Source: a virus. From it: 47,943 nt of DNA. A program made the position numbers and the translations under genes. The number at the start of each line of letters is the position of its first letter. Within the stretch, counting starts at the first letter, position 1. Positions 1 through 47,943 of this stretch are shown here, in pieces. The stretch spans positions 1 through 47,943 of the IMG/VR virus record IMGVR_UViG_3300038701_002266. One strand, written 5' to 3'. Under the pieces are notes generated by a model that saw only the letters and a program-made list of their open reading frames with translations, was not told the origin of the DNA and did no database searches.

Positions 1-381
1 GGACTGGTTGTACACCTTCTTCGCGCGGGGGCTAAGACCTTCGCCGTGGCGCTGCTCCAGCGCGTCCAGACTGTCTTCAGCCTCGTCCTTGATGCCGATA
101 GCGTTGCCGCCTGTTCGGTTCAGGAACCCTCCGTCTGGGCTGTTCAACGCCTCCCGCTGATCGTAGCGGTAGTTGTTGAACGCCTGCTCTGCATTGGCCT
201 CTTCGAGAAGTGCCTGCTCATACGCCAGCGCATCGCCAGCTTCCATGACTGCGCCGCCAAGCTGCTGGTTCGCGCGCCCCACGCCCGCACCAAACGTGTC
301 GGCTGACGTGTTTACGCGGACTGACTGCTGATTGATGGCGCGATCTCGGACCTGCCTCTGATACTCTGGTACGCGTGCCAT
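1..381 (-). CDS. Internal virion (ejection) protein with M15 peptidase domain, N-terminal part
   Basis: This is the first 126 codons of a protein that continues across the contig join at 47816 down to 45597. The joined protein is 865 residues. The start is the ATG at 381-379, twelve bases after the stop of the gp14-like gene and preceded by AGAAAGGGA, a good Shine-Dalgarno site. The N-terminus begins MARVPEYQRQ and continues as a polar, probably helical segment rich in Ala, Gln and Glu, as expected for a protein packed inside the capsid and ejected with the DNA. No stop occurs in this frame before base 1. The catalytic domain is in the other part of the gene and is described there. Confidence 0.85.
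   Translation of the reverse strand, partial: MARVPEYQRQVRDRAINQQSVRVNTSADTFGAGVGRANQQLGGAVMEAGDALAYEQALLEEANAEQAFNNYRYDQREALNSPDGGFLNRTGGNAIGIKDEAEDSLDALEQRHGEGLSPRAKKVYNQS
4..129. repeat. Terminal overlap, copy 1 (identical to 47817-47942)
   Basis: These 126 bases recur exactly at 47817-47942, and the bases flanking the match differ. The reading frame of the internal virion protein continues through the overlap from one end of the window to the other. The simplest reading is a circular or circularly permuted genome, with the contig closed on itself by an assembly overlap. The unique length would then be about 47.8 kb. A true direct terminal repeat of this length cannot be excluded, but T7-like terminal repeats normally lie in non-coding DNA next to the early region, whereas this one sits inside a coding region. 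Confidence 0.92.
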
Positions 382-393
382 AGGGTCCCTTTC

Positions 394-894
394 TTAGGCG
401 ATGCTGGCGCGGTAGCGGTATACACTAGACGCGCCGCTGAGCGCTGTGCCGACGCCTGCCACGAAACCAGCAGACTCGGCGTTCGTCGCCTCCGCGCCAC
501 GCGCACTGGCGTTGTTCAGGTAGTTGTACTTCTCGACCTCGAGATCGCGGACTTCTGCACTTGTGTTGCGTCGTGCGCGGTACGCGTCTCGCTGTGTCTC
601 CACGGCGCTGTTGAGGATGCTGTCGAGGGGTGACCCGAAGCTGAGGTCCATGTTATTGGACGCCAGCGCGGCGCGTGTATTCGCCGTCGTACGAGCACCT
701 TCTACCAGAACCCGCTGCTCCTCGTCAGCGCCACGCTCTTTAGCGTCGCGCATCTTTTCGTCGCTGCGTTCCGCATTGTCGAGTGCGATCTTCTGTTGGA
801 ACTTCGCCTCCGCAGATGCGGCGGACGCCGCTTGGAAGGTGCCGAGGGTGGACACCACGGTACCTGCGATCATCGCTGTGACTGGATCACACAT
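394..894 (-). CDS. Internal virion protein, T7 gp14-like
   Basis: This 166-residue protein starts MCDPVTAMIAG, the N-terminal signature common to podovirus internal virion protein B (gp14-like). A short hydrophobic segment at residues 7-25 is followed by a long charged helical region and a Gly/Ala-rich C-terminus (residues 140-160) that could also insert in a membrane. In T7 the gp14, gp15 and gp16 proteins form the internal core and then the channel through the envelope during DNA ejection; gp14 goes to the outer membrane. Position supports the call: it lies directly before the two large ejection proteins and overlaps the gp13-like gene by 8 bases (ATGTGTGA), indicating coupled translation. 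Identification is by N-terminal signature, size and order. Confidence 0.75.
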   Translation of the reverse strand: MCDPVTAMIAGTVVSTLGTFQAASAASAEAKFQQKIALDNAERSDEKMRDAKERGADEEQRVLVEGARTTANTRAALASNNMDLSFGSPLDSILNSAVETQRDAYRARRNTSAEVRDLEVEKYNYLNNASARGAEATNAESAGFVAGVGTALSGASSVYRYRASIA

Positions 895-1357
895 TCATCG
901 TTCCTTCCATGTCGAACACGCGTTGTTTCGCGCCGGTCATGCTTAGATGTGGATCGTGTATAGCAAAGCCGAGCGCGTGAAGGAAGAGGATGCTCGGCGT
1001 GTTCTCTTCGTGCACCACGTTCAACAGTTTCGTGTGCGTCTCTTTCAGATGCGAGATGTATCTCTTCGCCATCTTGACGAACGGTATCGGGTGCTCCGAC
1101 AAGGTCTGAGTACCTAGCAGCCACGGCACCCCTATCCGCGCCAGTGCCGTTGTGTGGCACCCGAACACCGCAACCGGGACGTCGTTCCAGTAGCCAATAT
1201 ACGCCTCCTGTGACATCCCGATGGAGCGAGCGAGAGCTTCGTACGGTCGTGTCAAGGTCAGAGCTTCTAGCTCTCGAACGTCGCCGAGGCGCATGTCGCG
1301 AGCTACGCGCGCGGCGTCCGCGTTCATAGCGGTCACCTCTCTGATACCGACGCTCAT
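887..1357 (-). CDS. T7 gp13-like protein (DUF2833, GNAT-like fold)
   Basis: A 156-residue protein with the pattern of the DUF2833/T7 gp13 family: an N-terminal IR-x-T motif, an acetyltransferase-like core with a YIGYWNDVPVAVFG strand-turn-strand segment, and a late FLHALGF motif. In T7, gp13 is needed for assembly of the internal core and is not abundant in mature virions; it may act as a chaperone. I take the ATG at 1357, which overlaps the stop of the upstream tail gene (ATGA) and matches the usual family N-terminus. A second ATG at 1327 has a better-spaced ribosome site (GAGAGGTGA) and would give 146 residues. Acetyltransferase activity is not implied. Confidence 0.7.
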   Translation of the reverse strand: MSVGIREVTAMNADAARVARDMRLGDVRELEALTLTRPYEALARSIGMSQEAYIGYWNDVPVAVFGCHTTALARIGVPWLLGTQTLSEHPIPFVKMAKRYISHLKETHTKLLNVVHEENTPSILFLHALGFAIHDPHLSMTGAKQRVFDMEGTMNV

Positions 1358-3933
1358 CCTCCGAACTCCCACTCAGGTGCGATCATTGTGACCGTCATAG
1401 GGAGCGGGTTTGGCTGCTTGACGAAGATGGACGCATCGCGCTCCCAGTCTCCGGCAAAATCAAAGATCAGTGTTTCCGTCTTGCTTGGGATCGGCCCGCC
1501 GATGAGCGACGCGTCCCACTCTTTCAGCGGCGATGTGCCCTCAAGCGAGATGCCTGCCTCCAGTCCCCTAGACCGAACCACCTTGATCGCTACCTCAGAA
1601 GACGCACGCACCCGGCCCCGAGACGACCCACGCTCTCGGCTCTGCACGTCGAATGTGAGCGTCTCCATGTACGCTTCGTACGGTAGGCCGATGCTAATAT
1701 CGGTACCCTCTTTCGCGCCGAAGTCAGCCGTCCCCGTTTCGTCCACCACGATCTCGTCCAACACATCCCCGTCGATCAGCGCCACGACTGTCTCGCCGCG
1801 CAGATGCAGAAGTCCGGTGACGCTGCTGACGTCGCTTCCGTACGATGCTTTGAAGCCTCCGTCGGCGAAGTACGCTTCAGTGATGTCGAGGTCCTTGCGT
1901 TCCGCCAGCCGCTCCACCAGTGTCACTGTTTGCCCGCCCAACGTTCGGCTGACCACGAAGTACGGCGTGTCCACGCCGCTCTCCAGCACTGAGCTTACTT
2001 GATGCACGAACGTGTCCGTCCCGGCGATCCTCTGCTCCGTCCACGCCCAGATGTCGTGCTCCGGGATATACGTCATAGTCAGCAGTTCGCCCGTGTTCAT
2101 GGTCACGAACAGCAGCCCGAACGGTGCGCGGCTGTACGCCCACGAGGTGACGAACTTGCCTTCGAAGAAGTCCCTAGCCAAGATCGTGAGATCACCGGGC
2201 GGCTGCGAGCGATCCGACATTCGGAAGTCGCGGACCACATTGCCCGACGGCTCGAGATACAGCGCGACGCCGCCGATGAGAACCGGTTCGAGATCGTAGC
2301 TGCCGAAGTAAGAGCGGGGTGAGAGCCTGCGCCTGTCGGGGCGGATGTACTCTCCATCCCCCTGCGCGGCGATCTCCCACTCCGCGCTGCTCGTCATGAT
2401 CGCGAAGGTGTCATGCGGAATGAAGGCTCGGACCCGGTTGACCTGCCGCGCGCGCAGGCGGAACCTGAACGCGTCGTCTGGCTGCTCTGGGAAAGACGTG
2501 CCGAAGTTCTCGATGTTGTCGGCGCGCGACATCTCGACCACTTGCGGGTCGTTGTTTGTGGAGCCGTACGCCAGCCGCTGCTCGAAGAACGAGACGACGC
2601 CGGGATAGTCTCCTGCGGTCCCAAACGGGTTACGATCCACTCGAGGTCCCCGCGCCAGATCGGGCGTGATGTTCTCGTCGTTGAACAGTGTAGACGTCGT
2701 CGTCCCGATGTAGCCGAACGCGCCCGCGTCCTGCTTGTATATGTTGTACCGCTCCGCGTCGGCGTGCGCGCGCCACCCGATATGGTTGATACTGCCTTGG
2801 AAGATGAGATCGTTGTCGACCTCGAACACCGCCGTGGGTAGCCCTTCCTCCTGCGTGTCCGTCTTTATGGGCGCGACCGCGTACTTGTACGTCACCAAGT
2901 CGAGCGGAACAGCGTCGTCGCTCACCGTCGCCTCCGCGCCCGGTGTCTCGATGGTGCCGCCGCTCGAGTATGAGCCGAACACTGTCCCGTCGACGTTAGC
3001 GCCGTCGCGACCCTTCAGCGCTATCGTGTTGGCTGTGACGGCCCCGGCCACGTATACGAGATCGTTCAACTGCGCCATGCCGACCACGCCAGTGATCTTG
3101 AACGCGTCCCCTTCAGACAGACCGTGGGCGTTGGATGTGACGACGACCGGGTTCGTCTGCGTCGCCGCTGTGATGGCGAGAGTGTCTTCTTCGATTGGGT
3201 CGATGCCGGGCGCGAACGTGACGTCGACGACAGTCCAGTCGTCGTCGGCCATCCGCTGGATTTTCTTGGGCGCATAGTCGCGGTGCGCCGTGTAGATCAC
3301 GTCTGCGTCTTGGGCGAACCGCAGTTCGAACATGTCGCTCAGCGTGAACGGGTGCGTCGCCTCGTATACCTTGGACAACGTCGCCCCCGCGCCGGTCGTG
3401 CCCCAGCCGCTGCTGGTGTCCAGCGTCGACCCGTCGAACACCTCGAATGTCAGATCGCCGCCGGATACGGCAGATACCCGTACGACGACGCCGCCAAGCT
3501 CGTGGTCTCCGTTTGGGTCTTGGACAAACGCCAGTGTGCCTACGGGAAAGTCCGCAGCGTCCGCCGGGTTGGTGAGCGTGATCTCCGCCGTCACCGCTGC
3601 TGTGATCTCCGTCACGGGCGCGGGCGTGACATCGCTGTCGAGGACATAGCCGCCGTCCCGGATCACGCGAAACACGCTGTCCGTGAACTCGAGTTGATAC
3701 GTCTGCTCGGAACTGAACTCGAAGGGGAGGAGAAACTGCTTGGCTCCTGCACCGCTGGTGTCGAACCCGGTCACAGTTTCCAAACCTGCGCGGTTCGACA
3801 TCCCACCTTGCGGTCGTACGAAGACGTTCACGCCTTGGCGCACGCCCTTGTTAAATTTTTCAGTGTCCTCGCGAGACTGCATCCCCTCAGACAGAACACC
3901 GGCGCTGAACGCGTCTTGCGCGATACGTGTCAT
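1354..3933 (-). CDS. Tail tubular protein B (gp12-like nozzle protein)
   Basis: 859 residues. The N-terminus (MTRIAQDAFSAGVLSEGM, then VFVRPQGGMSNRAG at about residues 35-50) is the typical opening of podovirus gp12-like nozzle proteins: an FSAG-L-S motif followed by R-P-x-GG-x-x-R-x-G. The remainder is predominantly beta-rich with many Val/Thr/Gly strands, fitting a propeller-type nozzle. It would form the distal hexameric end of the short tail and carry the channel through which DNA leaves. It follows tail tubular protein A with a 3-base gap and overlaps the gp13-like gene at its end. No strong ribosome site is seen, so translation is probably coupled to the gene before. Length is close to T7 gp12 (about 790). 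Confidence 0.85.
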   Translation of the reverse strand: MTRIAQDAFSAGVLSEGMQSREDTEKFNKGVRQGVNVFVRPQGGMSNRAGLETVTGFDTSGAGAKQFLLPFEFSSEQTYQLEFTDSVFRVIRDGGYVLDSDVTPAPVTEITAAVTAEITLTNPADAADFPVGTLAFVQDPNGDHELGGVVVRVSAVSGGDLTFEVFDGSTLDTSSGWGTTGAGATLSKVYEATHPFTLSDMFELRFAQDADVIYTAHRDYAPKKIQRMADDDWTVVDVTFAPGIDPIEEDTLAITAATQTNPVVVTSNAHGLSEGDAFKITGVVGMAQLNDLVYVAGAVTANTIALKGRDGANVDGTVFGSYSSGGTIETPGAEATVSDDAVPLDLVTYKYAVAPIKTDTQEEGLPTAVFEVDNDLIFQGSINHIGWRAHADAERYNIYKQDAGAFGYIGTTTSTLFNDENITPDLARGPRVDRNPFGTAGDYPGVVSFFEQRLAYGSTNNDPQVVEMSRADNIENFGTSFPEQPDDAFRFRLRARQVNRVRAFIPHDTFAIMTSSAEWEIAAQGDGEYIRPDRRRLSPRSYFGSYDLEPVLIGGVALYLEPSGNVVRDFRMSDRSQPPGDLTILARDFFEGKFVTSWAYSRAPFGLLFVTMNTGELLTMTYIPEHDIWAWTEQRIAGTDTFVHQVSSVLESGVDTPYFVVSRTLGGQTVTLVERLAERKDLDITEAYFADGGFKASYGSDVSSVTGLLHLRGETVVALIDGDVLDEIVVDETGTADFGAKEGTDISIGLPYEAYMETLTFDVQSRERGSSRGRVRASSEVAIKVVRSRGLEAGISLEGTSPLKEWDASLIGGPIPSKTETLIFDFAGDWERDASIFVKQPNPLPMTVTMIAPEWEFGG

Positions 3934-3936
3934 AGA

Positions 3937-4587
3937 TCAGTTATCCCAGATAGAGGACTTGTCGGTCTGTGGTGAGTGCTCCCAAGCGTCCGTTCCGTGG
4001 CCTCGCGCGTCGGCGTACCCGTCGCCCCAGCGGTACGTCGTAACATCCTGCTGAGCGTCGTGCTCGATGGCTTGTGCCAGCGCATCTGTATACATGTCGT
4101 GGAGCCGTTGCACGTCCTGCTGCCTGCGTACCATCGCCGGGGCAAGCCGTTTGGCAAGCTGGATCGCGACCGCTTCTGTGAACAGGTCGTCCCACTCTGG
4201 CACCTCAACGTTGTCGAACGTGTAGTAGCCGTGGGCGTCTGACAAGTCAGTATAGATCGCGCCGTTTTGGATAAACGACGGGTAGGGCGGTTTGCGCTCT
4301 TCAGGGTGCTCGTACGGACCCAACAGTCTGCGCCACTTCAGGCAGTCGCTGGGGTAGTCATACTTGCAGAGCCAGCGGTCTGTCTGGTCGTTGGTCAGCT
4401 TCGCGAGCGCGGACACTTTCCGCGCAAAGGACCACGGCGACGCCTTCATCACTAGCCGCCGCGCCATCGGATATTGACGCACGCAGCGCTGGCTCTCAGT
4501 GGAGTTCTCGGTCAGCGACGTGATCGTCTTCTTGCCGATGTGGTCAAGAGCGAGGTTGCATACTTCTACGTCAGTGGCTGCGCTCAT
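3937..4587 (-). CDS. Tail tubular protein A (gp11-like adaptor)
   Basis: 216 residues with the family hallmarks: an N-terminal EVCNLALDHIGKKTI segment, then a long helical region with R-x-x-L-x-x-S-P-W-S-F-A (around residues 43-55), and an internal LCKYDYPSDC motif. Gp11-like proteins form the dodecameric ring that joins the portal to the nozzle. The ATG at 4587 has a strong ribosome site (AGGAG, 8-base spacer). A stable stem-loop lies just upstream (4612-4635), so the tail pair may be translated from a separately processed part of the late transcript. The C-terminus is polar and less conserved. Confidence 0.9.
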   Translation of the reverse strand: MSAATDVEVCNLALDHIGKKTITSLTENSTESQRCVRQYPMARRLVMKASPWSFARKVSALAKLTNDQTDRWLCKYDYPSDCLKWRRLLGPYEHPEERKPPYPSFIQNGAIYTDLSDAHGYYTFDNVEVPEWDDLFTEAVAIQLAKRLAPAMVRRQQDVQRLHDMYTDALAQAIEHDAQQDVTTYRWGDGYADARGHGTDAWEHSPQTDKSSIWDN

Positions 4588-4611
4588 CGTACGAACTCCT
4601 GTTTAAAATGT

Positions 4612-4635
4612 CAGGGGCGGCTTGCGCCGCCCCTG
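4612..4635 (-). terminator. Intergenic stem-loop with GNRA-type loop
   Basis: A perfect 10-bp stem (CAGGGGCGGC/GCCGCCCCTG) closes on a loop that reads GCAA in the minus-strand transcript. The downstream T-run is weak (ACATTTTAAAC). It sits between the collagen-like gene and tail tubular protein A. It could be a leaky terminator, an RNA-processing block, or a barrier that sets different amounts of capsid and tail messages. The weak T-tract makes full termination unlikely. Confidence 0.5.
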
Positions 4636-4638
4636 CTA

Positions 4639-5626
<988 letters not shown>

Positions 5627-5646
5627 GTCTCTCTCCATTTGTTGAC

Positions 5647-5696
5647 GAAGGGTTTCGTGTATGTTCCCTTCGGAGGAGGACCGCCGCTCGCGGTCC
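5647..5696 (-). terminator. Two stem-loops between capsid and cement genes
   Basis: Two inverted repeats lie in the gap after the major capsid gene. The first is GAAGGG/CCCTTC (5647-5652 with 5666-5671); the second, 7 bp, is GGACCGC/GCGGTCC (5678-5684 with 5690-5696). Neither is followed by a T-run on the minus strand, so they are more likely a processing or message-stability element, or a Rho-type attenuator, than an intrinsic terminator. T7 places its late terminator at the same relative point. Confidence 0.4.
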
Positions 5697-5715
5697 CCCT
5701 GAGTTCTCGTTCGTC

Positions 5716-6714
5716 TTAGACGATACGCTCTTCTGTTTCCAGAATGCTGTCCATGCGACGGATCGGGTGACCCAAGAACATGACGACCGGCTTCCCATCC
5801 ACTTCGGACAGGGACAACTGGACGTTCTTCTTGTTGACCGCCTGCTGGTGCAGGTACTCGGCGATGGTGCGCGAGCAGTAGATCACGGTGTTGACCGAAG
5901 GCTTGTTCGGGTTGTCCAAACGGTAGTACGCCTTGATCATCAACTGGATCAGGTCAGCGCCGCCATCGGCAGGGTCTTCCTGCAGAGCCGACACGTCGAT
6001 GTTCGCGATCCGCGCGTTGCAGCGCCAGTCGCGTACGGTGAGACCAATGTGCTTGCAGAACTTTTCACGGTACACGTCGTACAACGAGCCGTCGTTCAGT
6101 GTCTTGGTCTGCAGACCTTTGTCTTCCCGCTTCAGCCCCAGTTCGGAGCCTTCAGGGTAGATCAGGTGCGTGCCGCTCTCGCCCCAACCGACAAACCAGA
6201 TTGAGGTATTGTCGGAGCCGGTGCCGCCAGCATCCACGATCTGGTTGCCGTTTGCCGCTGTCAGCGAGCTATAGCGCGCGTCCAGACCAGTAAACCGCTC
6301 AGGGTTGATCGCCGTGTCGCCGTAGACGATTGTCTCGCCAACGGTCTGGGCGATGCCTTCCAAGTGCGCAGCAGCCTCGTTCATACGGAACTTCTGAGGG
6401 TTCTTCGCCTTGTCGACCAGCATCGCGTCGACTTCGGACCAGTCTTCCAGATAGCCTGTGCTATCCTTGACCTGTGCCGTACGACCTTTGGTTGGCTGCA
6501 CACCTTGGTACAGCTTGCGCCATGTCGGCTCAGGAAGACCTGCGCGTACAGTGGTCAGGTGCTCGTCGCCGGAGTTACACTCCACCGCCGGTGCATCTGC
6601 CAGCATCGCCAGTTCCTGCGCCATGATTTCGATAACGTCTGCCACCTCGTCGTTTCTGTTCGTCTGACGACGAAGGTCCGCGAGGTCCGGATATGTCTGC
6701 CCAACTGTTGCCAT
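5716..6714 (-). CDS. Major capsid protein, BPP-1 (Bbp17) type
   Basis: 332 residues, the usual length for this family. It begins MATVGQTYPDLADLRRQ, with conserved features such as the early VIEIMAQELAML helix, VYGDTAINPERFTGL near residue 155 and a C-terminal GHPIRRMDSILETEERIV. BPP-1-type capsid proteins have the HK97 fold with altered strand topology. The E-loop region (GLPEPTWRKLYQGVQP) is recognisable at about residues 59-75. It follows the scaffold gene by 1 base and precedes the cement protein. No N-terminal prohead sequence or protease gene is seen, in line with assembly on a separate scaffold. Confidence 0.92.
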   Translation of the reverse strand: MATVGQTYPDLADLRRQTNRNDEVADVIEIMAQELAMLADAPAVECNSGDEHLTTVRAGLPEPTWRKLYQGVQPTKGRTAQVKDSTGYLEDWSEVDAMLVDKAKNPQKFRMNEAAAHLEGIAQTVGETIVYGDTAINPERFTGLDARYSSLTAANGNQIVDAGGTGSDNTSIWFVGWGESGTHLIYPEGSELGLKREDKGLQTKTLNDGSLYDVYREKFCKHIGLTVRDWRCNARIANIDVSALQEDPADGGADLIQLMIKAYYRLDNPNKPSVNTVIYCSRTIAEYLHQQAVNKKNVQLSLSEVDGKPVVMFLGHPIRRMDSILETEERIV

Positions 6715-6717
6715 GAT

Positions 6718-7545
6718 TTAGCCTTTCTTCTTGTCGGGTGTCGTGTTGCCGTACCAATGTTGCTCGGTAGACTTCTCGACAGTTTCAGTGGTGTCCCCTC
6801 TGTCGAAGTTGTCGTCGACCAGTTTCTGGCCGATACGGTTCAACTCCTTGATGACATCGGGATTGTTTCCGTTCCCGGATTGGAGGATCAGTTTCTCCAG
6901 CGCGCCTTCGGGTTTGAAACCTTTCGACGTGCCGTCGGCGTTCTTCGCATCCGGGTCGCCTTTCGGTCCCCCGCGAAGTACGCGCAACGCGGCGTTAGCC
7001 TTCTTGACACTGGCGTCCCATTTTTCGCCGCCGATGTCAGGATCGGTTTTTGCCTTTTCCAGATGCTCTTTCTGCAGCGCTTCCACAGCATCTGTGTGCG
7101 CCTTGGCCTCTGCGAGAGCACGTTCGCTCTGCGCCTTGATCAAGGCGTCCGCCTGTCCCCGTGTCAGCCCAGCTTCCTTGAACTGCTCTGACCACGCGGT
7201 CTGATCTTCCTCTGATAGCTCGACGCCGTCTGGCAGTTTGAACTCGTACGATCCGTCCTCTGGAATTTCCGCCGCCTTGGCGGCAGCTTCCTTTTCCTCG
7301 TCGGTCTGACCGTCGTCGCCCTCGTCGCCATCCTTCTCGTCGGCTGCGTCGTCTCCGAGCTTCGCACCTTCATCTGGTGTCTCGTCACTCCCGAGCACTG
7401 GCTTGGCGGTTTGGCCCTCATCGGTGCCTGCATCGCCTCCTTCGCCGCCGTCTCCTGCGTCCCCGCCGCTCCCGGTTTCATCATCCGCCGCAAAGCAGAT
7501 CATCGGGATGGTGGAGAAAAACATCGACATGGTGTCAATCTTCAT
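6718..7545 (-). CDS. Scaffolding (capsid assembly) protein
   Basis: 275 residues from the ATG at 7545 (AGGAAG upstream; it overlaps the preceding stop by 11 bases). A 24-base longer form is possible but lacks a ribosome site. The protein is strongly acidic. Residues 20-90 are a Gly/Asp/Glu-rich low-complexity region, then an IPEDGSYEFKLPDGVEL motif common to phage scaffolds, then helical, Lys/Glu-rich segments likely to form coiled coils, ending in a Lys-rich tail (TTPDKKKG) that could bind the capsid shell. It would act transiently inside the procapsid. One oddity is the hydrophobic N-terminus (SMFFSTIPMICFA, then AD) that looks like a short signal peptide. Confidence 0.8.
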   Translation of the reverse strand: MKIDTMSMFFSTIPMICFAADDETGSGGDAGDGGEGGDAGTDEGQTAKPVLGSDETPDEGAKLGDDAADEKDGDEGDDGQTDEEKEAAAKAAEIPEDGSYEFKLPDGVELSEEDQTAWSEQFKEAGLTRGQADALIKAQSERALAEAKAHTDAVEALQKEHLEKAKTDPDIGGEKWDASVKKANAALRVLRGGPKGDPDAKNADGTSKGFKPEGALEKLILQSGNGNNPDVIKELNRIGQKLVDDNFDRGDTTETVEKSTEQHWYGNTTPDKKKG

Positions 7546-7849
7546 CGTTGTCTTCCTTCTGTGTGCCACTGTTGCGGCGTTTCGTTTCTGCTGCAGTCTG
7601 CAGCAGCTTCAGGAGTGCGCCGTCGTCGGCTATCTTCAGCCGGTCGACGATCTGCATCCCGGTCTTACGTTGCCCGAGGCGGTAGAACGTCTCGCTGTTC
7701 CCCGTCATCTGGTCTTCAAAAAACCCGCAGTCCTGTAAGATGGTGCACAGGAAGCGACGCGACGGCTCGTGGCTCAACACCGCCGCCGCGTCATTCTTCA
7801 ACTGTGTGAACGCTCGTTTCTGCGCTCTGCTCATCTGGTTACTGCTCAT
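7535..7849 (-). CDS. Bbp19-like phage protein
   Basis: 104 residues with the diagnostic pattern of the Bbp19 domain: a helix followed by EPSRRFLCTILQDCGFF, then MTGNSETFYRLGQRKTGMQIVD, where a conserved G-N-S/T-x-T-F-x-x-G-x-R-x-x-G is found between portal and scaffold genes of BPP-1-type podoviruses. Function is not established; its fixed position between portal and scaffold suggests a role in early head assembly. It overlaps the scaffold start by 11 bases. The C-terminus is acidic (KEDNDED). Confidence 0.8.
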   Translation of the reverse strand: MSSNQMSRAQKRAFTQLKNDAAAVLSHEPSRRFLCTILQDCGFFEDQMTGNSETFYRLGQRKTGMQIVDRLKIADDGALLKLLQTAAETKRRNSGTQKEDNDED

Positions 7850-7886
7850 GTTCTTCTTTTGCCCCTATTCAACTGCCGCGTCAAGC

Positions 7887-9602
7887 TCAACGAAGGCCGA
7901 GGTCACGAAGGATGCTGCCAGCCCCGCCACCGCCCGGCGCTCTCGGCGCGTCAGCTTCCGACAAAACCTTGGCAGCTTGCGCCCCCGTCTGCGCCACCTG
8001 CGCCACTTCACCGGCTTGCTGCACCGCTTGCTGCTGCGCCACTTGCTCCTGCCGTTCCCGTCTGATCTCGTCAGTCTCTTCTTGTGATCGTACGACGCTG
8101 CTCGAGATGCCGACCATGTCAGCATACTCGTCGACTGCCTTGTCGTTGTCGACCTTGTCCATCACCGAGCCATCGACCGCGTGCAGGTTGCCGAGGAAGG
8201 CGTACAGCCGCTCCATGCCGCCTGTCGCCACAGCCTTCTGCGCCTGCGCCAGCGTCGAGATATAGTCGATCTCGACGGGGATACCGTCGAACTCTTCCGG
8301 CAGCGGCGGCACTTTGCCTTCGTCGACAACCTTGTTGTAGCCGCGTCGTACGACGATGCTGAGCTTCTCACGGTGTTGCCGCTCCAGCACCGGTCCCAGC
8401 GCCAGCAGCTTCTCCTCGTGCCGCTCGTCGATCTCCCGCGCCGTGATCTGACGACGGTCGAGGTTGGCGATCATCAGAAACAGGTTCGCGTACGTCCCCT
8501 CGCTGACCCGCTCCTCGCTGGTGCGGATGTCCTCGACTAGCTCGTTGATCCGTGGGTTGATCTGGTAAGCCGGTACCGCCCCTTTTGTCGGATCGGACAT
8601 GTAGTTCTCCGCCTCCGGCATAAGGCTGAAGGGGCTGTTCCGCATTTCTGTGGGCAGGTTCATCGGCGGGCGGTTGATCCGGCGCATCGCCTCTGCCTTG
8701 TCGCGTTCCTTGCGCTGCAGTTCTTTCGCATCACCCAGTGCGTCCATGCACGGAGACCCGCCGTACACGTCGGTCCCTGCCACATCCCAACGGGATGCCA
8801 GAATAGGGCTTTCGTCGTAGCCGAGATCAGCCATCAGTTTGTCGTTGTGGCCCTCCTCCCAGTACGCGGACATGATAGGCTTGTCTTGTGCCAAGCTGCT
8901 ACGTAGATCGCGATCCGCACGCGGCGCGATAAGGTGGCGAACTCGTACGAGTTCTCCGACGTTGTCCTTGTCCCACAGGTTCTTGACGGTCTGGCTTACC
9001 ACGGACCAGTCGGGCTTGTTGCGCGGGTCGTTCTCGAACACAAACTTGGTAACGATCTGGTTCACTGTGTAACGGGTCTGCCGGTACATGGTGTCGACCA
9101 TGCCGCGCCCGTTGACGCCAATCCACGCCTCCCCCGGCACCATGGCCTGCCCGTACAAGCCGTGAACGATGTCGTCTTCCATGATCGCCGCGTCGTAACC
9201 GTACAGCCCGAGATCGCCCCACAGCGTGTGCAGCATGGTGTACATGCCAGACGACTGCAGAAGCTGCCTGATCTCGATCTCAGCTTGGTGGAAGTGCTCT
9301 TTCACCTCCGGTCGCTGCCGCAGTTCTTTGTTCTTGGCGAGCAGCCGGAACCACGGTCGCGCCGGGGACGTGATACCGCTGTGCATCCCACTCTGCATCG
9401 TACGATGATCGTACCGGGGCCGACCGTTCAAGATGTACTTGTTCACGTTGGCCTCGGACTTATGCCCCTTGTTCTCCGACCAGCGCGACCGGCGCGGCTG
9501 GAAGTTCTTTCCCAATTCGCGGAAGTGCGCTTCGTACGGCTCACGCGCAGCCTTCAGGCTGTTGCCGATGCCGTTGAACTTCTTGATCGCCGCCTCAGTC
9601 AT
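7887..9602 (-). CDS. Portal / head-to-tail connector protein
   Basis: 571 residues matching the podovirus head-to-tail connecting family (PF12236-type): an N-terminal KKFNGIGNSLKAAREPYEAH helix, LNGRPRYDHRTMQSGMHSGITSPARPWF near residues 58-85 (the S-x-x-x-P-x-R-P-W-F signature is conserved), DLGLYGYDAAIMEDD, and a central clip/stem region. The C-terminal 60 residues are Gln/Ala-rich and helical, like the barrel of other portals. Twelve copies would form the vertex through which the terminase pumps DNA. It lies downstream of two small genes and directly before the Bbp19-like gene. Confidence 0.92.
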   Translation of the reverse strand: MTEAAIKKFNGIGNSLKAAREPYEAHFRELGKNFQPRRSRWSENKGHKSEANVNKYILNGRPRYDHRTMQSGMHSGITSPARPWFRLLAKNKELRQRPEVKEHFHQAEIEIRQLLQSSGMYTMLHTLWGDLGLYGYDAAIMEDDIVHGLYGQAMVPGEAWIGVNGRGMVDTMYRQTRYTVNQIVTKFVFENDPRNKPDWSVVSQTVKNLWDKDNVGELVRVRHLIAPRADRDLRSSLAQDKPIMSAYWEEGHNDKLMADLGYDESPILASRWDVAGTDVYGGSPCMDALGDAKELQRKERDKAEAMRRINRPPMNLPTEMRNSPFSLMPEAENYMSDPTKGAVPAYQINPRINELVEDIRTSEERVSEGTYANLFLMIANLDRRQITAREIDERHEEKLLALGPVLERQHREKLSIVVRRGYNKVVDEGKVPPLPEEFDGIPVEIDYISTLAQAQKAVATGGMERLYAFLGNLHAVDGSVMDKVDNDKAVDEYADMVGISSSVVRSQEETDEIRRERQEQVAQQQAVQQAGEVAQVAQTGAQAAKVLSEADAPRAPGGGGAGSILRDLGLR

Positions 9603-9605
9603 GTC

Positions 9606-9821
9606 TTACCCCAATACCGTGCTCTTGCGCTGCGTAGTGCCGCCCATGCCGACGACGCCTCGCAGCCCCGTCAGGATCGTACTGCGTTGCGATCCGCCGC
9701 TGCGTTGTGCTGCCTGCGCCTGCGCTGCTTCATATAGAGCGGCATTGTCTGGTTTCCTGTCTCGAGCGTACTGAGGCGCTTTAGGCGGCGGCGTGTAGTC
9801 TGGTGTCTTTACCTTACACAT
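9606..9821 (-). CDS. Small portal-adjacent protein
   Basis: 71 residues with a proline-rich start (MCKVKTPDYTPPPKAPQYAR) and a C-terminus of the form STILTGLRGV...GTTQRKSTVLG. Small proteins with this composition (P-x-x-P opening, T-I-L-T-G and a final T-L/V-L-G) are commonly encoded next to podovirus portal genes. Their function is unknown; a head-completion or portal-associated role is inferred from position only. It overlaps the gene upstream by 8 bases and ends 3 bases before the portal start. Confidence 0.6.
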   Translation of the reverse strand: MCKVKTPDYTPPPKAPQYARDRKPDNAALYEAAQAQAAQRSGGSQRSTILTGLRGVVGMGGTTQRKSTVLG

Positions 9822-10035
9822 CTTGATCTTCCTTTTCCTGACAGCCTACGCCGATCTGAGTAAACGTCACGCCCCTGCTGCGCAAGTATAGCTCCCACTT
9901 CTTGACTTCGTACGCCGCAGCCGTTTCGTCGAACTGCTCGCACGCCTCGAGGTGTTCGGGCGGGGGGCGTGTGCCCTTTAAGCACATCGGACCTTCCGTG
10001 GTCATCGCGCAAACTATGATAACGATCTCGATCAT
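9814..10035 (-). CDS. Small protein with hydrophobic N-terminus
   Basis: 73 residues: MIEIVIIVCAM followed by a polar region with Cys at 9, 18, 32 and 65. Similar short phage proteins with an M-I/L-E-I-V-x-x-V-C opening occur in many tailed phages; the first dozen residues may be a weak signal sequence and the cysteines may pair in the periplasm. The function is unknown. The start overlaps the stop of the tailspike-like gene (ATGA), and the end overlaps the next gene. Its place between tailspike and portal genes is not informative by itself. Confidence 0.55.
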   Translation of the reverse strand: MIEIVIIVCAMTTEGPMCLKGTRPPPEHLEACEQFDETAAAYEVKKWELYLRSRGVTFTQIGVGCQEKEDQDV

Positions 10036-12275
10036 GTGAACCTCAAATATGCGCCGCCAATGCTTTTGAAACCGCTGAAGTCAGCACACCGGAGTGTCTG
10101 CGCACCAGCAGCGACGGAGTTGTAGCCGTGGTAACGCTCGCGCCCCCCGGTAACGATGCGGGTTGCGGCTCCAGCCACACCTGTGGCGTTGTCGAGCAGA
10201 CCGACCCAGTTCGGGTTGCTTGTCTGTCCGCCCCACGCTGCCGCTGCGATAAACTCGCCACCGGCGTTTGCCGTGAAGTCGTAGCTGAGTTCGTCACCCG
10301 GAAGCAGTGCTGCCTGCGTCTGTGTGGATGTCAGGTCCGTGGCGTAGACAGCCATCACACGGTTCGTGCTGTTGCCCATGTCGACCGTGATCGGGCCTGT
10401 CCCCGCTGGCAAGGCGTAGTGCTGCGCTTGGGTCGTGCTGACCGTCACATCGCCCGCGCCTTTCACGGCATTGACCGTACCGCCTGCCCCGTCAGATCGG
10501 GAGAGTTCGGCCAAGTCGCTGGTGTCACCCAGCACATGCAGCACCAGCCGCTTGCCGTCGCTGTTCGGGATGGTCCACGTCTTGACGGGTGCGTTCGCGG
10601 CGTAGTCGTTGCCGTCGATCATGCCAAGGAACTCGACTGATGGGCCGACCGTCTCAGCGGTGATCGTTGCTGCACCGGCCAGTACACGCGCACGGCCTGT
10701 CATCTGCGAACCCTGAAGGCTCTCACAGTGGAAGCGGTACACGCCCGCCCCCTCGTCCGTGACAGTCCAATGGGACGCTGACGGGATCAATGTAGGCGCT
10801 TGACCGTCCTCAATGTACGCGACGACGCTGGAGCCGATCTGGATCACACATGCGTCCACAATCGTGCCGCCTTCTGTGTGGAACTGCCCTTCGCCTGTGG
10901 CTTCGATCAGCCAGCTATTGCCCTCTGCAGACCATGCCTGCGGGGTGTATACTGTCTTCGTCCCGAAGGCCGGGGCTGGCGTATTCTCGACCACGGTGTA
11001 GTTCGGCGGCTGCACCGGAAGCCCGGTCGTCGCGTCGTAGATGTTGTCGTGGATTTCTGCCACCCGTGGCATACGCGAGGCTTCAGCCACAGCGGCTCCT
11101 GTCAGGTACGGATACCAGTAGTCGCCGAGGATGCCGGGACTGATCCATGACCACTTGCGGACCATAGGCCCCTCGAAGTTGTCGTAGATCACCTCCTGCC
11201 ACTGAGCAGGGGAAGTCCACGGATCGTTCCCGAGGTTGCTGTCCACGAGGCTCTCGAAGATGCGCGGACCCTTGGCCGTGATGTCGCCTGTGCTGTACGA
11301 GCGACCCACCGAGTAGTTGTTCTGCCGCCCGAAGTCGTAGGGATAGATGCCCCGCCATGTCTGGGGCGCGACGATACCTTCGACCACAGCAACACCGACG
11401 AAACCTTGGCTGTTGTTGTCTCGCGCAGACCGAATGACGTTCGTCGCGCCAAGGAACGTGTCGCTGTTGGCCGGAACGTCCACCATGACGTAGCCGACGT
11501 AGGTCGTGCCGTCCGCCGGGTTGATCAGGTCTGTGTGCGGCTCGAAGTATCCCCAGAAGGCGTTCGACCCGGTGCCGGAAGGGAGCGCCTCACCTGTGCT
11601 TGCTTGGAGAGCGAGGTAGTAGCGGCCATCGTCTGCGCCCAGACCTTGCACGACATTGTTCTCGACATACGCCGCCCCCGCGTCGTAGGGGGCGACCGCG
11701 CCTAGCGCGTTCTTCGGCGGGCCGATGTAACATTCCCACATGGAGCCGTTGGAGAGCTTCACTGCGTCGAAGGTGGTGTCCTCGAAGCGGCAGCGCCAGA
11801 CGTTGTAGTCGCCTGTCGGCCAGTCGCGGCGGAGCATATTGTCGCTCTCGCCCGGCCCGTCGAAGCCGTGGAACGTGGTGTAAGAGATGTTGACGTTGGA
11901 CCCTGCGCCACGCGGCTGGACCCAGTTAAAGCCGCCGTCGCGGAGGTCCTTCTCGCCCATGATGCACTGCGTCACCGTAAGGTCGATAGCGTCGTTGGAG
12001 TAGAGCGCAAGGTTCTTACCACCGACGCTGGTCATGTCCCAGCCGTCGAAGGTGACCGGTGTTGTCGAGCCGGAGAGTAGCCCGCTGTTTACCGCCCAGC
12101 CGGATGGCAGCGCGTCGACAAGCGGGTCTTTCGCCGCGCCTGTGTTTGTCCGGCCTGTCTCTGTTGTCAGCGCCAGCGCTTCGATCTGCTGGCGTAGCGT
12201 CGCGCCCACCGCGCCCCCCGCTCCGTAGAACATCGTACGCGCCCTGAACGGCGACATCTTCCCGAAGCGAGCCAT
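10032..12275 (-). CDS. Tailspike-like beta-helix protein
   Basis: 747 residues. Residues 1-60 form a small N-terminal region, then a beta-helix-like section at about 65-330 with regularly spaced N-x-x-V, F-x-x-x-x-F-D-A-V-K and ENNVVQG turns typical of right-handed beta-helices. This is followed by beta-sandwich segments (about 420-560) that look like carbohydrate-binding modules and a C-terminal beta-rich domain. I read it as a second receptor-binding or depolymerase protein besides the tail fibre at 34740-37100. No catalytic pair can be assigned with confidence. It lies between the terminase and portal genes, away from the other tail genes, and is probably a mobile host-range cassette with the small gene before it. 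Confidence 0.6.
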   Translation of the reverse strand: MARFGKMSPFRARTMFYGAGGAVGATLRQQIEALALTTETGRTNTGAAKDPLVDALPSGWAVNSGLLSGSTTPVTFDGWDMTSVGGKNLALYSNDAIDLTVTQCIMGEKDLRDGGFNWVQPRGAGSNVNISYTTFHGFDGPGESDNMLRRDWPTGDYNVWRCRFEDTTFDAVKLSNGSMWECYIGPPKNALGAVAPYDAGAAYVENNVVQGLGADDGRYYLALQASTGEALPSGTGSNAFWGYFEPHTDLINPADGTTYVGYVMVDVPANSDTFLGATNVIRSARDNNSQGFVGVAVVEGIVAPQTWRGIYPYDFGRQNNYSVGRSYSTGDITAKGPRIFESLVDSNLGNDPWTSPAQWQEVIYDNFEGPMVRKWSWISPGILGDYWYPYLTGAAVAEASRMPRVAEIHDNIYDATTGLPVQPPNYTVVENTPAPAFGTKTVYTPQAWSAEGNSWLIEATGEGQFHTEGGTIVDACVIQIGSSVVAYIEDGQAPTLIPSASHWTVTDEGAGVYRFHCESLQGSQMTGRARVLAGAATITAETVGPSVEFLGMIDGNDYAANAPVKTWTIPNSDGKRLVLHVLGDTSDLAELSRSDGAGGTVNAVKGAGDVTVSTTQAQHYALPAGTGPITVDMGNSTNRVMAVYATDLTSTQTQAALLPGDELSYDFTANAGGEFIAAAAWGGQTSNPNWVGLLDNATGVAGAATRIVTGGRERYHGYNSVAAGAQTLRCADFSGFKSIGGAYLRFT

Positions 12276-12277
12276 CC

Positions 12278-12571
12278 TTACGCCACCGCCGCGCGGCTGA
12301 CGAACACCCAGCCTTTACGCCCCCGGCTGATCGCGTACAGCCCGTCTGCTGTACCAGCGCCGACAAAGCGGGCGAGCATCCCCGTGGATACGTCTTCACC
12401 TTCACCGGTGCGGTAGGTGATGCCCAACGCGTCTGCGGCGGGGGCAGTGCCATCGGTGCCGATGATCTGAACTGGTCCCTCTTCCACGACAAAGGTGCAG
12501 TTCACCTCTGAGATTTTTACCCACGTATCCGCTGGAAGCTCGATCCAGCCATTGTGTGCCGTTTGTGCCAT
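12278..12571 (-). CDS. Small beta-rich virion-surface candidate
   Basis: 97 residues, rich in Val, Gly and Thr, with alternating hydrophobic residues (WVKISEVNCTFVVEEGPVQI; LARFVGAGTADGLYAIS) as in small beta-sandwich proteins that decorate heads or chaperone spikes. A ribosome site (AGGAG) precedes the ATG at 12571. It ends 2 bases before the tailspike-like gene, so the two are probably co-translated and may work together. It is not recognised as a named family. Confidence 0.5.
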   Translation of the reverse strand: MAQTAHNGWIELPADTWVKISEVNCTFVVEEGPVQIIGTDGTAPAADALGITYRTGEGEDVSTGMLARFVGAGTADGLYAISRGRKGWVFVSRAAVA

Positions 12572-12635
12572 GTTCTGCTCCTGACATCTCGCCTGTGCTC
12601 ATACTGCGTTACACCATCCTGCCTCGCCGGGCAAG

Positions 12636-14135
12636 TCAGGCATGGGGGTCGTACTCTCCGTCGCTTGTGAGGTACTTGGAGTGCGCGCGTGTTTTCGTCC
12701 TGACGGCCATCGCCGTACGATCCTTTTTGACCACGGGGTAGGCGAAGCTGAGCGCCAAGGCGTCGCCCCGGTTCGGCGACTGCAGGTCCTTCTTTTTCAT
12801 GTCCTCTTTCGACAGCAGCTTGATCGCGCCGTTCATGGTCGGCAGCGTCTCCACCGAGATCAGGTCCTCGTATAGCTCGTCGTCCTTGGGGTCGATAGCG
12901 CCCCCCTCCTCGAGCCAGTCGTTGATGCCGTCCCACATCTCCGCCCGCTTGTTGACGTGACCTTTCGTCAAGGCAGCGTCGGCAAAGTTCACAAGCTGCC
13001 AGTCTCTACCCATCACGTCACCTGCAGATTTGATGCCTGTGCCGTAGCCGAGGTCGATGAACACCGCGTCTGCGTTGTACTTGTCCTCGTATCGGGCGAT
13101 CTTGTTGGCGATGAAGACGTCGTTGTCGTTCTTGGGGATCGCGTCCAGCACCTCGAAGTGTAGCCCCTGCCGCTTGGCGATGATTAGATCGTCGTCCCCT
13201 GTCCACGCCGGGTCGCAGGTCAGGATCACCGGGGCGAACTCATACTCGCTCTTGCGCAAATGTTTGTCACGTGCAGCATCGACCAGATGCGTCGGGATAA
13301 GCTGGCGGCTGGAGGAGCTTGGGAACTGGCCGCGTACGCGGACCTTCACCCGGTCGCTATTCCAGCCATACTTGTCGACGATCTTCTGCAGGTATTCTTT
13401 GTTGGTGCCCTCGACGTCCAAGCTGCAAATCTGCTTGGTGATCCACTCGCCACGGTTCTTGCGGAAGGTCTCCCGGAACTCCCCGGTGTTGACCGTCGGG
13501 TTCCCGAAGGCGATCCAGATGATGATCGTGTTCTCGTCTGTCAGCGCCCCCTCGGCAACCTCCCAGATTTTGTTCGCGATGCCTGACGCCTCGTCCATCA
13601 TCAGCACGATGATCCGCCCCTCGTTGTGCAGACCGGCGAAAGCCTCGGTGTTGTGCTCTGACCACGGCGTGAAGTCCATCGCCCACGCCATCTCCTTGGT
13701 CTCCTGCTTCGCCTTGATGCTCAACGTGTCGATGTCGAACAGCGGCGCGCTGATCGACGTGCTGAACCACTTGGCGATCTCGGGCGATGTCTTCGTACGA
13801 AGCTGCCCTTCCGTGTTCGCCGTGATCACGACGCGGGCACCTTCGTGACAGGACATCGCCCAGTTTGAGATCATGCCCATCTCCGCCGACTTGCCGATGC
13901 CGTGGCCGGAGGCGACGCTGATCTTCAGCGGCTGGTGGCGTGTGGCTGGGTCGGCGAGGTGCTGGGCGATCTCGTCCATGATCTCCGCCTGCCAGACGCG
14001 GATGTCCTTACCTTCGAGTTCGCCGTGCCCCCAGTCCCATGCCGTCTCCGCCCACAGGAGCGGATCGTACTTGCAGCGGGCTGCGACCTTGGCGAGCTTG
14101 TCCTTGTCAGCAGGTGTGAGTTGAACCTTAGCCAC
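12636..14135 (-). CDS. terL: Terminase large subunit
   Basis: 499 residues from a GTG start that overlaps the gene before it. The ATPase domain shows Walker A SGHGIGKS at residues 76-83, Walker B IIVLMMDEAS with D181/E182, and a coupling segment WIAFGNPT at about 207-214. The RNase H-like nuclease domain has the acidic residues at LTCDPAW (D308), VFIDLGYG (D361) and NRGDALALSFAY near 460. The enzyme would cut concatemers and drive DNA into the procapsid through the portal. All key residues are present. The family resembles other alphaproteobacterial podovirus terminases; the packaging type (headful or fixed end) cannot be told from the sequence alone. Confidence 0.95.
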   Translation of the reverse strand: MAKVQLTPADKDKLAKVAARCKYDPLLWAETAWDWGHGELEGKDIRVWQAEIMDEIAQHLADPATRHQPLKISVASGHGIGKSAEMGMISNWAMSCHEGARVVITANTEGQLRTKTSPEIAKWFSTSISAPLFDIDTLSIKAKQETKEMAWAMDFTPWSEHNTEAFAGLHNEGRIIVLMMDEASGIANKIWEVAEGALTDENTIIIWIAFGNPTVNTGEFRETFRKNRGEWITKQICSLDVEGTNKEYLQKIVDKYGWNSDRVKVRVRGQFPSSSSRQLIPTHLVDAARDKHLRKSEYEFAPVILTCDPAWTGDDDLIIAKRQGLHFEVLDAIPKNDNDVFIANKIARYEDKYNADAVFIDLGYGTGIKSAGDVMGRDWQLVNFADAALTKGHVNKRAEMWDGINDWLEEGGAIDPKDDELYEDLISVETLPTMNGAIKLLSKEDMKKKDLQSPNRGDALALSFAYPVVKKDRTAMAVRTKTRAHSKYLTSDGEYDPHA

Positions 14136-14376
14136 TCGACGTCCCCATCATCTTGATGACTTCTACGACGCACACCTTCGGGATCGACATCAAGCCTCCG
14201 TCTTGCCCCGCTGACGTCTTGCTCGACACCAAAGCCAATACATCGTCGTCCTCGTGCGCGATCCATCCGACGGTGTGACACGTCAAAGGATCGTACGATA
14301 CGTCCCCCGGCGTGTGCCATCCACCCATAAACGCGCTGTCGATCCATCGCACCAATACGATCTGCTTGTCACTCAC
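14128..14376 (-). CDS. Conserved small phage protein between terminase genes
   Basis: 82 residues from a GTG at 14376 that overlaps the small terminase stop. A TTG 18 bases further up would give 88. The pattern LVRWIDSAFMGGWH..., CHTVGWIAHEDDDVLALVSS, and a final MSIPKVCVVEVIKM belongs to a small family often found near phage packaging genes (W-x-D, V-G-W, I-P-x-x-C-V/I motifs). The function is unknown. The tight overlaps on both sides (8 bases each) show it is translated as part of the packaging operon. Confidence 0.65.
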   Translation of the reverse strand: MSDKQIVLVRWIDSAFMGGWHTPGDVSYDPLTCHTVGWIAHEDDDVLALVSSKTSAGQDGGLMSIPKVCVVEVIKMMGTSSG

Positions 14377-15007
14377 CTTCGGTATGCTCCTCAATTTTCT
14401 GCAGCGCTCGGTTCAGGCGTTCGCCAAAGCTGCTGCTGTCCTCGATCTCCACGCGATCCTTGAACAGCGCCAGCATCCTGCCGAGGTCGTTCAGCGCGCC
14501 CTTCTTGTCCCAGAACTTTAGTTCCAGCTTGCCGGTCACGTAGTCCTGCGAGCCGTCGCTGCTGCTCTCGTACTTCCGCTCGTACCTGATCGAACTGATC
14601 GCCGCCGTCACGTCGGCGGGTAACTCAGCCAGCAGTTCCAGCGCAGCCTCGCTGTCGCCTGCGGCGCGGATCACGTCGACCAGTTCGCCGATGTCGGAGA
14701 AGGCGAGCCGCGCATACTCCTGCATCACGCGCTCGAGCGACAGCCCGAGCAGGAGGGATGACTGGTCGACGACCTCGCCCACTGCCTTACGGATCGCCGC
14801 GTTCTTCGTGAGCTTGTTCTTCACAGTCGTCACACTGTAGCCCGATGCGGCTGAGGCTGCGGTGTAGGTGCCTTCACGAGCGTACGCTTCCACCATGCGC
14901 CGTTCGCGTGGCGTCAGCAGATGTCCTTTGTACTCGTCCGCCACGCTCGGAGCGATCTTCGTGTTCATGCGCTCGAAGGGCGTCGTCGGCGCTGGTTTGT
15001 CGGTCAT
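14369..15007 (-). CDS. terS: Terminase small subunit
   Basis: 212 residues. The N-terminal third carries a helix-turn-helix segment (LTPRERRMVEAYAREGTYTAASAASGYS, in two stretches at about residues 31-60) as in the terminase_2 family, which binds the packaging start site. The middle (FSDIGELVDVIRA...) and a C-terminal helical region would form the oligomer and contact the large subunit. The ATG at 15007 has GGAG with a 7-8 base spacer. It is the first gene of the late minus-strand unit and lies next to the control region, which therefore may also contain the packaging site. Confidence 0.85.
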   Translation of the reverse strand: MTDKPAPTTPFERMNTKIAPSVADEYKGHLLTPRERRMVEAYAREGTYTAASAASGYSVTTVKNKLTKNAAIRKAVGEVVDQSSLLLGLSLERVMQEYARLAFSDIGELVDVIRAAGDSEAALELLAELPADVTAAISSIRYERKYESSSDGSQDYVTGKLELKFWDKKGALNDLGRMLALFKDRVEIEDSSSFGERLNRALQKIEEHTEGE

Positions 15008-15120
15008 GCCTGCGTCTCCGCGTTGCTGTTCTGTTCCCCCTTCTACACCGCATCAAAACCTCGCGCCAGCCCCTGTAACCTACGGTTGCATCTGAGTTCC
15101 GTGAGGACCTCTATGGTAGG

Positions 15121-15597
15121 TGTCCCAAGCGTTTTCAATGGGTTACAAATCGGGGCACTTAAAGTGCCCCAAAATTCCCTGAGCGTTATCAACAGCTTAG
15201 GCGCAATTGTTACAGAGTTGGGACACTGGGACAGCACTTTTCCATATATAATCCTACAGATGTACAGTACCCCTTTTGTTCTATTTAGTTAAGTACTTAA
15301 ACTACTTTTAACTTATACATATTTTCGGCACTTTTTTCTGAAAGGTAGTGTCCCAGTGTCCCAAGAATGAACAAACCACTGATCTCTATGACAGAAAGCT
15401 GGGACAGCACCAGCCGAAAAGCTGTCCCACGCATTTTTCGTGCGTACCCTAACACGCCATTTTTCTCCTCCAACACGACATTTCTCATGCGTCGCAACCA
15501 CACCGCGAGTGGGTACCAGCCGAGTACCAGCCTAGTACCAGCCGAGTACCTAACTTTTAGTTAACATAATTTTAGAACAAACCGTGAATCTGGGACA
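15121..15597. repeat. Array of eight TGGGACA sites
   Basis: TGGGACA or its complement occurs at 15121 (-), 15229 (+), 15237 (+), 15349 (-), 15357 (-), 15400 (+), 15423 (-) and 15591 (+). The pairs at 15229/15237 and 15349/15357 have identical 8-base spacing, so TTGGGACACTGGGACA forms a 16-bp inverted repeat about 105 bases apart; 15400-15408 and 15421-15429 form a second inverted pair. Chance would give far fewer than one copy in this length. This looks like a binding array for a replication initiator or a regulator. Confidence 0.85.
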
Positions 15598-15636
15598 CTA
15601 TACAGTGACTGGAAGGTTCAAAAAGTGCCCCGATTT
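15147..15636. repeat. Palindrome 15152-15170 and 14-bp inverted repeat
   Basis: GGGGCACTT-A-AAGTGCCCC at 15152-15170 is a perfect 9+1+9 palindrome. Its left half with flank, AAATCGGGGCACTT (15147-15160), recurs as the complement AAGTGCCCCGATTT at 15623-15636. The two copies bracket the repeat-rich part of the control region. Neither is followed by a T-run, so operator or looping sites are more likely than a terminator. Confidence 0.75.
15511..15554. repeat. Four 11-bp direct repeats built on GTACCAG
   Basis: Consecutive units GGGTACCAGCC, GAGTACCAGCC, TAGTACCAGCC and GAGTACCTAAC, each 11 bases long, so the sites fall on one face of the helix. The last unit is degenerate. The core GTACCAG recurs as CTGGTACCAG at 15677-15686 and 27191-27200. 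Iterons or cooperative operator sites are the natural interpretation. Confidence 0.85.
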
Positions 15637-15664
15637 TCGAAAACGCCGTAACCTATTGATAGCG

Positions 15665-15686
15665 TTGACAAATAGTCTGGTACCAG
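15665..15686 (+). promoter_or_regulatory. TTGACA followed by CTGGTACCAG operator candidate
   Basis: TTGACA at 15665-15670 is a consensus -35 hexamer, followed six bases later by the 10-bp palindrome CTGGTACCAG (15677-15686). A matching -10 at the normal distance is not evident. The same TTGAC plus CTGGTACCAG combination occurs at 27184-27200 in front of the ribbon-helix-helix gene, which suggests a shared operator. Confidence 0.45.
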
Positions 15687-15784
15687 CACTTCGAAAAAGG
15701 CGATTTTTGCAATTCTCACGACAATAGGTCAGCACAAGTTACCTATAGAACATAGTGAGAACATTTTAGGTACTTGCCACACTA

Positions 15785-15790
15785 TATAAT
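15785..15790 (+). promoter_or_regulatory. Candidate -10 box for the early arm
   Basis: A perfect TATAAT 60 bases before the first early gene. No good -35 hexamer lies 16-18 bases upstream (the region reads CATTTT), so it may be activator-dependent, or the match may be accidental in AT-rich DNA. A second TATAAT at 15247-15252 lies just after the 15229/15237 TGGGACA pair. Confidence 0.35.
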
Positions 15791-15849
15791 ATCAGGTACT
15801 AGGGTGACACCGGGCGAAGACCGCCCAGACAAACCGAAAGGACGACACA

Positions 15850-16329
15850 ATGACAACCGACGACAAAGAGCGCAGCGTGCAAGAGATCATCAACGACCGC
15901 TTCGCAGATGAGCTTACCAAACACGGGAAGCTGGTTGAGGAGTACGAAGATCAGCCGCAACAGGAGCCGGGCGACGACAACCCAGACCATCGCGGCTACA
16001 CCCTCAAAGAGCTTGTCCGCAGAGAGATGATCAATTTCGAAAACAACGACACGTGGTCCGACGTCTACCCCCACGACGAAGGCGTAGGCGAGCGCCCTAT
16101 GATCCCCCGCGCCGAGAACGACGTACCCGGCTCCCGGATCGCGAAAATGCGGCTGTCAGGCACCGACGTTCAGGTGGGCTATCTGACGGAGGACAACCCC
16201 CGGAACAACTCTGTCTGGTTCCATACAGACGAGCAGGCGGAACCTGTCTACATCTCACCCACTGAAGCACGGCTGCTGATCTCCGTGCTCCAGACCGCAA
16301 TCGAAGAAGCAGAGGAGACGCGGGCATGA
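15850..16329 (+). CDS. Early protein of unknown function (first gene of early arm)
   Basis: 159 residues, acidic, with no family I recognise. It is polar throughout the first 60 residues (many Asp/Glu/Gln, including EDQPQQEPGDDN), followed by a more ordered part with IAKMRLSGTDVQVGYL and a C-terminal helix YISPTEARLLISVLQTAIEEAEE. The start has the extended ribosome site GAAAGGA with a normal spacer, preceded by a small hairpin (15812-15826). As the first early gene it is probably strongly expressed soon after infection. It overlaps the next gene (ATGA). Confidence 0.65.
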   Translation: MTTDDKERSVQEIINDRFADELTKHGKLVEEYEDQPQQEPGDDNPDHRGYTLKELVRREMINFENNDTWSDVYPHDEGVGERPMIPRAENDVPGSRIAKMRLSGTDVQVGYLTEDNPRNNSVWFHTDEQAEPVYISPTEARLLISVLQTAIEEAEETRA

Positions 16330-16538
16330 CCGCGACTTTTTACATTTCCTTCTCAGGCGACAATGGACACATTCGCGACGTGAACGGCTTGCGCGTTGTC
16401 ATGGCGCGCGAGATCGGCCCGTTCGGTTCTGTCGAAGACGCTGCCGCCTACTGGGTCAAGCGGCACGGACGCGGCTCCGCTGACCTTGTGCCGCCGTACT
16501 ACAGCCAACCGCTGGTCATTGAAAGGATCGCACCATGA
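16326..16538 (+). CDS. Small early protein, unknown
   Basis: 70 residues (MTATFYISFSGDNGHIRDVNG...). It looks like a small folded domain with beta strands at the start and a helix around residues 35-45 (SVEDAAAYWVKRH). No family is recognised. It is translated by ATGA overlap from the gene before and overlaps the start of the next by four bases, with GAAAGGA in its own last codons serving the next gene. Confidence 0.55.
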   Translation: MTATFYISFSGDNGHIRDVNGLRVVMAREIGPFGSVEDAAAYWVKRHGRGSADLVPPYYSQPLVIERIAP

Positions 16539-17119
16539 CCGCCACATTCCAAAGCCTGCGCGACACACGCCTGCCGAAAGCGGAGAAGGCGGTCAGCCTT
16601 CTACAGAACCTCGTACGATACGAGCACACCGAGCAGGAGGCCAAAGACCTCGTGAACGCCATCTCCGACGCGGTAGACGACGTGGACGCGCGCTTCGCCC
16701 ACAAGTGGGGCTGGCAGGACGAGGAGGACACGCCGCGCGATCATATCTCAGGTTTTACTGGCACCGCCGAAGAACTGCGCGACGCCTTTCGCGAGGTGTA
16801 CCCGGAGACGTACGCGCTGTTTGCGGCGCTACCGGAGACGAACGAGGAGGACGTTGCGTACCTAGCAGACCTACGCGAGCGGATCAGAGGCATAGCCGTC
16901 TGCCACGGCGTTGACGGCTACGACGTCGACAAGCTGCGCGAGATGATCGTCCGGTTCCAGCAGCACCAGAAGAAAGCCACCGACATCCCCAGCGGCACAG
17001 CCGATGGGGGCGCTGACTTCGAAGCGGAGGTGCGCTGGGCGTACGACGCGCTGAAACGAAACGACAAGAAGCTGGCGATGGATCGCCTGCAGCGTATCCT
17101 GAATGGAGAGAAGACATGA
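16535..17119 (+). CDS. Early protein, mostly helical, unknown
   Basis: 194 residues, acidic and rich in Ala, Asp, Glu and Arg. Predicted helices cover nearly the whole chain (for example RLPKAEKAVSLLQNLV at about 12-27 and DVDKLREMIVRFQQHQKK at about 129-146). The sequence offers no catalytic motif. It has a good ribosome site (GAAAGGATC) and overlaps its neighbours at both ends. Confidence 0.6.
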   Translation: MTATFQSLRDTRLPKAEKAVSLLQNLVRYEHTEQEAKDLVNAISDAVDDVDARFAHKWGWQDEEDTPRDHISGFTGTAEELRDAFREVYPETYALFAALPETNEEDVAYLADLRERIRGIAVCHGVDGYDVDKLREMIVRFQQHQKKATDIPSGTADGGADFEAEVRWAYDALKRNDKKLAMDRLQRILNGEKT

Positions 17120-17577
17120 GTAATATGATGACATGGGCCGAAAACGAACTGACAGCCATGGGCTACGCGACCACGGAGGAGGAGGGACCTCAGAAGTGGG
17201 TACGTGAAAACGTGCTGGAACTGTTGAGCACGTTTGCCGAGCAGGGGCACAGCGGGTACTCCGCACCCCACGTCGCCGGGCTGTTCGGTCGACTGGCGGC
17301 GCGGAAACCTCTCACCCCGCTGACAGGCGAAGACGACGAGTGGGACAAGATCGAAAATGATCTGTACCAGAACAAGCGCTTCAGCGCCGTGTTCAAAAAC
17401 GGCGCGGAAGGCCAAGCCTACTGGTCGGGCGGTATTGTGTTCTGGGAGTGGTTCGAAGGCGAAGACGGCGAAAAGCACAAGTCGTACTTCACCGGACGAG
17501 GTAGCCGCGTGCCGGTCACCTTCCCCTTCACCGTGCCAGACGAGCCTGAGTACCGCGAGGCACAGAAAGATGGCTGA
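17116..17577 (+). CDS. Conserved phage protein with LTPLTGEDDEW motif
   Basis: 153 residues. The segments MMTWAENEL at the start, LLSTFAEQGHSGYSAPHVAGLFGRLA at about 37-62 and KPLTPLTGEDDEW at about 64-76, followed by YQNKRFSAVFK, form a combination often seen in uncharacterised phage and prophage proteins. The many conserved aromatic and acidic residues suggest a binding or regulatory protein rather than a structural one. The function is unknown. It is coupled to the genes on both sides (4 and 8 base overlaps). Confidence 0.65.
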   Translation: MSNMMTWAENELTAMGYATTEEEGPQKWVRENVLELLSTFAEQGHSGYSAPHVAGLFGRLAARKPLTPLTGEDDEWDKIENDLYQNKRFSAVFKNGAEGQAYWSGGIVFWEWFEGEDGEKHKSYFTGRGSRVPVTFPFTVPDEPEYREAQKDG

Positions 17578-17926
17578 CCAACCCACGCACTGGTACCGGG
17601 CCGTAGATCGCCAGTACGCGAACTACGACCCCTTCGCCGAGTTCGAGCAGCCGTCAGGATCGCACACGAAGATCGAGGTGTGGGAGATCGAAGTCCTGCA
17701 CCTCACCCCCAAGGGGGCGAAGGTGCGCGACCCCCTGACAGGCGAACCCAGACAGGTTATGCGCGGCGCGCGGAAAGCCTTCGCCCGGCCCACGGAAAAG
17801 GAGGCGCTGCACGACCTGTTCTACCGAAAGAGGAGGCAGATGGAGATATACACCGCGCGCGCCGCATCGGCACGGAAGGCTATGCTCAAAGTAGAAAAAA
17901 TGCTGAACGTAAAAGTAGGTACTTGA
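17570..17926 (+). CDS. Early protein, unknown, basic C-terminus
   Basis: 118 residues. It opens MADQPTHWYRAVDRQYA, has a short beta segment (IEVWEIEVLHLTPKGAKVRDP, in two strands) and ends in a basic helical region (ARAASARKAMLKVEKMLNVKV). The W-E-I-E-V plus T-P-K-G pattern looks like a small nucleic-acid or protein-binding domain, but I cannot name a family. The ATG lies inside the end of the previous gene; a longer frame upstream is a shadow. Confidence 0.55.
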   Translation: MADQPTHWYRAVDRQYANYDPFAEFEQPSGSHTKIEVWEIEVLHLTPKGAKVRDPLTGEPRQVMRGARKAFARPTEKEALHDLFYRKRRQMEIYTARAASARKAMLKVEKMLNVKVGT

Positions 17927-17958
17927 ACATCGCATCGTACGATGCTAAGTACCTAGCA

Positions 17959-17978
17959 CGGGCCGGAGGACTGGCCCG
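17959..17978 (+). promoter_or_regulatory. Leader hairpin before 18004 gene
   Basis: CGGGCC/GGCCCG stem (17959-17964 with 17973-17978) with an 8-base loop, sitting about 10 bases ahead of the extended ribosome site CCTGAAAGGA. The same hairpin-then-CCTGAAAGGA layout occurs in front of 18286, 29641 and, on the minus strand, 25065. It may protect the message or insulate the ribosome site. Confidence 0.45.
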
Positions 17979-18003
17979 CGTAAACCCTGAAAGGACCAAG
18001 ACC

Positions 18004-18222
18004 ATGACCGCACAAATCTTCTCCGCCCGCACTGCAATGCGCCTCTTCAAAGAGGAGAGCAGCGATCTGGCGCTCGTACACGAGAACATGATCCACGCCG
18101 CATCAGACCTCTTCGAAGCTGAAGGTGACCACGCCGCCGCAAACGACATCATCGCACGCTACGACGACTACCAAGAAGAACTGCGCTGCCTCATGGCAGA
18201 CGCCCTCGCCGAGTTCTGCTGA
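18004..18222 (+). CDS. Small early protein, helical
   Basis: 72 residues (MTAQIFSARTAMRLFKEE...), predicted as two or three helices, acidic overall. It resembles no family I know. The start is defined by a perfect CCTGAAAGGA site and the leader hairpin. The leader sequence AACCCTGAAAGGA plus CAAGACCATGACC is nearly identical to that of the next gene, so this segment seems to have arisen by duplication of an expression cassette. The gene stands apart from its neighbours by non-coding leaders of about 60-80 bases. Confidence 0.55.
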   Translation: MTAQIFSARTAMRLFKEESSDLALVHENMIHAASDLFEAEGDHAAANDIIARYDDYQEELRCLMADALAEFC

Positions 18223-18233
18223 TCCTCTTGAAG

Positions 18234-18251
18234 CGCGCCCCACGGGGCGCG
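18234..18251 (+). promoter_or_regulatory. Leader hairpin before SprT-like gene
   Basis: Perfect 8-bp stem CGCGCCCC/GGGGCGCG (18234-18241 with 18244-18251), very GC-rich and with no following T-run. It precedes the same CCTGAAAGGA leader as at 18004. It could act as a message-stabilising block or a Rho-independent pause without release. Confidence 0.5.
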
Positions 18252-18285
18252 TCACTGGACGATCAACCCTGAAAGGAACAAGACC

Positions 18286-19257
18286 ATGACCACCACACTT
18301 GTAGAACTGAAAAACACCTTCCTTGCGATCATCGACCGCAACATCATCGAAGACCTGCCGCCGCCTGTCAGCAGCACTAAGGCGGTCAGCCGGGTTGAAC
18401 TCGACAGCAAGCAGATCAATCTGCTGCAGGCAGACGCTGAGGTGCACGTCGAGGCGCTGAAAGAAGACGGCGCGTCCAAGCTGGTGATCGCCAACGCACG
18501 CCGCCTCGTCGACAGCGGGCAGGCGACGCTGAACGCCGCCCTCGACAAGCTACCAGCAGCCAAGGCGAAGAAGCCGCGCAAGAAGGCTGACACGTGGAAG
18601 AAGGAACCCGCCCGCGTGCGTATGATCGACGAAAGCGTCGAGGTCGCCGACAGCCCCAGCGCTGCGATGTATGACACGCTGAACCACGCCTTCACCCACT
18701 TCAACAAGGAACTGTTCGACGGCAACCTGCCGCCCGTGATCATCGTCGTGCACCGCAAGCGCAACGCCCACGGCTACTTCTGGGAAGGCCAGTGGCAGCA
18801 CCGCGACGACGCGGAGCGCAAGCTGTCTGAGATCGCCCTGAACCCTCAGACCATGGGCCGCGACATCAAGACTGTGCTGTCGACCTTCGTCCACGAGATG
18901 GTGCACCACGCCCAGCACGTGCACGGCAACCCCGGCAAGGTGGCGCACAATCAGGAGTGGGCAGAGATGATGGACGAGGTCGGCCTGACGCCCACCAGCA
19001 CAGGCAAGGAAGGCGGCAAGCGCACAGGTCGCAGCGTGACCCACATGATCGTAGATGGTGGCCCCTTCGACGTCTCCTGCGACGCCTTCCTGAAGCGCAA
19101 CGACGTCGACGTGTCATGGTTCAGCCCGCCGCAGGCAGGGACCAAGAAGCGGGACCGGTCCAAGGTCAAGCACACGTGCGCCTGCTGCGGCACCAACATC
19201 TGGGGCAAGGAAGGCATCACAGTCTTCTGCTGCGACGAGATGATGGAGGAGGCATGA
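18286..19257 (+). CDS. SprT-like zinc metalloprotease
   Basis: 323 residues. Residues 1-120 are a helical N-terminal extension with a basic linker (AKAKKPRKKADTWKK). The protease domain starts near 130 (AMYDTLNHAFTHFNKELFDGNLP) and contains HEMVH at 203-207, the zinc-binding HExxH, followed by HVHGNPGKVAHNQEW, where a third His ligand is likely. A C-terminal zinc ribbon follows (CACCGTNIWG ... FCCDE). This is the SprT/Spartan arrangement: cellular members cut proteins crosslinked to DNA. In phages it could clear DNA-bound host proteins or resolve crosslinks during replication. All catalytic residues are present. Confidence 0.85.
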   Translation: MTTTLVELKNTFLAIIDRNIIEDLPPPVSSTKAVSRVELDSKQINLLQADAEVHVEALKEDGASKLVIANARRLVDSGQATLNAALDKLPAAKAKKPRKKADTWKKEPARVRMIDESVEVADSPSAAMYDTLNHAFTHFNKELFDGNLPPVIIVVHRKRNAHGYFWEGQWQHRDDAERKLSEIALNPQTMGRDIKTVLSTFVHEMVHHAQHVHGNPGKVAHNQEWAEMMDEVGLTPTSTGKEGGKRTGRSVTHMIVDGGPFDVSCDAFLKRNDVDVSWFSPPQAGTKKRDRSKVKHTCACCGTNIWGKEGITVFCCDEMMEEA

Positions 19258-19385
19258 TGGACCAGTTCATAGCTCTGGCGGCGGACCTGTTCATAGCTCT
19301 GGTGGCGGTAACAGCTACCACCGCGCTGATCTTCACGGCGCTGGACCTGATCGAGGCGATCCTGCGTTGGTTCAATGGAGAGTAA
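19254..19385 (+). CDS. Small membrane protein, 43 aa
   Basis: MMDQFIALAADLF followed by one long hydrophobic stretch through residue 35 and a WFNGE end: a single-span membrane protein. A 5-prime duplication is visible in the DNA, where TTCATAGCTCTGG occurs twice 27 bases apart, giving FIALAADL and FIALVAVT. The ATG overlaps the SprT stop and has GGAGGAGG upstream. It could be a small early membrane effector; nothing more specific can be said. Confidence 0.6.
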   Translation: MMDQFIALAADLFIALVAVTATTALIFTALDLIEAILRWFNGE

Positions 19386-19698
19386 GCAGCGCCCTGTGAA
19401 CGCGAAACCCGGCGAGGTTTATATGCACAATTTCTATGGACCTTACCGCCGCCCGTGGCTGGTGCTCTGGGTGGACGACGAGGAGGACAGCGCCTGCGCT
19501 ATCGCGCTGTCCACCAACGGAGGCTTCCCCGGCGCTGTGCCCATCAAGCACTTGACGTTCAAATACGCGGCGGCGTGGGCACAACTGACCAAGCCGTGGT
19601 ACTTCGACCCTAAGTACCGCAAAGGGTACATCGACAAAGCAGAGCGCGAGCGGATCGCCCGCGAAGTGCAAAAGAATTTAGACCTGATAGGAGACTGA
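19375..19698 (+). CDS. Early protein, possible PemK/MazF-like SH3 barrel
   Basis: 107 residues. KPGEVYMHNFYGPYRRPWLVLWVDDEE... near residues 11-38, then CAIALST, resembles the opening of PemK/MazF-like barrels (P-G-D/E-V, R-P-x-L-V-L, and a later A-L-S/T-T segment). The C-terminal half (AAAWAQLTKPWYFDPKYRKGYI, in two parts) is not typical for toxins. The similarity is weak and I would not predict RNase activity. It overlaps the membrane protein gene by 11 bases. Confidence 0.5.
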   Translation: MESKQRPVNAKPGEVYMHNFYGPYRRPWLVLWVDDEEDSACAIALSTNGGFPGAVPIKHLTFKYAAAWAQLTKPWYFDPKYRKGYIDKAERERIAREVQKNLDLIGD

Positions 19699-19699
19699 C

Positions 19700-19987
19700 A
19701 TGAAACACCTGACCGCAATCATCGCCGCCGCGAGCCTGTCGGCTTGCTTCACGCCGACGCCCCCTGAAGACTGCGAGGTGATCGTACGAAGCGACGCACC
19801 TAGCCTGAACGTGGTGTCAGCGCCCGACCCCGGCCCCGCCCCCGACCCCGGCCCCGGCCCCGGCCCCGGCCCCGCGCCAAGCGATCCCGGCGAAGGACCG
19901 GGCGAGCGCAAGCTCATCAAGGTCGAGTGCATCAGCCACGGGGCGAAGCCCTTCTACGACGACCCGAAGGTGGTGCCCTATGGCTGA
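19700..19987 (+). CDS. Proline-glycine repeat lipoprotein
   Basis: 95 residues with a clear lipoprotein signal: basic start MKH, hydrophobic LTAIIAAASLSAC and the lipobox LSAC with Cys16 as the lipidation site. After a short Cys-containing segment comes a PDPGPAPDPGPGPGPGPAP tract (about 42-60), then a basic C-terminus. The mature protein would sit on the outer or inner membrane with a stiff spacer. Early phage lipoproteins are often superinfection-exclusion or receptor-blocking factors, which is a reasonable guess here but not shown by the sequence. It overlaps the next gene by 8 bases. Confidence 0.65.
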   Translation: MKHLTAIIAAASLSACFTPTPPEDCEVIVRSDAPSLNVVSAPDPGPAPDPGPGPGPGPAPSDPGEGPGERKLIKVECISHGAKPFYDDPKVVPYG

Positions 19988-20267
19988 GCGCTGGTCAGAC
20001 CTGCCGCGCGCTCTGCCGCCGGAGGTGGTCGAGGCGATCTGGAAAGAGATCGACGCGATCCACCCCCGCGTCAGGACCATGGACGGAATGCTGAGAGAGT
20101 TCGTACGACGTGCCATTGACCCGCCGCACTACGCGAAGGTGAGCGAGGTCGCCGCCGCGCTGCGGGAGAGCACCAGCCGGGTGAACTTTGTACGCTACGA
20201 AGTGATCGGCGCAGCCCGCGCATCCCGATTGACAGGAGGTACCAAAGCAGGTACCTACAGCAAGTGA
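19980..20267 (+). CDS. Early protein with possible DNA-binding region
   Basis: 95 residues. After a helical start (LPPEVVEAIWKEIDAI) comes DGMLREFVRRAI and then KVSEVAAALRESTSRVNFVRYEVIG, which has the spacing of a helix-turn-helix or winged helix. It ends TGGTKAGTYSK; the codons there include two GGTACC sequences like those in the control region, though this is probably coincidence of codon use. It is a plausible small regulator, with no family match. Confidence 0.45.
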   Translation: MAERWSDLPRALPPEVVEAIWKEIDAIHPRVRTMDGMLREFVRRAIDPPHYAKVSEVAAALRESTSRVNFVRYEVIGAARASRLTGGTKAGTYSK

Positions 20268-20285
20268 ACTGAAAGGAACTACAAC

Positions 20286-20711
20286 ATGCACGGACTTGAA
20301 GCACTAAAGGCGATGAACGCGCGCGCGGAAACACAGCACGCCCTTCTGAAGCCGAAACGCGAACACGATGCGCGGCGATTGCACAGCATCGCCAACGTCG
20401 GCGGGATTGAGATCACGAAGTGGCTGGCGGAGCTTAACGCAGCTTTGCTGGGGCGCAGGGTGATCATGTCGGAGCAACGCCCCGCCGTCCAGAACGTGGT
20501 CTGCACGATCAAAGAGGTGCACCTCGTCAAGACCCGCGTGCACGTCACGCTGGACCACGAGTACAGCGAAGAGCTTCGGCTGCTGATCCACACAGGTAAG
20601 GGGCCGCTGGCCTCTCGCGCGTACGATAACTTCTGCAGCCTGTGCGCGTACACGCCGTTCCTGCTGGGTGTCGACTGCATGCTGCTCGACAGCGCGCCAA
20701 CCAATGACTGA
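20286..20711 (+). CDS. Early protein, unknown
   Basis: 141 residues. The N-terminal third is helical and basic (MHGLEALKAMNARAETQHALLKPK, in two helices), then a helix ITKWLAELNAALLG, then a beta-rich part VCTIKEVHLVKTRVHVTLDH. Five cysteines fall in the last 70 residues. It has a good ribosome site (CTGAAAGGA). No known family; the last codons overlap the next gene. Confidence 0.5.
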   Translation: MHGLEALKAMNARAETQHALLKPKREHDARRLHSIANVGGIEITKWLAELNAALLGRRVIMSEQRPAVQNVVCTIKEVHLVKTRVHVTLDHEYSEELRLLIHTGKGPLASRAYDNFCSLCAYTPFLLGVDCMLLDSAPTND

Positions 20712-20898
20712 AGGTTGGTACTACGAGCGGCGCGTACTGGACCGGTGGACGCCGGTCTGGACCGCGCGACAGCCGGATGTCGTAGGCACAAACGTGCTGC
20801 GGATCAAGAGCGCAAACGGGGTTGGCGCGCGCATCAAAGCAAAGCCTATCCCTATGACCCGCGAAGAGTGGGACAACATCGTACCTGAAAGGACCTAG
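20704..20898 (+). CDS. Small early protein, unknown
   Basis: 64 residues from the ATG at 20704, which overlaps the preceding stop; a longer in-frame start upstream would lie fully inside the previous gene. It is basic and beta-rich (YYERRVLDRWTPVWTARQ; VLRIKSANGVGARIKAKPI) with the end MTREEWDNIV. It looks like a small modified-base or peptide-binding fold, but no family can be named. Confidence 0.5.
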   Translation: MTEGWYYERRVLDRWTPVWTARQPDVVGTNVLRIKSANGVGARIKAKPIPMTREEWDNIVPERT

Positions 20899-20900
20899 AC

Positions 20901-21290
20901 ATGGGAACAAGACACAACGAACTGAACGCGCTGGAGGTGCCGTACCGGGCGCTGAAACTGTTGGAACCGCAGATCGTGGCGAACCAGAAGTCGGAGACGG
21001 TATCGAAGGCGATCCACGCGGCCTTGACGGAGCAGGTGCTGGAGCCTCTACGTGAGGCGTCGATCTGGCACAACCAGCAGGTGCGCAACGATGGCCGTCT
21101 GAAGGATGCGGAGGACAACGTGGATCATATGCACCAAGTCATTCAGAACATGGCGAAGAAGCACGGCGAGCAGGCATACGCACAACACGTCCGCCTGCAG
21201 AGGGCGAACGCGTGGGGGACTTTTGCCACAGCGGCCTGCGTAGCCCTGACATGCTACATCGCGCTCCAGTCTATGGGGTACCTGTCGTGA
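20901..21290 (+). CDS. Early protein with C-terminal membrane anchor
   Basis: 129 residues. The first 100 are helical and charged, with likely coiled coil (LKDAEDNVDHMHQVIQNMAKK). A single membrane span follows at about 108-125 (FATAACVALTCYIALQSM) with a very short tail. The soluble part would face the cytoplasm if the chain follows the usual tail-anchor orientation. The start has a perfect CCTGAAAGGA site. The function is unknown; anchoring of phage replication or anti-defence factors to the membrane is one possibility. Confidence 0.55.
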   Translation: MGTRHNELNALEVPYRALKLLEPQIVANQKSETVSKAIHAALTEQVLEPLREASIWHNQQVRNDGRLKDAEDNVDHMHQVIQNMAKKHGEQAYAQHVRLQRANAWGTFATAACVALTCYIALQSMGYLS

Positions 21291-21589
21291 GCGGGGCGTT
21301 CCAGATATTGGAGGGCGAGCACGCCGTGATCCGCGAAGGCGGTGTCTATAAAGAGGTGGACATCGCCGTGCGGAACAACGGCGAGCTTTACGTGAAGGCA
21401 AAAGGTGGGTTCATCCGCCTTTACGCAGACGGCTCAACGTCGGTTGGCTCCAAGTGCACCGTCGACACGCTCGCCATCGACGCCGAGTTCCACAAGGACA
21501 GCTTTGGCAAGCTGTGCGTTGCACCCGGCAAAGGTCGCAAGCCGCTCAGCACCCCGCCCAAGTTCCTAGCGTTGGAGGACAAGGCATGA
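21287..21589 (+). CDS. Conserved small phage protein (FQxLEGExAxxREGGVY)
   Basis: 100 residues from a GTG at 21287 that overlaps the previous stop (GTGA); the ATG further upstream lies inside the previous gene and is unlikely. The opening FQILEGEHAVIREGGVYKEVDIAVRN, given here in two parts as FQILEGEHAVIREG and GVYKEVDIAVRN, with GGFIRLYADGSTS after it, is a recurrent family among podovirus and siphovirus early genes. It is all-beta and small. The function is unknown. Confidence 0.65.
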   Translation: MSGAFQILEGEHAVIREGGVYKEVDIAVRNNGELYVKAKGGFIRLYADGSTSVGSKCTVDTLAIDAEFHKDSFGKLCVAPGKGRKPLSTPPKFLALEDKA

Positions 21590-21969
21590 TCAAACCAAAG
21601 GCGACAAACTGGCACGGCGAACCGTTGTGCCAGAACATGGGCGTCTACAGCGCTGGCTCGTTCGGATCGAGCCAGTGCGGACACCGGGCGAAGCACGACC
21701 CCGACCCCGTCACGGGGGTGCCGCAGAAGTGCGGTATGCACTGCGAGGCAGCGGTAGAGCGGCGCAGGCTCGCAGCGGAGATGAGGAGCCGCAAGTCGCA
21801 GAAGAACCTGTCGCTCGCGAACGAGCGGCTTCGCCTTTACGTAGCAGCGGAGGACATCGTACGACGCCTAGCTCGCGATCCTGAGTGGGTTGCGCAGCCG
21901 CGCATTGCGCGGTGGATCGAAGACTTCGACAAATATGAGAAAGAGAGAGACAGACACCATGGCAAATAA
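21586..21969 (+). CDS. Early protein with cysteine/histidine-rich N-terminus
   Basis: 127 residues. Residues 10-55 hold Cys and His in a spacing that could bind zinc (CQNMGVYSAG, QCGHRAKHD, KCGMHCEA), and the rest is a long basic-acidic helix (EMRSRKSQKNLSLANERLRLY). The start overlaps the previous stop (ATGA). A small zinc-binding protein with a helical tail is what the sequence supports; no named family. Confidence 0.55.
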   Translation: MIKPKATNWHGEPLCQNMGVYSAGSFGSSQCGHRAKHDPDPVTGVPQKCGMHCEAAVERRRLAAEMRSRKSQKNLSLANERLRLYVAAEDIVRRLARDPEWVAQPRIARWIEDFDKYEKERDRHHGK

Positions 21970-22213
21970 CACCTTCAGAAACGCAGTGCGCGCCTTCTTG
22001 ATGAAGCGCGTCACCTCGAAAATTCCGGCGGGGCCTGCGCTTGCAAAAATGGGGCTGGCCCAAGCAGCGCTGGAACTGGCAAACAATGCGCCGCCTATCC
22101 AGCAGCGTACGATGCCTCCCTACGGCACGTCGAAGAACAGCGTCATGGCGGATCGCCGCGCGTCTCGGAAGCGGAAGTCTGTGAAGCGGGCGCGGCGTCT
22201 GAAGCACGCTTGA
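21959..22213 (+). CDS. Small basic protein, unknown
   Basis: 84 residues from the ATG at 21959; upstream in-frame codons lie in the previous gene. The C-terminal 30 residues are strongly basic (DRRASRKRKSVKRARRLKH), suitable for binding nucleic acid. The central part (GLAQAALELANNAPP) is helical. It could be a histone-like or RNA-binding accessory protein. It overlaps the preceding gene by 11 bases. Confidence 0.5.
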   Translation: MANNTFRNAVRAFLMKRVTSKIPAGPALAKMGLAQAALELANNAPPIQQRTMPPYGTSKNSVMADRRASRKRKSVKRARRLKHA

Positions 22214-22273
22214 CGGACTAACGCTATAAAGATAAGTACCTAACACCTTTCAATCAAAAAACTGGAGACTGAA

Positions 22274-22486
22274 ATGACCACCGACGTAACAGCAAAAGAC
22301 TTCAACCCTTCGAACAACGACACCGTTGCGAAAATTAAAGAGAAGGCAAACGAACTCGCCGCAGAGATAAGCACCCTGACGCCCAGTCGTCGTCGCAGCA
22401 TCGCGCTGACACACGTCGAGACGGCGAGCATGTTCGCAGTGAAAGCAGTCTTCTACACAGATGAAAACGAACGCACCGACGCTTGA
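22274..22486 (+). CDS. acb2: Acb2/Vs.4-like cyclic-nucleotide sponge (anti-CBASS)
   Basis: 70 residues. A helical hairpin is formed by TVAKIKEKANELAAEISTL (about 17-35) and RRRSIALTHVETASMFAVKAVF (about 39-60). The pattern I-K-x-x-x-x-L-x-x-x-I/L, then S-R-x-x-S/A-I/L-A-L-T-x-x-E-x-x-x-M-x-A-V-K matches the Acb2/Tad1-type hairpin family that includes T4 Vs.4. Those proteins bind and hide cyclic dinucleotide and trinucleotide signals and so block CBASS, and some also bind Thoeris signals. It is the last gene of the early arm, with its own leader containing AAGTACCTA, and ends just before the early terminator. The call rests on motif pattern only. Confidence 0.7.
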   Translation: MTTDVTAKDFNPSNNDTVAKIKEKANELAAEISTLTPSRRRSIALTHVETASMFAVKAVFYTDENERTDA

Positions 22487-22540
22487 CGATCTGATCTCCG
22501 CATCATAAGGTGGAGGTTCATCGACGACCTCCCAAACTCG

Positions 22541-22569
22541 CGCCCCGGCTAACGCCGGGGCGTCTTTTT
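22541..22569 (+). terminator. Rho-independent terminator of the early arm
   Basis: Nine-bp GC-rich stem CGCCCCGGC/GCCGGGGCG (22541-22549 with 22554-22562), loop TAAC, then TCTTTTT. It is the strongest intrinsic terminator in the window and ends the rightward early transcript right where the convergent replication operon finishes (its stop is at 22568). Confidence 0.92.
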
Positions 22570-25009
22570 ATGTGGCGCTCTCAATACCTTTGCGCAGCGC
22601 CACCAGCTTGGCAGACGGCTCCTGATCTGCGCGCATCATCATGTGGAACTCTTCAGTGCGCTGCGCCATGCCGATGTCTTGAAACTGCTCGACCATGCGA
22701 GCTTCGCGCACGATGACCTGCGACTTCTGACGGTGCGGTTTGCTGGCGACGTAATGCCGCCCGACGAAGTACCAGTGCTGGCGGATGACGTCGGTCGCCA
22801 TGTTGCGCCACTTGGGATACGTGTCGCGCAGATCGTTCTTGATCAGATACGCGTTCACCCGCTGCAGCACAGCGTCCAGCGCCGCCCAGTCGTACGGCAT
22901 ACCCTCCAGTGCGTCGACAACAATGCTGTCGAACTCTGTCACGTTCGCCTCCAACATCTGCACCTTGCCCTTGAACCGTTTGGCCACGTGCGCGTTGAAG
23001 TCCGACACGTCGCGCTCCATTAGCGTGCGGTGGATCACGGATATGAACTGCGGGTCCATCTCAGGGTTACGCGCCCGGTTGATGTTCTCGATCAGCGGCC
23101 CCGTGGCGTCCAGCTTCACGTCGTTGTTGCTGAGCACCACGATCCGCCGGTCCCCCTCCGGGATAGGCAGGGCATTCTCGTGGTTGGTCGCCATGATGAA
23201 CGTCGCGTAGACTATGTCGTTGTAGTTCGGCTTACCCTTCTGGACGATCTGCATCTGCCGAGGCTTGGGGTCGATGCGTTCTTTCAGCTTCTCGTACGCC
23301 TTCTTCCTGCGCCACGCCATCGACCCGCCGTCGTCCCCTTCTGGTAGTATCTCGTCGACTGTGATGAAGAGCTTGTTGGCCATCCAGTCTGTGTACTGGC
23401 TCTGCGATCCGTTACCCATGAGCGTGTCCGCTGTCACAGACGCCACGTAGCGCTGCGTGAAGAGGTGTTCGATGATCTCGAACAAGGTGCCCCGCCCGAC
23501 GCCGAACACGCGCGCCACCATGAGCACAGCGACGCCGGGGACCTCCGGGTTCTGCACCTTGTGCGCCAGCCAGTCGAGGAACCAGTCGCGCTCCTGCTCC
23601 TCCGGCAGCAGGTGGTCCACGAAGTCGTACCACAGGTTCGTGAAGTAGCTCTCCGTGTCCGTCTCCGGCTCCGGGTGCACAGGCTTGTGGTAGCTGTTAA
23701 TCGCGCGGATGCCTAGCTGGTGGTATATGCCCGGCGTACGATGCGGCATGAAGCGGTAGCCGTCCACATCCTCGCGCTGCCCGTGGTTCAGCCACGCATC
23801 GACAGGGTTGATCTTCACGACGCCGCCGCGCGGTCCCTCTCTCTCATACGCGTGGCGCAGGTGTGTCAGTCTCATGTTCGTCACGCCCATCGACAGGCTC
23901 TCGTCGCGGTAGATCGGCACGCACGGCGTCGCGCTGTTGCCGCACCACGCCCACTGCTCCAGCATCTTGAGGGTCACCTCTCTGAACGACAGCGGCGCGT
24001 CGTTGTACATCTCCTCGTCGAAGCTGTAGCCCGCCGCCTGCAGCTTCTCTGTCAGCGTGGACACCTTCTCGGAGACAGGCTTGTGCCGGTCCTCCTCGCT
24101 GGCGGGCATGTGTCGCTCCCAGCTTGCCGTCTCCAGCACCGTGACGACGCCTTCGTGGTCTGTGCTGATAAGGCACCGCGTACGATTGACCAGCGTCGGA
24201 TCACCCATCCAGCTTCCTGAGCAGCGCGGGTTCCGCGTCGTCGCGTAGTCGGACAGTTCCTCCAGCGTGCGCTGCCGCCCGTCAAGGCAGTCGAACAACA
24301 TGTCGTCCGTCAGATCGTAGACCACGCGGCTGGAGACTTCACCGCTCTTGCTGTGTTTGACGCGTGGCCACTTGCGCTTCTCCAGTTCCTCGCACGCCAT
24401 CTCTGCAATCGCCAGCACCGCGCTCTTCGGTATCAGGGGGAGCGCGTCCAGTCTGACGTCGGCGGGGCTTTCGTCGTCCGCCCACGTATACTCAATCTCG
24501 AAGCCGCTGTCGTCGTCCTTCATGGTGTGCGCGCCGTACGATCCCATCTGTCTAGGGTGGCCACCGCCGAACGCCTCCAGCTTGTGGGCTACAACGCCCA
24601 CGCCCTCCGGGTCCTCGCCGGGGCGGGCGTGCGCCGTCGACACGATGACGCTGAAGGGTTCATCGACGCGGCAGAACCACGCCTCTTTGGCCCCGCTGCC
24701 GAAGCGCACCAGCGCCTCCCGTAGCTGCGGGTAGGTCTTGGTCGCCCTGTCCCACAGCTTGTTGACGATCTCCTCGTCGTCGATGTCGACGTCGATGGCG
24801 CACAACCCATCGCGCACGATGATGCCGGTGGCTTGGAAGCCGAGCTTGCGACGCCATGAGAGGATCATATCCTCCGTCGTCTCTAGCTCTGACCACCCCT
24901 CGTAGAAGCAACGCTTGTCTACGTTCGGCGTCGGCGTATATCCGTTCTCGAGCACGGCCAGCCGGAAGGCAGTCTGCCGCTCGATGTTCTGTTTGCGAAA
25001 ACTTTTCAT
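22568..25009 (-). CDS. Primase-polymerase / SF3-type helicase fusion
   Basis: 813 residues from the ATG at 25009 (a start 36 bases upstream lacks a site). N-terminal half: AEP-type primase-polymerase with the catalytic AIDVDID near residues 75-82, then VSTAHARPGED and LEAFGGGHPRQMGSYGAHT with the conserved His and Gly pattern. C-terminal half: SF3-like ATPase as in DUF5906 phage proteins, with a Walker A region FGVGRGTL at about 501-507, Walker B LFITVDE and sensor MATNHEN. The Walker A Lys is replaced by Arg (GVGRGT). The protein should prime and unwind DNA at the phage origin. Its start overlaps the stop of a 19-codon leader peptide. Confidence 0.88.
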   Translation of the reverse strand: MKSFRKQNIERQTAFRLAVLENGYTPTPNVDKRCFYEGWSELETTEDMILSWRRKLGFQATGIIVRDGLCAIDVDIDDEEIVNKLWDRATKTYPQLREALVRFGSGAKEAWFCRVDEPFSVIVSTAHARPGEDPEGVGVVAHKLEAFGGGHPRQMGSYGAHTMKDDDSGFEIEYTWADDESPADVRLDALPLIPKSAVLAIAEMACEELEKRKWPRVKHSKSGEVSSRVVYDLTDDMLFDCLDGRQRTLEELSDYATTRNPRCSGSWMGDPTLVNRTRCLISTDHEGVVTVLETASWERHMPASEEDRHKPVSEKVSTLTEKLQAAGYSFDEEMYNDAPLSFREVTLKMLEQWAWCGNSATPCVPIYRDESLSMGVTNMRLTHLRHAYEREGPRGGVVKINPVDAWLNHGQREDVDGYRFMPHRTPGIYHQLGIRAINSYHKPVHPEPETDTESYFTNLWYDFVDHLLPEEQERDWFLDWLAHKVQNPEVPGVAVLMVARVFGVGRGTLFEIIEHLFTQRYVASVTADTLMGNGSQSQYTDWMANKLFITVDEILPEGDDGGSMAWRRKKAYEKLKERIDPKPRQMQIVQKGKPNYNDIVYATFIMATNHENALPIPEGDRRIVVLSNNDVKLDATGPLIENINRARNPEMDPQFISVIHRTLMERDVSDFNAHVAKRFKGKVQMLEANVTEFDSIVVDALEGMPYDWAALDAVLQRVNAYLIKNDLRDTYPKWRNMATDVIRQHWYFVGRHYVASKPHRQKSQVIVREARMVEQFQDIGMAQRTEEFHMMMRADQEPSAKLVALRKGIESAT

Positions 25010-25065
25010 TTTGTCTCTTGTGTTAGCAGTGACGTGCCGATACAAGACCTTGTGTTCTCGGTCAT
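25006..25065 (-). CDS. Leader peptide upstream of primase-helicase, 19 aa
   Basis: A short frame MTENTRSCIGTSLLTQETK starts 8 bases after CCTGAAAGG and stops at TGA overlapping the primase ATG (ATGA). The ribosome site is the best one in this leader and is too far from the primase start to serve it directly, so the peptide probably delivers ribosomes to the primase by termination-reinitiation. It is preceded by a stem-loop (25085-25108). The peptide itself may have no function. Confidence 0.6.
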   Translation of the reverse strand: MTENTRSCIGTSLLTQETK

Positions 25066-25084
25066 AGTGGGCACCTTTCAGGTT

Positions 25085-25108
25085 GGGTCGCGCTTTCGGG
25101 CGCGGCCC
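25085..25108 (-). promoter_or_regulatory. Leader hairpin before primase leader peptide
   Basis: A 9-bp stem including one G-U pair, core CGCGC/GCGCG, with loop TTTCGG as written on the plus strand. It lies between the stop of the 98-residue gene (25115) and the CCTGAAAGG ribosome site. It matches the hairpin-plus-CCTGAAAGGA layout of several plus-strand leaders. Confidence 0.5.
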
Positions 25109-25114
25109 TTTCTC

Positions 25115-25411
25115 TTACATGACTGGCCAACCTTGAGTAAACGCCTCAGCCGTTCCGCGCAACAAGATCACGTGGCGATACGTGCCGTCGTCACCTTTGG
25201 CGCAAGTCATAGCGTGTATCTCGTCGTCCATTTTACGCAGTTCATCGGACACCGTAGCGAAGTCTTGCTTCACCTCTTTCAGCAGGCGTGGAAACTGCTG
25301 CCACGTCGGCGCGGTTTCACCACGCCTCCACTCGACGGCGATGTGCATGTCGTGTTCGAACGTGGCGATGACCGCCCAGTCAAAGTCTTCGAATTGTGGC
25401 GGTGCTCCCAT
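25115..25411 (-). CDS. Small replication-operon protein, unknown
   Basis: 98 residues (MGAPPQFEDFDWAVIATFE...). Two beta-like segments (WAVIATFEHDMHIAVEW and YRHVILLRGTAEAF) flank a helical Lys/Glu-rich centre (RLLKEVKQDFATVSDEL). The start shares one base with the stop of the helicase gene (TGATG), so expression is coupled to it. It may be an accessory to the helicase or primase; no family is recognised. Confidence 0.6.
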   Translation of the reverse strand: MGAPPQFEDFDWAVIATFEHDMHIAVEWRRGETAPTWQQFPRLLKEVKQDFATVSDELRKMDDEIHAMTCAKGDDGTYRHVILLRGTAEAFTQGWPVM

Positions 25412-26850
25412 CACAAAGTCCTCAACATGTTTCTGAACGCCTCTTGATCGTTCATCTTGAACTCGACGCGGTTGCGCTTGACGATGTCGACGGTGTTGTT
25501 GGCGATGATCTGGTGCGAGTAGCAGTGCAGGTCTTGCCCCGGTCGGTCGATGCGCTTGATGACCTGATCGTACTGTTCCGCCGACCACGTCGGGTGGAAG
25601 TGGATCATCCGACGACCGCCGAACTGTAGCTCTACCCCGTGCCCGGCGCTGGCGGGGTGCAGGATCAGGTTGTCCAGCTTCCCCTCGTTCCATTTGTCCA
25701 CGATGGCCAGCTTGCGCTTCAAGGTGACGCCGCCACCCAGCACGCCGTACGATCTCTTCTCTTTGTCCAGCACAGCTTTGATCGCGTCGATGTCGGGGCG
25801 GAAACCGTAGGTGATGATTGTGTTCTCCGCGCCGATGTCTGTCAGCATCTGCTCCAGCATCTTGCTCTTCTCCTCGTGCAGCACGTGCGCGATCTTCGTT
25901 GCGTCCTCCTCCTCGGGCGCGTCGTAGATGAAACCCTGTGCGATCTGCGACAGCTTGGAACTGGCGACAGCCTGCGACAGCGCGGCGATCAGGACTGCTT
26001 CGTCTACGTCGCCTGTCGCCTCCATCACTTCGATGATCAGGTCGCGCTCCATCTCGTCGTACTTCTTGCGCGCCTCGTCAGGTAGCTCGATCAAGCGGTC
26101 GTAGTCCTCGCCCGAGGACATCGTACCCTTGCGCGCGTTGGGCGGCTCAGCGGCGCGCACGAACACCTTCGACAGGTCCTCGTCCAACTGCTTGGCGCGA
26201 AAGTCGTGGACCTCCCACGCGTAGCCGCTGTAGTCCATCTGCATGAAGTTGCGGCGACGCCACACGTCGAAGTCGTCTGGCCACGCGTCAGGGTCTAGCA
26301 CCTGCATCGGTCCGAACAGGTCCTCGTATCCGTTGGGGCGCGGCGTGCCGGAGAACATCCACATGATCTTGATCCGGCTGTCGATCCGCTTCAACTGCTT
26401 CTTCATGTGACCGCGCGGGTTCTTCATCTTCGGCTCGTCGTACGCGATCAGGTCGAGCAGCGGGTGGTCCTCCGGCAGCGTGAGCAGGTAGTCGACCAGC
26501 CACTTGACGATGGCGTCGCTGACGCTGAGCACGTCGAAGCTGTCGGGGTCGTCGAGGATCGCTATGCGCTGCTTGGGTGTGCCTGTCAGATCGGCGACGC
26601 GCAGGTGCTGCAGATGCTCCCACTTCGGAGCCTCGCGCGGCCACACAGTGGCGGCGACGAGCGGCGGCGACATGATGATCGCCTTGCGGATGTAACCTTC
26701 ATGGATCAGATCGTCGATGGCTGTAAGGCATGTGACGGTTTTTCCGCCCGCCATCCGCATCACAACGTACGATCTGTTCTTCTGGTATATCTCGTCGATG
26801 CAGGCAAGCTGGTCGGAGCGGAGTAGTCTGTACGGTAAGCGGTCTTTCAT
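25411..26850 (-). CDS. SNF2/DEAD-like SF2 helicase
   Basis: 479 residues with all core SF2 motifs: motif I MAGGKT at about 34-38, motif II YDEPK (DExx), motif III MFSGTPRPNG, motif V HPASAGHGVELQ and motif VI KRIDRPGQD. The Q-V-I-K-R-x-x-R-P-G-Q motif VI is typical of SNF2-related phage proteins found with VRR-NUC, DUF2800 and DUF2815 genes. It probably remodels or translocates on DNA during phage replication or recombination. The ribosome site is CCTGAAAGGACC. It is followed at once by the 98-residue gene (shared A) and preceded by the VRR-NUC gene. Confidence 0.9.
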   Translation of the reverse strand: MKDRLPYRLLRSDQLACIDEIYQKNRSYVVMRMAGGKTVTCLTAIDDLIHEGYIRKAIIMSPPLVAATVWPREAPKWEHLQHLRVADLTGTPKQRIAILDDPDSFDVLSVSDAIVKWLVDYLLTLPEDHPLLDLIAYDEPKMKNPRGHMKKQLKRIDSRIKIMWMFSGTPRPNGYEDLFGPMQVLDPDAWPDDFDVWRRRNFMQMDYSGYAWEVHDFRAKQLDEDLSKVFVRAAEPPNARKGTMSSGEDYDRLIELPDEARKKYDEMERDLIIEVMEATGDVDEAVLIAALSQAVASSKLSQIAQGFIYDAPEEEDATKIAHVLHEEKSKMLEQMLTDIGAENTIITYGFRPDIDAIKAVLDKEKRSYGVLGGGVTLKRKLAIVDKWNEGKLDNLILHPASAGHGVELQFGGRRMIHFHPTWSAEQYDQVIKRIDRPGQDLHCYSHQIIANNTVDIVKRNRVEFKMNDQEAFRNMLRTL

Positions 26851-26880
26851 GTAATGGTCCTTTCAGGTGGTTCGGTCGTT

Positions 26881-27165
26881 CTACATGTCAGGTACCTGCT
26901 CGTCAAGAACCGCATCCACCTCGGCGAAGTTGATGCAGACGTAAGACTTGTGCCCCCGGTGTTCGATCCGCTGCTTCCACCACGCCTGCAACTTCGCCAG
27001 CCTGCCGCCGCGCGGTCGTTTCAGTTCAACAAAGAAGATGCGTCCCGGCAGAACCACCAGCCGGTCGGGGATACCTTTATACCCACGCGGCGACAGCTTG
27101 ATCGTGAACCCGCCGCGCGCATCGACGCGCTCATCCAGATAGTCTTCAACTTTTACTTCTTTCAT
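26881..27165 (-). CDS. VRR-NUC domain nuclease
   Basis: 94 residues from the ATG at 27165 (GGAG upstream); a longer frame without a site is ignored. The pattern GYKGIPDRLVVLPGRIFFVELKRPRGG, given here as GYKGIPDRLVVLPG and FFVELKRPRGG, with LQAWWKQRIEHRGHKSYVC after it, is the stand-alone VRR-NUC core: G-x-P-D, then E-x-K, then Q. The PD-(D/E)XK fold cuts branched DNA, and in phages such genes sit with the SNF2-like helicase as here. Catalytic residues Asp and Glu-x-Lys are intact. It is the first gene of the minus replication operon, divergent from the regulator gene. Confidence 0.9.
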   Translation of the reverse strand: MKEVKVEDYLDERVDARGGFTIKLSPRGYKGIPDRLVVLPGRIFFVELKRPRGGRLAKLQAWWKQRIEHRGHKSYVCINFAEVDAVLDEQVPDM

Positions 27166-27183
27166 GTCGTTCTCCAAAGTGTG

Positions 27184-27212
27184 TTGACGACTGGTACCAG
27201 ATCGAGTACCTA
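27184..27212 (+). promoter_or_regulatory. Divergent promoter with CTGGTACCAG operator
   Basis: The 72-base gap between the VRR-NUC and ribbon-helix-helix genes contains TTGACG (27184-27189, a good -35), the palindrome CTGGTACCAG at 27191-27200 and GAGTACCTA at 27204-27212, where a weak -10 (TACCTA) would fall. The palindrome is identical to the one at 15677-15686, and its half GTACCAG is the repeated core at 15511-15543. Binding here would block the promoter. Confidence 0.5.
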
Positions 27213-27237
27213 CAAGTCTACAGCAACGGAGAGACAT

Positions 27238-27402
27238 ATGGCACCGAACACGCAACCGAAGATGGAGCAGCAGAAGTTGATGCTCCCCGCGCAGACGCGC
27301 AAAACGTTGGCGCTGAAGGCAGACGAGTTTGACATGACAATGTCAGAGATCGCCGAGCATCTGATCGACAACGGCTGCTACCCTGAAGCCGAAGAAACCT
27401 GA
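27238..27402 (+). CDS. Ribbon-helix-helix regulator candidate
   Basis: 54 residues. QQKLMLPAQTRKTLALKADEF is given here as KLMLPAQ (strand), TRKTLALKADEF (helix A) and MTMSEIAEHLIDNGC (helix B), matching the Arc/CopG layout of a short strand, helix, turn and S-E-I helix. Such proteins bind as dimers through the strand to short repeated sites. The gene is first in the divergent plus-strand operon, and its own promoter carries CTGGTACCAG. It is the only clear DNA-binding regulator candidate in the window. Length is typical (45-60). The assignment is by pattern; a small structural or toxin-antitoxin role is possible. Confidence 0.6.
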   Translation: MAPNTQPKMEQQKLMLPAQTRKTLALKADEFDMTMSEIAEHLIDNGCYPEAEET

Positions 27403-27412
27403 AGGACACATT

Positions 27413-28741
27413 ATGACACAAGAGACACCGACCGAGCACTCGTCCCTCGTCGGCGGTTCAACTGCCGCCCGACGGATCAACTGCCCGCGCAGTTACGCGC
27501 TGGAGAAACTGGCACCGCCTGACAAAGGCAACGCGTACGCCCGTGAGGGGACGGCGCTGCACGAGATGATCGCCATCGTCCTCGACAAGGACAAGGACGC
27601 GGAGGAGCTTCTACCGTTCACCCACAAGCAGGAAGCCAAGGGGGCGGAAGAGCCATGGGAACTGACCATCGACGCCGACCTGTGGGCTGACCTCGGGCAA
27701 CCAGCGCTCGACGCGTTCATGGACTTCATGGACGAGATCGAGGCGGATCAGGACGGCGCGGAGTTTGAGTATTTGATCGAGACGCGGTGCGCGATGCCCG
27801 GTATCGACGGTGCGTTCGGCACGACAGACGTCGTGTGGAAGTGCGGTGATCTGTCAGGCGTGTGGGACTGGAAGTTCGGGCGCACGCCGGTGGCTGCCGA
27901 CAGCGATCAGCTTCGCTTCTACGGACGCTCCGCCGCAGCGGACCATCCGAAGATGTTTGGCGGCGAAAGCTGGGGCGATCTTGACCCCGACCGCGAGGTG
28001 TTCCTCAACATCATGCAGCCTCAGTGCAGCAGCGAACCTGCGGAGCACATCACCACCATCGGCGAACTGGAAGACTTCCGCGTCGAGTTGATGGCGGCGA
28101 TCACAGAGGCGCAGGAGCAGGGGGAGAAAGCACGGATCGCTAAAGGTGGTTGGTGCACCTTCGCCACCTGCAAGAGCGTGTGCCCGCTGCACATAGGTCG
28201 GTCGCTGGAGTTCGGCGAGAAGATGGCCAAGCTGGCAGCGCTGAAGGAAGCGCAGGGGGAGAAGGAACTGCGCGACGTAACGTACGAAGACCCGTACGTC
28301 GACGGCGTGGGGTCGCAGTCGTTTGGCGACATGGCACCGGACCTGCTCGAACTGGCGGAGATCGCGGAGGAGTTCGCGCGCGAAGTGTTCAAGCAGGCGC
28401 ACGCGTGGGTCGAGGAAGGAAACGATCTCGACGGCTGGGGGCTGAAGAAGAAACGCTCCAGCGGGCGCGTGTTTACCGTGTCCGATGAAGAGGTGCAGTC
28501 CTTTATGAAGAACCGCCGCTACAAGCTAGACGACTACATGCCCCGCAAGATGTTGACGATGCCACAGGTCGAGAAGCTGCTGGCGCGCGACGGGCGTGTG
28601 CTCCCCGAAGAAATGTACGAGGCCAAGCCCTCGTCAGGAACGACCCTCGTCCGTGTCGGCGACGCCGAACTGGTGGGGTCGAAGACCCAGCGCGTAGCAG
28701 CGCTGGCGCAGAAGCTGGGCGTCGCTGAAGACGCCGAGTAA
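27413..28741 (+). CDS. DUF2800 PD-(D/E)XK nuclease-like protein
   Basis: 442 residues. The opening SSLVGGSTAARRINCPRS and AYAREGTALHEM (G-x-x-x-H motif, about 42-53) lead to a RecB/Cas4-type nuclease core: GTTDVVW near 138, VWDWKFGRTPV near 150-160 with the D-x-K pair, and DQLRFYG. A C-terminal Cys group (CTFATCKSVCP) could bind an iron-sulfur cluster or zinc, as in Cas4/AddB relatives. DUF2800 genes regularly precede DUF2815 and family A polymerase genes. The likely role is DNA end processing in replication or recombination. The ribosome site is CCTGAAGGA. Confidence 0.9.
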   Translation: MTQETPTEHSSLVGGSTAARRINCPRSYALEKLAPPDKGNAYAREGTALHEMIAIVLDKDKDAEELLPFTHKQEAKGAEEPWELTIDADLWADLGQPALDAFMDFMDEIEADQDGAEFEYLIETRCAMPGIDGAFGTTDVVWKCGDLSGVWDWKFGRTPVAADSDQLRFYGRSAAADHPKMFGGESWGDLDPDREVFLNIMQPQCSSEPAEHITTIGELEDFRVELMAAITEAQEQGEKARIAKGGWCTFATCKSVCPLHIGRSLEFGEKMAKLAALKEAQGEKELRDVTYEDPYVDGVGSQSFGDMAPDLLELAEIAEEFAREVFKQAHAWVEEGNDLDGWGLKKKRSSGRVFTVSDEEVQSFMKNRRYKLDDYMPRKMLTMPQVEKLLARDGRVLPEEMYEAKPSSGTTLVRVGDAELVGSKTQRVAALAQKLGVAEDAE

Positions 28742-28782
28742 ACCGGGGCAGTGTCCCTACAAAAGAGAAGAGAAGAGAGAAG

Positions 28783-29577
28783 ATGTCAAAAGAAGTAGCG
28801 AAAGCAAAGAACTCCGCGCTCGCCGCAGCGCAGGCGCTGAAAGGTAACCTGCAGAAGGCGAAGCGGAACATCCCCGAGGCGGGCAACAGTTCGTACATGC
28901 GGTTCGGTAAGGACGGCGCGTGGACGTTCGGCGTCGACAACGACGAACTGGTGCCGGAGGATCGCATTGCGATCAACCCTATGTCGATCAAGACTGGTTG
29001 GTCTTGCTGGACAGATCGCGACGACAGGGTGAAGAAGAAGAACGAGCTTATGGGTGAGGCCATGTTCCCGTTGGGCGCAGACGTCACCCCCAAGCACGAG
29101 CTTCCGAAGCACAAAGACCCGTTGACGGATGAGCCGTGCGACTGGCGTGAGCAGACCAGCGTGGTGATGCGCGTTCTCGATGGCCCCCACAAGGGGAAAC
29201 AGATCGAGTACAGCACCACGTCTGTGGGCGGCAACACCGCGCTCAGTGGTCTGGTCGACCAGATCATGTTGCAGCTTGACGAGGACCCGGAGAACATTGT
29301 CCCCGTGGTGTCGTTGGACAGCGACAGCTACATGCACAAGCGGTGGGGCAAGACGTACGTCCCCATCCTGAAGGTGACGGGCTTCGTGTCGATGGACGAC
29401 CAGCCGGAGATCAACCCGGAGACGCCAGACGATGACGACGAAGACGCAGCCGATGACATCCAGCAGGATGAAGACGGCGACGTGATCGACGGCACCGCCG
29501 AGGAGATCGAAGAGGAAGAGGAAGCGGAAGAAGAGGCGGAGGAGGAACCCAAACCTCGCCGCCGCCGCCGCCGCTAA
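28783..29577 (+). CDS. DUF2815 single-stranded DNA-binding protein
   Basis: 264 residues. After a helical start (VAKAKNSALAAAQALKGN) comes the OB-fold-like body with YMRFGKDGAWTFGVDNDELV, WSCWTDRDDR and WREQTSVVMRVLDGPHKGKQIEYSTTS, given in parts as seen in this family, which replaces gp2.5-like SSBs. Residues about 205-256 are almost all Asp/Glu, like the acidic tail of SSBs that recruits partners. Unusually, the chain ends in six Arg (PRRRRRR). It lies between DUF2800 and the polymerase. The protein would coat single-stranded DNA at the fork. Confidence 0.9.
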   Translation: MSKEVAKAKNSALAAAQALKGNLQKAKRNIPEAGNSSYMRFGKDGAWTFGVDNDELVPEDRIAINPMSIKTGWSCWTDRDDRVKKKNELMGEAMFPLGADVTPKHELPKHKDPLTDEPCDWREQTSVVMRVLDGPHKGKQIEYSTTSVGGNTALSGLVDQIMLQLDEDPENIVPVVSLDSDSYMHKRWGKTYVPILKVTGFVSMDDQPEINPETPDDDDEDAADDIQQDEDGDVIDGTAEEIEEEEEAEEEAEEEPKPRRRRRR

Positions 29578-29586
29578 CTCTCGAAA

Positions 29587-29613
29587 CTGCGCCGCCGTCT
29601 CCCGGCGGCGCAG
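29587..29613 (+). promoter_or_regulatory. Perfect 11-bp intercistronic hairpin
   Basis: CTGCGCCGCCG/CGGCGGCGCAG (29587-29597 with 29603-29613), five-base loop, no T-run. It lies between the SSB and polymerase genes and ahead of CCTGAAAGGA (29622-29631). It may protect the SSB message from 3-prime decay so that SSB is made in excess of polymerase, or pause transcription. Confidence 0.55.
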
Positions 29614-29640
29614 ACACCGCCCCTGAAAGGACACCGTACG

Positions 29641-30891
29641 ATGTTACGAACAATGGAACCGCTGACCACGGACTTCAACGACTACTGTTTTCTGGACACG
29701 GAGACGCGCGCGCTGAAGGACTTGGACGACCCCCGCTGGGGCGACGTCACACAGTGCGGCGCGATGCGCTACCGCTCCTCCGCCAAGGTCACGATCCTCA
29801 CCTACTGCATCGGCCCCAAGCAGCCCGTCCAGTCTTGGGTGCTGCCCGACTTCGACGACGTGTTGAAGTGGCGCGACGCGCCGCGCGATCTGCTGGACTT
29901 CGTGGCGCGCGCGCTTAACGGCGAAGCATGGTTCGTGATGTGGAACAGTTTCTTCGATAGGCACCTGTGCAATCATGGTATCTTCCGCGACATGGATCGC
30001 GAAGTCATGCCCGTTCGTACGGTGCTTGACGCGATGGTCCAAGGCGCGGCGTCGAACCTGCCCGGTAAGCTGGAGGGTGCATCGCGCGCCATCGGGCGCG
30101 GCGGCAAGGTCGACCAAGGCAAGCACCTGATCGCGCTGTTCGCCCCCGCCTACGGGGCGACGCCGCAGTCTCACCCCGAAGAGTGGAAGCAGTTCATCTA
30201 TTACGCGGAGCAGGACACAGAAGAACTGCGCGCCGTGTTCCTCGAAACCCGGATGCTGTGGCGCTGGGAGTGGGAGCAGTTCTGGACCAGCGAAGAGATC
30301 AACGACCGTGGCTTACCTATCGACCGACACTTCGCCGAGCGCGCCGCAGGTCTGGCGGAGGTGTACGCCTCGAAGACGAACGAACTTGTTGAAGAGTTCA
30401 CACGCGGCGCTTGCTGGTCTGTGAACCAACACGTCGCTCTGGCGAAGCACGTCGCCGACGAGGTGGCACATCTGCCGGAGGCGGCGGACATGCTCGTGAA
30501 GAAGTACGAGGAGGACGAGGAGGGAGACGGACTAGTCGCAGCGGCGCTGTCGCTGGAGCGGACCCGCGTGGAGAAGTTGATCCCTTACCTCGAGCGTCTG
30601 GACGCGGAGCAGGGGTTGACCGACGACGAGTACGATGTGCTCCAGCTTCTCGAGGTGCGGCTGTTCGGTGCGTCAGCGACGCCCAAGAAGTTCGCCAAGC
30701 TCGTGCCGATGCTCGACGACCGCGAGCGGTTATGCGGTCAATACACTTTCAACGGTGCCCAGCAGACTGGACGCTATTCATCGCGCGGCGTGCAGGTACA
30801 CAACCTGACGCGCGCGTTCCTCGGTATGGAGCAGGGCGAGCCTGAACGCGAAGCCGCCGCCATCGAATTTATCAGCGATTGGGAGAACTGA
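29641..30891 (+). CDS. Family A DNA polymerase, N-terminal (exonuclease) half
   Basis: 416 residues. The 3-prime to 5-prime exonuclease motifs are complete: FLDTE with D19/E21, WNSFFDR with N102/D106, and YAEQD with Y188/D192. The palm-thumb part follows through FNGAQQTGRYSSRGVQVHNLT, given here as GAQQTGRYSSRGVQ, the conserved Family A segment before motif A, and the chain stops at ISDWEN just where motif A should follow. That motif is in the gene at 31126, in the same frame. The stop is followed one base later by the start of a membrane-protein gene. The exonuclease half probably works only with the other half as a two-chain enzyme. Confidence 0.9.
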   Translation: MLRTMEPLTTDFNDYCFLDTETRALKDLDDPRWGDVTQCGAMRYRSSAKVTILTYCIGPKQPVQSWVLPDFDDVLKWRDAPRDLLDFVARALNGEAWFVMWNSFFDRHLCNHGIFRDMDREVMPVRTVLDAMVQGAASNLPGKLEGASRAIGRGGKVDQGKHLIALFAPAYGATPQSHPEEWKQFIYYAEQDTEELRAVFLETRMLWRWEWEQFWTSEEINDRGLPIDRHFAERAAGLAEVYASKTNELVEEFTRGACWSVNQHVALAKHVADEVAHLPEAADMLVKKYEEDEEGDGLVAAALSLERTRVEKLIPYLERLDAEQGLTDDEYDVLQLLEVRLFGASATPKKFAKLVPMLDDRERLCGQYTFNGAQQTGRYSSRGVQVHNLTRAFLGMEQGEPEREAAAIEFISDWEN

Positions 30892-30892
30892 A

Positions 30893-31129
30893 ATGGATCG
30901 TATAGTTAGAATGTTATCGGCGTTAAACCATTGGTTGGACAGCCGGTCGTGGGCCGCAGAGTTCGTTGGCTGGACGTTTACGCTTCTGGTCATCGCGTAC
31001 GCTGCTGTGGTATTGGTGTGCTTCGTACTCTGGGACATCGGCGCGCTTCAGAGCGCGGGTACGCACCGTGGTCTCTTAGCGGGCGCGATTTTCATATCGG
31101 TCTTTTTCTCAGCGAGAACAAGCAAATGA
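30893..31129 (+). CDS. Small membrane protein inserted within the polymerase
   Basis: 78 residues with two predicted membrane spans (about 24-48, FVGWTFTLLVIAYAAVVLVCFVLW in two parts, and about 60-73, LLAGAIFISVFF). Codon choice at its start (ATC/TTA/GTT/AAA-rich) is more AT-rich than in the flanking polymerase codons. It begins one base after the stop of the N-terminal polymerase gene (TGA-A-ATG) and ends overlapping the start of the C-terminal gene (ATGA). The insert length is a multiple of three and both halves keep one frame. It may be a recent acquisition, a membrane anchor for the replisome, or a holin-like early protein. Confidence 0.7.
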   Translation: MDRIVRMLSALNHWLDSRSWAAEFVGWTFTLLVIAYAAVVLVCFVLWDIGALQSAGTHRGLLAGAIFISVFFSARTSK

Positions 31130-32196
31130 TCGGAGACAGAGAGCTAGCCGCCTTCGAAGACCGCTTCGGCTCCGCCGGTCGCGCCTTGTCGCGGCTGATC
31201 CGCCCCACTATAGCCGCGCCCGAGGGTCGTACGTTGGTGTGGGGTGACTGGTCCGCTATCGAAGCCCGCGTCCTGCCTTGGCTCGCCGACACACGCGGCG
31301 CGCACAAGGTGCTGGACATCTTCCGCGCATCCGACGCCGACCCGTCGGTGCCTGACATCTACATGGTGGAAGCTGGCAACGTGCTGGGGATGGACCCGCA
31401 GGAGATGTGGGACAAGTACCGCGCCAAGGACAAGGACGCCAAGCAATGGCGGCAGCAGGGCAAGGTGCCTGTGCTGTCGCTGGGCTTCGGCGGCGGCGTC
31501 GGCGCGCTGCAAGCCATGGCCACCAACTACGGCGTGTCGCTGACCGCAGCGGAGGCGCAGGTCGTGGTCGATGTGTGGCGCGAGAACAACCGGTGGGCGC
31601 GCGCCTTCTGGGACGCGCTCTGGGACGCCTTCCTATCGGCGATGAAGAACCCCGGCGTGCCGTACGAAGTGGGGCGCGTGGTGTACATGTACGACGCCGA
31701 CTACATGAACGGGTCGATGATGTGCTTCCTGCCTGACGGCAGGCCGCTCTGTTATCCCCGCCTGAAGTGGAGAGAACGCGAGCGTGAGGACCGAGAAGGG
31801 AACGTCACGAAACGGATGGAGTTGACCTACCGCCGAGGCTACGACACCCGCTCCTTATGGTACGGTGTACTCGCTGAGAACATCACACAGGCGTGCGCCG
31901 GATCGCTGCTGCGTGAGGTGATGGTGGACCTGTCGCCCGCGATCTCTATCGCCGAGGCGCGTTGGATCACAGGTCCACGTCCGACCCCGACGCCCCGTCT
32001 CCTATCGTCGCCCGCTGAACTGATCGGTCACACGCACGACGAGGTGATCGCCGAGTGCGACGACAACGACGACGCTGTCGCCTTAGCGAAGAAAGAACTG
32101 AACGACGCAATGGTCGCGGATCGCGACTGGACCGAAGGCTTGCCGCTCGCGGCGGAGGTCTCGACTAACTGGTACTACACAAAGGTGGTGGACTAA
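31126..32196 (+). CDS. Family A DNA polymerase, C-terminal (polymerase) half
   Basis: 356 residues. Motif A is VWGDWSAIEARVLPWLA with the catalytic Asp at residue 41; motif B KQWRQQGKVPVLSLGFG at about 106-123; motif C IGHTHDEVIAE with D305/E306. All residues for nucleotidyl transfer are present. I take the ATG at 31126, whose first base pairs with the previous stop (ATGA); an in-frame GTG at 30931 lies inside the membrane-protein gene and would create a mixed protein. Together with the 29641-30891 product it rebuilds a normal polymerase of about 770 residues. It is followed directly by the nucleotide hydrolase gene (shared A). Confidence 0.92.
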   Translation: MIGDRELAAFEDRFGSAGRALSRLIRPTIAAPEGRTLVWGDWSAIEARVLPWLADTRGAHKVLDIFRASDADPSVPDIYMVEAGNVLGMDPQEMWDKYRAKDKDAKQWRQQGKVPVLSLGFGGGVGALQAMATNYGVSLTAAEAQVVVDVWRENNRWARAFWDALWDAFLSAMKNPGVPYEVGRVVYMYDADYMNGSMMCFLPDGRPLCYPRLKWREREREDREGNVTKRMELTYRRGYDTRSLWYGVLAENITQACAGSLLREVMVDLSPAISIAEARWITGPRPTPTPRLLSSPAELIGHTHDEVIAECDDNDDAVALAKKELNDAMVADRDWTEGLPLAAEVSTNWYYTKVVD

Positions 32197-32555
32197 TGGA
32201 CAACGAAGACACATGGACCGAAGGCGTGAAGCATGACAGCGGGAAGGACCGCTTTGAACTAGTCCCGCCGGAACCACTGTTCGCGCTGGCACGCGTGCTG
32301 ACGTTCGGCGCGCAGAAGTATGAAGACCGGAACTGGGAGAAGGGGATGTCGTGGGGGCGCTGCTTCGGTGCGTGTATGCGGCACCTGTGGGCGTGGTGGG
32401 GCGGACAAGGGAAGACGGCGAACAGCTTCCTGTTGGGCGACCTCGACGACGAGACAGGGTTCTCCCACCTATGGCACGCGATGTGCTGCCTGTCCTTCTT
32501 GATCGCGTACGAAGAACGCGGCGTCGGAACCGACGACCGTCACACAGGAGGCTGA
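32196..32555 (+). CDS. dATP/dGTP diphosphohydrolase-like protein (MazZ-type)
   Basis: 119 residues with the pattern GVKHDSGKDRFELVPPEPLF, given in part as KHDSGKDRFELVPPEPL, then VLTFGAQKYEDRNWEKG, RHLWAWW and DETGFSHLWHAMC. This is the all-alpha diphosphohydrolase domain of the MazZ family, in which Lys-Tyr-x-x-x-N-W and Glu/His residues bind the metal and purine dNTP. In phages with 2-aminoadenine DNA it works with PurZ to remove dATP or supply dGMP. No PurZ-like gene is present here, so pool control is the safer reading. It overlaps the polymerase stop by one base. Confidence 0.75.
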   Translation: MDNEDTWTEGVKHDSGKDRFELVPPEPLFALARVLTFGAQKYEDRNWEKGMSWGRCFGACMRHLWAWWGGQGKTANSFLLGDLDDETGFSHLWHAMCCLSFLIAYEERGVGTDDRHTGG

Positions 32556-32556
32556 T

Positions 32557-32955
32557 ATGCCACGTACTTACAAACCAATTTTATGCCTAGATTTCGACGG
32601 CGTTATTCACAGTTACTCGAGCGGATGGAAAGGCGCGACAAATATACCGGACGCGCCTGTACCGGGGGCAATGGACTTCATCGACAAGGCTGTGGATAAC
32701 TTTACAGTGAACATCTACTCCAGTAGATCAGGCCAGCGCGGTGGGGTTTCCGCCATGAAACACTGGCTGAAAGAGCACATGTCAGAGTTCTATGGCCCGG
32801 ATCGTACGCGGTTCGACGATGTGTACTACAGCATCGTGTTTCCCACTGAGAAACCTCCGGCTATGGTGGGGATCGACGACCGCGTTCTGACGTTCGACGG
32901 TACGTGGCCGTCTATGCGGTCGCTTTTTGAGTTCAAACCGTGGAACAAAAAATAA
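32557..32955 (+). CDS. HAD-family phosphatase
   Basis: 132 residues. LCLDFDGVIHSY near residues 9-20 carries the HAD DxD nucleophile pair, followed by YSSRSGQRGG (motif II Ser region) and an ending VGIDDRVLTFDG that provides the acidic motif. Compact phage HAD proteins of this size are usually nucleotide or polynucleotide 5-prime/3-prime phosphatases. Its place right after the diphosphohydrolase suggests nucleotide pool handling. Its last bases meet the convergent lysis genes, so the two arms end tail to tail. Confidence 0.75.
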   Translation: MPRTYKPILCLDFDGVIHSYSSGWKGATNIPDAPVPGAMDFIDKAVDNFTVNIYSSRSGQRGGVSAMKHWLKEHMSEFYGPDRTRFDDVYYSIVFPTEKPPAMVGIDDRVLTFDGTWPSMRSLFEFKPWNKK

Positions 32956-32987
32956 CTCAGCGCGGCCCCAGTACTGCTCGGGCCGCG
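32947..32987 (-). terminator. Terminator at the end of the late arm
   Basis: Stem CGCGGCCC/GGGCCGCG (32961-32968 with 32980-32987), 11-base loop, followed on the minus strand by a T-rich run (TTATTTTTT at about 32947-32955). It overlaps the last codons of the Rz1 gene and would end the 30-kb late transcript. For plus-strand transcripts the same hairpin has no T-run. Confidence 0.75.
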
Positions 32988-33271
32988 TCGTACGCTTCCA
33001 CTGCCACCTGCTTCTCACGGCCACACTCGAGCAACGCGTCGCCGAGACGACCTATCCTGTTCTCGTCGTCGCCTACGGTATAGCCGTTCACGGTCGCGAT
33101 GACCGAGGCGGGGTGAGCACAAGGATCGCTCACGTTCGCAGGCAGAGGATCAAGGCGAACCCCAGCGCCTCTGAAGCCGTCGCACCCCATCAGCACCAAC
33201 GCCGGGATGACCAGCGCCGGGAGCAGCGCGCGCCGCGTCTTCGAGTTCTCGTACGATGTCTTCTCTTGCAC
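32957..33271 (-). CDS. Rz1-like outer-membrane spanin
   Basis: 104 residues with a signal peptide after a short N-terminal extension, hydrophobic ALLPALVIPALVLMGC and a lipobox LMGC (Cys30), then a short periplasmic region with some Pro. The start lies inside the Rz gene in another frame, overlapping it by about 120 bases, which is the classic embedded or overlapping Rz/Rz1 arrangement. The lipoprotein would join with the inner-membrane Rz partner to fuse the membranes in the last step of lysis. It ends at the late terminator. Confidence 0.75.
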   Translation of the reverse strand: MQEKTSYENSKTRRALLPALVIPALVLMGCDGFRGAGVRLDPLPANVSDPCAHPASVIATVNGYTVGDDENRIGRLGDALLECGREKQVAVEAYDAARAVLGPR

Positions 33272-33482
33272 GTTTCACTTCCTCCAGTTCCGCAGCTTGC
33301 CGCGACAGGCGCTCGCCCAGATCGAACAGTTCCTGCTGCGTCTCTCTACGCTCTCGATCAGCGCGCGCCTCAGCGGCGCTGACCCCGGCGCTATACCCTT
33401 GCCAGCGACCGACGCCGTAGGCTGCGCCTGTGGCCAGCACAGCGGCTAACACCGCTGCGCCCAGTATCTGGATGCGAGGCAT
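33150..33482 (-). CDS. Rz-like inner-membrane spanin
   Basis: 110 residues from the ATG at 33482 (TAATG overlap with the endolysin stop). One N-terminal membrane span (ILGAAVLAAVLATGAAYGVG, residues 5-24), then a long periplasmic coiled coil (RADRERRETQQELFDLGERL onward to about residue 85), then a Gly/Pro-rich tail. Size and layout are those of i-spanins. It lies directly after the endolysin, with Rz1 overlapping its second half. Confidence 0.78.
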   Translation of the reverse strand: MPRIQILGAAVLAAVLATGAAYGVGRWQGYSAGVSAAEARADRERRETQQELFDLGERLSRQAAELEEVKRAREDIVRELEDAARAAPGAGHPGVGADGVRRLQRRWGSP

Positions 33483-33985
33483 TAGAGGTAGCCGTACAGT
33501 TCCCAGTGCGGGCCATCGTTGAAAGCACGCTTGCCTGCCTTCAACTTGCGCCGCACGTACTGCTCGACCAACGTCTCCGGGGGCACGTCCGCCACAGGGT
33601 TGATGTGTTGCCAGCAACCACCCCACCGTAGCTGCACGTTCTCCTCGACCGCCGCTGTGAACATCGCCTCCGCAATAACGTAGATCGCAGGCCAGTACCA
33701 GTGCACCTCGTTGTCCCCGTCGCCGTCGCTGTCGCGCCACGGCACCAGATCGGCGGCGTGCACGTATCCGTCGCGCTGTTCTTGATGCTTACTGATCCGG
33801 TTGTACCCGTCGAGCTTCGACGCGCCGCGCCGGAACAGCGCGTTCTGCTCGCGCGCCGTACGCTTGCCGTCGAAGATCGTGTAGTCCTGCTTAGTGATCG
33901 TGATAGCTTTGTTCAGCACCCGGATCAGATCGGGGTGCATCCCCTGCATTTCCGCGCGAGATCGCGCGCCGTACGAATAGCTCAT
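33482..33985 (-). CDS. Endolysin, M15-type L-alanyl-D-glutamate peptidase
   Basis: 167 residues from the ATG at 33985 (GGAAGGA site, ATGA overlap with the gene before). The M15 signature is present: FDGKRTAREQNALFRRGASK, then SKHQEQRDGYVHAADL (S-x-H-...-H-x-x-D zinc site), and GPHWEL with the third ligand and catalytic Glu/His region. It has no signal peptide, so it needs a holin to reach the cell wall. Upstream codons in the same frame belong to the membrane protein gene. Confidence 0.88.
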   Translation of the reverse strand: MSYSYGARSRAEMQGMHPDLIRVLNKAITITKQDYTIFDGKRTAREQNALFRRGASKLDGYNRISKHQEQRDGYVHAADLVPWRDSDGDGDNEVHWYWPAIYVIAEAMFTAAVEENVQLRWGGCWQHINPVADVPPETLVEQYVRRKLKAGKRAFNDGPHWELYGYL

Positions 33986-34359
33986 TGTTTCGATCCTTCC
34001 TCGTCGTCGCCGTGCATCCGACGCCACAGGCGGCGCGGGTAGAAGGCGACTGTAAAGATGTTGTACTTGCCTTGGTCTTCTTCCGGGATAAGCAGCGTCA
34101 TCCCGCGCAGCGCACGGTAGGCAGCGTACGCTGCGAAAGCGTTCCAGACCACGTTCGACGGATTGCCGAGGCCGAAGCCGTTGAACACGTCCCACCAGAC
34201 CGAGCGCGCCACGAACTGGAAAGCCATCCAGAAGATCGCCGCGCCGAGGTGGGCTGTCGCCTGCCCCCCCGTACGATACGAATAGTGACGAAAGGCAACC
34301 ATCACAAGGGTGCCAAGCAGCACCGCAGGAATACCTGTCATTTGGTTGATCTCAATCAT
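33982..34359 (-). CDS. Membrane protein in lysis cassette (holin candidate)
   Basis: 125 residues with three or four hydrophobic segments (about 9-24 GIPAVLLGTLVMVAF, 38-52 LGAAIFWMAFQFVA, 60-85 around VWNAFAAYAAYRAL and 88-93) and a basic C-terminus. It lies just before the endolysin and is co-translated with it, so a holin or pinholin function is plausible. It is longer than usual holins. The short one-span gene at 34519 is the competing candidate. Confidence 0.55.
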   Translation of the reverse strand: MIEINQMTGIPAVLLGTLVMVAFRHYSYRTGGQATAHLGAAIFWMAFQFVARSVWWDVFNGFGLGNPSNVVWNAFAAYAAYRALRGMTLLIPEEDQGKYNIFTVAFYPRRLWRRMHGDDEEGSKQ

Positions 34360-34516
34360 CTTGCAGTTCTTTCTTCTGGGGGGCGAAGTCGGCGAGCGCG
34401 CTATCTAGCCTGACGAGAAGTTGATCCAGTTTCTCCGCACCTTTATCTCGTGCCGCCAACGCCTTGTCGGCGCGCTCCTGTGCGTCCTTAGCGCCTTGTT
34501 TTACAAAAGGCCACAT
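34352..34516 (-). CDS. Small charged protein in lysis cassette, 54 aa
   Basis: MWPFVKQGAKDAQERADKAL opening, then a long amphipathic helix to the end (LDQLLVRLDSALADFA...). It is highly charged and has no membrane span. An AAAGGA site lies upstream. It overlaps the next gene by 8 bases. It could be a holin regulator (antiholin) or a small virion protein; the sequence does not decide. Confidence 0.5.
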   Translation of the reverse strand: MWPFVKQGAKDAQERADKALAARDKGAEKLDQLLVRLDSALADFAPQKKELQDD

Positions 34517-34518
34517 GC

Positions 34519-34740
34519 TCAATTGTCCTTTCTATCTTGCAAGATCATAAGGATACGTTCAATCGCTAAAACAACTTTAGCGTGCCGTGACGCGTCGTCA
34601 TCCGAGCGCGCGAACAGCTTGGCCACGTACTCGTCGCGGCTCCGCGTCAACTCTTTACGATCCCACAGAAGCCATAGGATAACCGCACCGGGCAGACCGT
34701 ACTCTGCCAAAAGAGGACCTATGGTTCCGAAAGCATCCAT
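34519..34740 (-). CDS. Single-span membrane protein, holin candidate (gp17.5-like position)
   Basis: 73 residues from the ATG at 34740, sharing a base with the tail fibre stop (TAATG). One membrane span (GLPGAVILWLLWD around 15-28) and a charged C-terminal helix. In T7 the holin gene 17.5 follows the tail fibre gene in the same way and is also a small single-span protein, so it is the best positional match for the holin. Confidence 0.55.
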   Translation of the reverse strand: MDAFGTIGPLLAEYGLPGAVILWLLWDRKELTRSRDEYVAKLFARSDDDASRHAKVVLAIERILMILQDRKDN

Positions 34741-37100
34741 TACTTGAGCACCCACCCTGTGTTACCAAAACCCGTAGCCTTGAACCAAAGTTCCGCCGTG
34801 CCGCCGGTATCGTACAAATAAAGTGAACCCCGCGCCGCAGCCACGTTCCCTTCTGGCGCGGTCGTGCCAGACGTCACCAACATATCGCCGCTGGTGCCGA
34901 ACTTGATCTCCCGGAACCAGCCGCGCCGGAAGCGGAAGTTGTTGCTGCCTACGTCCTTGGCGTTGGTTGTGTTTGGCCGGATGAACTCGGCGATCAGCGT
35001 TGCCTCAACCGCAAGCTGCTGCATCGTGGCGTTCCCCAGAACCAGAAGCTGCTTGAGGACACGGAAGAACGTGCTGTGCGTTTCGTGCACATCTTCGGGG
35101 CCGATGGCGACGGCGAACGGAAGGTGTTGCTCCACTCCGCCTTGGGACCACTGCCCGGAGTTGTCGACGCGCATCCGCACCGCGTCCCCTTCCAACATCC
35201 ATTTGACGGTTTGTTCTTCGTTCCCGCCCAGCCACTTCAGCGTCCACTGCGCGGAGTAGCTGCGCATCCAGACCACTTCGATGTCGACGTCCGTCTGCAG
35301 CGGCAGCGCCGTGTCGAGCACGTAGTTTCGCGCGTCCGACGCGCTAGCGACTGTGTAGTAGGTACCTCCCAGCTTGATCAGCACCTCGTCCACGCTACCG
35401 CTCACGTCCTCCGGCACACCGCCGGTGATCGTGAGGACCGTGCCGTCGCCGGAAATGTCGGCGACGCAGTCCCACGTATGCTGCGGCAGGATCGCCGTGT
35501 GGGACCAGTCAGCGTCCCACGAGATCGCTGTGCCGTCCCACTCCTCCACGGTGCAGCTTGCCGTGCTCGCCGCTGTGATCCGGCAGGACTTGCCGTTGAC
35601 CAAGACCCGCTTACCAACTTGGAAGAAGTCTGTGTTGAACGTACCCGCATCTCGCACGGTCATCGTGTTCGTACCTGACGTGCCTTCGACCAGCGCGAAC
35701 CGTGGATCGCCCACGAGCGTCGCGAGGATACTCTGTCCGGTCTGCGTCTCGGCCCGCATGAAGAAGTAGCTGTCGCATCCCTGATCGTTCAACGCGATGT
35801 GGTTCTCTATGCCACCCAGCCACACGCCACCTGCGCGCGCCACGCGAGTGGCACCGCCGCGCGTCTCTGACGTACCGGTCACAACCACGTTGCCCCATGT
35901 CTGAGGATTATATCCAGCTTCCTCATAGACCAGCTTGCCGGGGCCGTAGGTGACCGCGCCGGTGGGAGGCACGCCGACATAGCGGAACGTACCCTCTGGC
36001 AAGTAGACCGCCCCCGCCGCGAAGGCGTTGTCCAGTTCGGTCTTGTTGTCTGTCACACCATCGCCAACCGCGCCATAGTAGGTGGCCCACGCCGGTGTCT
36101 CAAACGCCAGCGCTGTCGCCTTCGCCCACGGGTTCGCCGGGTTTCCCAGTTCCACTGTATTTGTCACAGGCAACATCGCGCCGCCTTGGATGCGAACCTG
36201 CGCCGCGTTCGCCCCGCCAGTGGCAGGCGCGAACTGGATGTACCCTTCCTCTGTCGTTGCCGTGTTATCGAGGACGCCGATTTGCATGGAACCGTAGCCG
36301 GTCGACCCGCCGCCGTCGTCCAGCGCTGTGCCGCCGTACACGGAGACGACGCCGCTATCTTTGTCGGAGAAGGTAGTGACCCGCCCCGCGTCGCCCGCCA
36401 CGCCACGGAACAGCGCCGCCGCCGCGCCCGACACCGTCGCCAAGAAGGTCTTGCCTGTGATCATCTGCGCCCCGCTGGTGCCGACGATGGAGCCGCTGAC
36501 CGCTGCCAGTTCGTCTTCGACAGCCTGCAGGTCTACATCGAGCGTCGCTGTAAGCACCTCGAGCGCAACCACGCGCGGCGTCAGCGCCAGCGCGGTGTTC
36601 AGGTCCATCACTGTCGGGCCGACGACGACTGATCCACTCGGCCCACCCACGAGGATGTTGCCGTCTGTGATCTCCAGCAGCCCCGCCGTCTCCGTCACGG
36701 CCACCTTCGGCACGCGTGTCAGGAAACCTTCCAGCCGCCGGGCGACAGAAGTCAGCTTGTCGAAGGCGTTCTCCAGTTCGATCAAGCTGGTCGAACTCTG
36801 CGAGCGCAGCGGTCGATCTTGACTGGCGGGCACATCTGGCTCGATGATCAGCGACGCGCCTGTCGGCAGTAGCGCGCCCGACGCCAGCACGATCCGCCGC
36901 GTCGCCGGAGTGTTCTCGCCTGCGCCGACGACAGTATAGTCCGTCGTCAGCGTGAGCACCGTGGTGCTGTCGTCTGCGTTTGTACGGGTGACGACTAGAT
37001 CGCTGTCGTCATAAATCTTGAAGTCGTAGTCGAACTCCGTCGTCACGCCGTTGCCGTTGTAGGGTCCTGAGAAGAACGCCTCATTGCTTGGAATTGTCAT
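34740..37100 (-). CDS. Tail fibre, gp17-type N-terminus
   Basis: 786 residues. Residues 1-115 match the T7 gp17-type tail-attachment domain (FSGPYNGNGVTTEFDYDFKIY, given in part as GPYNGNGVTTEFDYDFKIY, then RSQSSTSLIELENAFDKLTS). A coiled-coil/triple-helix stem follows to about 210, then repeat-rich beta regions, a pectate-lyase-like opening YYGAVGDGVTDN at about 341-352 and a beta-rich C-terminus ending in a GNTGWVLK tip of a kind common in phage fibres. It is a trimeric receptor-binding fibre. It follows the giant ejection gene, as in T7. Confidence 0.85.
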   Translation of the reverse strand: MTIPSNEAFFSGPYNGNGVTTEFDYDFKIYDDSDLVVTRTNADDSTTVLTLTTDYTVVGAGENTPATRRIVLASGALLPTGASLIIEPDVPASQDRPLRSQSSTSLIELENAFDKLTSVARRLEGFLTRVPKVAVTETAGLLEITDGNILVGGPSGSVVVGPTVMDLNTALALTPRVVALEVLTATLDVDLQAVEDELAAVSGSIVGTSGAQMITGKTFLATVSGAAAALFRGVAGDAGRVTTFSDKDSGVVSVYGGTALDDGGGSTGYGSMQIGVLDNTATTEEGYIQFAPATGGANAAQVRIQGGAMLPVTNTVELGNPANPWAKATALAFETPAWATYYGAVGDGVTDNKTELDNAFAAGAVYLPEGTFRYVGVPPTGAVTYGPGKLVYEEAGYNPQTWGNVVVTGTSETRGGATRVARAGGVWLGGIENHIALNDQGCDSYFFMRAETQTGQSILATLVGDPRFALVEGTSGTNTMTVRDAGTFNTDFFQVGKRVLVNGKSCRITAASTASCTVEEWDGTAISWDADWSHTAILPQHTWDCVADISGDGTVLTITGGVPEDVSGSVDEVLIKLGGTYYTVASASDARNYVLDTALPLQTDVDIEVVWMRSYSAQWTLKWLGGNEEQTVKWMLEGDAVRMRVDNSGQWSQGGVEQHLPFAVAIGPEDVHETHSTFFRVLKQLLVLGNATMQQLAVEATLIAEFIRPNTTNAKDVGSNNFRFRRGWFREIKFGTSGDMLVTSGTTAPEGNVAAARGSLYLYDTGGTAELWFKATGFGNTGWVLK

Positions 37101-37107
37101 GTCAATC

Positions 37108-40100
37108 TCACCTGTTCGCGCCCATCAGAAACTCCACCGGAGAGATGTCTTCTCCGCTTTCCAACCTGTACCACGCATCTGCTGTCTTATTCAACTGCCC
37201 CGACGGTAACCCCGTCAGCACGCCCGCCGCGTTTGACACGGACTTGAGCAGCGCCGCGTCCACCTCACCCTGCTCCATTTGCAGCAGCGGTCGTGTGAAT
37301 GTGGAGATCACGGAACCGTACGCGCCCGCGTCAAAACCTGAGAGGCTGGACCCTAGATCGCGGATACCGGGGACCGTTGACATCATCGACAGCGCTGTCT
37401 CCCGCGCAAGGAACTTGCCCCACGTGTCGTCCGGGTCCTCTTCGCTGTCTGGCAACGTGCCTTTGATCATGTGGTAGGCGACCGCCTCCACCGTGAACAG
37501 GAGGATCAGATCGCTCGCCCCCTTCAGTGCTGCTGCAAGGCTTCTGACATTTGCTCCGTCGATGTCGCGGCGCGCCACGCCCACCACTTCGTACGCTATG
37601 TTCCCTTTCGCGAACATGTACGAACCCAGCGCAGTGAACAGGCGGATGAAGCCGTTCTGCCGTGTGTCGCGCGACGTGCTGCCGCGCTCGAAAGCGGAAC
37701 GATCCGTGATCACGCCCGATGCTTGCGCCCTCGCGACCATGCGATCCGCGTGTTTGCGCGCCTTGGCTTCGTCGTTGCCGAACTTCTGCAAACCTTGCCT
37801 GTACCCGGCGTACCACGTCGGCACGTCCACGCCGTAGAACTGCGCCTTCTGCATCGCGAAGAAGCCGACGCGCGCCAGTCCTTGCTGGAACCTCTGATAG
37901 TTCGACGCGGCTGGTCCGACGGAGATGTCGTTCAGGATGTCGTTCACGTCTCTGTTGAACGTGGTCTCACGTTCCGCCATGAACGGCGACATGGCCACCA
38001 CCTCTCTCGACGTTCGGATCGGATTGCTCAGATAGTCGCTGTACCCCAGCGCGAGGTTCTTGTGACCGACCACGACGGCGGACTGCGCCACACCTGTGAA
38101 CTGTAGCATCACTGTGCTGGCGTTGAACGCCAGCTTCGACAGTGTGAAGCCGTTCTTGGCGCGGAGAGCCAGCCGCCCCCACACGCCGCCGCCGCTGATC
38201 TGCCCGACCGCTGCGTCTTGCAGCCACACCTCCAGCGCCCGGTGATCTTGCAGCAAGCCTTTCCGCTCGAACGCGCCCCGCACGCGAGGGTCCTGTATCA
38301 CCCGCCACGCGTTGACCACCGGCTCAGAGAAGGCGAGATCATGGATCACTTGACCCACGTGCATGTGCATGACCTCGATCCCAAGCTGGAGCACACGTCC
38401 GCCAGAACCGTTCGCCCGCTCCTGTAGGTGGCCGTTCTTCGTCTGCGCCTTGCCGAAGCGACCGCCCCGCATGTTCTGCAGGATGTCCTCGAACTGCTCG
38501 TCGCCGACCACGCCTGACATATCGCCGTCGTAGCGGATCGGATAGTAGCCGCCGGGGTAGGTTCCGTACGGTGTCTCCACCTCCGACGCCTGTACCTTCT
38601 TCGGCGCGACGCCTGTGATCCGCCGCTCGCGCGCTTCGATCAAGGGCCAGAAGCTGTTGATGTAACCCCACGAGTTCTGCACGAACTGCCAGTCCCGCTC
38701 CGTAAGCTGCTGCTTGACGTACTCCACCTGCGATGCGTTGAAGCCGCGCCCGCTGTCTTTGTCCATCAGCCGGTTGAGGTTGTCCTCGTTGCCCATGTTC
38801 AAGGCGATGGAGATCAGGTCCCACTTACTGAAGCTGCCTTTGAGCACGTCGTGGCGTTTCTTGACGCCCATCTGCCGCTGCTCTTTCTTGGTGTATACGC
38901 CGTACAACTCCTCGAACTTGTCGAACGCTTTTTCGCGTTCGACCTGCGCCCAGTTCGCCGCGTCGTCCAAGTTCTCTTTGATGGCGTCGTACGCTTTGCC
39001 GCGCTCGAACCCGCCGAGCTTCCGAAGGATCGTGTCAGCGCTCAGCAACAGATTGGCGGTTTCGCGCACCCCGTCCTTCACCCGCTCGCCGCGCGTCTTC
39101 ACTCGGTTGCGTGAGGCGTCTTTCACGTTGGCGTCCATCTCGTCGACGATGCCTTCGACGACCTCTGTGAAGTCCCGCTCGTTCTGCGCGTCGCGCAGCT
39201 TCTGCTTCATCCGCGCCGTGTGCTCGATGTTGCGCAGGCTATCGTACACGCCCTCCAGTTCTGCCGTGGTCAGCGTCTTGTACGGTTTGCGCTGCGCCTC
39301 GTCGATCACGTGCTCCGGGATAGCCAGTTCGTTCTCACGTCCCTGCTCTTTCATCATCTCCATATAGGCGATCAGCCCCGCCCGTCGCTGCTCAGCTTTG
39401 GCCGTGGTCGACTTGCGGAAGTCGTACGACGTCAGGATGTCGTCAATAGCATCCAGATACTCACCGGCGAGGTTCTTGCGCACCGACTTCTTCTTGAGCG
39501 ACGCCGCCTTCTTCTCCGCCTTGGCCAGCATCTCGTCTGCCGCCTTGCTCTCCATGTAGAGCGCATTGTTCAGAAGCTGCTCGCGCTTCGCTTCGTACGC
39601 TGCGACGAGGTCCCCCTTCGCCACAAGCTGCTGGCTGCGCTCCGCCGCCCGTCGCTCGGCTGCGAGGTACTGCCCGCTGCGCACCGCTTTGCGTATCGGC
39701 ATGGTGCGGATCAGTCGCCGCGCGATCAGCCGCGCCTGCGCCCGCGTGGTCGCCTTGCCTTTCTTCGCCGTCTTGTTGAGCGCGCGCAGTTCCGCCGCGA
39801 TCAACTGCCCACGCTTCTCACCATGCAGCGCCTTGACCGCCTTCTCTTCGATGGTGCCGTCGACCAGCGGATCGCTCTCGTAGCGCTTGCGCATCTCGAC
39901 GCGGGTCAGGTTGTCGATCTCCTTCTCCGCGTTCGGCGACGTGCTGACGTCCTGCAACATCTCCGAGCCTGACTTGTAGCCGAACCAGCCAGCCACATCG
40001 TCTGCCGTCAGCGTCGTCTCTTTTGTCGTCAGCGGTCGTTTGCCACGTGGCAGTGCGTCGAGCACAGCCTGCCCGTAGTCGTCGATCACGCTCTGCCTGC

Positions 40101-43100
40101 TGATCCGCAGATCGAGAGGCAGCTTGCGGGGGTTCGGGTTCTCGTCGTCCGCCCCAATCCAGCGCTCGTTGCCGAGCCACTCACGTACGCGGTTGGCTGG
40201 CTTGGCGTGGACCTTGGCGGCGATCTCTTCGCGCACCTGCGCCCGCTCTTCTCGGTACTCTTTCGTACGCTGCGCTCTGATTGGAGCCATGATGTCGCGC
40301 TGCATCTGTTGCCGCGCCTCATCCTGCGCCTCGCCGCCCAGCCGTACCAGTTTCTCATATTCAACTTGGTCGATACCCAGCGCCTCGGCGGAGGACGCAA
40401 GCATCGTGTCCATGCTGTTCGCTTCGGCGACTGCGGCGATCTCCTCGTCGGTCGCCAGCATCCGGTCGAACACGCCGCGCATCTCGTCGCTGACGTTCAC
40501 GTTCAGGTCACCTTTGACCCGGCGGTACACGCTCAGCAGCCAAGCACTGAACGCTTCGAAGGCGGATCGCAACGCATTTGACGGAGCTTTGCCTTCCATC
40601 AGGTAGGTCTCGTAGGCGCGCGCCCACTGCTCCTGCATCCCGGTGTTCACCTTTCGGTCCACCTCGGCGTCGCCTGTCGTTCCCTTCTCCAGAAACTCTC
40701 GCGCCTGCTCTACCGTGACGCCGCCATCTTCGGCGACGCCCTCGACGTTCTGGCCCCACCACTCCCGCACAGTGGCCAGATCAGTGTCTGCCCCGTTCGC
40801 CTCCATCTGCTGGAGTGTGTAAAGAAAGAAGTGCCCACTCTCGTGCAGGAACGTAGACAGGTCCGCCGTCTCGAACAGTGAGATTACCGGGCGCGCCGTC
40901 GGGTCTGCGGGAAGGATGATCGACCCGCGTGGCCCTGTCCGCTTTCGCTGGAAAAACTCTTCGCCGTACGATACAGCCAGTTCGCGATCCGCCCTGCTGC
41001 TTCTGTCTCCGTCATCTCTTTCGGTGAAGCCTTTTGCTTCGAGGAGTTTTCTTGCGCCGTCACTGTTTGTTCCTTCCTGTGTGTCAATACCTTGCGCGCC
41101 CCAGAGGCGCTTCTCAAAGAACCAAAGGACGGCTTGGACGTCCCCTACTTCCATCTCCATCATCTCTGCCAGATCACCTGTCATGCGACGGATCACCTCA
41201 CGGTCTTTGTTCGTAGGCCCAGACACGATCCCTTCGGAGCCGATGGGGCCGTCGAGCAAGCCGCCCGTCAGACGACGATACGTGCGAGTGTACCACAGGT
41301 CAATCGTCACGTCTTCTGCGGTAACAGGAAGACCGTGCAGCCCCATCGTGTAGCGGCCCAGCTTCTCGCCGAACGCCAACATGCCGGGCGTGTCCGCCCC
41401 CGCCAATGCCTTCTTCGTGACGAAGCGGCCTTTCTTGTGGTAGCCAAAGTCGCGCATCGCTTGGTCGATGTCGGCGCGGGGCTGCGGGTTTTTCAGCCAC
41501 TCCATCGCCGCTGTCAGTGACCCCTCGCGTTCCGCAAGTGATCGTACGAAGTCTAGCTGCGCTCGGTTGTTGTTGTCTCTGACGCCCCACTTGGTGCCGC
41601 CGCCTCGGTTCACTGGAACCTCGCCGTTCTCGAGGAACAACTCGAACGCCTCCGCCGACGTGGCAAACGCCTGCTGCGGCGTCATGCCGTTTGAGAAGAT
41701 ACCGGCGAAAGTGAGGAACAGGTCGCGGTGCGTCTGGTCTGTCGCCAGCGTAGGGTATACCTGCGACGCCATCCCCAGCGCCTCGCCCACGTCGCGGCTG
41801 TACCAGCCCACGCCGGAGTTCGGCTCGCTGATCTGCGCGTCGAACTCTTCAGTGATCGCGTCCAGCACGATCTGGTAGTCCTCCTCGCTGTTGTTTGGGT
41901 CGAGCTTCCGCCCGTACGCGGCGCGGTAGAAGTCGTCCATCTTCTCGGCGACTGCCTTGATAGTCGGGTTTTTGCCTGCGTCCACGGGATTGTCGAACAG
42001 CGGGGTCGCCGACTGGTTCAGAACGACTGCCCGCTCGTCCACCACTTCCGTCGGCGTCGCGTCCTCGAACAGGACAGCGGACATGCCTTGCGGTCCCGTA
42101 CGAACGTAGTATCCGCTGTATCCGTCGTCCTTGGCGCGCTGCTCCACCCAGCCCATCTGCGCCGGAATAGCCATGTTGTCTGGCACCTGACCCCAGTATC
42201 CTTCCGGGTCGTTGTCGAAGTCATACATCTTGTCGGCGTCCACCTCGACGGTGTGCTTGTACGGACCAAGACTTTCCTTGACGTACCCTCCGACGCCGCC
42301 GACGTTGATGCCGAAGTACAATTTCTTCGGTCCACCCCGACCACGTTCTGTGCCGCGTAGCGGACCAGTACCTGCCGTGGCAACTGTGAGCGTCTCACGC
42401 GGCGCGTTTGACCAGTGGGTGAGCGTGATTTTCCCGTCTGCCGTGGGGATGTCGCGCGGCTCGTTCGGCACGAACCCTTCAGTCTCCGCCCAGCCCGGCA
42501 TTGTGCCTGCCTTCTGGTCAGCAAAGACCGTGTCTTCGATCCCCGCCGTACGATTGTTCTCCCCCTCCGGGCCGTAGTTCAACCAGCTATTCTGGCCTCG
42601 TGTCTCTGCCGTCATCGCGTTCCGTGCGTTCGGGCGGAACATGCGAGCGTGTGCCTGCCATGCGTTCTCTTCTCCGCGCGCGCGGAAACCCGCTCCCTCC
42701 AGCCCGTGGCCGAACGCGTCGTGCACCGCACGGAACAGGTCGTTCGCCAGCACACGCCGCTTCTCCCCATCTGGCGATCCGTACGACCACTCCAGCCCGG
42801 TGTCCAACAGCAGCGGGTTGTCGCTCGTGTCGAGTTCTGTTGCCCCCGAACCGTACCCGCCCTCTGTCGGGAACACCGCCATCGTGCGGTTGCCGCGCAG
42901 ATCACGCATCGCGTTCCACGGGTTGCCTTTGTATGGGTCTGCCTCTGGAGACATGAACCAGAACTCGTATCCCGCCGCGACCAGCGCGTCGTATTGCGCG
43001 CGTGTCTGCTCGATAAGGTTCCTATACTGCGCCTGTACGACCGGGCTTTCCGGGTTGTGCTCCATGTTCTCGTACGCCTCGGCGATCCGCTCGGCGCGGT

Positions 43101-45585
43101 CTTCATCCACCTGCGCGAACTCAGACTGCCTGCCGTAGCTCTTCAAACCGTGTGCCGCCGCGTACGCTTCAGCCACCGCGTTCAGGTACGGGTCAGGTCC
43201 TGACGCCCCCTCTACGCTCGGCGCGCCGGGCAGCTTCTCCATCGTCTGCGCCAGTTCCGCCGCGCGAGCCTCGATAGCCGCCACGTCGTACGATACCTGC
43301 CTTGGCGCGGCTCGCTGAAACTGGTTGAGCACAAGAGACGATGCGAGTGGGCCATACGCCTCAACGACTGCCTGCTCGATGTCTGCGTCTGTCGCCTCCG
43401 CCAGATTGACGCCTGCGTCCAGCGCCGTCTGCCGTACAAACTGCACCATGTCGTCGTCGCTGTCCGGTTCATTCCGCACACGCTCCACGAACTCCGGCGT
43501 CGCCGCGATCTGTGGCGCGCTCTGCTCGACGCCCATCGCGCCGCGCACTTCTGGCGGCGCGTACTTCCGTACGAACTCTTCCGGCGTGACGTTCATCCGC
43601 TGCGCCTGCGTAGCCACGAACGCGCTGATCTGGAGCGCGTTGTTCTGCGCCACCTTTTCCGTCTGCCCCTGCGCGCGCAGATCACTCACAAGCTGCTGTC
43701 GCAGTTCCTCGGTCGCCCCCTCAAGTGCGCGTCGGCCACTGTCCAGATCGTCCACGGTCTGGCTCGCCGTCTCCAGCAGCGACGCCGCCTGCTTCTCAAA
43801 CTCGCGTGCCTCAGCCGCCGACATCTTCTCCGGCGTCGTCTTCAAGTGCTCGCGGATCAACTTGTCAAAGTCCGTCCCGGCGATCTCCGCCGCGTAGGTG
43901 CCTGTCGGGATTTCCACCGTCCCGCCCGTCTCCAGCGCTGCGGCGTACGCGTCGTAGTCCACGCCGGGGAGCGCTCGTACGAACTGCTCCGCCGTGACAT
44001 CGCCCGGCGTGCTCTGGAAAAGTTCGTCCAAGTCCTGCGCGTTGACATACACGTTCTCGACAGGGCCGTCTTTGGTCAGCGCCGCCACCGCTTCGCGGTA
44101 CTTCTTTGGTGCCTGCTTCTTCAGTTCGCTGCCGTCTGCGCTCTGCGCCAGCGCCTCGAAAAACTCGACGTCCTCGCGCGCCTCGCGCTTTGCCCGGTAC
44201 ACGCGGTTGCCTACCGCCGCCGCTTCAATCGGCGCGGTCACGAACTCCGCCAGACCTTCGACGATGATCTCCGCCATGTTCAACGGCTGATCCGATGCCA
44301 GTAGCGCCAGCGTCTCGCCGCCCGAACCCATCGCAGCTTGTACCAATGACTGCGCGATCAGGTCGCCCGCCGGGTTGCTGAGCAGTGTCCTACTGGCGAT
44401 CCCGCCCGACGCCGCGTCCATAATACCGATGACAGCGCCGTATGCGAACGCGCGGTCATTCAACTGCGTTCGGAACTCCGGGTCCGCGATCAGCGCCGCG
44501 CGTTGCGCTGGGTCCGTCAGATCATACCCTGCGTCGTCCACCAACTTCTGGAAAGTCAACGACTGGCCTACGCTGCCTGACGTCACACCCATAGCCGCCG
44601 CGCCCGCCGCCGGGTTGCGCGTAGCCACTGTCACGGCACCAGCCGCCGCGAGCGATGGCCCGCTTTCTACAACGACGTTCGCCAGCCATTCTGCGAAGGC
44701 CCCCGGCTCGCTGGCTATAAGCTGCCCAAGCGAGGCTACCTGCTCCGTCATGCTCTCCAGTTCGCTAATGCCTTCGAACTGTTCGTCGATCCGGCGTACG
44801 CGCACAGATCGCCCATACTGCGCGTTGATGCGCTGGGCGTTCTCGCCTTCGATCCGCAGTGCGTTGTCTAGTTCCGCTGTCAAGGTCTCCTCGAAACCGT
44901 TCAGCGTTTCCTCATCGAACGCCCCCGCTACTCGGGACGTGAGAAAGCGGACTGCCGCCTTGCCGTACGTCGTCGCCGTGTTCAGCCCCATGTTGGCCAG
45001 CCGGTCGCGCGGCTCGATGTTCTCGTCGATCTCTGTGGCGATCTCGCCGAACGTCTTGTCTTGGTTCTGCATCGCACGCTGCAGCGCACCGAGGTTCTTC
45101 TCCGCTGCCTTCGTCTGCATCCGGGCGAAGGTCCCTGTCGTCGCTCTGTCTCCGCCGCGACCGGCGGACCCGACCAGCCCCTCCAGCGCAGACAGGTTCT
45201 CGAGGTCGCGCTTCGCCAGCGCCGCGTTCACCGGGTCCGACACGATCCACCCAGACAGCCGAGACGACTGCAACAGCGTCTGGAAACGCGTCGTACGATC
45301 AATTTGCTGTGTCAGTTCCGACTGTACGTCTGTCAGCATCTCGGCGGGGATATTCAGCCCCTGCTGCCGCGCCTGATCTGACCGATCGATGCCTGCTGCG
45401 ACGTCGCCTTCAGTGGCTTGGTCGAGCGCAATGGCCGCGCGCTCCGCAGCGTTCTGCATCTGCTTGTCGCGCCACGCGTCGTAGTCAGCTTGAGGCGTCT
45501 GCTCAGGGGCGGCAGGTACCGGCTCCGGGACGTCCTCTACTGTCGTGCGGTTGCGCCATTCTTCGTAGCTCTTGCGTTCGTCCAA
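37108..45585 (-). CDS. Giant polyvalent internal virion protein (gp16-like position)
   Basis: 2825 residues from a TTG at 45585 with AGGA 7 bases ahead; no ATG is nearby. Segments seen: a helical N-terminus; a hydrophobic Gly/Ala-rich stretch at about 290-345 that could insert in a membrane; a conserved domain at about 890-1040 with ANDLFRAVHDAFGHGLEG and RGEENAWQAHARM; an ADP-ribosyltransferase-like (ART-PolyVal type) region near 1055-1160; a zincin-like motif HESGH at 1581-1585 with a downstream ARAYETYLMEGKAP; long charged helical and coiled-coil regions after about 1650; and a C-terminal region like other phage polyvalent proteins. It probably enters the cell with the DNA and both builds the channel and disarms host functions. 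Confidence 0.75.
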   Translation of the reverse strand: MDERKSYEEWRNRTTVEDVPEPVPAAPEQTPQADYDAWRDKQMQNAAERAAIALDQATEGDVAAGIDRSDQARQQGLNIPAEMLTDVQSELTQQIDRTTRFQTLLQSSRLSGWIVSDPVNAALAKRDLENLSALEGLVGSAGRGGDRATTGTFARMQTKAAEKNLGALQRAMQNQDKTFGEIATEIDENIEPRDRLANMGLNTATTYGKAAVRFLTSRVAGAFDEETLNGFEETLTAELDNALRIEGENAQRINAQYGRSVRVRRIDEQFEGISELESMTEQVASLGQLIASEPGAFAEWLANVVVESGPSLAAAGAVTVATRNPAAGAAAMGVTSGSVGQSLTFQKLVDDAGYDLTDPAQRAALIADPEFRTQLNDRAFAYGAVIGIMDAASGGIASRTLLSNPAGDLIAQSLVQAAMGSGGETLALLASDQPLNMAEIIVEGLAEFVTAPIEAAAVGNRVYRAKREAREDVEFFEALAQSADGSELKKQAPKKYREAVAALTKDGPVENVYVNAQDLDELFQSTPGDVTAEQFVRALPGVDYDAYAAALETGGTVEIPTGTYAAEIAGTDFDKLIREHLKTTPEKMSAAEAREFEKQAASLLETASQTVDDLDSGRRALEGATEELRQQLVSDLRAQGQTEKVAQNNALQISAFVATQAQRMNVTPEEFVRKYAPPEVRGAMGVEQSAPQIAATPEFVERVRNEPDSDDDMVQFVRQTALDAGVNLAEATDADIEQAVVEAYGPLASSLVLNQFQRAAPRQVSYDVAAIEARAAELAQTMEKLPGAPSVEGASGPDPYLNAVAEAYAAAHGLKSYGRQSEFAQVDEDRAERIAEAYENMEHNPESPVVQAQYRNLIEQTRAQYDALVAAGYEFWFMSPEADPYKGNPWNAMRDLRGNRTMAVFPTEGGYGSGATELDTSDNPLLLDTGLEWSYGSPDGEKRRVLANDLFRAVHDAFGHGLEGAGFRARGEENAWQAHARMFRPNARNAMTAETRGQNSWLNYGPEGENNRTAGIEDTVFADQKAGTMPGWAETEGFVPNEPRDIPTADGKITLTHWSNAPRETLTVATAGTGPLRGTERGRGGPKKLYFGINVGGVGGYVKESLGPYKHTVEVDADKMYDFDNDPEGYWGQVPDNMAIPAQMGWVEQRAKDDGYSGYYVRTGPQGMSAVLFEDATPTEVVDERAVVLNQSATPLFDNPVDAGKNPTIKAVAEKMDDFYRAAYGRKLDPNNSEEDYQIVLDAITEEFDAQISEPNSGVGWYSRDVGEALGMASQVYPTLATDQTHRDLFLTFAGIFSNGMTPQQAFATSAEAFELFLENGEVPVNRGGGTKWGVRDNNNRAQLDFVRSLAEREGSLTAAMEWLKNPQPRADIDQAMRDFGYHKKGRFVTKKALAGADTPGMLAFGEKLGRYTMGLHGLPVTAEDVTIDLWYTRTYRRLTGGLLDGPIGSEGIVSGPTNKDREVIRRMTGDLAEMMEMEVGDVQAVLWFFEKRLWGAQGIDTQEGTNSDGARKLLEAKGFTERDDGDRSSRADRELAVSYGEEFFQRKRTGPRGSIILPADPTARPVISLFETADLSTFLHESGHFFLYTLQQMEANGADTDLATVREWWGQNVEGVAEDGGVTVEQAREFLEKGTTGDAEVDRKVNTGMQEQWARAYETYLMEGKAPSNALRSAFEAFSAWLLSVYRRVKGDLNVNVSDEMRGVFDRMLATDEEIAAVAEANSMDTMLASSAEALGIDQVEYEKLVRLGGEAQDEARQQMQRDIMAPIRAQRTKEYREERAQVREEIAAKVHAKPANRVREWLGNERWIGADDENPNPRKLPLDLRISRQSVIDDYGQAVLDALPRGKRPLTTKETTLTADDVAGWFGYKSGSEMLQDVSTSPNAEKEIDNLTRVEMRKRYESDPLVDGTIEEKAVKALHGEKRGQLIAAELRALNKTAKKGKATTRAQARLIARRLIRTMPIRKAVRSGQYLAAERRAAERSQQLVAKGDLVAAYEAKREQLLNNALYMESKAADEMLAKAEKKAASLKKKSVRKNLAGEYLDAIDDILTSYDFRKSTTAKAEQRRAGLIAYMEMMKEQGRENELAIPEHVIDEAQRKPYKTLTTAELEGVYDSLRNIEHTARMKQKLRDAQNERDFTEVVEGIVDEMDANVKDASRNRVKTRGERVKDGVRETANLLLSADTILRKLGGFERGKAYDAIKENLDDAANWAQVEREKAFDKFEELYGVYTKKEQRQMGVKKRHDVLKGSFSKWDLISIALNMGNEDNLNRLMDKDSGRGFNASQVEYVKQQLTERDWQFVQNSWGYINSFWPLIEARERRITGVAPKKVQASEVETPYGTYPGGYYPIRYDGDMSGVVGDEQFEDILQNMRGGRFGKAQTKNGHLQERANGSGGRVLQLGIEVMHMHVGQVIHDLAFSEPVVNAWRVIQDPRVRGAFERKGLLQDHRALEVWLQDAAVGQISGGGVWGRLALRAKNGFTLSKLAFNASTVMLQFTGVAQSAVVVGHKNLALGYSDYLSNPIRTSREVVAMSPFMAERETTFNRDVNDILNDISVGPAASNYQRFQQGLARVGFFAMQKAQFYGVDVPTWYAGYRQGLQKFGNDEAKARKHADRMVARAQASGVITDRSAFERGSTSRDTRQNGFIRLFTALGSYMFAKGNIAYEVVGVARRDIDGANVRSLAAALKGASDLILLFTVEAVAYHMIKGTLPDSEEDPDDTWGKFLARETALSMMSTVPGIRDLGSSLSGFDAGAYGSVISTFTRPLLQMEQGEVDAALLKSVSNAAGVLTGLPSGQLNKTADAWYRLESGEDISPVEFLMGANR

Positions 45586-45596
45586 GGTATGTTCCT

Positions 45597-47943
45597 TCAG
45601 CGTTCGATCAGGTACCTCTGATACAGCAGCACCAGTTCTTCATCAGTGACCTCTGGGTTACGCTGTTTCTCGCTCTCAATCAACCAAGAAGGTACTTGTT
45701 CCAGATCGACGTTCGGCGGCAGGCCGACGTCGATCAGACGCTGCTGTTCGTACGTTTCCACGATCTCGTCGTTCGTGGGCAGTCGGCCTCCGTTCGTCGC
45801 GATCAGCCGTGCCGCGATCTTCGCGCGATCCGCCGTAGGTACATCGTCGTACGATAGCTCGATGTCGAACGACGCACCTGCCGGTCTGTTCGCCGCCTCG
45901 AAGAACTTCTTGTCCTGTACGTCGACACCGTCGAAACCCCCAGCCATGAAGCCAGCCCCAGCCGTGCTGAGCGTGATCGGCATGGAAAGGACCGCCGCCA
46001 TCTCACGCACCTCGGAGGTGTTCGGCTCGCGGCGTTCGCGGTCGAAGAAGTCTTTCGTCATTTGCGTCAACTGCTTTTGGAACTCAAGCCTCTGCTGACG
46101 CTTCTCCTGCGTCAGGTCCGCCGTTGACGTTTGATCCACCATCGCTTGATATACCGGCTCCGCCGCTTTGTATACTTTGTCAAAGTCAATGGAATTACGA
46201 TCTTTTTCCGTATCGACAAGCTCTCCTGCTACTGCTGCTTTGGCTGCTTCTTGCACGCCGATGAAGTGCCTGCGGTCGCTCTCCGACAGATTGCCGTAGT
46301 GCGCCGCGAGGTTCATCTCGGCGAACGTCTGTGAGTTGCTCGCCGCGCGGGTCAGCATCTCCCATGTGTCAGGGTCGGTTGTGATAGTGCTCTGCTGGTC
46401 GCTCTGCACCGCGCTTTCGAAGGAGGTCCAGCCCGACTGCCCCATGTCGGTGCGCAGGTGGTAGGGGATGTCTCCTGTTTGCGTGTAGTGCCGCCAGCCT
46501 TCCTCTTGCGCACGTGCACGCGCCGCGCTCGACGCGCTATTCTGCATCGAGTTGATAGACTGAATTTGCTGGAAGACTTTCTTCTGCAGCGCCGGGTCTT
46601 CGATCTCCAGCGCCCGCTGGAACGCCGCCTCCGTGTCAAAATATTTCCCGCCTTGGCGGATCGCAGGGCTGTCGCCCACCGCAGATGCGATGCTGTCGTA
46701 CACCTCCGCGACTGTCATGTGTTCGTACGCTGGGTTGGCTTGGATCAGTTTGGGGTCCAACGCCACCGTAGCCGGTAGCGACGGCGTGATCTCCGCCGCG
46801 TTCACAATCGCGCTCGCGCCGGTGATGCCCAGCCGCGAAGTGAGTTCGGTGTTCACTTTGGTCGCGTCCATGTTGTTTTGCTTCAGCGCGCTGGCTGCGC
46901 CGCGCCGCATAAGCTGCACCAGTTCGGGTCGCATATTGCGCCCCTGCACGCCCCACGTGTGCGCTTGACCTGCTCCCGGCATGACCAAGTCCATATGGAA
47001 GTGGTCGCCGCCCATGTACCCTTCGCCGAAACCGATGCCCAAAGCTCCCGCCTGCGCCGCCGCTCGGGCAAACTCTTTTGCATCTGGGTCAGTCGCGCGC
47101 ACCTTCGTGCCGTCGGCGCGGTAGACGGCGAAGTCCGCCGCCAGCCCCGTGCCATGCCGGTTCGATCCATGCTGTTCCTTATGGTCGATGACGCCGTCGC
47201 GGTTCTTATCGGTCTCCTGACCGGATGTAACGACCACGCGCGCGCCTGCGCCGAACGTCGCCTGCACCGCGTTCCCGACCACGTTCAGAACGTCGTCGCT
47301 GGGACGGTTCGGTCTGTTCGGCCCGAGGCTAAACTCAAACGAAACGCCGTTCGCCCGCCCCGATACGTTGCCGAGCGGCGTGCCGTCCGTGACAAACTCT
47401 TGCACGAACTTGCTGCTCTTTGCGTCCAGCACCATCTCTTTCAGACTGGTGTCCAGCGCATACTCGTCCGCCTCGTTCAACGCGTCGCGCGACTGCTCCA
47501 GCAGCGCCTCTGCCGCCAACGGGTCCTGCGCCGCCGCAGACACGATCCGGTTGCGGAGCGCTTTGGAGACCAGTGCCTCCGCTGCGTTCTGTCGCGTCGC
47601 TCCGTCCCAACCCTCGAGATCAGCCAGCCGCTCCTGCTGTTGCATCGCCAGCCCGAGGTTCTCGTCGAACAGATCGGGGTTGTCCCAGTTCGTTGCCGCC
47701 TCTTCGAGGTATCCGTCAATCGTGGCTTTGCGCTCGTTCGTGATATAGTTCCGCTTCTCATTGGAGCCGTGCGTCAGTAGTCGGCCATGCGCCTGATCCT
47801 GCAGGTTCGCCACGCGCTGGTTGTACACCTTCTTCGCGCGGGGGCTAAGACCTTCGCCGTGGCGCTGCTCCAGCGCGTCCAGACTGTCTTCAGCCTCGTC
47901 CTTGATGCCGATAGCGTTGCCGCCTGTTCGGTTCAGGAACCCC
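45597..47943 (-). CDS. Internal virion (ejection) protein with M15 peptidase domain, C-terminal part
   Basis: This is the larger part of the 865-residue protein whose first 126 codons lie at 1-381; a GTG at 47828 looks like a start but is internal. In full-length numbering a peptidase domain spans about 290-420: SNRHGTGLAADFAVY with H347 and D354 and GDHFHMDLV with H398/H400. This is the zinc site of M15 D-Ala-D-Ala/L-Ala-D-Glu peptidases. The rest is helical. In T7 the wall-opening enzyme of the ejectosome is a transglycosylase in gp16; here the role seems moved to a peptidase in the gp15-like protein. It ends 11 bases before the giant gene. Confidence 0.85.
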   Translation of the reverse strand, partial: GFLNRTGGNAIGIKDEAEDSLDALEQRHGEGLSPRAKKVYNQRVANLQDQAHGRLLTHGSNEKRNYITNERKATIDGYLEEAATNWDNPDLFDENLGLAMQQQERLADLEGWDGATRQNAAEALVSKALRNRIVSAAAQDPLAAEALLEQSRDALNEADEYALDTSLKEMVLDAKSSKFVQEFVTDGTPLGNVSGRANGVSFEFSLGPNRPNRPSDDVLNVVGNAVQATFGAGARVVVTSGQETDKNRDGVIDHKEQHGSNRHGTGLAADFAVYRADGTKVRATDPDAKEFARAAAQAGALGIGFGEGYMGGDHFHMDLVMPGAGQAHTWGVQGRNMRPELVQLMRRGAASALKQNNMDATKVNTELTSRLGITGASAIVNAAEITPSLPATVALDPKLIQANPAYEHMTVAEVYDSIASAVGDSPAIRQGGKYFDTEAAFQRALEIEDPALQKKVFQQIQSINSMQNSASSAARARAQEEGWRHYTQTGDIPYHLRTDMGQSGWTSFESAVQSDQQSTITTDPDTWEMLTRAASNSQTFAEMNLAAHYGNLSESDRRHFIGVQEAAKAAVAGELVDTEKDRNSIDFDKVYKAAEPVYQAMVDQTSTADLTQEKRQQRLEFQKQLTQMTKDFFDRERREPNTSEVREMAAVLSMPITLSTAGAGFMAGGFDGVDVQDKKFFEAANRPAGASFDIELSYDDVPTADRAKIAARLIATNGGRLPTNDEIVETYEQQRLIDVGLPPNVDLEQVPSWLIESEKQRNPEVTDEELVLLYQRYLIER
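47817..47942. repeat. Terminal overlap, copy 2 (identical to 4-129)
   Basis: Exact copy of bases 4-129. See the first copy. Removing one copy joins the two parts of the ejection-protein gene in frame. Confidence 0.92.

What the first reader, a model, noticed from the sequence alone, without database searches (positions are those of the whole stretch)
29641..32196. Family A DNA polymerase split in two by a membrane-protein gene
Exonuclease motifs and the pre-motif-A segment are in one gene, motifs A, B and C in another, both in the same frame. A 78-codon gene for a two-span membrane protein lies exactly between them, with one-base and ATGA junctions. Family members are single chains. In phage HMO-2011 the same inter-domain point carries a DnaJ-like insertion (established knowledge, recalled and not checked). 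The layout suggests a two-subunit polymerase that may be tethered to the membrane, or a very recent insertion. Splicing of the 234-base insert would also restore one chain and cannot be excluded.
Basis: partly seen in the sequence, partly recalled or inferred. Interest (0 to 1): 0.78.

Follow-up and report, generated by a model that had tools for sequence, protein, structure and literature searches.

The report
Phage DNA polymerase in two genes
This uncultured phage makes its DNA-copying enzyme as two separate proteins instead of the usual one, and related phages keep the two genes kilobases apart or even on opposite strands, so the enzyme must be put together from two pieces; the small membrane-protein gene between them looks like an unrelated later arrival.

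Summary
The split is real. The exonuclease half (29641-30891), a 78-codon ORF (30893-31129) and the catalytic half (31126-32196) lie exactly as described, with exonuclease and polymerase motifs intact. Two of the three closest relatives (L002, L003; 66-71% identical) have the same split with an ATGA overlap and no insert; the next (L004) is fused. In all, 12 other contigs carry both halves as separate genes: 2 overlapping, 5 with 0.3-2.9 kb of other genes between, 1 with the halves 6 kb apart, and 4 (3 distinct phages) with the halves on opposite strands. Both halves are under purifying selection and have correlated divergence. Rfam finds no intron here, but finds one in the control phage Mic1. 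A confident model of fused L004 puts the split in a loop of a two-helix insertion absent from Pol I. A split family A polymerase with a small ORF between is already published (OM43 phages MEP401/402), but in another subfamily and with splicing unresolved. Verdict: new variant of a known kind. The membrane ORF has no detectable relatives.

The parts
29641..30891 (+). Polymerase N-half (416 aa): 3'-5' exonuclease, thumb and first palm element with the TGRYSS motif
   Evidence: PHROG 17 E=1.5e-26
30766..30774 (+). TGR of the TGRYSS motif, the last conserved polymerase motif in the N-half
30881..30885 (+). GGGAG Shine-Dalgarno-like site inside the last codons of the N-half. The same place holds GGAG in L002, L003, L006, L017, L033, L101 and L115, where it serves whichever gene follows
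30893..31129 (+). 78-aa ORF between the halves, predicted small membrane protein; no relative found; GC 54% against 63-65% in the flanks
30974..31030 (+). Strong hydrophobic segment of the 78-aa ORF (aa 28-46, mean hydropathy 2.7)
31070..31114 (+). Second, short hydrophobic segment of the 78-aa ORF (aa 60-74)
31126..31129 (+). ATGA stop/start overlap coupling the 78-aa ORF to the C-half
31126..32196 (+). Polymerase C-half (356 aa): rest of palm and fingers, motifs A, B and C
   Evidence: PHROG 17 E=1.3e-36
31246..31248 (+). Motif A catalytic Asp codon (VWGDWSAIEAR, D41)
32035..32043 (+). Motif C His-Asp-Glu codons (HTHDE, 304-306)
32196..32555 (+). Downstream coupled gene: dATP/dGTP diphosphohydrolase
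   Evidence: PF18909 E=2.2e-33
27413..29577 (+). Upstream genes of the same replication module: DUF2800 exonuclease-like (27413-28741) and phrog_9528 protein (28783-29577)

Best explanation
The phage's replicative family A DNA polymerase is made as two polypeptides that fold against each other without a covalent link: an exonuclease/thumb/first-palm-element subunit (29641-30891) and a palm/fingers catalytic subunit (31126-32196). The break lies in a loop between two helices of a family-specific insertion in front of motif A, so neither the exonuclease motifs nor motifs A-C are touched. The last codons of the first gene carry a Shine-Dalgarno site that couples translation to the next ORF. In the closest relatives that ORF is the second polymerase gene; here a 78-codon gene for a small membrane protein was inserted at the coupled junction and took over the site, and the C-half now starts by ATGA coupling from that gene. 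Shown: the split, intact motifs, the same split in relatives with no, different or opposite-strand neighbours, purifying selection, correlated divergence, and no detectable intron. Inferred: non-covalent assembly, activity, and the order of split and insertion. The function of the membrane protein is unknown; an unrelated host-interaction or exclusion gene is my guess.
For: L002 and L003 have the same split with ATGA and no insert. Halves lie on opposite strands in the contigs of L019, L033 and L042/L043, with a single copy of each half, apart from the intein-interrupted C-half of L019, which gives two matches. Elsewhere the halves are separated by 0.3-6 kb of unrelated genes: GapR-like, calcineurin-like phosphoesterase, N6/N4 methylase. 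N-halves end at the same alignment position in nearly all. dN/dS is about 0.15-0.24 in both halves among window/L002/L003. Distances of the two halves correlate: r=0.87 (Mantel p=5e-5), and r=0.97 (p=0.003) in genomes with the halves at least 2 kb apart or on opposite strands. AlphaFold of fused L004 (pLDDT 92.7) matches Klenow (Z about 24); the split at residue 417 lies between helices 402-412 and 421-431, where confidence dips. Aquifex Pol I has no residues for that insertion. No Rfam intron in the window, while Mic1 gives RF00028 at E=1e-9.
Against: No protein or activity data. All split members of this group are metagenomic contigs and reads were not examined. The tree does not give polarity: the sister L004 is fused and a single origin of all splits is rejected, so re-splitting or re-fusion must have occurred. 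Correlated divergence is also expected from shared genome history.
Confidence: 0.8

Rival explanations
1. The membrane protein is a functional third component that tethers the split polymerase to the membrane.
For: It lies exactly between the halves, with coupled junctions at both sides. Small one-span proteins also follow the exonuclease half in L022, L101 and L006, more often than the roughly 7.5% of small ORFs in these loci that look membrane-spanning by a crude count.
Against: Absent in the nearest relatives L002 and L003. Other split phages have a soluble GapR-like protein, a phosphoesterase or a helicase there. No relatives of the 78-aa protein were found. The three other membrane proteins come from one subclade and show no clear sequence similarity (L022 against L101).
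Confidence: 0.06
2. The 234-base insert is a self-splicing intron and a single chain is made.
For: The insert length is a multiple of three and both halves are in the same frame. Mic1 has a group I intron between its polymerase halves.
Against: No Rfam match in the region even at E up to 5, or at gathering threshold in the whole window. Removing the insert alone would still leave the TGA stop unless the boundaries shift. L002 and L003 have no insert and are still in two frames. Halves on opposite strands in three distinct phages cannot be cis-spliced.
Confidence: 0.03
3. The halves are joined after translation (split intein), or a fused protein is made by frameshift or readthrough.
For: Inteins occur in the C-halves of L017-L019; split PolB in Nanoarchaeum could be trans-spliced (PMC4104785).
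Against: The N-half has only a few residues after the last shared helix and the C-half starts a few residues before its first, so there is no room for intein parts. Readthrough in the window must pass the stop at 30889-30891 and a second in-frame stop ending at 30909 (ORF bounds). The frames differ in L002 and L003.
Confidence: 0.03
4. The polymerase is a decaying pseudogene or an assembly error and the phage uses another polymerase.
For: Split genes can be remnants.
Against: Purifying selection on both halves, all motifs kept, the same split in many independent assemblies, and only one Pfam family A match in the window.
Confidence: 0.05

Closest known systems
OM43 phages MEP401/MEP402 split DNA polymerase (gp13/gp14/gp15; PMC10580990)
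   Same: Family A polymerase in two genes with a small ORF between, broken between the TGR motif and motif A; no Rfam intron there either
   Different: Short T7-like subfamily, broken directly at motif A; the 77-aa ORF looks soluble and unrelated. The authors left the intron question open and reported no members with separated halves.
Microcystis phage Mic1 polymerase gamma (ORF85/86; PMC7156551)
   Same: Exonuclease and polymerase parts annotated as two ORFs, with the break at motif A
   Different: A group I intron (RF00028, E=1e-9) cuts inside motif A; a single chain is expected
Methanobacteriales split PolB (Kelman et al. 1999, cited in PMC4104785)
   Same: A replicative polymerase encoded as two separate genes
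   Different: Family B, archaeal, ascribed to intein loss
HMO-2011-type DNA polymerase (PMC9038755)
   Same: Family A; extra material between exonuclease and polymerase domains
   Different: An in-chain partial DnaJ domain with two CXXCXGXG motifs, not a gene split; none of these motifs here
Unsplit polymerases of Nostoc phage Nsp-JY18 and Microcystis phage Mel-JY33
   Same: Nearest isolated relatives (44-46% identity), same family and same long linker before motif A
   Different: Single 748-aa chain

Membership tests
Family A DNA polymerase | Motifs A, B and C, with DEDD exonuclease motifs I-III | tested here: met
   PHROG 17 on both halves. Pfam DNA_pol_A matches the C-half only below its cut-off
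Family A DNA polymerase | Klenow-like fold | tested here: met
   Model of fused relative L004 (56-61% identical), Z about 24 to Klenow; the window's own halves were not folded
Family A DNA polymerase | Exonuclease and polymerase in one chain (usual, not obligatory) | tested here: not met
   relatives
Group I intron interruption (Mic1 type) | Intron_gpI covariance match between the coding parts | tested here: not met
   positive control
Split intein gene | Intein halves at the end of the N-part and the start of the C-part | tested here: not met
   The parts end and start within a few residues of shared polymerase sequence
MEP401-type split polymerase | Break between TGR motif and motif A with a small ORF between | tested here: met
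MEP401-type split polymerase | Related inserted ORF | tested here: not met
   MEP401 gp14 looks soluble and shows no visible similarity to P0002; compared by eye only
HMO-2011-type polymerase | DnaJ-like domain with CXXCXGXG motifs | tested here: not met
   No such motif in the sequences
Two-subunit polymerase | Physical association of the halves and activity needing both | not testable with these tools
   needs expression and pull-down

The most novel reading that the evidence does not exclude
Small membrane proteins placed behind the exonuclease half (here, L022, L101, L006) are unrelated in sequence but share a role, anchoring or regulating a two-part family A replicase at the cell membrane.
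Probability: 0.06. Interest if true: 0.82.

Novelty: new variant of a known kind. Interest (0 to 1): 0.55.

Why it matters
Family A polymerases are textbook single chains. Relatives with the two halves on opposite strands, and no tie between them but function, argue for a natural two-subunit replicase in this group. That gives a ready-made system for split-polymerase work and for asking how the exonuclease half docks on the catalytic half. The loop before motif A appears to be a repeated breaking and joining point: at least two changes within this family, plus a separate split in MEP401-like phages. For annotation, it warns that half-polymerases in phage genomes need not be fragments or intron products.

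Tried and rejected
Intron: Rfam in permissive mode gave only three weak sub-threshold matches, none to an intron family. Relatives of the 78-aa protein: none in phages, viral contigs, Pfam or PHROGs. Prophage relatives in GTDB genomes: one short match only, not pursued. Direct repeat at the two insert junctions (TCAGCGA..GA..AAATG.ATCG): score reached by about 2% of random pairs, too weak to use. A single origin of all splits: rejected by AU test, p=5e-6. Homology of the L022 and L101 membrane proteins: no significant match. A Pfam call with a wrong reading frame failed and was redone. Further scans for split members found no new contigs. Literature searches for functional split family A enzymes found only MEP401/402 and Mic1; the library lacks most subscription journals.

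Full report
Observation. PHROG 17 (DNA polymerase) matches both halves with consecutive profile ranges. Exonuclease motifs I-III and the TGRYSS motif lie in the first gene; motifs A, B and C lie in the second. They are conserved across relatives. Codon-position composition fits the stated frame of the 78-aa ORF (GC3 0.65, highest of the three positions) better than the other two frames. Its coding status is likely but not proven: there are no relatives, and 3.5% of shuffles stay open that long.

Relatives. Scans of IMG/VR gave 12 other contigs in which both halves are found as separate genes. L002 and L003, the nearest, are split with ATGA and nothing between. L007, L017, L022, L006 and L101 have about 0.3-2.9 kb of other genes between: a calcineurin-like phosphoesterase (L007), a GapR-like DNA-binding protein (L017), an N6/N4 DNA methylase plus a one-span protein (L101), and others. 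L093 has about 6 kb between. In L033, L019 and the near-identical pair L042/L043 the halves are on opposite strands, each present once except that the L019 C-half is interrupted by an intein-like insert. Four further contigs hold only one half, and as fragments they say nothing about absence. L004, sister to the window group, is fused (757 aa), as are the nearest isolated phages (Nsp-JY18, Mel-JY33).

What this means. Opposite-strand halves cannot be joined by cis splicing, and adjacent halves without an insert show that the insert is not what breaks the gene. The N-halves end at the same alignment position in nearly all cases, and in most of them the last codons hold a GGAG-type Shine-Dalgarno site that serves whichever gene follows. 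In the window the membrane ORF uses that site. The simplest reading is a coupled pair of polymerase genes into whose junction other genes were inserted. Both halves evolve under purifying selection (pS 0.6 against pN 0.2, dN/dS about 0.15-0.24), and their divergence is correlated even where they are far apart. Shared genome history would also produce that correlation.

Structure. The AlphaFold model of fused L004 with 34 relatives (pLDDT 92.7, pTM 0.91) matches Klenow and other Pol I structures. The split corresponds to residue 417, in the loop between helices 402-412 and 421-431, where confidence dips to 79. Against Aquifex Pol I the profile jumps from position 371 to 407 with almost no residues in the chain, so the split lies in a roughly 35-residue insertion typical of this phage group. 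The TGR arginine to motif A aspartate distance is 81 residues in L004.

Evolution. On a 47-row tree of both halves, the window, L002 and L003 form a clade (99/92) with fused L004 as sister (100/99) inside a mostly fused group. Other split members sit elsewhere, and holding all splits together is rejected. There were therefore at least two changes, either repeated splitting at one linker or re-fusion; the tree cannot say which.

Intron and intein. Rfam finds nothing intron-like in the window or MEP401 but finds the group I intron in Mic1, so the test works. Neither half carries room for intein parts.

Membrane protein. It has one strong and one short hydrophobic segment, lower GC than its flanks and no relatives. 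Small one-span proteins follow the exonuclease half in L022 and L101 and come second in L006, all from one subclade. This keeps the tether idea alive at low probability, but the nearest relatives lack such a gene.

Known work. MEP401/402 (PMC10580990) are the closest published case, with a polymerase in two genes, a small unknown ORF between and the intron question left open. Mic1 (PMC7156551) is an intron case. Split PolB of Methanobacteriales (PMC4104785) is the analogue in another family. I therefore rate this a new variant of a known kind.

Noticed in passing
L017:3024-4976, L018:2765-5887, L019:4001-5836: Intein-like inserts of roughly 250-285 aa in the polymerase before the ENVTQ/ENGTQ segment, ending in HNC; present in both split and fused members.
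   Followed up: partly
L089:4000-7731: The fused polymerase has two long inserts, one near the TGR motif and one before motif C, consistent with two inteins.
   Followed up: no
L137:1645-4755: A long in-frame insert between motifs A and B of a fused polymerase.
   Followed up: no
L155:11113-11385 (Microcystis phage Mic1): The published intron between the polymerase gamma ORFs matches the group I model just under the Rfam gathering score (45.5 bits against 50).
   Followed up: yes
L040:4769-6936: The N-half region is broken into two overlapping frames (a frameshift), possibly a sequencing error or a further split.
   Followed up: no
window 22568-26850 (minus strand): Rest of the replication module on the opposite strand: DUF5906 primase/helicase-like protein and SNF2-type helicase.
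   Followed up: partly
window 30861-30910 and 31100-31150: Weak direct repeat around the two ends of the 234-base insert (about 2% by chance).
   Followed up: partly
L042 and L043: Nearly identical phages from two samples with divergently oriented polymerase halves about 3 kb apart.
   Followed up: partly
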